Origin: a bacterium
GTDB lineage: Bacteria > Cyanobacteriota > Vampirovibrionia > Gastranaerophilales > Gastranaerophilaceae
Length of the DNA stretch: 48,867 nt
NCBI GenBank assembly: GCA_017512405.1
Contig: JAFWGJ010000029.1
Span: forward strand, 1 to 48,867
Direction: 5' to 3'
Shown here: piece after piece, positions 1 to 48,867 of the stretch
Position numbering within the stretch: the stretch's first letter is position 1
How the letters are laid out: each line of letters starts with the position of its first letter
Translations under genes and position numbers: made by a program
Notes under the pieces: model-generated
The model's database searches: none
What the model saw: only the letters and a program-made list of their open reading frames with translations
Told to the model about the DNA's origin: nothing

Positions 1-1394
1 AAAAAGTTGATAAATTATACAAACATTGGACATGGAGAATATTTATTTCCTGCTATCTTGCATATATTATCGCTCATTTGTGCCGTAAAAATATTGCCGT
101 AGCATTGCCATTCATCGGACAAGATTTGGGCTATACAAATACTCAACTTGGCATATTAGGATCATCTCTTTATATGACCTACGGTGTAGGAAAATTTTGT
201 AATGGTATTTTAGCGGACAGAAGTAATGTGAGAACATTTTTACCCACCGCAATGATAATTTCCGCCATTGCAAACTTATGTTTTGCATTTAGTGCTGTAT
301 TTATAACTCCGGGACATGTTTCATTTTTCGGATTACCCTCTGCAACAATCCTTTTATGGATATTAACTTTCTTCTGGGGCGCTAACGGATGGTGTCAGTC
401 AATGATTTTTCCTCCGATAGCAAAAGCTCTTTCTTATTGGCTTTCAAAATCTGAACGTGCGACAAAATGGTCAATATGGTCAACTTCCCACCAATTAGGC
501 GTATTTGTAACAGTAATGTTATCAGGTTTTTTAATCGGTAAATTAGGATGGAAAATGGCCTTTGGTATTGAAGCTGTAATTGTTACGATTACAGGTTTAA
601 TTTTATTCTGGGCATTAAGAGACAAACCTCAATCTATGGGTTTACCGGATATTGATGTATACAGAAATGAACCGATTGAAGAAAAGAAAGAAGCTGAAAT
701 TCAAAAAATGTCTTATTTTGAAATGTTCAGAAAATTCATTGTATGCAATAAAATTCTTTGGTTATTATCCATAGCCTATGCATTTGTATATGTAATTCGT
801 TTCGGAACTGAAGATTGGTTTGTAAAATATTTGATGGAATACAAAGGTGATTCCCTTGCAATTGCAACAGCTAAATTAAGTTCCCTCGCAGTTGTTGGTT
901 CAGTTGGTGCAATTGCGGCAGGATGGCTTTCCGATCGTTCTAAATCAGGAAACAGAATTCCTATTAACATTTATTTCTTTATGGGATTAGGAACTTGTAT
1001 ATTTTTATTTCATATAAATAAAATAGACGCTTTTGATTACATTCTTGCGGCATTAATCGGAGCCTTTACAGCAGGTCCTCAATTATTATTAGGCGGGGTA
1101 TGCGCATTGGAAGCTACATCTAAGCAAGTTGCTTCTGCTGCATTGGGCTTTGCAGGGATGTTCGGATATGTAGGAGCTGTACTTTCTGCTTCCGGCACAG
1201 GATTTATGATTGATACTTTCCAGAAAAGATTTAATAATGGTTGGCTCGGCGCAGTCATATTTTGGATTTCATCAGCAGTTATAGGAATTATAATGTGCTT
1301 AATTATCTTGGCATATAATTCACATCAAATAAAAAAAGCACCAGTTGAAACTGCCGAAGTTAAAACAGAAGAACAAGAAACCATAAAACAGTAG
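1..1394 (+). CDS. MFS transporter, organophosphate:phosphate antiporter type (5' end missing)
   Basis: This is an inner-membrane major facilitator transporter of the GlpT/UhpT/UhpC group, which exchanges phosphorylated sugars or glycerol phosphate for phosphate or senses them. The frame is open from base 3, and the part before the first possible start reads KVDKLYKHWTWRIFISCYLA, the normal N-terminus of this family (compare YKHWRWRIF), followed by LCRKNIAVALPF. The true start therefore lies outside the window, and a TTG at 78 is internal. About a dozen hydrophobic segments are visible, with a charged central loop (EEKKEAEIQKM) between the two halves and a short acidic tail. The stop codon overlaps the ribosome binding site of gmk, so the two genes are probably cotranscribed. 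Substrate cannot be told from sequence alone. Confidence 0.88.
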   Translation, partial: KVDKLYKHWTWRIFISCYLAYIIAHLCRKNIAVALPFIGQDLGYTNTQLGILGSSLYMTYGVGKFCNGILADRSNVRTFLPTAMIISAIANLCFAFSAVFITPGHVSFFGLPSATILLWILTFFWGANGWCQSMIFPPIAKALSYWLSKSERATKWSIWSTSHQLGVFVTVMLSGFLIGKLGWKMAFGIEAVIVTITGLILFWALRDKPQSMGLPDIDVYRNEPIEEKKEAEIQKMSYFEMFRKFIVCNKILWLLSIAYAFVYVIRFGTEDWFVKYLMEYKGDSLAIATAKLSSLAVVGSVGAIAAGWLSDRSKSGNRIPINIYFFMGLGTCIFLFHINKIDAFDYILAALIGAFTAGPQLLLGGVCALEATSKQVASAALGFAGMFGYVGAVLSASGTGFMIDTFQKRFNNGWLGAVIFWISSAVIGIIMCLIILAYNSHQIKKAPVETAEVKTEEQETIKQ

Positions 1395-1403
1395 GAGTTT
1401 TTG

Positions 1404-1958
1404 ATGAAAAAGTTATTTGTAATTTCAGGTTCATCAGGTGTCGGAAAGGGAACTGTTATAAAAAGGTTTCTTGAAAAAAATCCAAATTTTAAGTTATCCA
1501 TATCATGCACAACCCGTACAAAACGCCCTGGTGAAGAGCACGGTATAAATTATTTTTACCTTACACGTGAAGAATTTATGAAATCCGTTGAAAAAGGTGA
1601 TTTTTTAGAATGGGCTGAATTTTCAGGTAATTGCTACGGAACAAGCAAAAAATTTGTTGAACAAGGTTTGAAAAATAATGAAAACATTTTACTTGAAATA
1701 GATACACAAGGTGCGTTACAAGTTAAAGAAAAAATGGATAATGCAATTTTAATTTTCATTATGCCTCCCTCTTTTGAAGAATTGGAAAAACGTCTGAGAG
1801 GCAGAGGTACAGAAACTGAGGACTCGATACAAAAACGTTTAAATACTGTAAAAAAAGAAATGGAAAATGCAAAACATTTTCATTATACAGTAGTAAACGA
1901 TGATGTAGAAAGAGCTGTTGAAGAAATAGAAAATATTATTAAAAATGAACAAGTATGA
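1404..1958 (+). CDS. gmk: Guanylate kinase
   Basis: Cytoplasmic enzyme that phosphorylates GMP to GDP with ATP, needed for GTP and dGTP supply. The P-loop GSSGVGKGT is near residue 9, followed by the GMP-binding stretch SCTTRTKRPGEEHGINYFY, the acidic EIDTQGA segment and the lid arginines in LEKRLRGRGTE. Length of about 184 residues is normal. A TTG three bases earlier is also possible, but ATG at 1404 sits six bases after AGGAG (1393-1397) and is preferred. It lies directly behind the MFS gene and overlaps the NIF3-like gene by 14 bases, so the three form a tight + strand unit. The common neighbour rpoZ is not present. Confidence 0.96.
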   Translation: MKKLFVISGSSGVGKGTVIKRFLEKNPNFKLSISCTTRTKRPGEEHGINYFYLTREEFMKSVEKGDFLEWAEFSGNCYGTSKKFVEQGLKNNENILLEIDTQGALQVKEKMDNAILIFIMPPSFEELEKRLRGRGTETEDSIQKRLNTVKKEMENAKHFHYTVVNDDVERAVEEIENIIKNEQV

Positions 1959-2625
1959 TTTAATTAATATAATCGAAAATTTTGCACCTCCCGAGCTTCA
2001 AGAGAGTTGGGATTGTTCCGGTTGGCTTGTAGAAACTGCAATTAGCGATGTTAAAAGAGTTATGATTGCTCTAACGGTTACACAAAATGTATATGAGCAG
2101 GCAGTAGACAAAGGCTGTGATATGATTATTTCGCATCATCCTTTATTTTCGGTTCCAATAAATTTTTCAGATATTGACATTTATTGTGCTCACACAAATA
2201 TGGACAAAACACTTGGCGGAACAACAGATACTTTTGTAGAAGCTATCGGTTTAACAGCCCATCCGGTAGGAGATTTTCTAAGAATTTGTGATAAAGAAAT
2301 TATTGTTAAAGATTTAATATCCAAAATAAAAAAATTTTCACCCAATGCAAGAGTCGTAAATAATAAAAATATTCAAAAAGTTTCAAGAATTGGTTTTTGT
2401 GCCGGTTCAGGAATGGATATATACGAAGAAGCATTAAAAAACGGATGTGATTGTTTTGTAACAGGTGATTTAAAATATCATGGAGCTGTTGAATCCTCTA
2501 TAATTTTAATTGACGCCGGACATTTTGAAACTGAAATCTTGATAAAAAAAGTTTTTCAGAGTTTAATAAAAGAAAAAGTTGAGGTATATATTGCAAATGA
2601 AAGTTCCCCATTTAAAAATATTTAG
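1945..2625 (+). CDS. NIF3-like dinuclear metal-centre protein
   Basis: Member of the NIF3/YbgI (DUF34) family, which forms toroidal hexamers with two metal ions per subunit. Members have been linked to hydrolase activities such as GTP cyclohydrolase-like reactions, but the general role is unsettled. Metal-ligand motifs are visible: ISHHPLF near residue 62, CAHTNMD near residue 80, and the late HFETE near residue 193. At 226 residues it is the short form without the inserted PII-like domain found in many Firmicutes homologues. The start overlaps the 3' end of gmk by 14 bases, suggesting translational coupling. Confidence 0.92.
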   Translation: MNKYDLINIIENFAPPELQESWDCSGWLVETAISDVKRVMIALTVTQNVYEQAVDKGCDMIISHHPLFSVPINFSDIDIYCAHTNMDKTLGGTTDTFVEAIGLTAHPVGDFLRICDKEIIVKDLISKIKKFSPNARVVNNKNIQKVSRIGFCAGSGMDIYEEALKNGCDCFVTGDLKYHGAVESSIILIDAGHFETEILIKKVFQSLIKEKVEVYIANESSPFKNI

Positions 2626-3160
2626 TTTAATCGTTATTCTTTTTATAACAGCAGGTTCAGTAATGGCATATCAAACACTTGCGTTTGATCTTCCTAACGG
2701 AGCCGGCAATTGGCATATTGCCTATCATAAAAAATTGGCAAACGAAACCATCGTCCAATACGTGCCGTTAGGTGAAACATATACAAATTGGAGTGAAACA
2801 TTCATTATACATGCATACCATAACGCACAAGCAAGAAATTCTTTAACATTTTTAAGACGCCTAACGGCTCAGTTAGAAGTTGTTAATGATTACGCAAAAT
2901 ATCAATATGTAAGAATAACTCCAAATGATGCAATCGCAACAAGATGCGTTGTCGGCAATGCCAGAATGAACGCACAATGTGATATATACAGAGCTATGCA
3001 GTCATTTGACGGATTCATAACAGTTCAATATATTAACAGAAGTCTTGAAGATTTTAAATATGTTTACATAAAATGGCTTGATACAATAAGAAATGCAAAA
3101 CCATATCAGGCTGAATTTAGAAACGACAGATATTTAAGCAAAGATACCCTTGAATTGTAA
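2597..3160 (+). CDS. Secreted protein of unknown function
   Basis: I do not recognise the family. The ATG at 2597 gives a clean signal peptide (hydrophobic stretch IFSLIVILFITAG ending in SVMA before YQT), which is why it is preferred over the TTG at 2579. The mature part is about 165 residues, mixed alpha/beta, without repeats, with aromatic segments such as NWHIAYHKK and LGETYTNWSETF and two cysteines (ATRCVVG and NAQCDIY) that could form a disulfide. The start lies inside the end of the NIF3-like gene, so it belongs to the same transcription unit, and the MATE exporter begins a few bases after its stop. Probably periplasmic or surface located. Confidence 0.75.
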   Translation: MKVPHLKIFSLIVILFITAGSVMAYQTLAFDLPNGAGNWHIAYHKKLANETIVQYVPLGETYTNWSETFIIHAYHNAQARNSLTFLRRLTAQLEVVNDYAKYQYVRITPNDAIATRCVVGNARMNAQCDIYRAMQSFDGFITVQYINRSLEDFKYVYIKWLDTIRNAKPYQAEFRNDRYLSKDTLEL

Positions 3161-3166
3161 TTGTAT

Positions 3167-4486
3167 ATGGAAAAAAGTTATAAAACTTACATAAAAGAAC
3201 TAATTAACTTGGCTTTGCCAATAATAATGGGGCATATAGGATTCACTTTTATAATTGCGGGTGATGTATTCGTTGCAGGGAAATATTCCACTGATGCACT
3301 TGCAGCAGTTAGCATATCAGGCGCTGTAACCAGTTTGGTATTCATGTTTGGAATAGGATTAATAATAAGTGTTTCACCTGTTTTATCAAATAAACTCGGT
3401 GCCAAACAATCTGTTAAAAAATTTTTCTACCCGACTATCAGATTTTCGCAAACAGTAGCATTCTTTGCTATGCTCTTGATTATGGCTTGCATACCATTAA
3501 TGGAACATTTAGGATTCGAAGAAAAATTGATGCCTTACATAAGGACATATACTTTTGTTTTTGCTTTTTCGGCATTTGGCGGATATTTACATGCCGCACT
3601 AAAAGAATATTTACAAGCTTATGAAATAGTATTTTTTCCTAATTTTATTGCAATAATTGGTATATTTTTAAATATAGCCGTAAACTGGATTTTCGTTTTC
3701 GGCTGGGGATTTATTCCTCCTATGGGAATTTTGGGACTTGCGCTTGCCAGCGTATTTATAAGAACTGCTATGGGGCTAACACTTTTAATTTATTGTTTGA
3801 TTAAATTCAAATTCCAAAATATTATAGCATCAAAACAATATTTTGGAACTCTTATAAATGTCGGCTTACCTTTATCTGTAGCAATTTGTTTAGAATTTTT
3901 AGCGTTTAATTCTATGGCTATTCTTATGGGACGAGTTGACGGTATTTATGCAGCAGCACAAAATATTATTAATGTCATTGCTTCAACTTCATTTATGATA
4001 CCACTTTCAATATCAAATGCCATTGCAGTTAAGGTAGGATTTGCAAACGGAGCTAAAAATTTGATTGACATAAAAAAATATTCAATCGCCGGAGTATCAG
4101 TTTCTGTTGGTTTTATGGCCTGCTGCGGAGTATTTTTTGCTTTATTTCCTGAATTTTTCGCCAAAATATTCACAAATGATAAAAAACTTATTGATATAAT
4201 TGTACCAATTATGTATATAGTTGCGTTATTTCAATGCTTTGACGGTCTACAATGTTCTCTAAGTGGAGTTTTAAAAGGTTTAAAGAAAACATTTATGGTA
4301 TCTTTTGCCGATTTTGTAGGTTATGTTCTTATCGGAATTTCACTTGGTTCATTCCTAGCATTCAAAATGAAATTAAATTTGTTTGGATTTTGGATAGGAA
4401 TAGGGTTTTCATCCGCTTGTGTCGGTTTATTCCTTTTATTAGAGATATTACGTTTGTATAAAAAAATGAAAACGGAATATTCATAA
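3167..4486 (+). CDS. MATE family efflux transporter
   Basis: Inner-membrane exporter of the multidrug and toxin extrusion family, which uses a Na+ or H+ gradient to expel cationic drugs or metabolites. The two-fold repeated 6+6 membrane topology is apparent: the first half begins LALPIIMGHIGF, and the second half has the related LINVGLPLSVAICLEFLAF. About 440 residues is the usual length. The ATG at 3167 is chosen over TTG at 3161, and it lies seven bases behind the stop of the secreted-protein gene. It is the last gene of the left + strand block and is followed by a GC-rich hairpin. Confidence 0.92.
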   Translation: MEKSYKTYIKELINLALPIIMGHIGFTFIIAGDVFVAGKYSTDALAAVSISGAVTSLVFMFGIGLIISVSPVLSNKLGAKQSVKKFFYPTIRFSQTVAFFAMLLIMACIPLMEHLGFEEKLMPYIRTYTFVFAFSAFGGYLHAALKEYLQAYEIVFFPNFIAIIGIFLNIAVNWIFVFGWGFIPPMGILGLALASVFIRTAMGLTLLIYCLIKFKFQNIIASKQYFGTLINVGLPLSVAICLEFLAFNSMAILMGRVDGIYAAAQNIINVIASTSFMIPLSISNAIAVKVGFANGAKNLIDIKKYSIAGVSVSVGFMACCGVFFALFPEFFAKIFTNDKKLIDIIVPIMYIVALFQCFDGLQCSLSGVLKGLKKTFMVSFADFVGYVLIGISLGSFLAFKMKLNLFGFWIGIGFSSACVGLFLLLEILRLYKKMKTEYS

Positions 4487-4490
4487 CACA

Positions 4491-4519
4491 GGCGGCGGCT
4501 TGTTTAATAAGCCGCCGCC
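4491..4519 (+). terminator. GC-rich hairpin after the MATE gene
   Basis: An 11-bp perfect stem (4491-4501 with 4509-4519, GGCGGCGGCTT pairing with AAGCCGCCGCC) has a 7-base loop and lies four bases after the MATE stop. No strong T-run follows, so it may act as a transcript end or barrier between the convergent genes. A second AT-rich hairpin (4526-4535 with 4542-4551) reaches into the last codons of the SLH gene on the other strand. Confidence 0.7.
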
Positions 4520-4545
4520 CTTAATAAATAATTTCAAAAAAGAAA

Positions 4546-6474
4546 TTATTTATTTGCACAACCAAAAGCGATTGTGATATGTTCTTTCGGATTTACTGCT
4601 GAAATTTTAGCACCCTTAGGATCTACGACATAAGCAATTTCGTCACCGGATGTTTGGAACAATCCCATTGTACCTGACAATGAAGTTCTGGTTACATCAA
4701 TTGGAGCTTTAACGGTTTCTACAACAGCATCACCTATGCTTCTGCCTGCTGCTTTGAATTGACCTTGTGAAGTTTCACCCAATGCTGTACCTACACCGTT
4801 TGATACATTTTCAACGGCATTACCCAAATTAGAAACTAAACCGCCTGCCGTTCTTGCAGTTGTACCAACAAGAGTTCCTGCCCACGTAAATGGGAATGCA
4901 AGAGTTCTTGCGATAAAATGCGGATTTTTCTTTTTATTGATTTGCGCTGTAAGAATTTGTTTAGGCAATTCAGCTTTGCAATTACCGTGTTGAATTTCAG
5001 TAAATGCAAGTTTTAATGCGCCCTTCTCTTTACATCCGTTTGGACGAATAACCTCTATAACTTTACCGTTTACACGCGAACCGCAAGGGTAAACCTGACC
5101 GTTAATTGTTACTTCTTCCAAAGTAGTAGCTGCAAATCTTTGACCCACATGAGCTGACTTAGCATTGATTTCATCTAAAAATTCCAATTTTAATGTAGGA
5201 ATTTTTACAATTTGTTCATTTTCCAAATAAGCTTGTTTACTGTCATCAATAGGGCAAGCTGCATTTGCGGTTTTTGGATTATTGTCATAACCGCCCGCTA
5301 CACGAACGTTTTGAAGCATTGAAGCAATATCAGCTCTCGAAGCTGCTTTATCAGGTAAAATCATATCTGAATTTGGTAAATCTGACAATGCACCATTTTC
5401 TAATGCTGTTGCAATAGGAATTTGTGACCAGCTTGGAACTCTGCCGCCATCACGATATTTTGATAAAATTTCTTTTGCTTTACATTCGTCAATTGAACAG
5501 TTATTTAATCCCTTAGCCATTGCAGTAAGTGCTTCCGCACGAGTTACATGGTTATTTGGCATAAATCTGCCGTTTGGATAACCCTTCATCAATTTTTCAT
5601 CTACTGCTTTTGCAATCATAGGATTTGCCCAATTACCTGCAGGTACATCAGAGAAAATACACTTAGGTTCAAGTGAACAGTTATCCATATTGAATCCTTT
5701 AACAAGCATTGTTGCAAATTCTGCACGAGATACATTTCGATTTGGTTTGAACATTCTGTCAGGGTAGCCGACTACAACGTCATTCATAGCTAATTTGTCA
5801 ATATCACAAGATGCCCAGTGCTGTTCAGGAACATCAGGGAAATAGTTTAATAAATTAGCAGCTGCTCCGGTCATACCTTTTAAATTTGATTTTAAATCAA
5901 AAGGCTCATAAGTTCTTTTTAATGCATCTATTGAACTTTCTGTATGAATATCAATCGGACAGCCTCCGTCAATATATTTTTCATCACCATTAATATTTAC
6001 ACCGTTAATAGTGTCCATATTTGAATTAAGATATGGTAATTCACTTGCTGCACCTGTCATTGAACCATCTGATGTTACTGTTGCACCTGCAAGATTTGGA
6101 TTTAAATAATTTTCACTTGATGTAATTGAATTTGCTTTTTCACCAACATAATTATTTGTACCGTAAATTGCATTCGGATATCCGTAGATTTGTTTCATAT
6201 CCGTACGATCAGTAGTCTGTGCGGAAGCACAACTTGCACATGTCGGTTGAGCTTTTTTAGCACAACGTTCATTAATTTCTCCTGATTTCTTACATTTACA
6301 TTTTGATTTTGCCTTGTGGCATTTGTTGCATTTTTTAGACACTTTTTCACAAGGTGCACTTACATTTGGGGTTTCATTATTGCACGGACAAGCTGCCATT
6401 GCTGTATTACTCACCGATGTTGCACCTATACCCAAAGCTATCAAAGCTGCAACTGTTAACTTTTTAAATTTCAT
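4546..6474 (-). CDS. Cys-rich S-layer homology (SLH) domain envelope protein
   Basis: Exported envelope protein of 642 residues. A signal peptide (to about residue 27, ending NTAMA) is followed by a segment with ten cysteines between residues 29 and 82, including CNKCHKAKSKCKCKK, which could bind metal or form disulfides. Three SLH repeats follow: about 211-260 (FPDVPEQHW ... PNRNVSRAEFA), 273-322 (FSDVPAGNW ... NNHVTRAEA) and a degenerate one at 340-390. SLH domains anchor proteins to pyruvylated cell-wall polymers. Residues about 425-520 form a beta-rich domain (VGQRFAATTLEEVTINGQVY) that resembles parts of two other secreted proteins in this window (9580-10428 and 39976-40680), then a Gly/Ala-rich stretch. 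A strong ribosome site TAAGGAGG lies just upstream. Related in style to cyanobacterial SLH proteins, but no porin barrel is evident. Confidence 0.88.
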   Translation of the reverse strand: MKFKKLTVAALIALGIGATSVSNTAMAACPCNNETPNVSAPCEKVSKKCNKCHKAKSKCKCKKSGEINERCAKKAQPTCASCASAQTTDRTDMKQIYGYPNAIYGTNNYVGEKANSITSSENYLNPNLAGATVTSDGSMTGAASELPYLNSNMDTINGVNINGDEKYIDGGCPIDIHTESSIDALKRTYEPFDLKSNLKGMTGAAANLLNYFPDVPEQHWASCDIDKLAMNDVVVGYPDRMFKPNRNVSRAEFATMLVKGFNMDNCSLEPKCIFSDVPAGNWANPMIAKAVDEKLMKGYPNGRFMPNNHVTRAEALTAMAKGLNNCSIDECKAKEILSKYRDGGRVPSWSQIPIATALENGALSDLPNSDMILPDKAASRADIASMLQNVRVAGGYDNNPKTANAACPIDDSKQAYLENEQIVKIPTLKLEFLDEINAKSAHVGQRFAATTLEEVTINGQVYPCGSRVNGKVIEVIRPNGCKEKGALKLAFTEIQHGNCKAELPKQILTAQINKKKNPHFIARTLAFPFTWAGTLVGTTARTAGGLVSNLGNAVENVSNGVGTALGETSQGQFKAAGRSIGDAVVETVKAPIDVTRTSLSGTMGLFQTSGDEIAYVVDPKGAKISAVNPKEHITIAFGCANK

Positions 6475-6632
6475 TTTTCTAACCTCCTTATTTGGTTGTA
6501 TTGTTAAATGTGTTTCCTTCGACTTTCTTTAAAATTATGCTCTTTAATTCGTTTTATAACATTGCCAAAAACGGTTATATAGTAGGGCTATTTGAAAATA
6601 ACTTTTCGGGTAAGCAATATAAAAAATAAAAA

Positions 6633-6655
6633 GAGTCTTTTATTGAAAAAGACTC
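6633..6655 (-). terminator. Intrinsic terminator of the NhaC-like gene
   Basis: The stem GAGTCTTTT / AAAAGACTC (6633-6641 with 6647-6655, 5-base loop) read on the - strand is followed by a T-rich run (the complement of ATAAAAAATAAAAA at about 6619-6632). It lies about 85 bases after the stop of the antiporter gene. The rest of 6475-6740 holds only the leader of the SLH gene; I see nothing else in it. Confidence 0.8.
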
Positions 6656-6740
6656 ATAAGAATAGCTGGAAGTATGAAAAAGATTTAATTATATTTAAAT
6701 TCCTTTCCATAAATAAAACAATTAGCCAAGTGGATATATT

Positions 6741-8051
6741 TTAGAATACCAATACAGAAATTAACGCAAAAAGTATCAATGCCAAATTGTAATGTAAAAA
6801 TGTCGGAATACACGTATCCCAAATATGACTATGCTGTCCATCAGCATTTAAACCGGCAGTAGGACCAAGAGTTGTATCGGACGCAGGAGAACCTGCATCA
6901 CCCAAAGCTGCTGCTGCTGCCAAAACAGCTACCGTTTGTGCAGGATTAAAATTCAAACTTATACAAACAGGAACAAAAATTACCGCCAAAATCGGTATTG
7001 TACCAAATGAAGTGCCAATTCCTATTGTAATAAATAAGCCTGTCAAAAGCATTAGTGCACTTGCTATAAGTTTATTTGCAGGAATTATACTCATAACAGA
7101 ATTTACAAATGTTTCAATTCCGCCTGTTGATTTCAACACTGCGGCAAAACCTGCCGCAACAAGCATTACGAATGCTATATATCCCATTAAACCTACGCCT
7201 TCGTCTATAAGATTGTCCATTTTATGATGTTTTATAGTACCTGTACCAAAAATTATTCCCAAACCTACCAATGCACCCAATGGAAGTGATTTTGTCAGCA
7301 GTTGAACAATTAATGTTGCAAATGCTGCAAATAATGTTATGTAGTGTTGTTTAGTTAATTTCGTATTTTCATCTTCTTCAACATTTAATAACTCAACATC
7401 ATTATATATTCTCGGCTTTCTGTAAGAAATAAAAACCGCAATCAAAAGAGCTATAAACATACCTAAACCAAGTATTATTGTGTATTTCCAAACCTCAGAT
7501 ATTGCAATATTCATACCGTTTTGAACCATATTATCGGCAATTAAGCCTTGAAATATTAAACCAAAACCGGCAGGAATAACAATATACGGCATTTTTAAAC
7601 CGAACGTGAGGCAGCACGCAACAGCACGCCTATCTATTTTTAAAACATTCATTATGTTTAATAATGGAGGAATTAATATGGGAATAAATGCAATATGTAC
7701 AGGAATTAAATTTTGTGACATCATTGCAATTATTGTCAAAATAAAAAACAATAAAAATGAATTGTTATTTATCAATTTAGATATTTTTTTTGCAAGGATA
7801 TCAGCAAGCCCTGTTTGTGTCATAGCTGCTGCAAAAGCACCTAAAAGAACATAACTCAAAGCTGTTTCCGAATTATTGCCCATACCTGAAATAAAGGTGT
7901 TCATTATTTCAGTTAAATTCATTTTTGCACAAATTCCGGCAGCTATTGCCGAAATCATTATCGACAACAATACATTAACTTTACACAAACATAATATGCA
8001 AAGTAAAATGATTGAAACTAATACCGGATTAAAAAAAATCGTGCTATCCAT
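6741..8051 (-). CDS. NhaC-superfamily antiporter / putative amino-acid transporter (YuiF-like)
   Basis: Inner-membrane transporter of 436 residues with about eleven hydrophobic segments. The C-terminal signature GDAGSPASDTTLGPTAGLN followed by DGQHSHIWDTCIPTF is typical of the YuiF-type Na+/H+ antiporter family (some predicted to move amino acids such as histidine). The centre has a cytoplasmic loop with ELLNVEEDENTK. The start ATG (8051-8049) lies inside the terminator hairpin of pgi, and the first codons are formed by the 3' arm of that hairpin and its T-run. No Shine-Dalgarno sequence is visible upstream, so expression could depend on read-through from pgi. Substrate unknown. Confidence 0.85.
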   Translation of the reverse strand: MDSTIFFNPVLVSIILLCILCLCKVNVLLSIMISAIAAGICAKMNLTEIMNTFISGMGNNSETALSYVLLGAFAAAMTQTGLADILAKKISKLINNNSFLLFFILTIIAMMSQNLIPVHIAFIPILIPPLLNIMNVLKIDRRAVACCLTFGLKMPYIVIPAGFGLIFQGLIADNMVQNGMNIAISEVWKYTIILGLGMFIALLIAVFISYRKPRIYNDVELLNVEEDENTKLTKQHYITLFAAFATLIVQLLTKSLPLGALVGLGIIFGTGTIKHHKMDNLIDEGVGLMGYIAFVMLVAAGFAAVLKSTGGIETFVNSVMSIIPANKLIASALMLLTGLFITIGIGTSFGTIPILAVIFVPVCISLNFNPAQTVAVLAAAAALGDAGSPASDTTLGPTAGLNADGQHSHIWDTCIPTFLHYNLALILFALISVLVF

Positions 8052-8068
8052 AAGTCAAGGATAGCACG
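8040..8068 (-). terminator. Intrinsic terminator of pgi, overlapping the start of the next gene
   Basis: A perfect 10-bp stem (8040-8049 with 8059-8068, CGTGCTATCC / GGATAGCACG, 9-base loop) is followed on the - strand by eight T residues (complement of 8032-8039). This is a textbook Rho-independent terminator 24 bases after the pgi stop. The ATG of the antiporter gene spans the loop and the 3' arm, so the structure also hides that start. Confidence 0.85.
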
Positions 8069-8091
8069 AATATATTTATAAATCTATAAAT

Positions 8092-9567
8092 TTATTCTCC
8101 GCCCGGCTCAAGTTCAAACGGACTGTTTGGCTTAAACTTATTTTTGTATACCTCAACGTGAGACTGGAATACTTCCGGTAACTTTTCAGGCATTTGAGCT
8201 TTTGCATATCTTCTCATCATGCCTGTATAAACTATCTCAAAATGTTTAGCCTGTATATATTCACCGATTGCTTCCGGTTTTATTGCATCATTTTCGACCG
8301 CTAAAATTTCAACTTCAACAGGAACCTTTTCTGCGTAAGAAAGCAAAATTGCACTGACATATTTTTTGTAATTTGGTGAAATATTTGGCGACATAACGGT
8401 CATTACGACGTTATATTTATCTCTGTTTGCCGGATAGAAAAAACCTTCTGATGCATAATGCATACTGTCAGGTGCTTTTGTTGCATTGAAATTAAAATCT
8501 TTAAGAGATTCTAAATATAATTGTTTAATCCAGTTTTCTCCACCACCTTCAAATAATCTGCCAAAATACTGCTGTTGTTTTAATTTATATCCGAATTGCT
8601 CTGCATACAAATTAAACATTGAACTTTTTGCAGCAGGATTTAGGTTTAAATTATGTCCTAAACATTTCTTTGAAGTTTCAGCAGCACTTTCAAGTATTCT
8701 TTTTGCAATGGCTTTGTCAACTCCGGCGTAAGCAAGCGCAAATAACCCTGCATCATCAAACATACTAAAACGACCGCCTACTCCGTCATGAATATATAAC
8801 TCTTTAATATATTCGTTTTGTTGACCATTTTTATTTCCAATTTTTCCTCTCAAATTCTTTGAATTGGGTGTTTTATCGGTACATATAGCAAAATGACTTT
8901 GTGCGGATTTTGCAGCATCTTTTAGCGACATACCTTGTCTTACATAATAATCAACAAGTTTGTCTTCAAATCTTACAAAACTGTCTTTTGTTTCAAAAGT
9001 CGTACCCGATTTTGATACTACTAAAAAGTTCAAATCCTGAATTGGCTTATTTATTTCCTTTAAAAAATTATCAAAACTTACAGGGTCTATATCCGAATAA
9101 AAATAAACTTTACCCTTGTTTCCGACACCGTTTAAATTAAGCAAAAATTCTGCGGTATGCTTTGAACCGCCGATACCTAAAACTACAAGTGGGCGCTCAG
9201 TACTATTTTTTCTTGATTTTAAAGTTTGCGCCTGAGCATAAATTTCATCTAAATGGGATTTAGTACCTTTTTTTGCAAGTTGTTCCGAAGGCAAATCCAC
9301 CCATTTTAAAAACTCACCAACTTTACCTTTTCGTGAAGAAAAATCACTTATAACTTTATTCATAAGATTTTCGTAGTACTTTTGAATTTCTTCATAATAG
9401 TAAATGTTTGTGTGATTATCCTGTTGTATTACAAACATTTGTACCATAGATTGCTTTTGAAGTTCTTTAACTTCATGAATTGTCGGAACATTCTCCGCTT
9501 TTGCAATCAAATTTAATTTTTCCATATCAGGATTAATCATCATTGCCAATAATAATTCTGAAATCAT
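8092..9567 (-). CDS. pgi: Glucose-6-phosphate isomerase
   Basis: Cytoplasmic glycolytic enzyme interconverting glucose 6-phosphate and fructose 6-phosphate. The sugar-phosphate binding motifs are present: LGIGGSKHTAE near residue 131 and VVSKSGTTFETK near residue 184, and the SIS-fold core continues with HDGVGGRFSMFDDAG and the substrate-binding GGGENWIKQ. At 491 residues it is shorter than the roughly 550-residue enterobacterial form. The start ATG follows AAAAGGAGAATTT closely. It is the last gene of a three-gene unit with gltA and a secreted beta-domain protein (12-base gap) and ends at the terminator at 8040-8068. Confidence 0.95.
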   Translation of the reverse strand: MISELLLAMMINPDMEKLNLIAKAENVPTIHEVKELQKQSMVQMFVIQQDNHTNIYYYEEIQKYYENLMNKVISDFSSRKGKVGEFLKWVDLPSEQLAKKGTKSHLDEIYAQAQTLKSRKNSTERPLVVLGIGGSKHTAEFLLNLNGVGNKGKVYFYSDIDPVSFDNFLKEINKPIQDLNFLVVSKSGTTFETKDSFVRFEDKLVDYYVRQGMSLKDAAKSAQSHFAICTDKTPNSKNLRGKIGNKNGQQNEYIKELYIHDGVGGRFSMFDDAGLFALAYAGVDKAIAKRILESAAETSKKCLGHNLNLNPAAKSSMFNLYAEQFGYKLKQQQYFGRLFEGGGENWIKQLYLESLKDFNFNATKAPDSMHYASEGFFYPANRDKYNVVMTVMSPNISPNYKKYVSAILLSYAEKVPVEVEILAVENDAIKPEAIGEYIQAKHFEIVYTGMMRRYAKAQMPEKLPEVFQSHVEVYKNKFKPNSPFELEPGGE

Positions 9568-9579
9568 AAATTCTCCTTT

Positions 9580-10428
9580 TTAATTGTAAATAGTTGTATC
9601 TTCTAGTAATTTTAATTCAAAAGGGCTATTTGCTGGTATTGAAATACTGCCACCCTCTGAAAATAGAGCAAAGACAGGAGAGCCAATAAAATTAACCCCT
9701 ACTACTACAACACCGGTAATCAAAGTAAACGGACTGAATATTACCGTTACACTGTCACCTGCAAGTTTTTTGGTCTTTGCCCACATTTTATTATAAAAAT
9801 TTCTTCCCAGTTTTGTTGAGTTAATAACATTTTTCCAGTAAGTTCTTTTCCCTTTTATATTATTAAAATAAATATTTTTATAGTTTGCTTTTGTAATTTT
9901 TGCGTTAATTTCCTGACTTTTGCCATTTATGGTAACATTGTCGACTTTAATAACAATCAATCCACCGTTACCTGCCAACTGAGGAGTATGAGAATCCGTA
10001 ACTACACCTATAAATCTTGTATTTTCAGGCAGTGAAAAATATCTTGTTTTTAAGGGTTTTGAAAGTCTGAAATAAATCTTTGTACCAACAGACATTTTAT
10101 CAGAAATACCTGATGTTAATCTGACAGTAAATTTAGTGCCTTTTTTAAGCGTTATTTGCTGATTTTTTGAACTTGGAAGTGTCTTAACCTCTTTCAACGG
10201 AGGTGTCGAAAGAACAGGTTTTGAAAAATTCTCATTAGATTTCAACGGAATATCATTTTTTAAATTATCAGGTAAAGGTGGAAGTAAATCATCTTCTATT
10301 TTTTTTGTGTTGTATTTTTTTCTGATTTCATCATCAACAGAAGTATCTATATCAAAAGCCGCAATTACAGGCAGATTTAGATACAACATTGATATAAAAA
10401 ATATAAAAATTTTATTTAAGCATTTCAT
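9580..10428 (-). CDS. Secreted protein with beta-rich domain shared with two other proteins of the window
   Basis: About 282 residues. The ATG at 10428 gives a signal peptide (LNKIFIFFISMLYLNLPVIAA before FDID), so the longer frame into gltA is rejected. After a Lys/Pro-rich linker comes a beta-rich domain (KKGTKFTVRLTSGIS, VGTKIYFRLSKPL, LPENTRFIGVVTD, GGLIVIKVDNVTINGKSQEI), then a hydrophobic stretch (FTLITGVVVVGVNFIGSPVF) and the ending NSPFELKLLEDTTIYN. The order resembles the protein at 39976-40680 and the C-terminal part of the SLH protein, and loosely recalls VirB10/TrbI C-terminal domains. The start overlaps the end of gltA by 17 bases. Function unknown; envelope location is inferred. 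Confidence 0.75.
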   Translation of the reverse strand: MKCLNKIFIFFISMLYLNLPVIAAFDIDTSVDDEIRKKYNTKKIEDDLLPPLPDNLKNDIPLKSNENFSKPVLSTPPLKEVKTLPSSKNQQITLKKGTKFTVRLTSGISDKMSVGTKIYFRLSKPLKTRYFSLPENTRFIGVVTDSHTPQLAGNGGLIVIKVDNVTINGKSQEINAKITKANYKNIYFNNIKGKRTYWKNVINSTKLGRNFYNKMWAKTKKLAGDSVTVIFSPFTLITGVVVVGVNFIGSPVFALFSEGGSISIPANSPFELKLLEDTTIYN

Positions 10429-11782
10429 TAATAGCCTTAGCCGCTCTTTTACCTGCACCCATTGCATTAATTGCCGTTGATTCGCCTGTTGGCGCAACAT
10501 CACCGCCTGCATATATTCTCGGAATAGACGTTAAACCTGTTTCAGCCTCAATAGTAATATAACCTTTTTTATCCGTAACTATCTCTATACCGTCAGCTTT
10601 TGCAGATTTTTGAATAATAGGATTTGGTCCTGTGCCTAATGCAACAATTACGGTATCCACATCAATAATTGTTGATTCACCTGTACCGATAGGTCTTCTT
10701 CTTCCGCTTTCATCAGGTTCGCCAAGTTCCATAACTTCAAGTTTTAAACCTGTTACATAACCGTCTTCGCCTAAAATTTCCATAGGTGAATGAAGTAATT
10801 TAAATACAACACCTTCTTCTTTTGCGTGTCTTACTTCTTCTTTTCTTGCAGGAAGTTCGGCTTCTGTTCTTCTGTAAACAATAGTTACATCTTCAAAACC
10901 GGCTCTTAGAGCAGTTCTTGCAGCGTCCATTGCAACATTTCCCCCGCCTATAATAGCAGCCTTTTTGCCGACTCTTAAAGGTGTTGGATATTTATCATCA
11001 TTGGCGTGCATTAAGTTTACACGTGTCAAAAATTCATTTGCGGAATATACACCGTTTAAATTTTCGCCTGCAACACCAAGCATTTTTGGCAAACCTGCAC
11101 CTGAACAGATAAATATAGCGTCATAACCGTCTTCTTCAAGTTGTTTTAATGTAATTGATTTACCAACAATTACATTTTTATTAAACACGACACCCATTTT
11201 TTTCAGTGCATCCAGTTCTCTGTCTAAAACAGTTCTAGGTAATCTAAAAGGCGGAATACCATATCTTAAAACACCGCCTAATTCGTGCAAAGCTTCAAAT
11301 ACAGTAACATCATGCCCTGCTTTTCTTAAATCAGCAGCTGCGGTAATTCCTGCACAACCGGAACCAACAATTGCAACCTTTTTACCGCTTGGTTTTATTT
11401 CAGTTTCGGCAGCTTTTGTCGCATCACCTACATATCTTTCTAACGCTCCGATTGCAACAGCATCACCTTTCAAACCTAAAACACATTTACCTTCACATTG
11501 TCTTTCTTGCGGGCAAACTCGACCGCATACAGATGGCAACATGCTTGATTCTCTAATTATTTCGCCTGCTTTTTCTATGTTCCCTTCTTTAACTTCGTGG
11601 ATAAAAGCAGGAATATTAATATTTACAGGACATCCTGAAACACATCTTGGATTTTTACAATTCAAACATCTCGAAGCTTCAAGTTTTGCTTGTTCATTCG
11701 TTAAATTATCCTCAACAGGTTCAAAATTTGTTTTTCTGACCATCGGGTCTTGTTCGTGTTGTTTTTGTCTTTCTGCTGCCAT
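10412..11782 (-). CDS. gltA: NADPH-dependent glutamate synthase small-subunit type oxidoreductase
   Basis: Iron-sulfur flavoprotein of the GltD/NfnB/SudA group, about 456 residues. The N-terminus carries two Cys clusters for Fe-S centres (CLNCKNPRCVSGCP and CGRVCPQERQCEGKC). Two dinucleotide-binding folds follow: VAIVGSGCAGITAAADLR for FAD and AAIIGGGNVAMDAARTALR for NADPH, and the FAD-binding ending YAGGDV ... TAINAMGAGKRAAKAI. Stand-alone proteins of this type are annotated as homotetrameric glutamate synthase, but the same fold serves in NfnAB electron bifurcation. No NfnA/SudB-like partner is adjacent, so the exact reaction is open. The ATG at 11782 follows GAGGGG; a TTG upstream is less likely. 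It heads the operon with the 9580-10428 gene and pgi. Confidence 0.87.
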   Translation of the reverse strand: MAAERQKQHEQDPMVRKTNFEPVEDNLTNEQAKLEASRCLNCKNPRCVSGCPVNINIPAFIHEVKEGNIEKAGEIIRESSMLPSVCGRVCPQERQCEGKCVLGLKGDAVAIGALERYVGDATKAAETEIKPSGKKVAIVGSGCAGITAAADLRKAGHDVTVFEALHELGGVLRYGIPPFRLPRTVLDRELDALKKMGVVFNKNVIVGKSITLKQLEEDGYDAIFICSGAGLPKMLGVAGENLNGVYSANEFLTRVNLMHANDDKYPTPLRVGKKAAIIGGGNVAMDAARTALRAGFEDVTIVYRRTEAELPARKEEVRHAKEEGVVFKLLHSPMEILGEDGYVTGLKLEVMELGEPDESGRRRPIGTGESTIIDVDTVIVALGTGPNPIIQKSAKADGIEIVTDKKGYITIEAETGLTSIPRIYAGGDVAPTGESTAINAMGAGKRAAKAINEMLK

Positions 11783-11807
11783 ATTATTTCCCCTCAATTT
11801 TTATTTA

Positions 11808-11836
11808 ATTTTAAATCAAAAATTAATGTTGTGCAA
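11808..11836 (-). promoter_or_regulatory. Sigma70-type promoter of the gltA operon
   Basis: On the - strand TTGCAC (11836-11831) and TAAAAT (11813-11808) are separated by 17 bases, giving a start about 20 bases before the gltA ATG, which leaves room for the GAGGGG ribosome site. Confidence 0.6.
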
Positions 11837-11852
11837 ATTTTTAACAATAAAA

Positions 11853-11872
11853 AAGGTGCCTTTCGGCACCTT
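11853..11872 (-). terminator. Intrinsic terminator, - strand
   Basis: The 8-bp stem AAGGTGCC / GGCACCTT with a GAAA tetraloop on the - strand is followed by TTTTTTATTGTT. It can end transcripts of the 12084-13349 gene before the gltA promoter. On the + strand the same hairpin has only a short T-stretch. Confidence 0.8.
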
Positions 11873-11879
11873 GATTTTT

Positions 11880-12003
11880 ATAAGAGTGATTATGAATTTA
11901 GGAATAAGAATTTTATACGAGTAAAATGGCAGAGCCAGACATAGCAAAAATACGCTCTGCCAAGAGACTCGTTTATATTAATCCGATTACACGGATTTTT
12001 TCT
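11880..12003 (+). ncRNA. Possible small structured RNA ending at an intrinsic terminator
   Basis: The gene-free stretch 11783-12083 contains a two-part helix on the + strand: outer ACGAGT / ACTCGT (11917-11922 with 11967-11972) and inner TGGCAGAGC / GCTCTGCCA (11927-11935 with 11954-11962), then AATCCG / CGGATT (11980-11985 with 11992-11997) followed by six T. A terminator on + with no + gene before it suggests a short RNA of about 100-120 bases. No known family (SRP, 6S, tmRNA) fits by eye and no convincing promoter was found, so it may instead be the 3' untranslated region of the gene on the other strand. Confidence 0.35.
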
Positions 12004-12083
12004 GTGAAATTTAAATGTATTAGTTACTAAGATACTAAGGCTCTACGGCACTAAGCATTTAATATTCACTAAATTAAGCTAAA

Positions 12084-13349
12084 CTAAGCGAATGTCTTGA
12101 AGGAATCTTCAACGTTCTTCTTACATACAGCTTTAACAGCTTCCATTTCTGTTTGAACAGCATTGTGTTCTGTGTCAAGTTGTTTAAGCTTCAATTCTAA
12201 TTGTCTGTCTTGTGCTTGAACAATAGAAGTTTGAGCGTTGATATGGTTCATTTCTTGTTCATATAAGTATGATTTATATGTATATTCATTCATTGCGTCG
12301 TTATATGCATCGTCATCTGTGATTGTATTCGCAGTTACAGCATAGTCTTCACCTTTATAATTAAAGCTTTGTACACGATTATTACCATCACGGCTTATAG
12401 TTACAGGTGTGTAACTATCTTCATGGAATACATCTATATCACTTGCAGTGTAGTAAGTAACATGTTTATCTTCGCCGGCACCCTGTGCAGTAACGATTTC
12501 GGAACCTACATAGTATTGGTATATAGGCTTATCTTCTGTTCCTACGTTTGCCACCCATACTGCTTTTGTGCCACCCTCTGATAATTCATCATAAGCATCT
12601 TGGTGTATACCATTAGGTGCCACATAACTCAATTCAGCAGTTTTACCTTTATACGTTGTGATAAATTGACCGGACATATCTCCGCCTTTTGCAGATACAT
12701 CATCCACTGAGTGATATTGAATATTACTTTCTGAACCTGGAGAACCAGCAGCCAAAGTTTCTAATTGTTCTTTTGTATAATACTGATTTGCACCGGCATT
12801 ATAGTGTAATGTATTTGTTGTAGTACATCCTAATTTATTCCATACTGATAATAACGGTTCAGTACTCGGAACAGAGGTTTGGTTAGTCAATTGTGTAAAT
12901 TGGGTTCCATTCCAAAATTCGTAGTTGCTACCGTTTTTTCTACATCTTCCAATCATATCTTCGTTTGTATAAACCGGACTTGTTGTTGAAGATGGTGTTA
13001 CATTAGATACATCTGAACGTTGTTTAGTTGTACATCCAGGGAAACCTATTTCTTTTTGTGTATAATTAAATATTACAGTATACTCCCCAGGAGTAGTTGT
13101 TTTCGCAAATTGTGTTACTTTTGCTTCAGTATCATAATTACCCGGAATTTGGAATGAATATTCAACTCTTGTGTAATCCTGAGTATTAGGTGGTACAGGA
13201 ACCTGCAATGCCAACATTTGGTTGTACAAGTTCGCAGATTCATTAGCCAACTCTGTTCTTTGTTGGTTAATTTGTTGACCGTGATACTCTATATTTGTTC
13301 TACGTGCGGTTAGATTTAAAAACCTAGCCTGTGATGCTGCCATGCCCAT
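12084..13349 (-). CDS. Axial-protein-like secreted subunit with conserved helical ends (unknown family)
   Basis: 421 residues with no classical signal peptide. The first 50 residues (MGMAASQARFLNLTARRTN, then IEYHGQQINQQRTELANESANLYNQM) form an amphipathic helix, the middle (about 55-340) is Thr/Tyr/Gly-rich and beta-like with four cysteines, and the last 80 residues form a long coiled coil (SYLYEQEMNHINAQ ... LELKLKQLDTEHNAVQTEMEAVKAV) ending KTFA. Helical ends around a variable middle is the layout of flagellin, hook and needle-type axial proteins, and a missing signal peptide would suit export by a type III-like route, but this is inference. It has its own ribosome site AGGAGAG, a likely promoter at 13436-13462 and a downstream terminator, so it is monocistronic. 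I cannot name the family. Confidence 0.8.
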   Translation of the reverse strand: MGMAASQARFLNLTARRTNIEYHGQQINQQRTELANESANLYNQMLALQVPVPPNTQDYTRVEYSFQIPGNYDTEAKVTQFAKTTTPGEYTVIFNYTQKEIGFPGCTTKQRSDVSNVTPSSTTSPVYTNEDMIGRCRKNGSNYEFWNGTQFTQLTNQTSVPSTEPLLSVWNKLGCTTTNTLHYNAGANQYYTKEQLETLAAGSPGSESNIQYHSVDDVSAKGGDMSGQFITTYKGKTAELSYVAPNGIHQDAYDELSEGGTKAVWVANVGTEDKPIYQYYVGSEIVTAQGAGEDKHVTYYTASDIDVFHEDSYTPVTISRDGNNRVQSFNYKGEDYAVTANTITDDDAYNDAMNEYTYKSYLYEQEMNHINAQTSIVQAQDRQLELKLKQLDTEHNAVQTEMEAVKAVCKKNVEDSFKTFA

Positions 13350-13435
13350 AATTTTCTCTCCTATGCTATGTCTATCTCTACATCGGCATGTTTAATGATG
13401 AATTTAGAAAAAGCAACAAAATCTCATTTATTCGA

Positions 13436-13462
13436 TGTATACAAAACTTAACAATACGTCAA
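13436..13462 (-). promoter_or_regulatory. Possible promoter of the axial-like protein gene
   Basis: On the - strand TTTTGACG (ending at 13457) and TATACA (13441-13436) are 15-17 bases apart depending on the -35 register. The predicted leader is about 80 bases. Confidence 0.4.
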
Positions 13463-13555
13463 AACTAGCTAATATCTAAATAATTTAATGTGCATATTTT
13501 TAATTAAATACTTATTTATCGTGCATTTTTGCAATATTTTTTGCTTCTTTTTTCA

Positions 13556-13564
13556 TGCTAAAAT
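13556..13564 (+). promoter_or_regulatory. Extended -10 element before the flavodiiron gene
   Basis: TGCTAAAAT is an extended -10 box (TGn plus TAAAAT) 30 bases before the start codon. No -35 box at the usual distance is convincing. Confidence 0.4.
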
Positions 13565-13593
13565 CATTGAAAGGAATATTTAAGGAGTAAGGC

Positions 13594-15408
13594 ATGCATA
13601 ATACTAAAAAAATTACTGATGATTTATACTTTTTAGGTGCCAGCGACAGACGATTAGCACTTTTTGAAAATGTTTTTCCAATTGAACGTGGAGTTTCTTA
13701 CAACTCTTATTTATTAAAAGATGAGAAAACAGTATTGCTTGATACAGTTGACAAAGCTGTTCTTGAACAATTTGAAGAAAATCTTGAATATGAGTTAAAC
13801 GGCAGAAATCTTGATTATATAATTATAAATCACATGGAACCTGACCATGCTGCAACTTTACAGGTTATTTCAAATAAATATCCGAACGCAAAAATTATCA
13901 CAAATGCAAAAGCAAAAAACATGATGAAACAATATTTTGACTTTGATGTTGAAGGTCGTGTAGAAGTGATAAAAGAAGGCGATACGTTAAGTACCGGTAA
14001 ACATACATTAACCTTTGTCATGGCGCCAATGGTTCATTGGCCGGAAGCTATGGTAACTTATGATGTTGCAGATAAAATTTTGTTTTCAGCTGATGCTTTC
14101 GGCACCTTCGGAGCATTAAACGGTAATATTTTTGCGGATGAACTTAATTTTACGGAAGAATGGCTTGATGACGCAAGAAGATATTATACAAATATCGTTG
14201 GAAAATATGGAACACAAGTTCAGGCTTTATTAAAAAAGGCCTCAAACATTGAAATAAAAATGATTTGTCCTTTACATGGCCCTATATGGCGAAACAAAAT
14301 CGGCTGGTTTGTTGAAAAATACCAAAAATGGAGTACTTGCGAGCCCGAAGAAGAAACTGTTTTAGTTCTTTACGGTTCAATATACGGTCATACCGAAAAT
14401 GTTGCTGAAATTGTGGCCTCAAAACTTGCTGACAAAGGTATTAAAAATATCAAAATGTATGATGTTTCTAAAACTCATTTTTCAGTAATTGTTGCAGAAG
14501 CGTTCAGATGTTCTCATCTTGTAATTGCATCTGCTACTTATAATGCAGGTATTTTCTGCAATATGGAGACAATTTTAACAGATCTAAAAGCACATAATCT
14601 TAAAAACAGAAAGGTTGCTATTATTGAAAACGGCACTTGGGCTCCTACTGCTGGCGGTTTGATTAAGAATATGCTTGCGGATATGAAAGATATTGAATTT
14701 ATTGAACCAATGGTTACAATTAAATCTTCAATGAAATCCGAGCAAATGGAAACCCTTGATACTCTTGTTGAAAATATTGCTAACAGTATAGTTATCAGAC
14801 CTGCTGTTACAAATCCAATGTTTAATATCAGTTATGGTTTATATGTTTTAACTTCTAAAACAGAAAAAGACAACGGATGTATCATCAATACCGTAAATCA
14901 GATTACTGACAATCCAAGACGTATATCAATTGCAGTAAACAAAAATAATTACACTTGCAAAATGATTGAAGAATCAGGAGTATTCAATGTTTCGGTATTA
15001 ACAGAAGAAACACCGTTCTCCGTATTTAAACAATTTGGTTTTGCTTCCGGAAAAGATACCGACAAATTTGCAGATTGCAATTTTGTTGACAGATGTGATA
15101 ACGGAGTATTATCTTTGAATAAATATACAAATACGGTAATTTGCGCAAAAGTTATCGATAAAAAAGATTACGGAACACACATTGAATTTACGGCAGATGT
15201 TGAAGATGCAAAAATAGTTTCCGATGTACCGTCAGTAACTTATACTTACTACCTAAATAATATAAAACCTGTTGTAAGACCTGATAAGAAAAAAGAAGGC
15301 TGGGTATGTAAAATCTGCGGTTATGTTTACGAAGGGAAAGATATACCAAAAGATTTTATTTGTCCTTTGTGTAAACATGGTGTTGAAGATTTTGAGCCTT
15401 TAAAATAG
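13594..15408 (+). CDS. Flavodiiron protein fused to flavin reductase and rubredoxin
   Basis: Cytoplasmic oxygen- or NO-reducing enzyme of 604 residues with four modules: a metallo-beta-lactamase-like diiron domain (about 1-250) with all expected ligands (NHMEPDHAA, MVHWPEAM, SADAFG, CPLHGPIW); a flavodoxin domain (about 254-395, YGSIYGHTENVAE); a flavin-reductase-like FMN domain (about 405-545, containing GCIINTVNQITDNPRRISIA); and a C-terminal rubredoxin (WVCKICGYVYEG ... CPLCKHG). In Moorella the last two modules form a separate protein, Hrb, the electron donor of FprA; here donor and oxidase are one chain. This suits an anaerobe coping with O2. Start ATG follows AAGGAG by six bases. The next gene is a flavodoxin-like protein 10 bases later. 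Confidence 0.93.
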   Translation: MHNTKKITDDLYFLGASDRRLALFENVFPIERGVSYNSYLLKDEKTVLLDTVDKAVLEQFEENLEYELNGRNLDYIIINHMEPDHAATLQVISNKYPNAKIITNAKAKNMMKQYFDFDVEGRVEVIKEGDTLSTGKHTLTFVMAPMVHWPEAMVTYDVADKILFSADAFGTFGALNGNIFADELNFTEEWLDDARRYYTNIVGKYGTQVQALLKKASNIEIKMICPLHGPIWRNKIGWFVEKYQKWSTCEPEEETVLVLYGSIYGHTENVAEIVASKLADKGIKNIKMYDVSKTHFSVIVAEAFRCSHLVIASATYNAGIFCNMETILTDLKAHNLKNRKVAIIENGTWAPTAGGLIKNMLADMKDIEFIEPMVTIKSSMKSEQMETLDTLVENIANSIVIRPAVTNPMFNISYGLYVLTSKTEKDNGCIINTVNQITDNPRRISIAVNKNNYTCKMIEESGVFNVSVLTEETPFSVFKQFGFASGKDTDKFADCNFVDRCDNGVLSLNKYTNTVICAKVIDKKDYGTHIEFTADVEDAKIVSDVPSVTYTYYLNNIKPVVRPDKKKEGWVCKICGYVYEGKDIPKDFICPLCKHGVEDFEPLK

Positions 15409-15418
15409 GAGAAAAAAG

Positions 15419-16045
15419 ATGAAAGTTTTATTAATAAACGGCAGTGCCAATGTTAGAGGATGTACATATACTGCACTTGCAGAAGTTGAAAAATCACTAA
15501 ATAATAACGGAATTGAAACAGAAATAATATCACTCGGCAACAAACCCATAAGAGATTGCATGGGTTGTAAGGTTTGCCGTTCAAATGGCGGGAAATGCGT
15601 ATTTGAAGATGATATGATAAACGAAATTGTTGAAAAAGCTAAAAACGCTGACGGATTTGTATTCGGTTCACCTATTTATTATGCGCATTCATCAGGAAGA
15701 TTACTTTCCGCAATGGACAGAATGTTTTATTCCGGAAGTTCAGCTTTTAAATATAAACCGGCAGCAGCAGTAGTTTCGGCAAGACGTGCAGGGACAACGG
15801 CAGGGTTAGAGCAAATTATGAAACATTTTACTATAAATTGCATGCCTGTTGTATCTTCAAACTATTGGAATATGGTACACGGTAACACGCCTGAAGAAGT
15901 TATGCAAGATAAAGAAGGTCTGCAAATAATGAGAGTTCTTGGTCAAAATATGGCATGGCTATTAAAATGTATTGAAAATGGCAAAAAATCGGGAATTGAT
16001 ATTCCTCAAACAGAGGAAAAAATACATACAAATTTTGTAAGATAA
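15419..16045 (+). CDS. Flavodoxin-fold NAD(P)H-dependent FMN reductase / iron-sulfur flavoprotein-like
   Basis: 208 residues. The N-terminal LLINGSANVRGCTYTAL is the FMN phosphate loop of the NADPH-dependent FMN reductase family. The motif CMGCKVCRSNGGKC near residues 48-61 is the compact cysteine cluster of iron-sulfur flavoproteins, and FVFGSPIYYAHSSGRLLSAMDR is the second FMN-contact region. It is likely an electron-transfer partner in oxygen or redox defence, given its position 10 bases behind the flavodiiron gene with its own AGGAGA site. Substrate not known. polA follows with a 3-base gap. Confidence 0.87.
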   Translation: MKVLLINGSANVRGCTYTALAEVEKSLNNNGIETEIISLGNKPIRDCMGCKVCRSNGGKCVFEDDMINEIVEKAKNADGFVFGSPIYYAHSSGRLLSAMDRMFYSGSSAFKYKPAAAVVSARRAGTTAGLEQIMKHFTINCMPVVSSNYWNMVHGNTPEEVMQDKEGLQIMRVLGQNMAWLLKCIENGKKSGIDIPQTEEKIHTNFVR

Positions 16046-16048
16046 ATT

Positions 16049-18817
16049 ATGGCTAATCAAAAAACTTTAATTTTAATAGACGGACACGCACTTGCATTCA
16101 GAGAATATTACGCGTTGGAAAGAACCGGCATGAAGACCTCTGACGGCACTCAAACTTGGGCTGTCTACGGATTTTTTAAAGCAATTTTTGATTTATTAAA
16201 AAACGAGAAAATAAAACCTGATTCAATAGCAGTAGCATTTGATGTCGGCAGACAAACTTTTCGTGTTGAAAAATATGATGAATATAAAGCAAATCGTGAA
16301 GCTATGCCCGATTCTTTGCGTTCACAATTGAGTTTAATCGTTGATGGTCTGCAGTCTTTTGATATTCCGATTTACACAAAAGAGGGATTTGAAGCCGATG
16401 ATGTTATCGGAACAATTACAGCTAAGGCCTCTGCTCTCGGACATAAAACATATATTCTTACAGGAGATCAAGATTCATTCCAGCTTATAGACAGAGATGG
16501 TTTGACAAAAGTCTTAATTCCGTCAAAGGGCGTCTTAACAACTTATGACTGGAATAAAGTTCATGAAAAACTTGGAGTTTGGCCTAATCAAATCATTGAT
16601 TACAAAGGTTTAAGAGGAGATACATCTGATAATATTCCCGGTGTTAAAGGTATTGGCGAAAAAACTGCTCAAAAACTTCTGACTAGATACTCCTGTCTTG
16701 AAGATGTGCTTAATGATGTTGACAATATTCCGGAAAATGCTGTAAGAACGAAACTTAAAGATGGCATTGACAGCGCAAAATTAAGTAAATATCTTGCAAC
16801 TATTGTAAGAGATGTAGATATTGATTTCGATTTTAATGAAACAAAAGTTTCAATGCCTAAAATTGAAAACGTTATGGCCTTTTTCAAAAAATTGCAGTTT
16901 TACAGTTTCGTTAAAAATATTGATAATATTCTATGTCTTTTTGACAAAAACTGTGAACCAACTTCAAAAAAAGAAGAACCTATCGTTCAATTTAAAGAAG
17001 AAAATCAAATGCAGTTAGGTTTGTTTACGACAGAAGCCAAAAAAGTAATTGAAACAAAAACTTATGAAAAGAAAATCGTAGAAACAAAAGAAGATTTATC
17101 AAATCTAATAAGTATTTTGAACAAAAGCAAATATATTTCATTTGATTTTGCCTCAAAAATAAACAATGCCTCAGATATAAAAACTTTTGGTGTATCTTTT
17201 TGCCCTCAAAGCGAAGAACTCATATCATTTTATGTAGAAAACAAAGATAATAATTTTAATTTGTTTAAAGAAATATTTGAAAACAACAATATAAAAAAAT
17301 GTGTTTATAATGCAAAAAATTGCATAAATATACTAAAAGCATTTGATATAGAGCTTAAAGGCATTGATTTTGACGTATTTTTAGCAAGCTACATAAAAAA
17401 TCCGAGCAGAATACACGACCTTTCTGCACAAGCATTCGATTATATAAACCATATCTCTATTGAGCTTGAAGCAGATAAAAAAACAAAATTATCCGAAATG
17501 GAAACCCTAAACTGGTCTGATTATACGATGGATAATGCTTTTTCAATAAATCAGCTTACTGAATATTGGAAAAATGAATTAACCGCATCCGAGATAAAAA
17601 TTCACGATGAAATAGAACTTCCGCTATCAAAAGTTCTTGCACAAATGGAATATGAAGGTGTCGCGATAGATATTGATTATATGAGCGAATTATCAGAATA
17701 TATGACAACAAAAATGCAAGAATTTGAAGAAAAGATTTTTGCGATTTCAGGAGAAAAATTTAATATTAACTCACCTAAACAAGTCGGAGAGATTTTATAT
17801 AATAAATTAAATATTCAATTAAAGAAAAAACGCGGTAAAGCAACAATGTCAACAAGTGTTGAAGTTTTGGAAGCCTTAGCCGAAGAACACGAAATTTGCC
17901 GCTATTTAATTGATTACAGAAAATATGCAAAACTAAAATCCACATATACAGACGCTTTACCGTTAATGGTAAGCCTAAAAGATTCAAGAATACATACGAC
18001 TTATAATCAAGCCGCAACAGTTACCGGCAGACTTTCATCATCTAATCCGAACTTACAAAATATTCCTATCCGAACAGAAGAAGGCAACAAATTGAGAAAA
18101 GCATTTGTAGCAGAAAAAGAAGGAAATTATATTTTATCTTCGGATTATTCACAAATTGAATTACGTCTGCTTGCACATATTTCAGGAGATGAAAATTTAA
18201 TTAATGCATTTAATTCAGGTGTTGATGTACACAGTTTAACAGCTTCAAAAGTTTTTGGTGTACCGGTTGAAGATGTTACCAAAGATATGCGATATAAGTC
18301 AAAAGCGGTAAATTTTGGAATTATATATGGTCAAACCAAATATGGTCTTGCAAAGGCAATTAAAATAACTGTACAAGAAGCTGAAACATTTATCAATAAA
18401 TATTTTGCCACATACCCAAGAGTAAAAACATATATGACAAATATTGTTCATCAAGCATACCTTAACGGTTATGTTGAAACAATTTTCGGAAGAAGGCGTT
18501 ATCTTGAAAATGAACTTTCAAATTCAAACAGAATGGTAAAAGAATTTGCGGAACGTGCAGCCATAAATCATCCAATGCAGGGAACTGCGGCAGATTTAAT
18601 CAAAATGGCTATGATTAACGTTGATAAAAAATTTAAAGAAAGCAGCCTAAAATCAAAAATGGTTATGCAAGTTCACGACGAATTAGTTTTTGAAGTTGAA
18701 AAAGAAGAATTGGAACAGGTAAAAGAAATAGTTACGGGTGAAATGCAAAATGTCGTAGCATTAAAAGTTCCGCTGCCCGTAGATGTAAATTGGGGTGAAT
18801 CATGGAAAGAAAATTAA
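16049..18817 (+). CDS. polA: DNA polymerase I
   Basis: Repair and Okazaki-fragment polymerase of 922 residues. The N-terminal 5' nuclease domain (about 1-295) is complete, including LILIDGHALAFR, the acidic EADDVIGT and the helix-hairpin-helix segment DNIPGVKGIGEKTA. The middle 3'-5' exonuclease domain is degenerate: the DTET motif of E. coli reads DFAS and the KYD motif reads KNC, so proofreading should be lost. The polymerase domain has motif A DYSQIELR, motif B KSKAVNFGIIYG and motif C VMQVHDELVFE. It overlaps the next gene by 16 bases. Confidence 0.97.
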   Translation: MANQKTLILIDGHALAFREYYALERTGMKTSDGTQTWAVYGFFKAIFDLLKNEKIKPDSIAVAFDVGRQTFRVEKYDEYKANREAMPDSLRSQLSLIVDGLQSFDIPIYTKEGFEADDVIGTITAKASALGHKTYILTGDQDSFQLIDRDGLTKVLIPSKGVLTTYDWNKVHEKLGVWPNQIIDYKGLRGDTSDNIPGVKGIGEKTAQKLLTRYSCLEDVLNDVDNIPENAVRTKLKDGIDSAKLSKYLATIVRDVDIDFDFNETKVSMPKIENVMAFFKKLQFYSFVKNIDNILCLFDKNCEPTSKKEEPIVQFKEENQMQLGLFTTEAKKVIETKTYEKKIVETKEDLSNLISILNKSKYISFDFASKINNASDIKTFGVSFCPQSEELISFYVENKDNNFNLFKEIFENNNIKKCVYNAKNCINILKAFDIELKGIDFDVFLASYIKNPSRIHDLSAQAFDYINHISIELEADKKTKLSEMETLNWSDYTMDNAFSINQLTEYWKNELTASEIKIHDEIELPLSKVLAQMEYEGVAIDIDYMSELSEYMTTKMQEFEEKIFAISGEKFNINSPKQVGEILYNKLNIQLKKKRGKATMSTSVEVLEALAEEHEICRYLIDYRKYAKLKSTYTDALPLMVSLKDSRIHTTYNQAATVTGRLSSSNPNLQNIPIRTEEGNKLRKAFVAEKEGNYILSSDYSQIELRLLAHISGDENLINAFNSGVDVHSLTASKVFGVPVEDVTKDMRYKSKAVNFGIIYGQTKYGLAKAIKITVQEAETFINKYFATYPRVKTYMTNIVHQAYLNGYVETIFGRRRYLENELSNSNRMVKEFAERAAINHPMQGTAADLIKMAMINVDKKFKESSLKSKMVMQVHDELVFEVEKEELEQVKEIVTGEMQNVVALKVPLPVDVNWGESWKEN

Positions 18818-19281
18818 TATTTTTATTCTCAACATTTTTATTAAGCACAAGCGTTTTTGCAGAAACAAATTATGTAGTAAAACCGGTATCTTCCGGTTCA
18901 GATGCAGTCCAAACTATTCAGGTAAAAAAAGAAACTACAACGCCTGCAAATGTATCTCCAACAGTTCCTCAGGTTATTTCTTTTGAAAAATGCACAAAAA
19001 AATATGAGCTCCCTGTTGAAGATTTATATTATTTAACACTTGCAAGTATCAATGCAAACAAATTCACAATCGACGAAATTCAATCTAAAACAGGATACAT
19101 CTTATTTACGGCGGCAAACAGACAATTTTTGGCATCAGTAAACAGAGTAGATCCAAAATCCGCTATTTTGAAAATAGTGCCCGCTGATAATAATTACTAC
19201 TTTCCGATTGGAATATTAACCAATATTTATAAATATGTAGATATAAACACAACAACAAAAATAGAAGAATTAAACAATTAA
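18802..19281 (+). CDS. Small secreted protein of unknown function
   Basis: 159 residues, not recognised. A signal peptide (MERKLIFLFSTFLLSTSVFA before ETNY) is followed by a Thr/Pro/Val-rich linker and a globular part of about 100 residues (DLYYLTLASINANKF, TGYILFTAANRQFL, AILKIVPADNNYYFP). The alternation of short helices and strands suggests a small alpha/beta domain. It starts inside the last codons of polA and ends by touching the opposite-strand zinc-ribbon gene (4-base overlap). Confidence 0.72.
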   Translation: MERKLIFLFSTFLLSTSVFAETNYVVKPVSSGSDAVQTIQVKKETTTPANVSPTVPQVISFEKCTKKYELPVEDLYYLTLASINANKFTIDEIQSKTGYILFTAANRQFLASVNRVDPKSAILKIVPADNNYYFPIGILTNIYKYVDINTTTKIEELNN

Positions 19282-19592
19282 TTATTATGCCTTTGCTCAT
19301 CTAATTTAATAAAATTGCATATTTCTTCAAGACGTTTATCTTCCATTGCATCAATCAATTCTGTTATGTCTTTTATTTTACCTAGTGCAAAACCTGTTTC
19401 TGCAAGTAAAACACAGTCGTTACAGAGTCTGTATTCACCATATTGAATAGATCCGGCATAAGATTTTGTTTGACCGCAGCAAGAACAATCAAAATATTCC
19501 TCTTCAAGTTCCGGACGTTCTTCAAGGTCGTCTAAACGCATTTGTTCAACAACTTTTTGCATTTCTTCAATTATTTCTTCATTACTTTTCAT
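19278..19592 (-). CDS. Small zinc-ribbon-like protein of unknown function
   Basis: 104 residues: an acidic helical N-terminus (EEIIEEMQKVVEQMRLDDLEERPELEEE), a CSCCGQTK ... CNDC pair spaced like a zinc ribbon, then a helical tail. No family recognised. The start overlaps the end of the pdxJ-like gene by 11 bases, so it is the last gene of a - strand unit with murT and the pdxJ homologue. Confidence 0.7.
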   Translation of the reverse strand: MKSNEEIIEEMQKVVEQMRLDDLEERPELEEEYFDCSCCGQTKSYAGSIQYGEYRLCNDCVLLAETGFALGKIKDITELIDAMEDKRLEEICNFIKLDEQRHNN

Positions 19593-20295
19593 TTATTAAT
19601 TCTTTCATTTCTTTTATTGAGCTATCAAGGCCATTATATACCGCTTTTGCTGTTATGCTATGACCTATCGTCATTTCTGAAATACCGTGTATCTCCGTTA
19701 ATTTTGAAACATTTTGATAGTTTATACCTTTACATAATGAAACTTTCATTCCCATTGTATTTGCAAGAATTGAACTTTCTTTTAAAGCTGTATATTCTTT
19801 TTCATATTCACCTAATTTAAACGCTTCAACATATTTTAAAGTATTCAGTTCTACATAATGCATTCCTGCTTTGTATGCTGAATTAACCTGATCAATTTCA
19901 GGTTCTATAAATACACTTGCAACAATTCCTTCGTACATTAAAGGCACCATAAAATCATTTAATTCTGACTGATATTTTAAAGCATTAAAGCCCTTTGTTG
20001 GTGAAGGTTCCTTTGTCTGAGGTACTATACAGACAGTATCAGGTTTACAATCAAGTGCAAGATTTTTATTTTCTTCTGACATAGACATTTTTAAAATAAA
20101 ACGAGTTCTTAAATGTTGTCTTATATATTTAACATCATAAAAAGATATTCCCGAGTTTCCGTCAGCAACGTGAACAACAATACCATCCGCTCCTGAATGT
20201 TCACAATAACGTGCAAATTTTAATATGTCGGGTTCTCCCCCGCCAATTGAATTTCTTAAATTTGCTAAATAATTTATGTTAATATCTAAAAGCAT
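19582..20295 (-). CDS. PdxJ-family protein with altered active site
   Basis: 237 residues, colinear with pyridoxine 5'-phosphate synthase PdxJ throughout (DININYLANLRNSIGGGEPD, GADGIVVHV, KPDTVCIVPQ, IGHSITAKAVYNGL). Several residues known to be catalytic or substrate-binding in E. coli PdxJ are changed: His12 to Tyr9, Arg47 to Ala44 (the HLREDRRHI motif is absent), Glu72 to Lys69 (NLEM reads ILKM) and His193 to Lys189 (AGHG reads LCKG). His45 and the late GH pair remain. It is therefore probably not a normal vitamin B6 enzyme; a changed reaction or a structural role is possible. It lies four bases behind murT in the same operon, which could point to a cell-wall link. Naming it pdxJ outright would be unsafe. 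Confidence 0.85.
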   Translation of the reverse strand: MLLDININYLANLRNSIGGGEPDILKFARYCEHSGADGIVVHVADGNSGISFYDVKYIRQHLRTRFILKMSMSEENKNLALDCKPDTVCIVPQTKEPSPTKGFNALKYQSELNDFMVPLMYEGIVASVFIEPEIDQVNSAYKAGMHYVELNTLKYVEAFKLGEYEKEYTALKESSILANTMGMKVSLCKGINYQNVSKLTEIHGISEMTIGHSITAKAVYNGLDSSIKEMKELINEK

Positions 20296-20299
20296 ATTA

Positions 20300-21622
20300 T
20301 CACCTGTTATTTATCTGTAAAAGTGCCGTATATGACGGTAAAATTGTAATTTTTTCAGTTTTATCGACGGATGAAGAAATTTCATCTATTGCTTTAAATA
20401 AGTCCGGTATAACCCTGATTTTGTCTTTCGGAACTCCTGCATATTTAAGCCTCAATGCCATATCCTGAGCTCTTATACCTGATGTTATAATTGTTTTTTG
20501 TGTGTTCTTTAATAACTCAAATTCTGCATCCCAAAGCCAAGAAACATCTCTTCCATCTGCAAAATTATCATTTATCGCTATTAATATATTAGAACTTAAA
20601 TCAACAGTTTTCAAGACCTCACTTGCACCGGCAGGATTTTTAATTAATTGTATAATTGTTTTGTGCCCGTTAAGTTCGGTTTTTTCAGCACGTCCAAACA
20701 TAGCTTTATAGGTTTTTAAGGCATTTTGTATTTCTTCCTGTGAATAACCTGTTTCCAATGCTGTTGTAATTGCTGCAAGAACATTGTAAGCATTGTATAA
20801 ACCTATAATATCAATGTTATAAGTTGTTGTTTCATTATTATGAGTAACACTTAATTCAATATAATCATCATATATTTTTGCATTACCGATGTAATTACAA
20901 TCAGGTCTATGGTAACCGCAATTGCAATAATAATGACCTTGTTGAGCATAAAAACGTTTGGAGTACTCTAACGGTTTTCCGCAAATACAATTAAACATTT
21001 CAACAGGAGCATTTGAAACAGTCCTTACTCTTGCAAATTCTATATTTTCGAAACCGTAATATATTTTTTTATTATTTTTACCCATATTTGCAACAAGCGG
21101 ATCATCCGCATTTAAAATTAAAACTAAATCTTTATTTTTATCAATGGCAGATTGAATTTTTTTTGCAGTCGTATCAAGTTCTCCATATCTATCAAGCTGA
21201 TCTCTGAACAAGTTTGTTACTACAAGATAATCCAGAGTCATATAATCGTATAATTTTGACAAATATGCTTCATCAGATTCCAAAACACAATTATCAAAGC
21301 GTTTTGTTGGCAAGATAGTTTTTGCAAAAACATTTGCAATACCAGTAAGCATATTTGCACCCTGAGCATTATGAATTACATTCTTACCGTTTTCTTCAAG
21401 TATCTGTGCAATTAAACCTGCCGTTGTAGTTTTACCGTTTGTTCCGGTGACACTATATTTTTTGCCTGTAATATATTTTGAACAATAACGTAAAAAGCCC
21501 GGATTAAATTTTAAGGTAAACAATCCGACGAAAGAAGTACCTCCCGATTTGCCTATAAGTTTAATTAAAAAACCTATTATCCTTGCCAAAATTATTGATA
21601 TGTAAAATTTAAGTCTTTCCAT
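20300..21622 (-). CDS. murT: MurT-like Mur ligase (lipid II amidation ligase subunit)
   Basis: About 440 residues of the MurT/DUF1727 family, which together with the amidotransferase GatD converts the D-glutamate of lipid II to D-isoglutamine. The ATP-binding loop VTGTNGKTTTAGLIAQIL follows an N-terminal GKSGGTSFVG segment; LVVTNLFRDQLDRYGELD is a Mur-ligase signature, and an inserted zinc ribbon is present (CICGKPLEY, then YYCNCGYHRPDC). The C-terminal MurT domain (NPAGASEVL, DGRDVSWLWDAEFE) is intact. The ATG at 21622 is chosen; an upstream TTG would add an unlikely polar tail. GatD is not next to it: a PdxJ homologue follows instead. Presence in a diderm is notable. Confidence 0.88.
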   Translation of the reverse strand: MERLKFYISIILARIIGFLIKLIGKSGGTSFVGLFTLKFNPGFLRYCSKYITGKKYSVTGTNGKTTTAGLIAQILEENGKNVIHNAQGANMLTGIANVFAKTILPTKRFDNCVLESDEAYLSKLYDYMTLDYLVVTNLFRDQLDRYGELDTTAKKIQSAIDKNKDLVLILNADDPLVANMGKNNKKIYYGFENIEFARVRTVSNAPVEMFNCICGKPLEYSKRFYAQQGHYYCNCGYHRPDCNYIGNAKIYDDYIELSVTHNNETTTYNIDIIGLYNAYNVLAAITTALETGYSQEEIQNALKTYKAMFGRAEKTELNGHKTIIQLIKNPAGASEVLKTVDLSSNILIAINDNFADGRDVSWLWDAEFELLKNTQKTIITSGIRAQDMALRLKYAGVPKDKIRVIPDLFKAIDEISSSVDKTEKITILPSYTALLQINNR

Positions 21623-21642
21623 AAAATTGTTCTTTTTGGTAT

Positions 21643-21670
21643 TTGTTTTTTTTTGATTTTCTTGTATAAT
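21643..21670 (+). promoter_or_regulatory. Sigma70-type promoter before the small membrane protein cluster
   Basis: TTGTTT (21643-21648) and a perfect TATAAT (21665-21670) are 16 bases apart, about 30 bases before the start at 21702. It sits in the divergent region shared with murT. Confidence 0.55.
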
Positions 21671-21701
21671 CTGATAATAATACAAAATAAGAATTTAAGA
21701 A

Positions 21702-22067
21702 ATGGTTTATTTATTTGCAATATTTTTTATACTTGAATTTATAGTCATATCAATGCTTTGTTATGTAATATACGTATTTGATAAAAAAGTTATTGCATTA
21801 TCAGAAAAATTTAAGGTAAATAGACATACATTAAAATTTCAATTACGCGGACTTTATGACAACGCAAATAAATTTAAATTACAGGTTAAATGTCAAAAAA
21901 GAGCACTAGAAGAACAAAGAAGAAGATTTTTCAGAAAATTAATAAGGGGAATATTAATTTCAATAATATTATTTTTCTTTAAAGAAACCAAATTTAAGAA
22001 AAAAATATTGTTTGTTGAATTACTATTAATACTATACGATACACTAAGGGCGGATTGCAGAATTTGA
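21702..22067 (+). CDS. Small membrane protein of unknown function
   Basis: 121 residues with an N-terminal membrane helix (LFAIFFILEFIVISMLCYVIYV), a basic helical middle (HTLKFQLRGLYDNANKFKLQVKCQKRALEEQRRRFF) and a second hydrophobic helix (GILISIILFFF). No family recognised. It is the first gene of a + strand row of small membrane-associated proteins that ends at 23189. Confidence 0.6.
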   Translation: MVYLFAIFFILEFIVISMLCYVIYVFDKKVIALSEKFKVNRHTLKFQLRGLYDNANKFKLQVKCQKRALEEQRRRFFRKLIRGILISIILFFFKETKFKKKILFVELLLILYDTLRADCRI

Positions 22068-22125
22068 GATTGTATGTTTATATTTACATGTTAAAATTAA
22101 TAGTAAGCGAAAGTCGAGGTTTAAA

Positions 22126-22446
22126 ATGTGCAAAGAAAATGATTCATTATGTTTTGGAATAGGTATTATAGCAGGCGTAGTCGGCGGTGTTGTCGCAGGT
22201 ATTTTATTAGCTCCTAAAAAAGGGGAAGAATCTTGCAATGATATAAAATGTGCAATAGAAAATCTTGTTGAAACACAAGCTCCAAGAGTACAACATGCAA
22301 AAAAACAAGCACTTGAAGCAATAGATTTAGTAAAATATAAAGTTGAAAAACAAATAAAGAAAATTAAAAATGCTGTACAGTCAGAAAAAATGGAAAAAGC
22401 AAAACAGCTTGAAGATGCAAATTCAGAGTACGATATAAATCAATAA
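22126..22446 (+). CDS. YtxH-like membrane protein
   Basis: 106 residues. One glycine-rich membrane helix (GIGIIAGVVGGVVAGILLAP) is followed by the KKGEE turn typical of YtxH-domain proteins and a long charged helix with Lys/Gln heptads. YtxH proteins are stress-associated and of unknown mechanism. The start follows GAGG by six bases, and an extended -10 box TGTTAAAAT is at 22089-22097. Confidence 0.75.
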   Translation: MCKENDSLCFGIGIIAGVVGGVVAGILLAPKKGEESCNDIKCAIENLVETQAPRVQHAKKQALEAIDLVKYKVEKQIKKIKNAVQSEKMEKAKQLEDANSEYDINQ

Positions 22447-22458
22447 GGGAAAAAAATT

Positions 22459-22836
22459 ATGGAAACATCTCAAATACTTTTAAATAACGGTTTAGCATTT
22501 CTAGCAATATCAACAGGCGTAATGTTTGTTGTTGTTGGAGGATTTTTGATAAAATTAATTATTGATATGTCAAAATTAGCAAGAAATGTAGACGAAACAA
22601 CAACAGTAGTAAGAAATGAATTAAGACCGACATTAAGAGAAGTAAATGAATCTTTACACACTTTGAATGATTTTATGAAATCTACGGATAAAGGCATTGA
22701 TAAAATGAGAGATGCAATGGAAAATGTTTTTGGCATAAGCTCAGCAACATTTTCTAAATTAAAATTTTTATCAGGTTCACTTGCAAAAGGTTTATATAAA
22801 GGTTTTTCAACAGTAGTAAAGATGTTTCAAAAATAA
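22459..22836 (+). CDS. DUF948-type membrane protein
   Basis: 125 residues with one N-terminal membrane helix (FLAISTGVMFVVVGGFLIKLI) and a helical domain with NVDETTTVVRNELRPTLREV and a methyl-accepting-like heptad pattern, as in DUF948 (YtxG) proteins. It lies 12 bases after the YtxH-like gene; in Bacillus ytxG and ytxH are also neighbours, which supports both calls. Confidence 0.75.
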   Translation: METSQILLNNGLAFLAISTGVMFVVVGGFLIKLIIDMSKLARNVDETTTVVRNELRPTLREVNESLHTLNDFMKSTDKGIDKMRDAMENVFGISSATFSKLKFLSGSLAKGLYKGFSTVVKMFQK

Positions 22837-22907
22837 AAACAGCCCAAACGGGTAATGTTAAAATATAGTAATACGCTAGAATATAAGTAGTAAAGGAGAT
22901 ATTAATT

Positions 22908-23189
22908 ATGTCAGCAGGAAAATTTTTGGTAGGTTTCGCAGTAGGAGCAGCAATTGGTGCCATAACAGGTATTTTATTAGCTCCAAAATCAGGCGAAGAA
23001 ACAAGAGAAATGTTATCAGATACAGCTAAGGATATTATGGATAAAACTGATGCAAAAGTAAAAGATATCCAAGATAAGGCTGAAGCTGTGGTATCTGAAT
23101 TACAAAAAAAGGGTGATGAAATTGTAGGTAATATTCAATCTTTTATCAACGAAAAAAAAGAGATGTTTAATAAACCCGCAGAAAATTAA
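22908..23189 (+). CDS. YtxH domain protein
   Basis: 93 residues: membrane helix FLVGFAVGAAIGAITGILLAP, then KSGEETREML and an amphipathic tail (DKTDAKVKDIQDKAEAVVSEL). It is a paralogue of the 22126-22446 product. It has its own ribosome site (AAAGGAG) and an upstream TGTTAAAAT box matching the one before the first YtxH gene, so both may be switched on together. A strong terminator follows. Confidence 0.85.
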   Translation: MSAGKFLVGFAVGAAIGAITGILLAPKSGEETREMLSDTAKDIMDKTDAKVKDIQDKAEAVVSELQKKGDEIVGNIQSFINEKKEMFNKPAEN

Positions 23190-23199
23190 TTTTTAAAAT

Positions 23200-23237
23200 A
23201 AAAAAGCGGTCAAGGTTTTCACCTTGACCGCTTTTTT
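23200..23237. terminator. Bidirectional intrinsic terminator
   Basis: A 17-bp perfect stem (23200-23216 with 23221-23237) with a TTTC loop has A-runs on one side and T-runs on the other, so it works on both strands between the convergent YtxH gene and the 23247-23945 gene. Confidence 0.92.
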
Positions 23238-23246
23238 ATTGAACAA

Positions 23247-23945
23247 CTATACGGAAGCACCCCCGTCAGTCATTTTTTTCATCGCTTTTTTACTGCCTTC
23301 ACTTTGTTTTGCAATTTCTGCCACAAAATTTATAGCATCAACATCTCTTGCAATAGCCTCTTTCAACGCTATAATATCATCTACTTCAAGATTATTCAGA
23401 TTTAGATAACTATTTTCATCAATATATTTTCTGAAATTTTCCTGAGTTGATTCATCAAACCCTGGCATATCAAACTTCATTGAATACCATTTATAAAATT
23501 GATGAATCATTGCATATTTATCAACTTCACCTTCATCAAGAAGAAACATTGGTTTTGTTTTAAAACTGAACTTTTTGAACAATTTCAAATTAAGAATAAA
23601 AGCTTTCAAACCTTTTAATTCACGTATATAACCTTGTTCTTCTCTTATTATATCAAGGACTTTACTTGCGTTTGGATGTCTTATAACAGGAGTGCCGTTA
23701 CGTTCAATATAAAGCATCATTTTTTCAGGCATATTCTCAAAACTTTTTAAGATAACCGATAAATTATTCTCTATTTGAGCTTTGTTTTCTTCGGTTTTTA
23801 CAGTTAAATTAAGAGAACATCCGTTATTCAATACGGTTTTTGAAGAAGAACTTACATTCTTAGATAAATTTTTCTTCTTCTTTTTTGCGAATTTTTCCTG
23901 TAATGCCAAAATGATATATACTGCTTTTTTTAAAATTTTATCCAT
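23247..23945 (-). CDS. Unknown protein, helical, with basic N-terminus
   Basis: 232 residues, not recognised. A short hydrophobic N-terminal helix (KAVYIILALQEKF) is followed by a run of lysines and serines, then a mostly helical domain (MLYIERNGTPVIRHPNASKV, MFLLDEGEVDKYAMIHQFYKWY). A membrane-surface location is possible. It sits 10 bases behind the STAS-like gene and is the last of a three-gene - strand set with the histidine kinase. Confidence 0.65.
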   Translation of the reverse strand: MDKILKKAVYIILALQEKFAKKKKKNLSKNVSSSSKTVLNNGCSLNLTVKTEENKAQIENNLSVILKSFENMPEKMMLYIERNGTPVIRHPNASKVLDIIREEQGYIRELKGLKAFILNLKLFKKFSFKTKPMFLLDEGEVDKYAMIHQFYKWYSMKFDMPGFDESTQENFRKYIDENSYLNLNNLEVDDIIALKEAIARDVDAINFVAEIAKQSEGSKKAMKKMTDGGASV

Positions 23946-23955
23946 ATTAATCCGT

Positions 23956-24300
23956 TTATTTTATAAGTTGAAATTTTCTGTTTATAAGTTCATTTTTATC
24001 TTTGATAAAATCAAGATTGTTGTTGAACATTTTAACATTTTTATCATACCTTTTTAAATTCAACAAAGCAAACAACTCTGATGGAATATTTAAAAGCGTT
24101 AATTTCGTTGACTCAGAGAAATTTTTAACAAATGTAAAAAAGTCCTCCGTAACGCTTTCAACCTCTTTTAAATCAAGAGCTATCGGTTTTTCATCCAAAC
24201 CGCTTTTGCTTAATAGGATTGCTAAATTTGCCAAAGAATTAAAATTTAATTCCTTAGATTTCACACTAATCACGCATTTGTTTTCTTTTTTTTCAGTCAT
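23956..24300 (-). CDS. STAS-like domain protein
   Basis: 114 residues. The segment IALDLKEVESVTEDFFTFVKNF followed by TKLTLLNIPSELFALLNLKRYDK matches the alternating beta/alpha pattern of STAS domains (anti-sigma-factor antagonists), including the LxLLNIPxE strand-helix. The position of the phosphorylated Ser/Thr is taken by VTEDF, so partner-switch phosphorylation is uncertain. The neighbour upstream is a histidine kinase rather than an anti-sigma kinase. Ribosome site AGAGGTG precedes the start. Confidence 0.6.
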   Translation of the reverse strand: MTEKKENKCVISVKSKELNFNSLANLAILLSKSGLDEKPIALDLKEVESVTEDFFTFVKNFSESTKLTLLNIPSELFALLNLKRYDKNVKMFNNNLDFIKDKNELINRKFQLIK

Positions 24301-24389
24301 ATTTTCACCTCTTTCATCTACATTTTATAAATATTAAATTCAAATGTGAATTATAATAAAAGGTGAAAAATCTACAACTAAAGTTTGAA

Positions 24390-25085
24390 TTATTCTGGAA
24401 TTGAGAAAGTTATTTTTGTTCCTTTTTTAGGTTTACTTTCTATATTGATATTACCATTATGAGCTTCAATTATAAGTTTCGTTATATATAATCCCAAGCC
24501 GGTACCTGCTGATTTTTGATTATTAGACAGTCTAACGTACTTTTCAAAAACGTTATCAAGCTCCTTCATTTTAATTCCGCAGCCATAATCCTGTATTTGA
24601 AAGTAAATTTTATTATCTATTTTTTTTAAAACTACATCTATTACTGAGTTTTTGTCTGAATACTTACTCGCATTTGATATAAGATTATTTATAACTCGTG
24701 TAAGTTCCAAAACATCAACATTAGCGGATATATCTTTTTGAGAGCAATAAAATTTTAATTTTTGATTTTTTTCATTCAAAATATATTTTGTTTCTTCAAT
24801 ACAATCTTTAACAAGTTTTTTTACAGAAACTTTCTCTTTGTTTAAGGTTAAATTACCATTGTCTGCCCTAAATTTACAAAGAGCATTTTCAGTTAATCTT
24901 TTCATATATTTTGAAGAATTTAACAAATCGGTAAGTAATTCTTTTTGAAAATCATTTAAATTATCCGAACTGTTTTTTAAAAGCATTTCAAGTGCAAAAA
25001 TACCTGAATTTATCGGAGTTTTTAAATCGTGAGTAAACATCGCAATAAAAGTATCTTTTGCAATAGGAGTAATAGTATTCTGCAT
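24390..25085 (-). CDS. Soluble sensor histidine kinase without sensor domain
   Basis: 231 residues consisting only of the transmitter: H-box FTHDLKTPINSG with His19, N-box NNLISNASKYS, G1 box QDYGCGI, F-box-like VFEKYVRL and G2 box GTGLGLYITKLI. There is no membrane segment and no PAS or GAF domain, and an in-frame stop just upstream of the ATG rules out a longer N-terminus. No response regulator is adjacent. The STAS-like protein and the 232-residue protein follow and may be functional partners; this is inference from order only. Confidence 0.9.
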   Translation of the reverse strand: MQNTITPIAKDTFIAMFTHDLKTPINSGIFALEMLLKNSSDNLNDFQKELLTDLLNSSKYMKRLTENALCKFRADNGNLTLNKEKVSVKKLVKDCIEETKYILNEKNQKLKFYCSQKDISANVDVLELTRVINNLISNASKYSDKNSVIDVVLKKIDNKIYFQIQDYGCGIKMKELDNVFEKYVRLSNNQKSAGTGLGLYITKLIIEAHNGNINIESKPKKGTKITFSIPE

Positions 25086-25144
25086 ACCTGAATATTACAA
25101 TTTTTTATTAATAACTTTAATTACCCAATTGTATAGTCATCAGG

Positions 25145-25969
25145 CTATTCTTTTACCGCACCGGATAGTAAATCGGATAAGAAATATTTTTTACCCAGTA
25201 AAAAAATTATAATAACCGGAACCGTACAAACAACAGAACAGGCAAGCAAATCCCCCCATAATGTTATTTCTCTGAAACTTCCTTTAAATATAGCCAACCC
25301 GACAGGCAGAGTTCTCATTGATTCAGAATTGGTTATAATTAACGGCCACATAAAACTGTTCCAAGTAGTAACAAAAGTAAAAATAGTTAATGTGACAACC
25401 GCAGGTAAAGCAAGAGGAAATGCTATTTTAAAGAATGTCTGAAAAATATTGCATCCGTCAATTCTTGCAGATTCTTCCAAATCCTTAGGTAAAGACAAAA
25501 AATACTGGCGCATCAAAAATACACCAAAACCACCAAATAAACCCGGCAAAATTAAAGCTGAATATGTATCAACAAGGTGCAGCTCTCTCATCAAAAAGAA
25601 TAACGGAATAATGTTTACCTGAGGCGGAACCATCATTGTTATTAAAATTACCAAAAACCAAAATTCTTTATGCTTGAAATTAAGTCTTGCAAAAGAATAA
25701 CCTGCAAGAGAAGATATTAAGACCTGTCCAATAGTTGTTAAAATCGCAACAATCATGCTATTTACAAAGTATCTCGTAATTGGGATTTCACCAAAAACGT
25801 GCTTAAAATTTTCCACGGTTAAATTTGTGTGAAAAAATACTCCGACATTTTTAAAAATTTCATCTTCCTGAGTAAAGGCAAGATTAAGCATTGCAAAAAA
25901 AGGAAATAACATACTTAAAGCAATGAAAACAAGAATTATATATCCAAATATTAATATACATTTTTTCAT
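25145..25969 (-). CDS. ABC transporter permease, carbohydrate uptake type (MalG/UgpE-like)
   Basis: 274 residues with six membrane helices. The EAA loop that docks the ATPase is clear: EESARIDGCNIFQTFFKIAFPLALPA. The pattern FPFFAMLNLAFTQEDE ... ENFKHVF at the N-terminus and the TWNSFMWPLI motif are those of the second permease of sugar or glycerol-phosphate importers. No binding protein, partner permease or ATPase is near, so its partners must be coded elsewhere. A possible promoter is TTGACT (complement of 26012-26017). Confidence 0.92.
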   Translation of the reverse strand: MKKCILIFGYIILVFIALSMLFPFFAMLNLAFTQEDEIFKNVGVFFHTNLTVENFKHVFGEIPITRYFVNSMIVAILTTIGQVLISSLAGYSFARLNFKHKEFWFLVILITMMVPPQVNIIPLFFLMRELHLVDTYSALILPGLFGGFGVFLMRQYFLSLPKDLEESARIDGCNIFQTFFKIAFPLALPAVVTLTIFTFVTTWNSFMWPLIITNSESMRTLPVGLAIFKGSFREITLWGDLLACSVVCTVPVIIIFLLGKKYFLSDLLSGAVKE

Positions 25970-26059
25970 AAAAATATTTTACAAAATTTTTTACTGAAAG
26001 TCTTATTGTAAAGTCAATAGCGTTTATTTTGTAACAATAGTTTAAACATTAAAAATTTA

Positions 26060-26089
26060 TTGGATTAAAAGTTATTTTTGGTATATACT
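26060..26089 (+). promoter_or_regulatory. Promoter of the bamA operon
   Basis: TTGGAT (26060-26065) with TATACT (26084-26089) at 18 bases, or TATATA at 16 bases, about 90 bases before the start. The divergent ABC permease promoter lies on the other side of 25970-26177. Confidence 0.5.
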
Positions 26090-26177
26090 GTTACTAAACT
26101 AGGATAGATAGCAAATATCGTTTGAATATACCGAAATAAATAGCTCAAGCGAAAAGAAGAAGATTAGGGTTTAAGTT

Positions 26178-28097
26178 TTGAAAGTACTTAAATTCATATA
26201 TAGTATGTTGTTTTTATTTATTATGCTTGTTGTATCAGCGACAAGTGTATTTGCCATTGAGGAAACACACAAAACAGCATTAAAAAGTCCTATTATAACA
26301 GTTGATGATGATGCAAAAATGTACATCAAAGATATTGAAATTACAGGAGCAAACGTAGTAAAACCTGAATATATTTTGGAAAAAATGCAGCTTCATTCAG
26401 GAGACGCTTATAATAGAGATTTACTGCAAACAGATTTAAAACGCATTTACCAAACAGGTTTCTTTTCCGATAAATTAAAAGCTATCCCGATAAAAAACCC
26501 CGATAACACGATTACCCTGAAAGTTATTGTTGAAGAAAATATTCCAATGACAGATTTTACAATTGAAGGAAATACTGTTGTTTCAAAAGAAGAAATTCTA
26601 TCCTATTTATTACCCCTAAAAGGCAAGCCCCAAAACGTTATTCAAATTAATGAAGCAATAGAAGGTATTCAAAATTGTTATGCTGAAAAAGGATATATTC
26701 TTGCAAGAATAAGCGAATTTTATGATGATCCTGACGGTGTTGTAAACTTGAGGATGTCCGAAGGTATTATCAATAAAATAGAAATAACAGGTAATGAAAA
26801 AACTAAGGATTATGTTATAGAACGTAATATTCTGACACAACCCGGAATGATATACAACGAAAATCTTTTAAAAGCAGATTTGGTAAGATTATATGCAACA
26901 CAAGCCTTTAAAGACGTAACTCGTGATATTGAACCATCATTAGAAAATCCTGAGACTTATGATATTACGATAGAAGTAAAAGAACAGCATTCTGCAACTA
27001 TTTCATTAGGTGCAGGTTTGGATTCTGCAACAGGTTTCTTTGGTTCCGCAGGTATTACAGACAATAATTTCTTAGGAAAAGGTCAGAGAATAGGTATCAA
27101 CTTTTTAGCCGGTTCCGGTGTTGTAATGAGTGATGCTTCTGTTCTTGATCACGCAAATTTACAAGCGGAAATCAATTTCTTTGAACCCTACTTTTTAAAT
27201 GCTGATAATTCATTATCAGCAAAACTCTTCTTCAGAGATTTTGGTTCATACCAAGTACCGCTGGCAATAGAACAAAGATTTGGCGGAGAAATTACAGTAT
27301 CTCATAAAGTAAAAGAAAATGAAAATCTTGTTTCTACGTTCACTATTGGTGCAGAAAATATAAATGTAAAAGAAGGTAATTATAGACAGCTAAGAAATTT
27401 AGCAATGGCTAAAATACCTATGCTTAATGATGCTCAGTTTAGAAAGTGGCGTAAAGAACAGTTGGAAGGTGGTTTCTTTGTTCAATTAGCACCAGGTTTA
27501 GTGTATGACACAAGAGACTCATTAGTTAATACAAGAGATGGCGTTATTGCTAATGTTAAATTTTCTGAAAACATCTCATTATCAGGTTTAAACAAGACTC
27601 ATGGCAAGTTAGAAGGTTCAATTAAAAAGTACTTTCCTGTAATGAAAAAATCATCATTTAGTTTAATGGCAAAAGCCGGCGGTATCATTCACGGAGCGGA
27701 TGACGCACCTGCCGTAATGCAGTACAGGTTAGGCGGTCCATATACAATAAGAGGATACAAAGTTGGTTCTGTCGGAACCGGCGCAGGTTTTGTAATGGGT
27801 TCTGCCGAATTGAATACTCCTGTTCTGTTTTTAGACAGAATAAAGAAAGTGCCATTCTTTGATAACTTGAAGTTATCTTTCTTTGTTGATGCAGGTAAAG
27901 TATTACATCCGAACGATATGACAAATTACTTATATAACAGACCGGGTCAAGCAATTACCGCCGGTATTGGTTTAAAACTTTACATACCCGGACTCGGACC
28001 GATGTCAATCGACTATGGTATTCCTCTTACAAACCCTATGGGAGCAACCAACAGACACGGTTACTTCACGTTTGGTGTAGGAGATATGATGTATTAA
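26178..28097 (+). CDS. bamA: Outer membrane protein assembly factor, Omp85/BamA type
   Basis: 639 residues. A signal peptide (to about residue 26, TSVFA) precedes three POTRA domains (YIKDIEITGANVVKPE, MTDFTIEGNTVVSKEEI, INKIEITGNEKTKDYVIE), as in cyanobacterial Omp85 rather than the five of proteobacterial BamA. The barrel follows, with the L6 motif TIRGYKVGSVG and the late FFVDAGKV ... GPMSIDYGIPL, ending in FTFGVGDMMY, whose last residue is Tyr instead of Phe/Trp. It inserts beta-barrel proteins in the outer membrane and is direct evidence for a diderm. The start is TTG at 26178, chosen because it yields the full signal peptide. It forms an operon with an Skp-like gene and the FlhA-C-like gene. 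Confidence 0.93.
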   Translation: MKVLKFIYSMLFLFIMLVVSATSVFAIEETHKTALKSPIITVDDDAKMYIKDIEITGANVVKPEYILEKMQLHSGDAYNRDLLQTDLKRIYQTGFFSDKLKAIPIKNPDNTITLKVIVEENIPMTDFTIEGNTVVSKEEILSYLLPLKGKPQNVIQINEAIEGIQNCYAEKGYILARISEFYDDPDGVVNLRMSEGIINKIEITGNEKTKDYVIERNILTQPGMIYNENLLKADLVRLYATQAFKDVTRDIEPSLENPETYDITIEVKEQHSATISLGAGLDSATGFFGSAGITDNNFLGKGQRIGINFLAGSGVVMSDASVLDHANLQAEINFFEPYFLNADNSLSAKLFFRDFGSYQVPLAIEQRFGGEITVSHKVKENENLVSTFTIGAENINVKEGNYRQLRNLAMAKIPMLNDAQFRKWRKEQLEGGFFVQLAPGLVYDTRDSLVNTRDGVIANVKFSENISLSGLNKTHGKLEGSIKKYFPVMKKSSFSLMAKAGGIIHGADDAPAVMQYRLGGPYTIRGYKVGSVGTGAGFVMGSAELNTPVLFLDRIKKVPFFDNLKLSFFVDAGKVLHPNDMTNYLYNRPGQAITAGIGLKLYIPGLGPMSIDYGIPLTNPMGATNRHGYFTFGVGDMMY

Positions 28098-28115
28098 TAT
28101 AAAAGGAGAAATAAA

Positions 28116-28568
28116 ATGAAATTAAAATTTAAAATTATTACATTGGTTATTGCAATTGCAGCAACAATAAGTTCAAAAGTTTACGCTGAAGGTGTCGGAT
28201 TTATTGATTATAAAAAAGTTCAAGATAATTTTGCTTTTGCAAAAGCTGCTGCAAAAGAAGTTGACAATAAAGGACTTGAATTACAACAATTCTTAGTTGA
28301 TAAGGAAAAGCAATATAAATCATTAGAAACACCGTTAAAAAAGCAAAATTTTGAAGAAAAAACAAAAAAAGAATTTGAAGCTAAACAATCAGCTTACTTA
28401 ACATTTAAATTAAAAAAAGAAGAAGAAGTGTATAATAAAATACAAGCCGCTACAAAACAAGTTCTTATAGAACAAAAATTAGATGCGATTTTTGATTACA
28501 GAGTAATTTTTGTAGGCGGATTGGATGTAACAGACTTAGTTATATCAAAATTAAAAACAGGAAAATAG
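28116..28568 (+). CDS. OmpH/Skp-like periplasmic chaperone
   Basis: 150 residues: signal peptide (to about residue 24, KVYA), then the Skp pattern GVGFIDYKKVQDNFAFAKA, two long charged helices (LQQFLVDKEKQYKSLE, FKLKKEEEVYNKIQAATKQV) and the final strand AIFDYRVIFVGGLDVTDLVI. Skp escorts unfolded outer membrane proteins to BamA, which fits its place 18 bases after bamA. Confidence 0.9.
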   Translation: MKLKFKIITLVIAIAATISSKVYAEGVGFIDYKKVQDNFAFAKAAAKEVDNKGLELQQFLVDKEKQYKSLETPLKKQNFEEKTKKEFEAKQSAYLTFKLKKEEEVYNKIQAATKQVLIEQKLDAIFDYRVIFVGGLDVTDLVISKLKTGK

Positions 28569-28600
28569 AACAAATAAATATAGTTAACGAAGGTGAAATT

Positions 28601-30064
28601 ATGGCAAATAAAAATTCAAAATTACAATATGTTATTAAAACTGTTCCAAGCGAAAACACACTGCCATTACAGAATTTACTTAACGAAATGGCAGAAGACG
28701 GCTGGGATTTATACAGTATGAACGAAGTTGAAACAGATGACGGATTTCAGTTTAATTGTATATTTGTAAAAGAAGCAGACAAAGAAAACTCTTTTGATGA
28801 TGTTGTAAACATTACAGCATTTAAAAGTCAAATGGAGAAAATGCTTTCTGCAAAGCTGTCACCTTACGAAACCTGCCGTGATATTCAAGCAAAAATAAGA
28901 GAGCAAAAGAAAAAAATTTCTAAAATAAAAGGGCAATTAGAAAAAGAAGAAGCTGGAACTCAACAAAGAAAAACTCTTAATGATAAAATGTCTGCGGGTA
29001 TAAAAGAATTAGAAAATTTACAACAAAACCTCATTAAAGCAATTTCGCCTGATGCGATGTTTTCAACATTACAACTTGAAAAATTTTCTATTCATTTAAG
29101 TGAACAAATTTTAGAATTCGTATCACCTGATAATGAATCAGATTTGTTGAGTGAAACAGTTAAAACAAGACAAAAACTGGCAGACGATTTAGGATACATC
29201 ATTCCAAAAATTATATTCAGAGATGATGAAATGCTTGCGCCTTATGAATTTTCTATTAATGTAAGAGGTTTAAGTGTTTTGAATTCGTTTGTATATCCTG
29301 AACACGTAATGTATTTTCAGGATGATATAAATTACAAAGGCAAAAAGAAAGATTGTCATACTGACGTAGACGTAATTACAGGCAAGAAGACCGTATGGAT
29401 GCCTGAATCAAAGACCAAAGATTTTTGGGTAAAAGGTTTAACTCCGTCAGAATATATTGCAAGAGCGGTTGAATTTGTTGCAATAAAATATATTGACGAC
29501 TTACTTGATTATGATGATGTAAATAAATATGTTGATATTGTTTCGGAACAAAATTCTTATCTTGTTGATAACATAATTCCTGATTTTATTTCAATAGCAG
29601 AATTAAGATATATATTAGTAAATTTAATAAGAGAACGTGTATCAATAAAAGACATTGTTTATGTATTTGAAAAGATAAATGATTTTTCGGATGAAGCAAG
29701 TAAAGAAGCCTTGCTTGATAAGATAAGATTTTCTTTATCAAGATACATATGCAGCAGATATGCAAATATTGACAGTGTTGTTCAAGGAATTGAATTTAAA
29801 GAAAAAACTCTTGCTGATTTATTTGGTGAAACCGATGATGAAGATAATATAATAAGAGTTGACGGAGATAAAGTAGAAACTGTTGCATTAAAACTATTAA
29901 AATTTGCAAAAGATAACGAATTGGACAATATAGTTGTAGTTGTACCTATTGAAGTACGTCATATGGCATTTATTGTTTTATCTCAGTATATAAATACTTT
30001 AACCGTACTTGCACAGGAAGAAGTAACAAACTACTATGATTTTGAAATAATAGGTGAAGTATAA
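28601..30064 (+). CDS. Soluble FlhA C-terminal domain protein with DUF4177-like N-terminus
   Basis: 487 residues without signal peptide or membrane helix. Residues about 8-57 match the DUF4177 pattern (LQYVIKTVP ... LLNEMAEDGWDLYSM ... FNCIFVKE). Residues about 88-148 form a coiled coil. Residues about 157-487 follow the cytoplasmic domain of FHIPEP/FlhA/SctV over its whole length: TRQKLADDLGYIIPKIIFRD, FSINVRGLSV, GLTPSEYIARAVEFVA, LVDNIIPDFISIAELRYILV, NLIRERVSIKDIVYVFEKIN, RFSLSRYICSRY, and IVVVVPIEVRHMAFIVLSQY. In type III secretion and flagella this domain forms the nonameric ring that docks chaperone-substrate complexes, but it is normally tethered to eight membrane helices, absent here. 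It is 32 bases behind the Skp gene in the bamA operon. Role unknown; a soluble docking ring or adaptor is a guess. Confidence 0.88.
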   Translation: MANKNSKLQYVIKTVPSENTLPLQNLLNEMAEDGWDLYSMNEVETDDGFQFNCIFVKEADKENSFDDVVNITAFKSQMEKMLSAKLSPYETCRDIQAKIREQKKKISKIKGQLEKEEAGTQQRKTLNDKMSAGIKELENLQQNLIKAISPDAMFSTLQLEKFSIHLSEQILEFVSPDNESDLLSETVKTRQKLADDLGYIIPKIIFRDDEMLAPYEFSINVRGLSVLNSFVYPEHVMYFQDDINYKGKKKDCHTDVDVITGKKTVWMPESKTKDFWVKGLTPSEYIARAVEFVAIKYIDDLLDYDDVNKYVDIVSEQNSYLVDNIIPDFISIAELRYILVNLIRERVSIKDIVYVFEKINDFSDEASKEALLDKIRFSLSRYICSRYANIDSVVQGIEFKEKTLADLFGETDDEDNIIRVDGDKVETVALKLLKFAKDNELDNIVVVVPIEVRHMAFIVLSQYINTLTVLAQEEVTNYYDFEIIGEV

Positions 30065-30531
30065 ATTTGCCAAAAAATTTAATTTTTGTCCGCAGATTTT
30101 TGTAGGTCTGGGTTCACTTGTATGCCCTTGCTTTGTAAAATAAGCCCTCGCAATAAACGGCAGCGCTCAAATCAAAAAAAAAATTCAACATTTTTGTTAT
30201 TGATGTTCGACTCTCACTTCGTTCGTGCCTCTGCTCGGGCTAAAAAAAAAAGTTTGCCAACTTATTGGCAAACATTAAATAAACACGAGGATATTAAGAG
30301 AGAGAGTATAAATCTTGGTTTTCGGACAAGCATATAAACTCATGCCTGTTCCGTTATTTTATTGTTCCTTTTCTTTTCTATGTTTCTCTTGTTCTTTGTT
30401 CCTTACTCCTATATAAAGTATTTTTTAATTTAAAAATTGCCTTTTCAATATTTATGCCTATTTCAACTATTCGGGCATGACTTTTTAAAAATTTTGTTCT
30501 ATTATTATTAGGAGGAGTACAAATTTTAGTC
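30065..30531. other. 467-base intergenic region without a supported gene
   Basis: It holds a hairpin with a minus-strand T-run (30252-30273), a second weak hairpin ACAT ... ATGT (about 30188-30209) also followed by a T-run on -, and a pyrimidine-rich stretch (30355-30410). A reading frame at 30086-30337 has no ribosome site and a composition unlike a protein. ATGACT and TATTAT (30477-30482, 30500-30505) are 17 bases apart before holA, but the start would fall inside its ribosome site. Confidence 0.5.
30252..30273 (-). terminator. Minus-strand intrinsic terminator without an assigned gene
   Basis: The 9-bp stem GTTTGCCAA / TTGGCAAAC (30252-30260 with 30265-30273, CTTA loop) is followed on the - strand by ten T (complement of 30242-30251). 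No - strand gene precedes it. Confidence 0.55.
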
Positions 30532-31554
30532 ATGTCAGTTTATTTCTTTTACGGTGATGAAGATTATAATATAGAACAAGCTATTGACAAGTTAAAGCAA
30601 GGACTTGATAAGAATTTTCTGGCTATGAGCTATAAAACTCTTGATAATCCGTCCTTTGTTGATTTAATGGATGCAATTCGTGCTCAAGGTATGATGTTTG
30701 GCAAAATGCTTACCGTTATTAACTGCAAAAACTATTTCGGAAAACCTTCAAGTGCAAAGGAAAATACTGAAACAGAAGAAGAAATAGATGAAGGTAATGA
30801 CAAAAATTCGTTGGATGATAAACAACTAAAAGAACTTGAAGAAGCTCTGGAGAGCATTCCTGAAAATTCTGACATTGTTTTTACAGTTCTTATGCCTCGT
30901 AATGAAAACAAAAAAGTTGATTCACGCAAAAAACTTTTCAAAATTCTTTCTAAATATAATTCACAAGAATTTCCAACCTTCAAAATGAACTATTACGGCA
31001 AACAAGACCTTGGAAAATGGATTAAAAAAACTGCAAAAGACAAAGGTATTAATATTAGCGACGAAGTAGCAGATATTCTTATCGAACAAATAGGAAATAA
31101 TTTGCGTGAAATTAATACGGAGTTAGAAAAACTTAAACTAATTGCTTATCCTGAAAAAAACATAACAGTTGATATGGTGTACGAAATTTGTATATCTAAC
31201 GAGGATTTATTCAACTTTACCGAACTTATTATGTCGCAGAACTACGATAAAGCATTAGTTGAATATCAAAAGTTACTTGATAAAAATCACGTGCTTAAAA
31301 TCACCTCTGCAATGCAAACAATTTTAAGAAAAAGAATTCTGTTGAAATTAAATGCCGGCAAACCAATAAATGAAATCATGAAGATTACCGGTATGTCTGA
31401 CAAACAAGTTAATGCTATATTAAAAATTGCTAATAAACAATCACTCAAAAAGCTTGTAAATTTAAAGAAAAATTTAACGGAAGCTGAATACAAAATTAAA
31501 TCAGGTACAGCAATTAATCCTGAAGATGAGGTGCAAAATGCTCTTATCAGATAA
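30532..31554 (+). CDS. holA: DNA polymerase III delta subunit
   Basis: 340 residues of the clamp-loader delta family: N-terminal YFFYGDEDYNIEQAIDKLK, the strand TVINCKNYF, the basic region DSRKKLFKILSKY, QDLGKWIKKTAKDKG, the EQIGNNLREINTELEKL helix and the C-terminal collar domain with ITSAMQTILRKRILLKLNAG. Delta opens the sliding clamp. An acidic Glu/Asp-rich insert at about residues 78-108 is unusual. The ribosome site AGGAGGAG is 14 bases from the ATG, a long spacing. It overlaps holB. Confidence 0.9.
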   Translation: MSVYFFYGDEDYNIEQAIDKLKQGLDKNFLAMSYKTLDNPSFVDLMDAIRAQGMMFGKMLTVINCKNYFGKPSSAKENTETEEEIDEGNDKNSLDDKQLKELEEALESIPENSDIVFTVLMPRNENKKVDSRKKLFKILSKYNSQEFPTFKMNYYGKQDLGKWIKKTAKDKGINISDEVADILIEQIGNNLREINTELEKLKLIAYPEKNITVDMVYEICISNEDLFNFTELIMSQNYDKALVEYQKLLDKNHVLKITSAMQTILRKRILLKLNAGKPINEIMKITGMSDKQVNAILKIANKQSLKKLVNLKKNLTEAEYKIKSGTAINPEDEVQNALIR

Positions 31555-32389
31555 ATATCCATTTTTGATTAATTACTTTGAAAACGGAATTAAAAATCCG
31601 AATAAATCTATTGCTCACAGTATTCTTTTTTATGGTAATGATTTAGATGCTCAATATCAATTAGCACTTTATATTTCAAGACTTTTAAACTGCAAAAAAG
31701 ATAAAAATTATGACTGCAACTGTCTTGACTGTAGCTGGATTATGAACGGAGAGCATCCTGCGGTATTAACGATTACTCGAAAAGATAATAAACCGGATGA
31801 CGATGAGTCAAAAACCGTTATATCCTTAAAACAGGCTAACCAAGTTAAGCAATCTTTACTCAATTCATCCGATTTTCACAGAGTTTTTATTTTTTGTGAC
31901 AGAGATGAAAATAATGACATTACAGGATTAAATCAGTTAAACTTTCAGGAAGAAACAGCTAACGCTCTTTTAAAAACAATAGAAGAACCACCTGAAAGAA
32001 CAACTTTTTTCTTTCTTACAAGAGATAAAAATGATTTAATATCTACTATAATCTCTCGTTCGCAATGTTTTTATGTTCCGTCTTTTGAGAGAGAAGAAGT
32101 CGACTGGACACCAATCAAAGATGTTTTTGAAAATTATTTTGAATTTGAACGTAAAGATGTATTTGATATTGCAAACAAGCTTAATGATTTATCAAAAGAC
32201 AGTATCAAGACAATAAACCAAATACAAAGCTATATTCTTTCATTAATGAAAACAAATTTTGAAAATAAACAATTTTTAGTAAAATTATTGCACGATATTG
32301 AAACTGTTGAAACAGCAAAAAAACAAATTATTGCAAAAGTAACACCGCTAAATGTCTTTGAAAATTTATGCATTGACATTATCAAGTAA
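31538..32389 (+). CDS. holB: DNA polymerase III delta' subunit (clamp-loader ATPase fold)
   Basis: About 283 residues. AHSILFYGNDLDAQYQLALY replaces the usual P-loop, so it should not hydrolyse ATP, as for other delta' proteins. The zinc module is present (LLNCKKD then CNCLDC), followed by VFIFCDRDENN, the clamp-loader signature ETANALLKTIEEPPERTTFF and the arginine-finger motif STIISRSQCF. ATG at 31538 follows GAGG by six bases and is preferred to the ATG at 31526. The gene overlaps holA by 17 bases, so both are translated together, and overlaps the convergent yqeK by 24 bases. Confidence 0.85.
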   Translation: MLLSDKYPFLINYFENGIKNPNKSIAHSILFYGNDLDAQYQLALYISRLLNCKKDKNYDCNCLDCSWIMNGEHPAVLTITRKDNKPDDDESKTVISLKQANQVKQSLLNSSDFHRVFIFCDRDENNDITGLNQLNFQEETANALLKTIEEPPERTTFFFLTRDKNDLISTIISRSQCFYVPSFEREEVDWTPIKDVFENYFEFERKDVFDIANKLNDLSKDSIKTINQIQSYILSLMKTNFENKQFLVKLLHDIETVETAKKQIIAKVTPLNVFENLCIDIIK

Positions 32390-32944
32390 TTCGTTATAGA
32401 TTTTTACCGTCGTCAAACACATTTTAAGCCTTCGGTCAACAATACTTTTTATTGTATAATCAAAACATTCAAGCAACGCTTCATTTAATCCGTTTTCTTG
32501 TTCTAAGACCTCTAAAATATGTTTTCTCCAAGATTTGTCTCTGGTATTCGGTTCAATTTTATCTGCAAGAAAAATTATTTTTTCAAATAATGTCATATTT
32601 TCTCTGCCAACTGTATGACAATATATTGAATCAAGAATTTCTTTATCCTCAACATCAAACATCTCTTTTGCCAAATAGGCCCCCGCAGGAGAATGGTAAG
32701 TTTTTGGACTTAATAATTCAGTCATATCACAGTGCATTTTATCTGTTAAGATTTCCCTTAAAGTTTCATTATCATAACATTTTGCGCAATCGTGCAAGAG
32801 TCCTGCCATATATGCCTTTTCAGAATCTAACCCGTATTTTTGAGCTAATTCTTTTGCACAATCAGCTACACCAAGTGTATGCGAATATCTTTCTTCATCT
32901 AAATTAGCTTCAAGCCAAATTTTTATTTCTTCAAGGGGTTTCAC
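32366..32944 (-). CDS. yqeK: YqeK-like HD-domain Ap4A hydrolase
   Basis: About 192 residues of the YqeK family, symmetric diadenosine tetraphosphatases that split Ap4A to ADP. HD-domain ligands are visible: RYSHTLGVADCA, GLLHDCAK and HSPAGAYLAKEMF, with IFLADKIEPNTR near the C-terminus. GTG at 32944 gives a length and N-terminus matching the family; a TTG at 32968 is the alternative. It overlaps the end of nadD (14 bases with the GTG start), the usual nadD-yqeK pairing. Confidence 0.88.
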   Translation of the reverse strand: MKPLEEIKIWLEANLDEERYSHTLGVADCAKELAQKYGLDSEKAYMAGLLHDCAKCYDNETLREILTDKMHCDMTELLSPKTYHSPAGAYLAKEMFDVEDKEILDSIYCHTVGRENMTLFEKIIFLADKIEPNTRDKSWRKHILEVLEQENGLNEALLECFDYTIKSIVDRRLKMCLTTVKIYNELLDNVNA

Positions 32945-33533
32945 TTTTATAAAGTCCGTTTTTTTCAATGTATTCCATTACTTTCGGAGGAATAAGGCTT
33001 CCGATAGGTTTATTGTTTCTAATTCTGCTGCGCAAAATAGTTGAAGACAGGTTCATAAAAGGCATACCTGCTATTACAAAGTCATACCCGTGATTTTTTA
33101 GCACATCAAGTGATTCTGCCTTAAATTTATCTTCTCTCGGAAATACGATAAATTTAAGCATTTTTTTCAATTCATTAGAATTGTACCAATCTTCAATTTT
33201 TCTGAATGCATCAGTACCTATAATAAAATTTATTTTTCCCTCTATTCCGGGATTCATTTTATAAAGTTCTTCTATTGTATTAAAAGTGTAAGAATATTTA
33301 TCATTTCTGAATTCAATATTACTAATACTGAACCCGCCGATATCAGCAACAGCAAGTTTAACCATATTGTACCTATGGTTCGCTAATTCATCATCAACAT
33401 TTTTGTGAGGAGGCTTATATGCAGGGATAAACAAAATTGAATCGAAATCAAAATGTGATCGTACATAATTAGCCATAGCTATATGGACATTATGAATAGG
33501 GTTAAAAGTTCCGCAATATACGCATAGTTTCAT
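32931..33533 (-). CDS. nadD: Nicotinate-nucleotide adenylyltransferase
   Basis: 200 residues. It joins ATP with nicotinate mononucleotide in NAD synthesis. The nucleotidyltransferase motif reads YCGTFNPIHNVHIAMA near residue 6, with the second H of GxFxPxHxGH kept. The family segments IPAYKPPHK, INFIIGTDAF and the ISSTxIR-like LSSTILRSRIRNNKPI are present. First gene of the nadD-yqeK unit. Confidence 0.95.
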   Translation of the reverse strand: MKLCVYCGTFNPIHNVHIAMANYVRSHFDFDSILFIPAYKPPHKNVDDELANHRYNMVKLAVADIGGFSISNIEFRNDKYSYTFNTIEELYKMNPGIEGKINFIIGTDAFRKIEDWYNSNELKKMLKFIVFPREDKFKAESLDVLKNHGYDFVIAGMPFMNLSSTILRSRIRNNKPIGSLIPPKVMEYIEKNGLYKSETP

Positions 33534-33582
33534 AATAAATATCTCTTATCGTTAAGTATTATAACACAAGTTTTAATTTATT

Positions 33583-35763
33583 CTATGGGTTATTCTCAGT
33601 ATTTTTCATTGCAACTTTTTCTTGTTTTCTTGCTTTAATTTTATTTTTAATTTTACGTGCAATATCAATAACTACTGCTGCAACAACAGCAACACCTACT
33701 AAAGAACCTGTACTTGCAGATTTCTTTTCTGAAGTTTTTGTTTTAGTTTCGGCAGTTTCATTATTTTTTTTAACAGGCACCTCGATATTTTTTTCAGGTT
33801 TTATTTCTTCTTTTTCTTTTAAAATTGCAGAATACTTATCCAGAGTAGAAACTAACGGACTTAATTTATTTGTCAAATCATTTCTTAATTCATTAGCTCT
33901 ATTTGGATTTTTGGCAACTTCCATCTCAGCCTTAGCTTTTACTGCCTGTGATAAGATTTCAGGCATATTCAACGCATAACTGTTTTTATCCTGCAATGCT
34001 CTGTAATAATCATCTTCAAAGTCGTTATCTACGCGTAACTTCCAATTAGTAGGCTTATCCTGACCGCCATAATTGTACACTTTATCTATACCAAAGAAAT
34101 CAACAAACATCATTTGGAGATTATTTGAACTTCTGAATAATTCGGTAAATTTGGCTTTTACACGTTCTTGCGGACTGTTTATTATTTTATCTTTATATTC
34201 TGCACGTTCTTGACCTTTAATAGGATCCGGATTTAAGAAACCTGACAGATAATCCACATTCCAAGAATCTGAATTCTTAACCCAATCTTTTTGCACCATT
34301 TCACTTGCAGGAGTTGAATCATGAGAACCTACAAGTGTCCAGTTTTCTTTTGGTGAATTTTCAGCTCTGCGCCATTCAGTTTGAGTTATACCTGGTAAAT
34401 GTTCTTGTCCATGATAAATTTCGTTAAATGTTTGAGTTTCTGAGCATAAATCTTCCCAAACTGCATCATTTTTATTTACGCCATATTCTTTGAACGTTGG
34501 TAAAACAATTTTGCTCAAAACTTTTTTGAAATTACCTTGCGGATCAACTTCATGCATATAAGAAACATTGTTTCCTACAAGCTTATCACGTCTTACTGCA
34601 CCATTAGCATCTTTTTCAACAGAATCTTCTTTGTAAACATAAGGGTCAACCAAACCTAATGCATGGTCGATTCTTACGTTATCATAATTTTTAAGCGAAT
34701 AAGCAACTTTTTCTTTCAGCAACTTTCCGCTTTCACCAAGTGAACCGTCTGCTTTAAACATTTTTTTAGGGTCAAGAACAGGAATTCCCCAAGTTTGAGG
34801 GCCATTATTAACCCCGCCATAAGGACAACCTAATTTCCAGCCCTTTAAAAATGCGCCCTGATTTGCCCAAACATCACTCTTATTAAAACCTACAAGCAAA
34901 TCGCCGATATAATTAAAGCCTATTGATTTTCTTTTTTGATTACTTTCTTTCAATTGTTTGTCGGCAATAAATTGAACAAATGAATTTTCGTCAATTTCTT
35001 CACCGTGATTTTTCATGATTTCATCATAGCGGGTTTTAGCTTTTTCATCACCTGCTTTTAGATTTTGAGGTAAATTTTTATCTGTCTCATTCCATTCTTC
35101 AAACTTATCAGATTTATTTTCCTTAGACAGAACTTTATAAAGCCCGTCATTTTCTACCCAATTTTTATTTTCTTTTTTAAAGTCTTCAAATTCTTTATTT
35201 AAAGCAACAGCGGCCTTATCATTTGCTTCAAGTTTTGTTTTAAAATTACCGTAAGCCTCTTTCAAAGCTTTATCATAATTTGTAAAAGCTTTGTTGAAAT
35301 CAGTATAATTGTAGTTCTTATCTTTTGTATCCTTATTTTGTGTAGTTACCTCATTGTAAGTTTTATCGCTTAAAATATCTGCATATTTTTTAGTTTTTAA
35401 AGGTTCTAAATCAATAAACAATTCATTTTTAGCGAAAACTTTTGATATATAAGGTGAATTATCCTTTTTGCCTATGGAACCGCCGGGCCCTAACTGAACA
35501 GCATTAAAACCGTTTAATTTTAAGAAATCTACAAATTTATCAGCCCCCTTTGAATAAGGTGAACCGATAGATGTATCACGTTTATCAGAAGGAAAACTTG
35601 AACCGTGAACAATCATAGACAGATTTTTAACTTCCAAATAATCCAAAGCATCATGAATTGCTTTGGTATATTCTGGCTTTTCGGCTTCTTTTAATTTGCG
35701 TCCAAAACCTACGTTATTTATACGATTTGGTTTTATCGGATTTGAGACAGCATGCACTTTCAT
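33583..35763 (-). CDS. GH77-type 4-alpha-glucanotransferase with C-terminal membrane anchor
   Basis: About 726 residues. The GH77 signature regions are present: NVRIDHALGLVDPY with the nucleophile Asp, VWEDLCSET with the acid Glu, and LVGSHDSTPASE with the transition-state Asp; FNAVQLGPGGS, DNSPYIS and NQGAFLKGWKLGCPYGGV are also family-like. Such enzymes transfer maltosyl or longer alpha-1,4-glucan units in maltodextrin or glycogen use. Unusual points are a Lys/Asp-rich insert at about 130-270, a long C-terminal extension with Lys/Glu repeats, and one hydrophobic helix (TGSLVGVAVVAAVVIDIA) followed by a basic tail. No signal peptide is present, so the anchor probably holds the enzyme at the inner face. 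ATG at 35763 is preferred to an upstream TTG. Confidence 0.85.
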   Translation of the reverse strand: MKVHAVSNPIKPNRINNVGFGRKLKEAEKPEYTKAIHDALDYLEVKNLSMIVHGSSFPSDKRDTSIGSPYSKGADKFVDFLKLNGFNAVQLGPGGSIGKKDNSPYISKVFAKNELFIDLEPLKTKKYADILSDKTYNEVTTQNKDTKDKNYNYTDFNKAFTNYDKALKEAYGNFKTKLEANDKAAVALNKEFEDFKKENKNWVENDGLYKVLSKENKSDKFEEWNETDKNLPQNLKAGDEKAKTRYDEIMKNHGEEIDENSFVQFIADKQLKESNQKRKSIGFNYIGDLLVGFNKSDVWANQGAFLKGWKLGCPYGGVNNGPQTWGIPVLDPKKMFKADGSLGESGKLLKEKVAYSLKNYDNVRIDHALGLVDPYVYKEDSVEKDANGAVRRDKLVGNNVSYMHEVDPQGNFKKVLSKIVLPTFKEYGVNKNDAVWEDLCSETQTFNEIYHGQEHLPGITQTEWRRAENSPKENWTLVGSHDSTPASEMVQKDWVKNSDSWNVDYLSGFLNPDPIKGQERAEYKDKIINSPQERVKAKFTELFRSSNNLQMMFVDFFGIDKVYNYGGQDKPTNWKLRVDNDFEDDYYRALQDKNSYALNMPEILSQAVKAKAEMEVAKNPNRANELRNDLTNKLSPLVSTLDKYSAILKEKEEIKPEKNIEVPVKKNNETAETKTKTSEKKSASTGSLVGVAVVAAVVIDIARKIKNKIKARKQEKVAMKNTENNP

Positions 35764-35847
35764 ATACGTTTTAAGTAGCGTCAAAAAATAATTTGCTACT
35801 AATTACATAAGATTTGTAATAATTTGTTACTTAAATATACAAAAAAA

Positions 35848-35875
35848 ATAAAAGCGGTTAAAAAACCGCTTTTAT
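35848..35875 (-). terminator. Intrinsic terminator of the TRL-like gene
   Basis: The 12-bp stem 35848-35859 with 35864-35875 (core AAAAGCGGTT / AACCGCTTTT, AAAA loop) is followed on - by seven T. Confidence 0.9.
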
Positions 35876-35899
35876 TGAAAAATTTTCAAATAAAATTTA

Positions 35900-36202
35900 T
35901 TAGTTACCCCATGCTCTAACTATAATTTTTTGAAAACCTAAATAAGATTCTCTTTGTACGTCATAACCGCCTAATGTACGGATACCGCCGTTTTTCATAG
36001 CAGTTTTAACGCTGCAATCACCAATACTGATTAAATACATAAAATTATTACAATGAGCAGTACCGGTTCTTGAAGGTGAAGCAGTAGTATAACCACCGCC
36101 AGGAGTTGTAGCGCCTGTGTATAATAAACCGCCTAAAAATTCTGCATTAGCCGCTGTTGCTGAAAATAATAACACAGCAAGTGTAACGATAATTTTTTTC
36201 AT
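35900..36202 (-). CDS. TRL-like small secreted protein
   Basis: 100 residues. Signal peptide MKKIIVTLAVLLFSATAANA, then the TRL-domain pattern: GGLLYTGATTPGG, a central short Cys-containing helix (AHCNNFMYLISIGDCSVKTAMKNGGI) and YDVQRESYLGFQKIIVRAWG. TRL-like proteins are small, usually lipoprotein-type, of unknown function; here no lipobox Cys is seen. The two cysteines could pair. Strong ribosome site AAAGGGG and its own terminator indicate a single-gene unit. Confidence 0.78.
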   Translation of the reverse strand: MKKIIVTLAVLLFSATAANAEFLGGLLYTGATTPGGGYTTASPSRTGTAHCNNFMYLISIGDCSVKTAMKNGGIRTLGGYDVQRESYLGFQKIIVRAWGN

Positions 36203-36310
36203 TTCATACCCCTTTCAAATAATAACTTTTAGTAAATGAATAAATTGGTTTATAACCAATCTCCACCCATGATTTCATGATACAAGAGGATTAAATATTG
36301 TCAATAGTTT

Positions 36311-36345
36311 TTGCCATAAATTAAAAATAAATTTTATGATAAAAT
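36311..36345 (+). promoter_or_regulatory. Promoter of the preQ1-controlled operon
   Basis: TTGCCA (36311-36316) and TATGAT (36335-36340) at 18 bases, merging with an extended box TGATAAAAT. Start expected near 36350, just upstream of the aptamer-like leader. Confidence 0.5.
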
Positions 36346-36384
36346 ATCAATATGAAATTTAATATATTGAGATATATTAAATCT

Positions 36385-36432
36385 GCGGAGTTCGGGCTCT
36401 AAATCCTTCGCAATACAAATAAAAACCAAGGA
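36385..36432 (+). promoter_or_regulatory. preQ1-I-like riboswitch controlling the queuosine precursor transporter
   Basis: Stem GCGGAG / CTTCGC (36385-36390 with 36406-36411) carries a loop beginning TTCGGG, and an A-rich tail ends in AAAAACCAAGGAG, where the CCAA can pair back to the loop (TT-GG with a bulged C) and enclose the ribosome site. This is the layout of the preQ1-I H-type pseudoknot (consensus tail AAAAAACTAAGG). The gene that follows is a preQ1/preQ0-transporter type. Assigned from layout and context; bases differ from the consensus at several points. Confidence 0.6.
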
Positions 36433-36442
36433 GAAATTTTAA

Positions 36443-37168
36443 ATGAATAAAAAATTTGAATCCGTTTTGGTGGATACAAAACTACTTTTTCGAAGTATTC
36501 CGCCTGTTGTTATAACATTATTTACTGTTTCTGTTATAGTAATGAACATTTTGGCAAATAAAACAATTTACCAAAATGACTGGATTGCTGTAGATGGCGG
36601 TTTTATGATATCCTGGCTGGCTTTTTTATGTATGGATGTTATAACAAGAGCTTTTGGACCAAAAGCATCAACTAAAATCTCAGTTTTTGCAATGCTCATA
36701 AATCTTTTTGTATGCATCTTGTTTTTTATAACCGCTTCCATTCCGACAGAAACAGATTTTTCAGCCTTTAATAAAACTATTGGCGGGACTTGGTTTATAT
36801 TACTTTCCAGTTCAATAGCATTTATTTCTTCTGCTGTTATAAACAATTTTTTGAATTGGAATATTGGAAAACTATTTTCCAAAAATCCAAATGGGAAACT
36901 GGCTTATGCAACAAGTTGTTATATTTCAACTTTTATTGGTCAATTCTGTGATAATGTTATTTTCGCATCACTTACATTTATGTTTTTTGCTCCGATTTTT
37001 TGGAACGGTTTCCATTGGACACCTGTACAATGCATAAATAGCTCTATTTTAGGGGCATTGTTGGAATTAGTTATGGAAGTTATTTTTTCACCGATAGGAT
37101 ATATTGTTTTAAAAGAATGGCAAAAAGACGGTATCGGAAAAGAATATATTAAAGGAGAATATGAATGA
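36443..37168 (+). CDS. Queuosine precursor transporter (VUT/YhhQ family)
   Basis: 241 residues with about six membrane helices, of the COG1738 family that imports preQ0/preQ1 for queuosine tRNA modification. Family features include VIVMNILANKTI near the first helix, MDVITRAFGPKAST, and the polar stretch TSCYISTFIGQFCDNVIFASL in the transport helices. The leader resembles a preQ1 riboswitch and the ribosome site AAGGAG is part of it. It overlaps the next SDR gene by four bases (ATGA), so they are coexpressed. Confidence 0.88.
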   Translation: MNKKFESVLVDTKLLFRSIPPVVITLFTVSVIVMNILANKTIYQNDWIAVDGGFMISWLAFLCMDVITRAFGPKASTKISVFAMLINLFVCILFFITASIPTETDFSAFNKTIGGTWFILLSSSIAFISSAVINNFLNWNIGKLFSKNPNGKLAYATSCYISTFIGQFCDNVIFASLTFMFFAPIFWNGFHWTPVQCINSSILGALLELVMEVIFSPIGYIVLKEWQKDGIGKEYIKGEYE

Positions 37169-37851
37169 AAGTTATAGTTACAGGCAGTTCCGGAGGAATA
37201 GGAAAAGCCGTATCAAATCGTTTTATATCACTTGGTCATTTTGTTTACGGTTTTGATATTAAACAATCTGCAATAAATAATGACTTATATCATCATTTTA
37301 ATGTTGATATAAAAAATTTATCTTGTTTACCGGATATAAATGATGCCGATATCATTTTTAACAATGCAGGAATGCAAAATAGCGAAGATGATATTAGTAA
37401 TAACCTTAAAGGTACAATAAATGTAACTGAAAAATATATAAAGAGCTGTAAATTGAAATCAATACTTTTTAATGCTTCTGCATCTGCCGTATCAGGACAG
37501 GAATTTCCCGAATATGCAGCTTCTAAATCAGGTTTATTAGGCTATATGAAAAATGTTGCAATAAGACTGGCACCGCAAGGTGTAACGGTAAATGCGATTA
37601 GTCTTGGCGGAGTGCATACACCGTTAAATGATTGCGTTGTAAATAATTCCGACTGCTGGCAAAAAATTATGGATGTAACTCCTCTAAAAAAATGGATGAC
37701 TCCCGATGAAGTTGCGGACTGGGTTGTTTTTCTTACAATGACAAATAAGTCAATGTCAGGACAAAATTTAATTATAGATAACGGAGAATATGATTTAATT
37801 CCTACATTTGTATGGCCTGATAACAAAAAACTAAATTTTCCGCAGAATTAG
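37165..37851 (+). CDS. Short-chain dehydrogenase/reductase (FabG-like)
   Basis: 228 residues, cytoplasmic. NAD(P)-binding TGSSGGIGKAV, IIFNNAGMQ, and the catalytic pair YAASKSG after a Ser-rich strand (NASASAVSG) are intact, as is the VNAISLGGVHTP segment. The N-terminal sheet is shortened compared with FabG. Substrate unknown. Four-base overlap with the transporter gene puts it under the same leader control. Confidence 0.88.
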   Translation: MKVIVTGSSGGIGKAVSNRFISLGHFVYGFDIKQSAINNDLYHHFNVDIKNLSCLPDINDADIIFNNAGMQNSEDDISNNLKGTINVTEKYIKSCKLKSILFNASASAVSGQEFPEYAASKSGLLGYMKNVAIRLAPQGVTVNAISLGGVHTPLNDCVVNNSDCWQKIMDVTPLKKWMTPDEVADWVVFLTMTNKSMSGQNLIIDNGEYDLIPTFVWPDNKKLNFPQN

Positions 37852-38615
37852 AATTTTTGTGTAAAATTCCATAATTTCATTAGTAGTGATTGCGGTAGTA
37901 TTTTTCCTGCAATATGTGTTGCATTAGAGAAAAATCCGTAAATTGAAAGTGATTTTCCTTTATCTGCATCCTCTAAAGCTTTTTTTGCAACTTTGTCAGG
38001 AGTAGTTATACCATCAAAACTATTGACTACTTTTCTTGCATTATCTACTTTTGCTGCATCATATAAATTCGTTTTCATCCAGCCCGGACAAACTGTTGTT
38101 ACTGTTATATTTTTATCTTTAAGTTCAACATTTAAAGCTCTTGAATAGTGTCTTACAAAAGTTTTTGTTGCACTGTATAAGTTTAAATAAGGCAAAGGCA
38201 AAAACGATGATTGAGAAGAAATATTAATAATTCTGCTTCCTTTATCCATAAAAGGAATACAAACAAGTCCCATTGCAACAACAGAAGAAATATTCAAATT
38301 TATCATATTCAATGAAGCATCTATATCTAAATCTTCGTAAGAGCAAAACTTCGCATAACCTGCGTTATTTATAAGATACTTTATTTTTATCTCATTATTT
38401 AATTTTGTTTGGAAATTTTTTATACAGTCTGAATTAGATAAATCATAAGAAAAAATTTTAATTTTATCGCCAAATTCATCTATAAGATTTAATAATTTAT
38501 CATTATTTCTTGCTATTGCCCAAATTTCATCTATATTCTCTTTTTTCAAAAGAAGTTTTATAAACTCTCTTCCAAATCCTCCTGTTGCACCTGTTATTAT
38601 TGCAATGTTGTTCAT
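37848..38615 (-). CDS. Short-chain dehydrogenase (YqjQ/DltE-like SDR)
   Basis: About 255 residues. ITGATGGFGREFIKLL is the coenzyme loop, YLINNAGYAKF the NNAG motif, RIINISSQSSFLPLP the Ser strand, and YSATKTFVRHYSRALNVEL the catalytic YxxxK helix. TVCPGWMKTNLYDAA and the hydrophobic C-terminus are typical of membrane-near SDRs of the DltE/YqjQ type. ATG at 38615 follows AAGGAG closely; a longer frame upstream is unlikely. Convergent, 4-base overlap, with the FabG-like gene. Confidence 0.88.
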   Translation of the reverse strand: MNNIAIITGATGGFGREFIKLLLKKENIDEIWAIARNNDKLLNLIDEFGDKIKIFSYDLSNSDCIKNFQTKLNNEIKIKYLINNAGYAKFCSYEDLDIDASLNMINLNISSVVAMGLVCIPFMDKGSRIINISSQSSFLPLPYLNLYSATKTFVRHYSRALNVELKDKNITVTTVCPGWMKTNLYDAAKVDNARKVVNSFDGITTPDKVAKKALEDADKGKSLSIYGFFSNATHIAGKILPQSLLMKLWNFTQKF

Positions 38616-38713
38616 TTTTATATTCTCCTTTACATAATATTGTAATACAAATGTTTTTATTATAATATAAAAAAGCATGAATAAATGTTTTAAATTATAA
38701 GGTTGGGAGAAGA

Positions 38714-39814
38714 ATGAGAATATTAATGACTGGCATTACCGGACTTGTAGGAGCAGGTTTTGCAACGAATTTATTGAGAAATAATCCGAATTATACAATT
38801 GTATCTCTTTGCAGAGGCTTCGGCAATAAGTCCGGACTTGAAAGAACTCAAGAAATAATAAAAGAACAATGCGAAATGGATGACAAAAACGATGCTGAAG
38901 AAATACTTTCTCGTATTGAAATCGTTGAAGGTACTTTAGAAGATTTTCCGGCAGATGACATGGCTGCAAAAGGACCTTATGATACATTTTTCCACTGTGC
39001 AGCAAGTGTTAATTTGGGGAAAGATCCTGATAAAAAGACTTATAATACAAATTTTGAAGGAACAAAATCAGCATTGGCTCTTGCAAAAAAACTTGGTTTA
39101 AAAACCTTCCACTATGTAGGGACAGCTTATGTTGCAGGAAAGTGCAGCGGAGTTGTAATGGAAGATTCTATGCCGGCAACAGAATGGAACAATTCTTATG
39201 AAATAAGTAAATTCGATAGTGAAAAACTTGTACGAGAATCAGGTTTTGACTATACAATATACCGTCCTGCTATCATAGTAGGCAGACTTTCTGACGGCGT
39301 AATAAGAAAACCGCTTGCATTTTATCGTATTCTTGAATTTTTGGCTCGTGTAAAAATAAATGGTTGTAAAAAAGCCGGTTTACCGTTAAATGGCCCGTTC
39401 AGCACAAAATTAAGACTTGCTGCAGGAACATCAGATAAGATATATTTTGTTCCTCAGGATTACGTTCAGCAAACAATAGCAAAATTGTTTGTACTTCCTG
39501 TTTGCAATAAAACATACCACTTAACAGGTATGTCTCCTGTCTCAACGCAAATGATTGCAACTGCTGTGTGTGAAACGTTACAAACAACAGGACTCGGTTT
39601 AGTTGATAGTGTTGAAGACCCGTCAAAAGAAGAAAAATTAGTTCAACGTATGCTTGATGACTTATTACCTTATTTCAAATCAAATATAACTTTTGACAAT
39701 ACAAATGTTATAAATGCATTGGGTAAGGAAGTGCTTGACTGGAAATTGGATTTGGACTTCCTGAGAAAAATGGTACACGCATACTATAAAGAAAATAATC
39801 CTGAATTACTTTAA
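38714..39814 (+). CDS. Extended SDR / thioester-reductase-like NAD-binding protein
   Basis: 366 residues. MTGITGLVGAGFATNLLRN is the Rossmann loop; FHCAASVNLG, TFHYVGTAYVAG and the catalytic NNSYEISKFDSEKLV (YxxxK) follow, then IYRPAIIVGRLSDGV. This is the pattern of the NAD-binding_4 (male-sterility/thioester reductase) SDR group, which reduces acyl thioesters or modifies sugar nucleotides. No carrier or adenylation domain is attached. A hairpin lies after the stop. Confidence 0.87.
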   Translation: MRILMTGITGLVGAGFATNLLRNNPNYTIVSLCRGFGNKSGLERTQEIIKEQCEMDDKNDAEEILSRIEIVEGTLEDFPADDMAAKGPYDTFFHCAASVNLGKDPDKKTYNTNFEGTKSALALAKKLGLKTFHYVGTAYVAGKCSGVVMEDSMPATEWNNSYEISKFDSEKLVRESGFDYTIYRPAIIVGRLSDGVIRKPLAFYRILEFLARVKINGCKKAGLPLNGPFSTKLRLAAGTSDKIYFVPQDYVQQTIAKLFVLPVCNKTYHLTGMSPVSTQMIATAVCETLQTTGLGLVDSVEDPSKEEKLVQRMLDDLLPYFKSNITFDNTNVINALGKEVLDWKLDLDFLRKMVHAYYKENNPELL

Positions 39815-39842
39815 AAATTTTAATTGGTTTAATGCATAAACT

Positions 39843-39872
39843 CAGAAGTGGCAATAATTATTGCCACTTCTG
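39843..39872 (+). terminator. Perfect 30-base palindrome after the extended SDR gene
   Basis: 15-bp inverted repeat (39843-39857 with 39858-39872, centred on AATT; CAGAAGTGGCAATAA and its complement), 28 bases after the stop. Probably an intrinsic terminator with a weak T-run (GTTATAAAT). Confidence 0.65.
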
Positions 39873-39894
39873 TTATAAATATTATTTAAAGCTA

Positions 39895-39924
39895 TTACAC
39901 CACACTAAATATTTAATTTATAAT
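39895..39924 (+). promoter_or_regulatory. Sigma70-type promoter of the 39976 gene
   Basis: TTACAC (39895-39900) and TATAAT (39919-39924) are 18 bases apart; start expected about 45 bases before the ATG. Confidence 0.55.
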
Positions 39925-39975
39925 ATTTACAAATAGATTGATATGTGTTATCATCGCAAGAAAAAAGGAGAGTCT

Positions 39976-40680
39976 ATGAGAAAGATATTATCATTCATTT
40001 TGAGTTTAATGCTTCTTAATGTAACATCTCTTGCAATTGCCGGAGAAGCTGTTACAACAGAACACTTAAAACTGCCCAAAAAATTAGCTAAAAAAACACC
40101 TACAAATATAGTTAATACCAGTGATGTACTTATAAGTGTTTTAGAATATAATACTATGCAATTAACTTTTGCCGAAGATTTTACAAGCAAAACTGCAAAT
40201 GTTGGTGATGAAATTACGTTTATACTCAAAAACGGAGCTTATACAACCGAAGGAACCGAAATTTTACCACCATCTTCCAAATTTATTGCTAAAATATCAC
40301 AAATAGATAAACCAAAAGCTTTTAATAGAAGTGGAAAAGTTTATTTGGATTTCAAATATGTTGAACTTCCTGATGGAACTCAAATTCCTGTCGAAGCAAA
40401 AATATTTAGTAAAAAAGACTTTTTATACAGAGGCAAGCTGAATGCTATGGGTAAAGGTATCGGCTCAACCCTTGGTGGTATGGCAATAGGTACAGCTGCA
40501 GGCTGCTGTATAGGTATAGCTGCAGGAGCTGTCATTGTCGGTGGTTTTGCAATAGGTATGCCGGTTGGCTTTGCGGTTGGTGGAGCCATAGGACTCCTTA
40601 CTCCCGGACTTAATTATAGAGCAAAAGCCGGAGATAAAGTTAATATCCAATTGTTAGAGGATTTGAACATTCAAAAATAA
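39976..40680 (+). CDS. Secreted protein with beta-rich domain and glycine-zipper tail
   Basis: About 234 residues. ATG at 39976 (after AAAGGAG) gives signal peptide MRKILSFILSLMLLNVTSLA. The middle is beta-rich (VGDEITFILKNGAYTTEGTE, LPPSSKFIAKISQID, GKVYLDFKYVELPDGTQIPV), the region before the C-terminus is a long Gly/Ala zipper (MGKGIGSTLGGMAIGTAAG ... FAVGGAIGLL) likely to enter a membrane, and the end is AGDKVNIQLLEDLNIQK. The order and motifs parallel the 9580-10428 protein (ending FELKLLEDTTIYN) and the C-terminus of the SLH protein. Function unknown. Confidence 0.78.
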   Translation: MRKILSFILSLMLLNVTSLAIAGEAVTTEHLKLPKKLAKKTPTNIVNTSDVLISVLEYNTMQLTFAEDFTSKTANVGDEITFILKNGAYTTEGTEILPPSSKFIAKISQIDKPKAFNRSGKVYLDFKYVELPDGTQIPVEAKIFSKKDFLYRGKLNAMGKGIGSTLGGMAIGTAAGCCIGIAAGAVIVGGFAIGMPVGFAVGGAIGLLTPGLNYRAKAGDKVNIQLLEDLNIQK

Positions 40681-40689
40681 TTTTTTAAG

Positions 40690-40735
40690 CTATAACCTAC
40701 AAGACCTTGTATAAATAAGGTCTTGTAGGTTATAG
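40690..40735. terminator. 19-bp perfect inverted repeat after the glycine-zipper gene
   Basis: CTATAACCTACAAGACCTT (40690-40708) pairs with 40717-40735 around an 8-base loop, 10 bases after the stop. It can stop transcription or shield the 3' end, although no T-run follows. Confidence 0.55.
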
Positions 40736-40810
40736 AAGTGCTGTACGCTTATTATAACCACCAATTAAATATTATTTTGTTATAAAATAATAGTAGGAAC
40801 CAACGTTACA

Positions 40811-41656
40811 ATGGAATATAAAACAACATTAATTCTAGAAGGTGGAGCAATGAGAGGCTTGTATTCAGCAGGCGTTCTTGATACTTTCATGGAAAATAAT
40901 ATAAATGTTGATGTTATATATGGTGTATCGGCAGGAGCCTTATTCGGTTTAAATTATAAATCCCGTCAAATAGGGCGTGCCCTAAGATACAATTTAAAAT
41001 ACGCAAAAGAAAAGAATTATATGGGATTATATTCGCTTATTACTACGGGCGATATAATGAACAAAGATTTTTGTTTTAAAAAGCTCGTTTATGAATTAGA
41101 TAAACTTGATTTCGAAACATACAAAAATAATCCTATTGATTTTTATGCCGTTGTAACTAATTTACAAACAGGAAAACCAGAATATATAAAAATTAATGAT
41201 GCTCAAAAAGATATGGAATATTTCAGGGCATCAGGTTCTATGCCTTTTGTGTCAAAACCAGTTGAAATCAACGGTAATTTTTATTTAGATGGTGCAATAA
41301 GCGATGCAGTACCTTTTAAGAAGGTGCTTGAAACAAATAGTGAAAAAATTGTTGTTGTATTAACAAGACCTTTTGGTTACAGAAAGAAAAAAGCATATCT
41401 TCCATATAGGCTTTTTTACGGAAATTTTCCAAATTTTGTAGAGACGGCAAAAAAATATTACAAAGAATATAATGCAACAATGGATTTGATTGAAAAATAC
41501 GAGTCAGAAAATAAAATTGTTGTTCTGCGTCCGTCTAAATTAATAAAAATGAAAAGAGTAGAAAAAAATACAAATAAATTGCAAAGTATATATGACTTAG
41601 GTGTTTCGGATTGTATGAACAAACTTGATGAAATAAAAGAATATATTAAATACTAA
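40811..41656 (+). CDS. Patatin-like phospholipase
   Basis: 281 residues of the bacterial patatin group (YjjU/RssA-like), serine acyl hydrolases with a Ser-Asp dyad. The oxyanion loop EGGAMRGLYSAGVLD, nucleophile GVSAG (Ser40) and catalytic Asp in LDGAISDAVP (Asp160) are present. The usual DGG is DGA, a known variant. No signal peptide, so it works in the cytoplasm or on inner-membrane lipids. Likely monocistronic, with an AT-rich leader containing TATAAA at 40781. Confidence 0.9.
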   Translation: MEYKTTLILEGGAMRGLYSAGVLDTFMENNINVDVIYGVSAGALFGLNYKSRQIGRALRYNLKYAKEKNYMGLYSLITTGDIMNKDFCFKKLVYELDKLDFETYKNNPIDFYAVVTNLQTGKPEYIKINDAQKDMEYFRASGSMPFVSKPVEINGNFYLDGAISDAVPFKKVLETNSEKIVVVLTRPFGYRKKKAYLPYRLFYGNFPNFVETAKKYYKEYNATMDLIEKYESENKIVVLRPSKLIKMKRVEKNTNKLQSIYDLGVSDCMNKLDEIKEYIKY

Positions 41657-42212
41657 AAATGGTTATTCCCTCGTTTTTGTTATCAAGAATAATCTGGATA
41701 ATAATGAGAACTATCAGTTAGTTGAAACCAATGCGAGCAGTTAAAATGCAGATAAAGTGCAAGAAAGATTAGTTTGATATTTTTTAAATCAACCTGCTTC
41801 CGACCGCCAAAAGCCCTACATCGAGCGGGCTTTATCAAAAATTATCAAACTAACCATCTCTGTCAAACTGATTGTCTTACTACAACCAATTTTCAGAACA
41901 TTGAGAATGATTGTAAAGAAACAGGACAATACAGAAAAGGGGAACTAGCCTTAAAGCCCCTGAACTCAAAGGTTCTTTATGGTAATTTAGGGTTACAGAA
42001 AAGTCCGGTATGTCCGATTTCCATCAAAATTAAGTCCGGTAAAAGTCAAATTTTTCATATTGATATGCCGCAAAGTCTTATTTATGTAAGACAATAGCCA
42101 ATGACAGATATCGGACTTTTGCAATAAAATAGTAACACAGGTTCCGGAAAGAATTATTTTTTTGTTACAAAACGGAACCTTAACGGAACTTTTTGCGGAA
42201 CTCTAACGGAAC
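41657..42212. other. 556-base gene-free start of the mobile island
   Basis: No convincing gene: a frame at 41774-42097 has no ribosome site and no recognisable domain. The stretch holds repeats around AAGTCCGGTA (42001-42120) and a cluster of CGGAAC repeats (42139-42214). It separates ordinary chromosome (patatin) from the broken genes to the right. Confidence 0.6.
41999..42120. repeat. AAGTCCGGTA repeats, direct and inverted
   Basis: AAGTCCGGTA occurs at 42001-42010 and 42032-42041, and CGGACTTTT (42112-42120) is the inverse of AAAAGTCCG at 41999-42007. Direct copies plus an inverted copy over 120 bases look like protein-binding sites, for example the end of a mobile element. Confidence 0.55.
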
Positions 42213-42214
42213 CT
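42139..42214. repeat. CGGAAC repeat cluster
   Basis: Four CGGAAC units in AACGGAACC-like contexts (about 42171-42214) and one inverted GGTTCCG (42140-42146) lie next to the end of the kinase remnant. Confidence 0.55.
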
Positions 42215-42701
42215 AAATATTTTTGAAAGCTTCACATAATTCATCGACAGATTTATACCGATTAGCTTTATCTCCAAGTCCCTTTTGTACAAATTGCTTT
42301 AATTTCACATTATCAATTTTTGAGGTGTTTGTTTTTCCTGTTGATATAAAATATATTAGCATTGTTAATGCATATATTTCGTGAGGCATAGCATAATTAT
42401 TAAAGCCTTCAAGTTTTAAATTTGGATCATTAAAATAACCTTTAAATTCAGTATTAACAGTTGTTAACTCATTAGTTGGATTTTTTGCTAAACCAAAATC
42501 TGCAATTTTTACAACTAATACGTCATCATAAGTTTTAATTAAAACGTTTGAGGGAGATAAATCTCTGTGCAAATAGCCTTTTTCATGTAAGTATTTACAC
42601 GCTTTTAATAATTGTAGAATAATGGATTTTCTGACACCTGATGAAATTTTGTCATTATTTAATCTTATAAATTTATCTAAAGTAAAATCCATATACTCCA
42701 T
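42213..42701 (-). pseudogene. Ser/Thr protein kinase remnant lacking the N-lobe
   Basis: 162 residues that start in the hinge (EYMDFTLDKFI) and hold only the C-lobe of a Hanks-type kinase: catalytic loop YLHRDLSPSNVLI, metal-binding DFGLAKN, and a C-lobe with PHEIYALTMLIYFIS. The glycine loop and the ATP-anchoring Lys of the N-lobe are missing, with an in-frame stop just before the first Met, so it cannot work as a standard kinase. The break lies at about 42701, where the transposase remnant on the other strand also begins. Confidence 0.8.
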
Positions 42702-42710
42702 GAGGCATTA

Positions 42711-43208
42711 TTTGGTTATAGGCAAAAAGTAATAATAAAATACAGCTTGTTCGATTTAAGTTCAATTAAAGTTTACAAATTAAACGGAGAATTTATCTGC
42801 GAAGCCAAGATGCTACAGCCGACTCATCCGCTTGCAAATTACTTGGGTACTCCAAAAGATATTGAAGATCTTAAACAAAAAATGAAAATCAAAAAACAAT
42901 TAGAAAAGAGAACCGAACAAGAATATATAAATCACTTAAAACGAGCACAAGTTCACACTCCTTTGTTAACAATGGATTTACCTGAGAAACAGGAAGAAGA
43001 AGAGATACAGGAATTCCAAATTGAGGTTAAAAAACAAGTCGAAGAAAAGTCCCAAAACGGTATTTTTCAGAATAAATACGAAAAATATGAATATTTGCTC
43101 CAAAAAGATAATCTAACCAAAGACGAACAAGACTGGATTAAAGAATACGAAAACACTGATGAATACGAGCAAATATATGGCGAAGATAAGGAGGTAATTG
43201 ATGCATAA
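42711..43208 (+). pseudogene. C-terminal fragment of a Mu/TniA-type DDE transposase
   Basis: The readable part begins KVIIKYSLFDLSSIKVYKLN and continues GEFICEA ... HPLANYLGT, which is the C-terminal beta-barrel of Mu-type transposases (compare VIVRYSPFDLSEVYVYDLDG), then an acidic helical tail that normally contacts the ATPase partner. The catalytic DDE core and DNA-binding N-terminus are absent. A TTG at 42747 could start a short product. The next frame overlaps it by eight bases with a strong AAGGAGG site, the arrangement of tniA-tniB or muA-muB. Confidence 0.8.
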
Positions 43209-43365
43209 ATTATTTGTTAAAACTCGTAATGTCAAAAACTTCATAGGATTAATGAACAACCTGATAGATAAATCCAATGAAGTTCCAAAAATGGGACTAG
43301 TATATGGCGATCCCGGATTAGGTAAAACTCAAACTGCCGTTTGGTGGGCGACAAGAAATGATGCA
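43201..43365 (+). pseudogene. N-terminal fragment of a MuB/TniB-type transposition ATPase
   Basis: MHKLFVKTRNVKNFIGLMNN ... MGLVYGDPGLGKTQTAVWWATRNDA is the start of an AAA+ ATPase with Walker A GDPGLGKT, as in MuB-like target-selection proteins. After NDA the match stops; the frame runs into 10 residues from the antisense of the toxin gene and ends at 43398. Walker B and all later motifs are missing, so it is dead. Confidence 0.78.
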
Positions 43366-43592
43366 CAGGTAAACCGTCTGACTTTTTTAGACTTGTAATT
43401 TTCTCCGCAAAATCCTTCAATGTCAACCAAAGCTTTTGGCTGAACAGGAACACCTGAAATAAAATGCGGTTCTAAAAGCATTTTCTTCATTAGCTCAAAA
43501 TCTTTGTCTAAAGTTTTAAACCTTTTCCCTAACCTTTTAAAATCCCTCTCAAATTCCGGTATCTTATTGTAATTAATCTTGTTCGTCATCAT
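43366..43592 (-). pseudogene. RelE/HigB-like toxin, C-terminus lost
   Basis: About 75 residues (MTNKINYNKIPEFERDFKRL ... VDIEGFCGENYKSKKVRRFTC) look like a RelE-superfamily mRNA-interferase toxin, with the basic KSKKVRR strand. The C-terminal strand with the catalytic tail is replaced by antisense of the MuB-like gene; the frame stops at 43329. The start overlaps the antitoxin stop by about 20 bases, so it is the second gene of the toxin-antitoxin unit. Confidence 0.65.
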
Positions 43593-44346
43593 ACTCCCTT
43601 ACTGAAGTGGCTTCATTTCTGTAAAATACCGAATCATAATCAATGATTTCTTTATACTCTGTTCCTATCCATGGAATATCTTTGTGAGAATATTCAGATA
43701 ATTCCGTTGCGGATTTATCTGAGAGTCGAGCAAGAGTCTTATTAATATGTTCAAGTTCTCTCGCTGACAGACAGGTTAAATCTGACTCGACAAGTGGTAA
43801 ATATTTTGTCATTTCTTTATCAAAATATTTTGTTCGAACTTCCTCTATTTCATTATCATTTTCCATTTCTTTAACGATTTTTGCAAAATCAACAGGTGTC
43901 GGTCCATAAGTATTTTTAATATACTTTAGCCCCATTAACTGTTCTTCAAAAAGTTCATAATAATCAAAATCGATAAAATACAATAATTTATACAAAACAG
44001 TTTGCCCAATATTAGGTTTCGCACCAACTTTATTCAATATGTATAAGAAAACCTGCTTAAATTTCTCGATATTATTGATTGGAATATTTATCCTCATATC
44101 GGATTCTTCATCTTCGGATTCTTTGCCTATAACATTATACGAATATTCTTTCGGAATTTTATTCTCAATAATGCACGAATAATCAACATCAAACAGTTCT
44201 GCAATCTTTTTAACTAAAGCAACATCATTAATGACGCCTGTTTTTTCATACTTTATATAAGATTGTCTTGTGATATCTAACTTTTCGGCTAATTCTTCTT
44301 GTGAATAATTATTCAATTCTCTGAGATACTTTAATACGTTAGTCAT
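43573..44346 (-). CDS. HTH-Panacea (DUF4065) antitoxin
   Basis: 257 residues. An N-terminal Cro/C1-type helix-turn-helix (about 1-60, NYSQEELAEKLDITRQSYIKYE) is fused to a Panacea/SocA-like domain (about 95-225, IGQTVLYKLLYFIDFDYYE ... TYGPTPVDF). Panacea domains neutralise many unrelated toxins, here the neighbouring RelE-like protein. The gene has GGAGG ahead of the ATG, a near-consensus promoter (44364-44392) and an inverted repeat (44399-44416), suggesting self-repression through the HTH. With its toxin truncated it may be an orphan regulator or an immunity gene. Confidence 0.88.
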   Translation of the reverse strand: MTNVLKYLRELNNYSQEELAEKLDITRQSYIKYEKTGVINDVALVKKIAELFDVDYSCIIENKIPKEYSYNVIGKESEDEESDMRINIPINNIEKFKQVFLYILNKVGAKPNIGQTVLYKLLYFIDFDYYELFEEQLMGLKYIKNTYGPTPVDFAKIVKEMENDNEIEEVRTKYFDKEMTKYLPLVESDLTCLSARELEHINKTLARLSDKSATELSEYSHKDIPWIGTEYKEIIDYDSVFYRNEATSVREYDDEQD

Positions 44347-44363
44347 ATTATGCCTCCATTATA

Positions 44364-44392
44364 ATTTTAGCATATTTTTGCGGTTTTGTCAA
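44364..44392 (-). promoter_or_regulatory. Near-consensus promoter of the antitoxin gene
   Basis: On the - strand TTGACA (44392-44387) and TAAAAT (44369-44364) are exactly 17 bases apart, about 20 bases before the ATG. Confidence 0.8.
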
Positions 44393-44398
44393 TATATT

Positions 44399-44429
44399 TT
44401 TACATTGGCATGTAAATCGTTTTTTACAT
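44399..44429 (-). promoter_or_regulatory. Likely operator for the HTH antitoxin
   Basis: TTTACAT-TGGC-ATGTAAA (44399-44416), a 7+4+7 inverted repeat directly upstream of the -35 box, plus an extra TTTACAT half-site at 44423-44429. Confidence 0.65.
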
Positions 44430-44435
44430 TTTAGA

Positions 44436-47144
44436 TTACCCAACTAATGCAAGCGACAAATCATCTAAAATTGGTTGAAGTTCTTGTCCAAACACTTGTT
44501 TTGCTTTTATTATGCCGCCTTTGTGTCCTAAATAATCCTGAACATCAGTTAGTTCCATATAAGCATTTGAAACAATATAATCTTTGATTTCTCCAAGCCA
44601 TTGTTGCTGTTCTTCTGTGAACTGCACACCTCTTTTAATCTGACGACCTTTCCAAAGTTCGAATTTAGAATTTGCAACAGACGAAAAATCTTCTAATTTT
44701 TCATCTTGTCCTATGGCAAATCGAACTAGTTGAACAATATTTGTCAGAAGCTTTGCCGGATCTTTTACACTCTGGACTTTATCTTTTTGCAAAAGCTGAT
44801 ATGCTCTCCAAAGGTTAGCAGTTTCAAGCGGCGGCATTTCTGATGCTAATTTTTTATGCAAATCTTCTATCTTCTCATAAGTCAGGTGGCGTTCTTTGTA
44901 CTGCTGATTATAAATAATAGATAAAGCATCAATTTCATCTTTATTAGCATCAATAAAAGCTTTAAAGTTTGTTGTGAGCTCTTGAGCATCTTTTTCGCTA
45001 AATCCAACATTTATAATAGTTGCCGGAGTTAATTCGTCAATATAGAGTTTTGATTTGTCTTTGAGTTCAAGCACAAGCCTTCTGAACGCAGGTTCAAAGA
45101 ACGGTTTAACGGCTTCGTCTTTAATATCAAGAACTTGGTCTTCTGTCATACCTTCTATTCTATCGTAATCAATAGTATTTAAAATGTCGTTTGCAATATT
45201 TGATAGGGTTTTACCTGTCATTTCAACAACTTTTTGTTGATCTTCCTTATCGATATTATTATCAATAGTTGCGATTCTTCCGGCTAAAGAACTTAATGTA
45301 TCATCATCAACTTTACCAACCGCGACCTGTTCCATCAGGTTTTTGAGGGAAACTGTTCTTTTTCTCTCCAATGGCTGCGAAGCTGATTTTTTACTTTCAG
45401 TAACGCCAACAGCATCAATTAAATAAAATCTATTTTTTACCTCGGCGTTTGGGGTAACCTGCTTCAGGTCTGTTTTATTAAGAGTTCTACAGCCACGGCC
45501 TTTCATTTGCTCATAATAGAGTTCAGAATGAACATCACGCATAAACATTACAACTTCAAGAGGCTTAATATCCGTTCCGGTTGCAATCATATCAACCGTA
45601 ACTGCTATTCTGAAATCCGGTGAAGTTCTAAACTCCGCAATCAAATCTTTTGCTTTAACTCCCGAAACATTATAAGTAATCTTTTTACAAAAATCATTGC
45701 CTTTATTGAATACTTCCCTTGCAATTCTGACAATTTCTTCTGCGTGATTATCATCTTTAGCAAAAATCAAAGTTTTAGGAATCCAAGTATGTTCACGTTC
45801 CGGGAATAATTCTGTAAAAATTGTGTCCTTATAACATTGAAGAACTGTCCTTATGTGATCAGGAACAAGAACTGTTCTATCTAAATCATTTTTTGTATAG
45901 TTTAAATCATCGTCAAGTGTTTCCCATTCTTGCTTTCTTGTCTTTTTATCACGAACAGGAACAGTAAAACCTTTGTCTATTTTTCCACCGTTTTCTCCAA
46001 CATCTGTCCTGATGCTATATATTTCATAGCCTACATTAACTTTATCAGCAACAGAGCGTTCATAAGTATATTCAGAAACAACATTTTTGTTAAAATAACC
46101 GAAAGTTTGTTTTGATGGCGTTGCCGTAAGACCGATTGTAAAGGCATCAAAATATTCCAAAACCTGACGCCAATCACCATAAATACTTCTATGACATTCA
46201 TCAACAACTATAAAATCAAAATATTCTATCGGTAAATCCTTATTATAAGTTACTTCTTTAGGCTTCCCGAGAGATGTATTGTATTCAAAAGCTGAATTTT
46301 CTTCATTTGCTTCGTCATATTCTTCTTCGCCACGAAGCATTGAATAGAGCCTTTGAATAGTTGTTATAACAATCTTGGCATCTTTATCAATCTTATTTTG
46401 TTGAAGGTGCTGAACAATATAAATATCAGTAAATGCTTTATTTTCCCCTTTGGGTTTAAATTGTTCATATTCTTTTTTAGTTTGTTCGCCCAAATTGTTT
46501 CTGTCGACTAAAAACAAAATACGCTTTGCTTTGGCATGTTTCAATAGTCTATATGTAAAATTACAAGTAGTAAATGTTTTCCCTGCACCCGTTGCCATTT
46601 GAATCAAGGCACGAGGTTTTCCATTTTTCAAAGATTTTTCAAGACCCTCTATTGCTTCAATCTGACAATCACGCAAACCTTCTTTGTTAAGTTCCGGCAT
46701 GGTCAGTAACTTATTTCTTAGGGTATCTTCACTTGAAATTAGTTCAAGAAGGGTTTCCGGCTTGTGAAAAGCAAAAAGTCTTCTAGAACGGCAAACCTTA
46801 TCTCTGCAATCTCTGAAATAAATTTCCGAACCATTACTTTCATAAACAAACGGTAAAGGCATTTGATAATATCTGACACCTTCCGGCAAACTACAAGCAT
46901 AACCTTGCGATTGATTTTCTACACCACTCAAGGAAAGTTCTGCTTTTTTAGCTTCTAAAACCCCGATAGCTTTACCATTAACAAACAAAAGATAATCAGA
47001 TTCTCCGTTATCTTTCATTACAAACTCTCTTATTGCAACACCTAACGAAGCTCTAATATTTAATTCAGAACGGTCTTGAACCACCCAGCCAGCCTGTTCA
47101 AGCTTTTTATCGATTTCAATTCTAGCTTTTTCTTCCGGTGTCAT
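44436..47144 (-). CDS. hsdR: Type I restriction enzyme R subunit (EcoEI-like HsdR), orphan
   Basis: 902 residues. N-terminal PD-(D/E)xK nuclease (Asp50, Glu64 and Lys66 in DYLLFVNGKAIGVLEAKK); helicase motor with Walker A MATGAGKTF, VVDECHRSIYGDW, GLTATPS, the RecA2 motif TVDMIATGTDI, and QMKGRGCR; C-terminal EcoEI_R domain from about residue 620. It should cut unmodified DNA after ATP-driven translocation, but it needs HsdM and HsdS, and neither is found next to it or in the window. The start follows AGGAG closely and the gene looks intact. It sits downstream of nothing on its strand and precedes the toxin-antitoxin genes, inside the mobile island. Confidence 0.95.
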   Translation of the reverse strand: MTPEEKARIEIDKKLEQAGWVVQDRSELNIRASLGVAIREFVMKDNGESDYLLFVNGKAIGVLEAKKAELSLSGVENQSQGYACSLPEGVRYYQMPLPFVYESNGSEIYFRDCRDKVCRSRRLFAFHKPETLLELISSEDTLRNKLLTMPELNKEGLRDCQIEAIEGLEKSLKNGKPRALIQMATGAGKTFTTCNFTYRLLKHAKAKRILFLVDRNNLGEQTKKEYEQFKPKGENKAFTDIYIVQHLQQNKIDKDAKIVITTIQRLYSMLRGEEEYDEANEENSAFEYNTSLGKPKEVTYNKDLPIEYFDFIVVDECHRSIYGDWRQVLEYFDAFTIGLTATPSKQTFGYFNKNVVSEYTYERSVADKVNVGYEIYSIRTDVGENGGKIDKGFTVPVRDKKTRKQEWETLDDDLNYTKNDLDRTVLVPDHIRTVLQCYKDTIFTELFPEREHTWIPKTLIFAKDDNHAEEIVRIAREVFNKGNDFCKKITYNVSGVKAKDLIAEFRTSPDFRIAVTVDMIATGTDIKPLEVVMFMRDVHSELYYEQMKGRGCRTLNKTDLKQVTPNAEVKNRFYLIDAVGVTESKKSASQPLERKRTVSLKNLMEQVAVGKVDDDTLSSLAGRIATIDNNIDKEDQQKVVEMTGKTLSNIANDILNTIDYDRIEGMTEDQVLDIKDEAVKPFFEPAFRRLVLELKDKSKLYIDELTPATIINVGFSEKDAQELTTNFKAFIDANKDEIDALSIIYNQQYKERHLTYEKIEDLHKKLASEMPPLETANLWRAYQLLQKDKVQSVKDPAKLLTNIVQLVRFAIGQDEKLEDFSSVANSKFELWKGRQIKRGVQFTEEQQQWLGEIKDYIVSNAYMELTDVQDYLGHKGGIIKAKQVFGQELQPILDDLSLALVG

Positions 47145-47266
47145 TCTAACTCCTATGCGTTGATTATAGCATGAACATGTTATGTGTTCTTTTGTAAAAC
47201 TTCTCTCTATTTTTCGCTTTTTGGGCTTCTTTCATATATTGTGTTTCCTGATATATGGAGGGGATT

Positions 47267-47479
47267 ATGGAAGAAGCAGAATATAATATTACGGAAAAAG
47301 AATTTAAGCAGATTAGCAAATGGGCGGAAAATGTTTATAATATAGCCGTTATAGTTGATTATTTTGTTAGAAATCAGCCTGAAATAGAGGAATGTTATAA
47401 CCTCGCACCTGTTATTAAAAATTTAAGAGATAACGCAGATTTGTTAAACGCGTTTTTTATTGATATTGAAAAGTCATAA
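47267..47479 (+). CDS. Small acidic helical protein of unknown function
   Basis: 70 residues (EEAEYNITEKEFKQISKWAE ... IVDYFVRNQPEIEECYNLAP), all helical in appearance. ATG at 47267 follows GGAGG by five bases. Not recognised; possibly an accessory gene of the island. Confidence 0.6.
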   Translation: MEEAEYNITEKEFKQISKWAENVYNIAVIVDYFVRNQPEIEECYNLAPVIKNLRDNADLLNAFFIDIEKS

Positions 47480-47542
47480 ATTGTCAGTTAAAAATTTACC
47501 CCTAAAATTTATAAATTTTTTCTATTAAATTTTTACAAGTGG

Positions 47543-47556
47543 CGAAAAATACGCAT
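47543..47556. repeat. Copy of CGAAAAATACGCAT
   Basis: Identical 14-mer to 47745-47758, about 200 bases away in the same orientation. Confidence 0.6.
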
Positions 47557-47670
47557 TTGAGTTGCAACAAAATTTTTGCGGTTAAAACTGTTGTTATTAT
47601 TGATTTTAAACCAAATGTCATACCCTCTGACAAAAATCGACACTTTTCTGCCAAACCTGACTTTTGAAAT

Positions 47671-47685
47671 GCTTATTTTTCGACA
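47671..47685. repeat. Inverted copy of the end sequence (GCTTATTTTTCGACA)
   Basis: Matches the complement of TGTCGAAAAATACGC (47742-47756) at 14 of 15 positions. Its TGT end faces right, so an element carrying it would extend to the left. Confidence 0.6.
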
Positions 47686-47741
47686 CTTCCGACCAGAGCA
47701 ATACCCCTATAATGAGCGAGTTTGAGGCTAAATTTCCGACC

Positions 47742-47804
47742 TGTCGAAAAATACGCATGTAAATAGACAGATAGTTTGCACTCGTTAGACAAATAGTTTG
47801 CACT
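47742..47804. repeat. Putative transposon end with two 19-bp sub-terminal repeats
   Basis: TGTCGAAAAATACGC at 47742-47756 is followed by TAGACAGATAGTTTGCACT (47764-47782) and TAGACAAATAGTTTGCACT (47786-47804), identical at 18 of 19 positions with a 22-base period. A terminal TGT plus spaced transposase-binding repeats is the pattern of Tn7/Mu/Tni-type ends; interior would lie to the right. Confidence 0.6.
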
Positions 47805-47855
47805 TTTTGGTAAAGTTAAACTTTAATTTTTGATTTTAATTTACATTAATTTTAA

Positions 47856-48726
47856 TCAATAAATCATAGTTGGTGAGGTCATAAACCCTTGTTTATTTGG
47901 AACATCTTTATTGGTGAATCCAACCTTTATTTTATTTCTGCCAAACCTCTCTTCGATTCTATCAATAGCCTTTCCGAGTCGTTCGCTTTTTTCTTTCTTA
48001 ACCTGATCCTCGAACATATTTAATTGCTCGTTTGAACACGTTTTGAACTCCTCTAATAAAATCCCTACGCTCCTATATAAAATATTAGGCGAATACATCA
48101 TTTCTAAAAGTTCAAAGGCTGTTTTAGAGATATTCAATTCAAAGTCTGTCGGGTTTTCAAGTTTAGCTTCCAAAAAACCGCATTTAAAATCTTTTGTTTT
48201 TACAATAACCCCAATCGTATTACATTTGCACTTTGCCTGACGAAGTCTCCGGCATGCAGAGTGAATATGAACTTGCAGTTCATTCTTAATATAATCAAAG
48301 TCTGATGTAAATTCAGGAAACGACTGTGTGTCGCAGATAGATTTTGGAGGCGGTGGATTATTTACAATCGGGATTACGGAATGACCTAATAATTCATATT
48401 TAGTGGTTAATCCGTTCTTGCCAAAGTTCCTCTTCATCCATTCGTCATCTTTGCTTACGAATTCGCTTGCAGTTCTTATGCCGAACCTTTGAAGTCTTAA
48501 AGTTAATCTTCCACCAATTCCCCACACCTCTGATGCATCAACATCTTGCAGGTATTTTTTAGATTTTGATTTACCTAATAAAATAATCCTGTCCTTTGTT
48601 GTTTTGGCTCTGTCAGATGCAAGTTTAGCAAGAGTTTTTGAACGGCTGATACCGATACTAACCGGCATACCAACTTCATTCCAAATTCTATTAACAAGTC
48701 AATAAAACTTTTAGAATATTTTCTTA
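47856..48726 (-). pseudogene. Y-family DNA polymerase (UmuC/DinB-like), N-terminus lost
   Basis: From its first Met (48668) 270 residues remain: GMPVSIGISRSKTLAKLASD (end of the palm), the thumb helix-hairpin-helix (DVDASEVWGIGGRLTLRLQRFGI) and a complete little-finger domain with the UmuC C-terminal tail (SERLGKAIDRIEERFGRNKIK). The first 120 or so residues with the catalytic Asp and SIDE motif are absent. Codons upstream still read like the family (NRIWNEVG and, one frame over, KYSKSFIDLL), suggesting a frameshift near 48690 and a break at 48726-48727 where an insertion sequence end begins. Confidence 0.8.
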
Positions 48727-48746
48727 GGCTCTGTCACAACAAATGG

Positions 48747-48775
48747 TTGATTTTTGACGAGAAATAGCGTATAAT
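48747..48775 (+). promoter_or_regulatory. Promoter of the right-edge gene
   Basis: TTGATT (48747-48752) and perfect TATAAT (48770-48775) are 17 bases apart. Confidence 0.6.
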
Positions 48776-48814
48776 AATAGTAAGAAACAGTACCACCGAA
48801 GGAGGTAATTGGAT

Positions 48815-48867
48815 ATGCCTACTATCAAAGACGCATTAGATATTATCGGTAAGTTGACTGTCGCAGA
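48815..48867 (+). CDS. Start of an unknown gene, possibly a transposase (3' end outside window)
   Basis: ATG at 48815 follows AAGGAGG (48799-48805) and reads MPTIKDALDIIGKLTVA to the window end. Too short to identify; position behind an insertion-sequence-like end suggests a transposase. Confidence 0.55.
   Translation, partial: MPTIKDALDIIGKLTVA

Follow-up and report, generated by a model that had tools for sequence, protein, structure and literature searches.

Introduction

To our knowledge, the C-terminal cytoplasmic domain of FlhA (FlhA-C) acts as the sorting platform in all type III secretion systems, in each case tethered to the export channel, and we know of no type III system in which the gate and the docking platform share the labour as separate proteins. 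The Gastranaerophilales, the subject of this work, are a widespread order of gut bacteria that do not photosynthesise and are related to cyanobacteria. The nearest described parallel to the protein presented here is FlhX (HP1575) of Helicobacter pylori, which is soluble, homologous to the C-terminal domain of FlhB and reported to act as a 'spare part' of flagellar export (Wand et al., 2006, as relayed in PMC3040844). As far as that account goes, FlhX is likewise a detached cytoplasmic domain of a gate protein, encoded by a gene of its own in addition to that of the full-length protein. It derives from FlhB, however, whereas our protein derives from FlhA, has an added N-terminal domain and has lost docking residues, a loss that argues against its being simply a spare part of the FlhX kind. 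In non-flagellated chlamydial cells, flagellar-type FlhA, FliI and FliF interact with a secretion system (PMC2830194), so that flagellar-type export proteins are likewise kept without a flagellum; but FlhA is membrane-bound there and few genes are kept, whereas the Gastranaerophilales have a whole second export set and a soluble FlhA-C. Published genome descriptions have read this second export system as a degenerating flagellum (PMC3787301; the same reading is credited to Soo et al., 2014, in PMC5877343). Within the literature collection that we searched, nothing relevant turned up on soluble FlhA-C or on type III secretion in Gastranaerophilales, and the protein, which an earlier note on this DNA had singled out as a candidate for something undescribed, does appear to be so.

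Results

A detached FlhA-C with a new N-terminal part

The window (the whole stretch of DNA analysed, 48,867 nucleotides) encodes, from an ATG located 32 bases after the skp stop codon, a 487-residue protein (Table 1) that consists of the cytoplasmic ring domain of FlhA/SctV, detached from the membrane domain and preceded by a new N-terminal part. Pfam FHIPEP matches residues 127-477 with an E-value of 6.6e-47, the match being restricted to profile positions 321-654 of 657, that is, to the cytoplasmic half; NCBIfam FlhA matches residues 134-487 (3.7e-42), and FlhA-C chains of the PDB are recovered with the single sequence (1.2e-20) as well as with the family profile (4e-44). The AlphaFold2 model (pLDDT 82) has the FlhA-C structure 6ch2 as its top Foldseek match (E 1.8e-21, TM 0.83 by target). 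Profile search and monomer prediction therefore agree with the proposal that residues from about 157 to 487 are an FlhA/SctV C-terminal domain: all four subdomains, D1 to D4, are present end to end, and the whole fold is shared with solved FlhA-C and SctV-C structures (PDB 3mix, 6ch2, 3a5i, 7amy, 7alw).

The protein was also said to be soluble, and we found no membrane helix in its 487 residues, the 19-residue hydropathy maximum (1.68) falling within the folded D4. The N-terminal multi-helix membrane domain bearing the FHIPEP signature is absent here and in the relatives; unlike FlhA and SctV, the protein has an N-domain and a coiled coil in place of this domain and of the FlhA linker. A sequencing or assembly error that cut off or joined a membrane domain can be ruled out, because a search with the N-domain recovered the same architecture, in single copy and nearly always as a stand-alone frame of about 490 residues, in 281 of the 287 Gastranaerophilales genomes that are at least 90% complete.

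The N-domain is real, whatever its name. It is about as conserved as D3 in the alignment of members (mean identity 58%) and is modelled at a pLDDT of about 90 as beta-alpha-beta-beta, and the coiled coil announced after it is found in the model as two long helices. The DUF4177 label that it had been given holds less well: the motif and the predicted order of secondary structure are common to both, but DUF4177 (PF13783) reaches only E 0.1 and 13.3 bits in the window protein, against a Pfam gathering cut-off of 25. Among 29 relatives, 15 match at E 0.1 or better (the best at 0.0021), every scanned member stays below the curated cut-off, and no DUF4177 above it was found in the organism's own genome. 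Sequence searches with the N-domain and a fold search against the PDB returned no significant match, so no function was read from them, and DUF4177 has no known function that could be carried over.

Table 1. Features of the soluble FlhA-C gene and its upstream neighbours (window coordinates). The borders of D1 to D4 follow what we take to be the FlhA-C layout.
Feature	Position	Strand	Basis
Soluble FlhA-C protein, 487 aa	28601..30064	+	ORF, FHIPEP 6.6e-47, FlhA-C fold match
Probable ribosome-binding site AAGGTG of soluble FlhA-C gene	28590..28595	+	Sequence inspection
N-terminal beta-alpha-beta-beta domain, residues 8-58, DUF4177-like motif LLNEMxxxGWxLYSM	28622..28774	+	Alignment, AF2 pLDDT 90.5
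Coiled-coil linker, residues 85-148	28853..29044	+	Helices 88-114 and 120-148, AF2 model
FlhA-C D1 first part, residues 157-233	29069..29299	+	Profile alignment to Salmonella FlhA-C, residue mapping
FlhA-C D2, residues 234-281	29300..29443	+	Profile alignment to Salmonella FlhA-C
FlhA-C D1 second part, residues 282-301	29444..29503	+	Profile alignment to Salmonella FlhA-C, residue mapping
FlhA-C D3, ring-building subdomain, residues 302-380	29504..29740	+	60% mean identity, 29 members
FlhA-C D4, residues 381-487	29741..30061	+	Least conserved, 36%
skp/ompH, upstream neighbour, judged no functional partner	28116..28568	+	OmpH 1.5e-9
bamA, neighbour, judged no functional partner	26178..28097	+	Omp85 1.6e-43, POTRA 1.5e-31, BamA TIGR03303 2.1e-72

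Distribution and gene neighbourhood

An independent protein search found the soluble protein in 55 of 58 genomes of the order. Outside the order, neither the rest of the class nor our sample of the phylum has the family, bar two weak cyanobacterial matches to the N-domain (about 1e-4). Short frames at contig edges in other orders (G111, G089) have no N-domain, and we treated them as full-length FlhA cut by the contig end. In our best explanation, the protein is a cytosolic paralogue of the FlhA/SctV C-terminal domain with a single origin, no later than the base of the order, and its gene has been retained as a single-copy core gene.

The neighbours are indeed Skp and BamA, the latter with three POTRA domains, and their spacing in the window (18 and 32 bases, with no convincing terminator) is what could make the protein look like a factor for outer-membrane assembly acting with them. 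Most of the 80 named main-clade loci do have the order bamA, skp, a nucleoside phosphorylase (PNP) or another gene, soluble FlhA-C, malQ. But the gene that intervenes in most of this clade, the phosphorylase, is unrelated, and the bamA-skp order is missing from 20 loci sampled in the order's other six families and in deep branches of the protein's own family, as well as from L050, L053 and L058; outside the main clade the gene is solitary or has unrelated, often housekeeping, genes as neighbours. Moreover, FlhA-C domains are cytosolic, while BamA and Skp act in the periplasm and the outer membrane. The gene order is therefore a linkage of one large clade, synteny rules out a BamA/Skp partnership as a general explanation, and such a role for this protein is highly improbable. 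Of the proposal that a detached docking ring was recruited to another export or outer-membrane task, what survives is a conserved detached ring domain with, apparently, a task of its own.

A second type III system in the same genomes

No other type III gene had been seen in the window, and this is correct for the window but not for the genome. Family searches and sequence stretches established that the latter has two full-length FlhA proteins (flagellar FlhA and FlhA2) and two sets of export-gate genes, one flagellar and one belonging to a second, filament-less system of flagellar type; the likely partner of the soluble protein is for this reason the second type III system and not Bam. Its parts are FliE, FliF, FliH, FliI, FlgC, a transglycosylase, FliM/N2, FliO, FliPQR and FlhB2, along with weak matches to FliJ and FliK; the protein at the FliG position had no Pfam match and no credible match in the PDB. 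We call the system flagellar-type because it has rod-type proteins, FliO and a full-length FliF.

According to our reading of the searches, the second FlhA occurs in 53 of the 58 order genomes, and in 41 out of 41 of those at least 90% complete. Flagellin and flagellar FlhA are both missing from 18 of the 58, where the second system is the sole remaining type III system, and 16 of these 18 keep the soluble protein. Such retention strongly disfavours a purely flagellar role. A role as the true flagellum's spare FlhA-C could be argued from one family (G041, G046), where fliJ, fliK, flgD and flgE directly follow the gene, but this arrangement is confined to that family, and we consider a flagellar accessory very unlikely. 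Since nearly every genome of the order has the soluble protein and the second system alike, their co-occurrence is weak evidence that speaks only against the flagellum. Nor is the protein strictly required by the second system, which is present without it in G008 (98% complete), in G009 (93%) and in other orders of the class.

In its own genome, the soluble protein scores 146 bits against FlhA2 and 67 bits against flagellar FlhA. The tree places the soluble family next to FlhA2 (support 76/69) on a long branch (1.96) and with fast divergence compared with FlhA2; the alternative of placing it with flagellar FlhA could not be rejected (p-AU 0.30). A 220-residue paralogue was excluded from this tree on account of its branch length (3.1).

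Residues kept and lost

We compared 29 soluble family members with 15 FlhA2 proteins, using Salmonella FlhA numbering. In the first part of D1, the glycine of the GYXLI motif (G368) is replaced by Ser or Asn in 29 of 29 soluble members; in D2, F459 of the docking dimple is Thr, Ser or Asn in all 29; in the second part of D1, T490 has become Arg or Lys in 27 of 29 and H491 is lost in every member, mostly to Ala. FlhA2, by contrast, retains Gly, Tyr/Phe and His in 15 of 15 sequences at the corresponding positions. The GYXLI motif is required for domain motion, and the conserved hydrophobic dimple in the region of F459 and T490 serves chaperone docking (PMC9431611). The D4 prolines P646 and P667 of FlhA/SctV are replaced as well.

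D3, which drives the oligomerisation of SctV-C (PMC8223533), has a mean identity of 60% among the soluble members versus 36-51% for the other FlhA-C subdomains. Membrane FlhAs share 58 conserved positions, of which the soluble family keeps 17 at 90% or more, chiefly in the fold core and D3, and has lost 19; core residues retained include R391, G399, P403, W465, L544, E547, S550, D553, E559, R579, I586, R655 and E676. The conservation of D3 hints that the soluble protein may form a ring, such as the homo-nonameric one of FlhA/SctV, through this subdomain.

Discussion

Our preferred reading, to which we give a probability of about one half, sees in the protein a remodelled FlhA-C platform of the cytosol that would serve the second, non-motility type III system. 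Beneath the FlhA2 gate it could assemble through D3, either forming a ring by itself or joining FlhA2-C in a layer or mixed ring. Because the dimple and the glycine of the open-close hinge are replaced family-wide, it would not be expected to dock the usual flagellar chaperones; the remodelled D1-D2 face and the N-domain may instead hold a partner specific to the second system, be it a substrate, a chaperone or a regulator. FlhA2 would in this arrangement be its probable partner, and holding cargo its probable role. More tentatively, we could envisage an order-wide, non-motility secretion apparatus of flagellar type, in which a second docking layer is made by a soluble FlhA-C ring that is a separate protein and has its own dedicated N-domain; the 'incomplete flagella' reported for the group would in part be this apparatus.

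The loss of the hinge glycine and docking dimple would also suit a protein that stays out of the export cycle. It could then be a regulator or decoy, a cytosolic mimic of FlhA-C that is no part of the gate but senses the second system's free substrate or chaperone and thereby controls expression or timing, a mode for which export-chaperone regulators are a precedent. Solubility, single copy, scattered loci often beside housekeeping genes and an extra N-domain conserved like D3 are all consistent with it; no DNA- or RNA-binding domain was recognised, however, and the structure search with the N-domain gave no significant match, so that we hold this reading to be unlikely, if worth keeping in mind.

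The order offers a natural test of whether docking can be separated from gating, as a single-copy soluble FlhA-C with a remodelled docking surface is present in nearly all of its members. It also points to the second export system, retained when flagella are lost. Should that system be a secretion apparatus, common gut commensals would have in it a conserved means of acting on their surroundings.

A more radical possibility is that an old copy of FlhA-C has moved to an unrelated cytosolic job, for instance forming a structural ring or a scaffold, and has left type III export altogether. The long branch and the 19 lost positions go in this direction, as does the lack of any genomic link to the export operons, for the gene never lies within a second-system operon in the main-clade loci and the 20 sampled loci. 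Yet the 17 positions kept in the fold core and D3 speak against so complete a departure, which we regard as quite unlikely, and so do the other detached FlhA2-C proteins born repeatedly in the order. Indeed, further detached or re-fused FlhA2-C proteins appeared independently in the same genomes: one of 220 residues in the organism's own genome, others of 285 and 212 residues in relatives, and a 593-residue fusion that joins the second system's FliG-position protein (FliG2 profile E 1e-18) to one membrane helix and an FlhA2-C (40% to FlhA2).

Architecture and distribution of the soluble protein

The window's genome, placed in Gastranaerophilales with identities of up to 89% to named relatives, encodes a soluble FlhA-C protein whose gene is a core gene of this one order. 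As the earlier note had claimed, its reading frame lies in line with bamA and behind skp, starting 32 bases past it, and no convincing terminator was found in the window sequence between bamA/skp and the frame. Sequence and profile searches match residues 127-487 to the cytoplasmic half of FlhA and give no match to the membrane half anywhere in the protein, and the predicted structure agrees with solved FlhA-C domains; both kinds of match go beyond chance and confirm the note's observation. The DUF4177-like N-domain proposed in that note stands as a compact, conserved beta-alpha-beta-beta domain (residues 8-58 in the alignment and structure model; motif LLNEMxxxGWxLYSM) resembling DUF4177, but its score falls under the Pfam cut-off. 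A coiled coil joins it to the FlhA-C part.

Positions of the soluble FlhA-C gene and of other detached or fused FlhA-C genes
Feature	Position	Strand	Remarks
Soluble FlhA-C ORF, 487 residues	window 28601-30064	+	good ribosome-binding site
Small D1+D3 FlhA-C protein (range 212-285 aa)	L007:9406-10068 (G000:C122)		in the window's genome
Small D1+D3 FlhA-C protein (same range)	L055:8482-9120		
Small D1+D3 FlhA-C protein (same range)	L054:7567-8424		
Natural fusion, 593 aa	L056:7042-8823 (G019:C9)	-	FliG2-like N-part, one membrane helix, FlhA2-C

Whole-protein searches recovered the protein in 55/58 genomes of the order, and a search with the N-domain alone found exactly one copy in 281 of the 287 order genomes that are at least 90% complete; among the matches listed, the frame around this domain nearly always spans about 480-530 residues; exceptions are short frames, for example of 131 and 358 residues. 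All 52 genomes of the family in a class sample carry the protein, and the 94 genomes of other orders have full-length FlhA only, or no FlhA, and no soluble protein. A phylum sample holds it in no other group, save for two weak N-domain matches (about 1e-4). Two genomes of other orders (G111, G089) have shorter frames, but these lack the N-domain and were set aside as truncated or divergent FlhA.

A second export system

The window's genome has two full-length FlhA and a further 220-residue FlhA-C fragment, two each of FliP, FlhB and FliF in family searches, and four FliI/F1-type ATPases, which would fit two FliI and two F1 subunits. The flagellar set (FliP-FliQ-FliR-FlhB-FlhA in a single operon) accompanies flagellin. 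The second set, found across the order, comprises a block FlgC-transglycosylase-FliE-FliF-'FliG'-FliH-FlhA2-FliI, the further blocks FliM/N-FliO-P-Q-R and FliJ-FliK-FlgE/F/G, and FlhB2 beside a sigma factor gene. It lies on contigs C90, C64, C133, C101 and C129 of the window's genome (loci L006, L066, L067) and at L040, L043, L046, L048, L051 and L171 in relatives. This system, without flagellin and with a lytic transglycosylase gene, is kept in the order even after flagellum loss. The protein at its fliG position (L006:683-1705 and homologues, alignment A3) is conserved, and duplicated in G041/G046; it has no Pfam and no credible PDB match.

Of the 58 order genomes, 18 have no flagellin, flagellar FlhA or flagellar FliP, and they retain the second set. 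Sixteen of these 18 encode the soluble protein, and a flagellar accessory is an improbable reading of it, even with the gene followed by flagellar fliJ-fliK-flgD-flgE in G041 and G046. The second set predates the soluble protein: FlhA2 occurs in other orders of the class, 63-66% identical and accompanied by FliF2, FliH2 or FliI2.

Gene order

Among the closest relatives, 80 named loci typically show the arrangement bamA-skp-(mostly a nucleoside phosphorylase)-soluble FlhA-C-malQ. A role with BamA and Skp, as this arrangement had suggested, is not supported: neither gene adjoins the soluble FlhA-C gene in 20 loci picked across the order's six remaining families and one deep branch, nor in L050, L053 and L058. 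The arrangement is thus clade-level only, which leaves the partner to be looked for elsewhere; a Bam/Skp factor is the least probable of the readings we weighed, and the earlier interpretation as a whole is partly supported. One contig, CALUSG010000062.1, carries two bamA-skp-PNP-soluble FlhA-C-malQ blocks (L126, L131) in opposite orientation and separated by 28 kb, either a duplication or a chimeric contig.

Residues, origin and proposed role

The comparison set 29 soluble family members against Salmonella FlhA-C and 23 membrane FlhAs from the class. Of 58 positions conserved in membrane FlhAs, the soluble family keeps 17 at >=90% and loses 19; it retains the fold core and D3. Conservation within the family is highest in D3 (60%) and the N-domain (58%) and lowest in D4 (36%), with subdomain borders that follow the general anatomy of FlhA-C. 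D3 drives SctV-C oligomerisation (PMC8223533). Uniformly replaced (Salmonella numbering) are G368 of GYXLI, on which open-close movement depends, F459 in the dimple that docks chaperones, P646 and P667 (roles of all four: PMC9431611), and the neighbouring T490 and H491; in all 15 FlhA2 sequences compared, the glycine and H491 are intact and position 459 is aromatic.

In the tree the soluble family forms a single, fully supported clade, whose long branch adjoins class FlhA2 with weak support (76/69). The AU test leaves a grouping with flagellar FlhA standing (p-AU 0.30) and comes close to rejecting one with the order's own FlhA2 (p-AU 0.08); sequence scores in the window's genome clearly favour FlhA2 (146 vs 67 bits for flagellar FlhA). 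The order also has FlhA-C proteins of 220, 212 and 285 residues without D2 and D4, and one genome holds a fusion whose N-part matches the FliG-position profile (E 1e-18) and whose C-part is 40% identical to FlhA2-C. These further FlhA-C proteins without a full gate lend circumstantial support to a role of the soluble protein around the second system.

The best-supported reading, with a probability of about one half, is that the protein belongs to the second type III system, the presumed partner, as a cytosolic FlhA-C platform. It would assemble via D3, possibly as a ring, and its altered face and N-domain may hold a system-specific cargo or regulator. The protein's anatomy, its distribution and its residue pattern are observed, while the ring, the partner and the cargo are inferences. 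Co-occurrence tests little here, because both are near-universal. Against a platform stand the gene's absence from every second-system operon and two order members, G008 (L051, L073, L074; a small genome, 98% complete) and G009 (L170), that have the system without the protein. A regulator or decoy, a reading that suits the replaced G368 and F459, is an unlikely alternative; an unrelated scaffold, which fits a gene never encoded within those operons, is somewhat less likely still, the kept fold core and D3 and the order's further FlhA-C proteins speaking against it.

Earlier literature

A precedent for a detached gate-protein cytoplasmic domain is FlhX/HP1575 for FlhB (Wand et al. 2006, as cited in PMC3040844). 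Our search of openly accessible literature turned up no earlier description of either a detached FlhA cytoplasmic domain or a Gastranaerophilales type III secretion system. Di Rienzi et al. 2013 (PMC3787301) reported thirteen flagellum-related genes common to four genomes, one of them without filament genes, and interpreted them as a flagellum under reduction. Their gene numbers (flgG, flgG, flgC, fliF, fliH, flhA and fliI being 15, 16, 18, 21, 23, 24 and 25) run in the same order as the second-system genes of L171, and the incomplete flagellum reported for MEL.A1, among the first Melainabacteria genomes, may therefore be the second system. A second flhA lies on another contig there, and may be the soluble gene.
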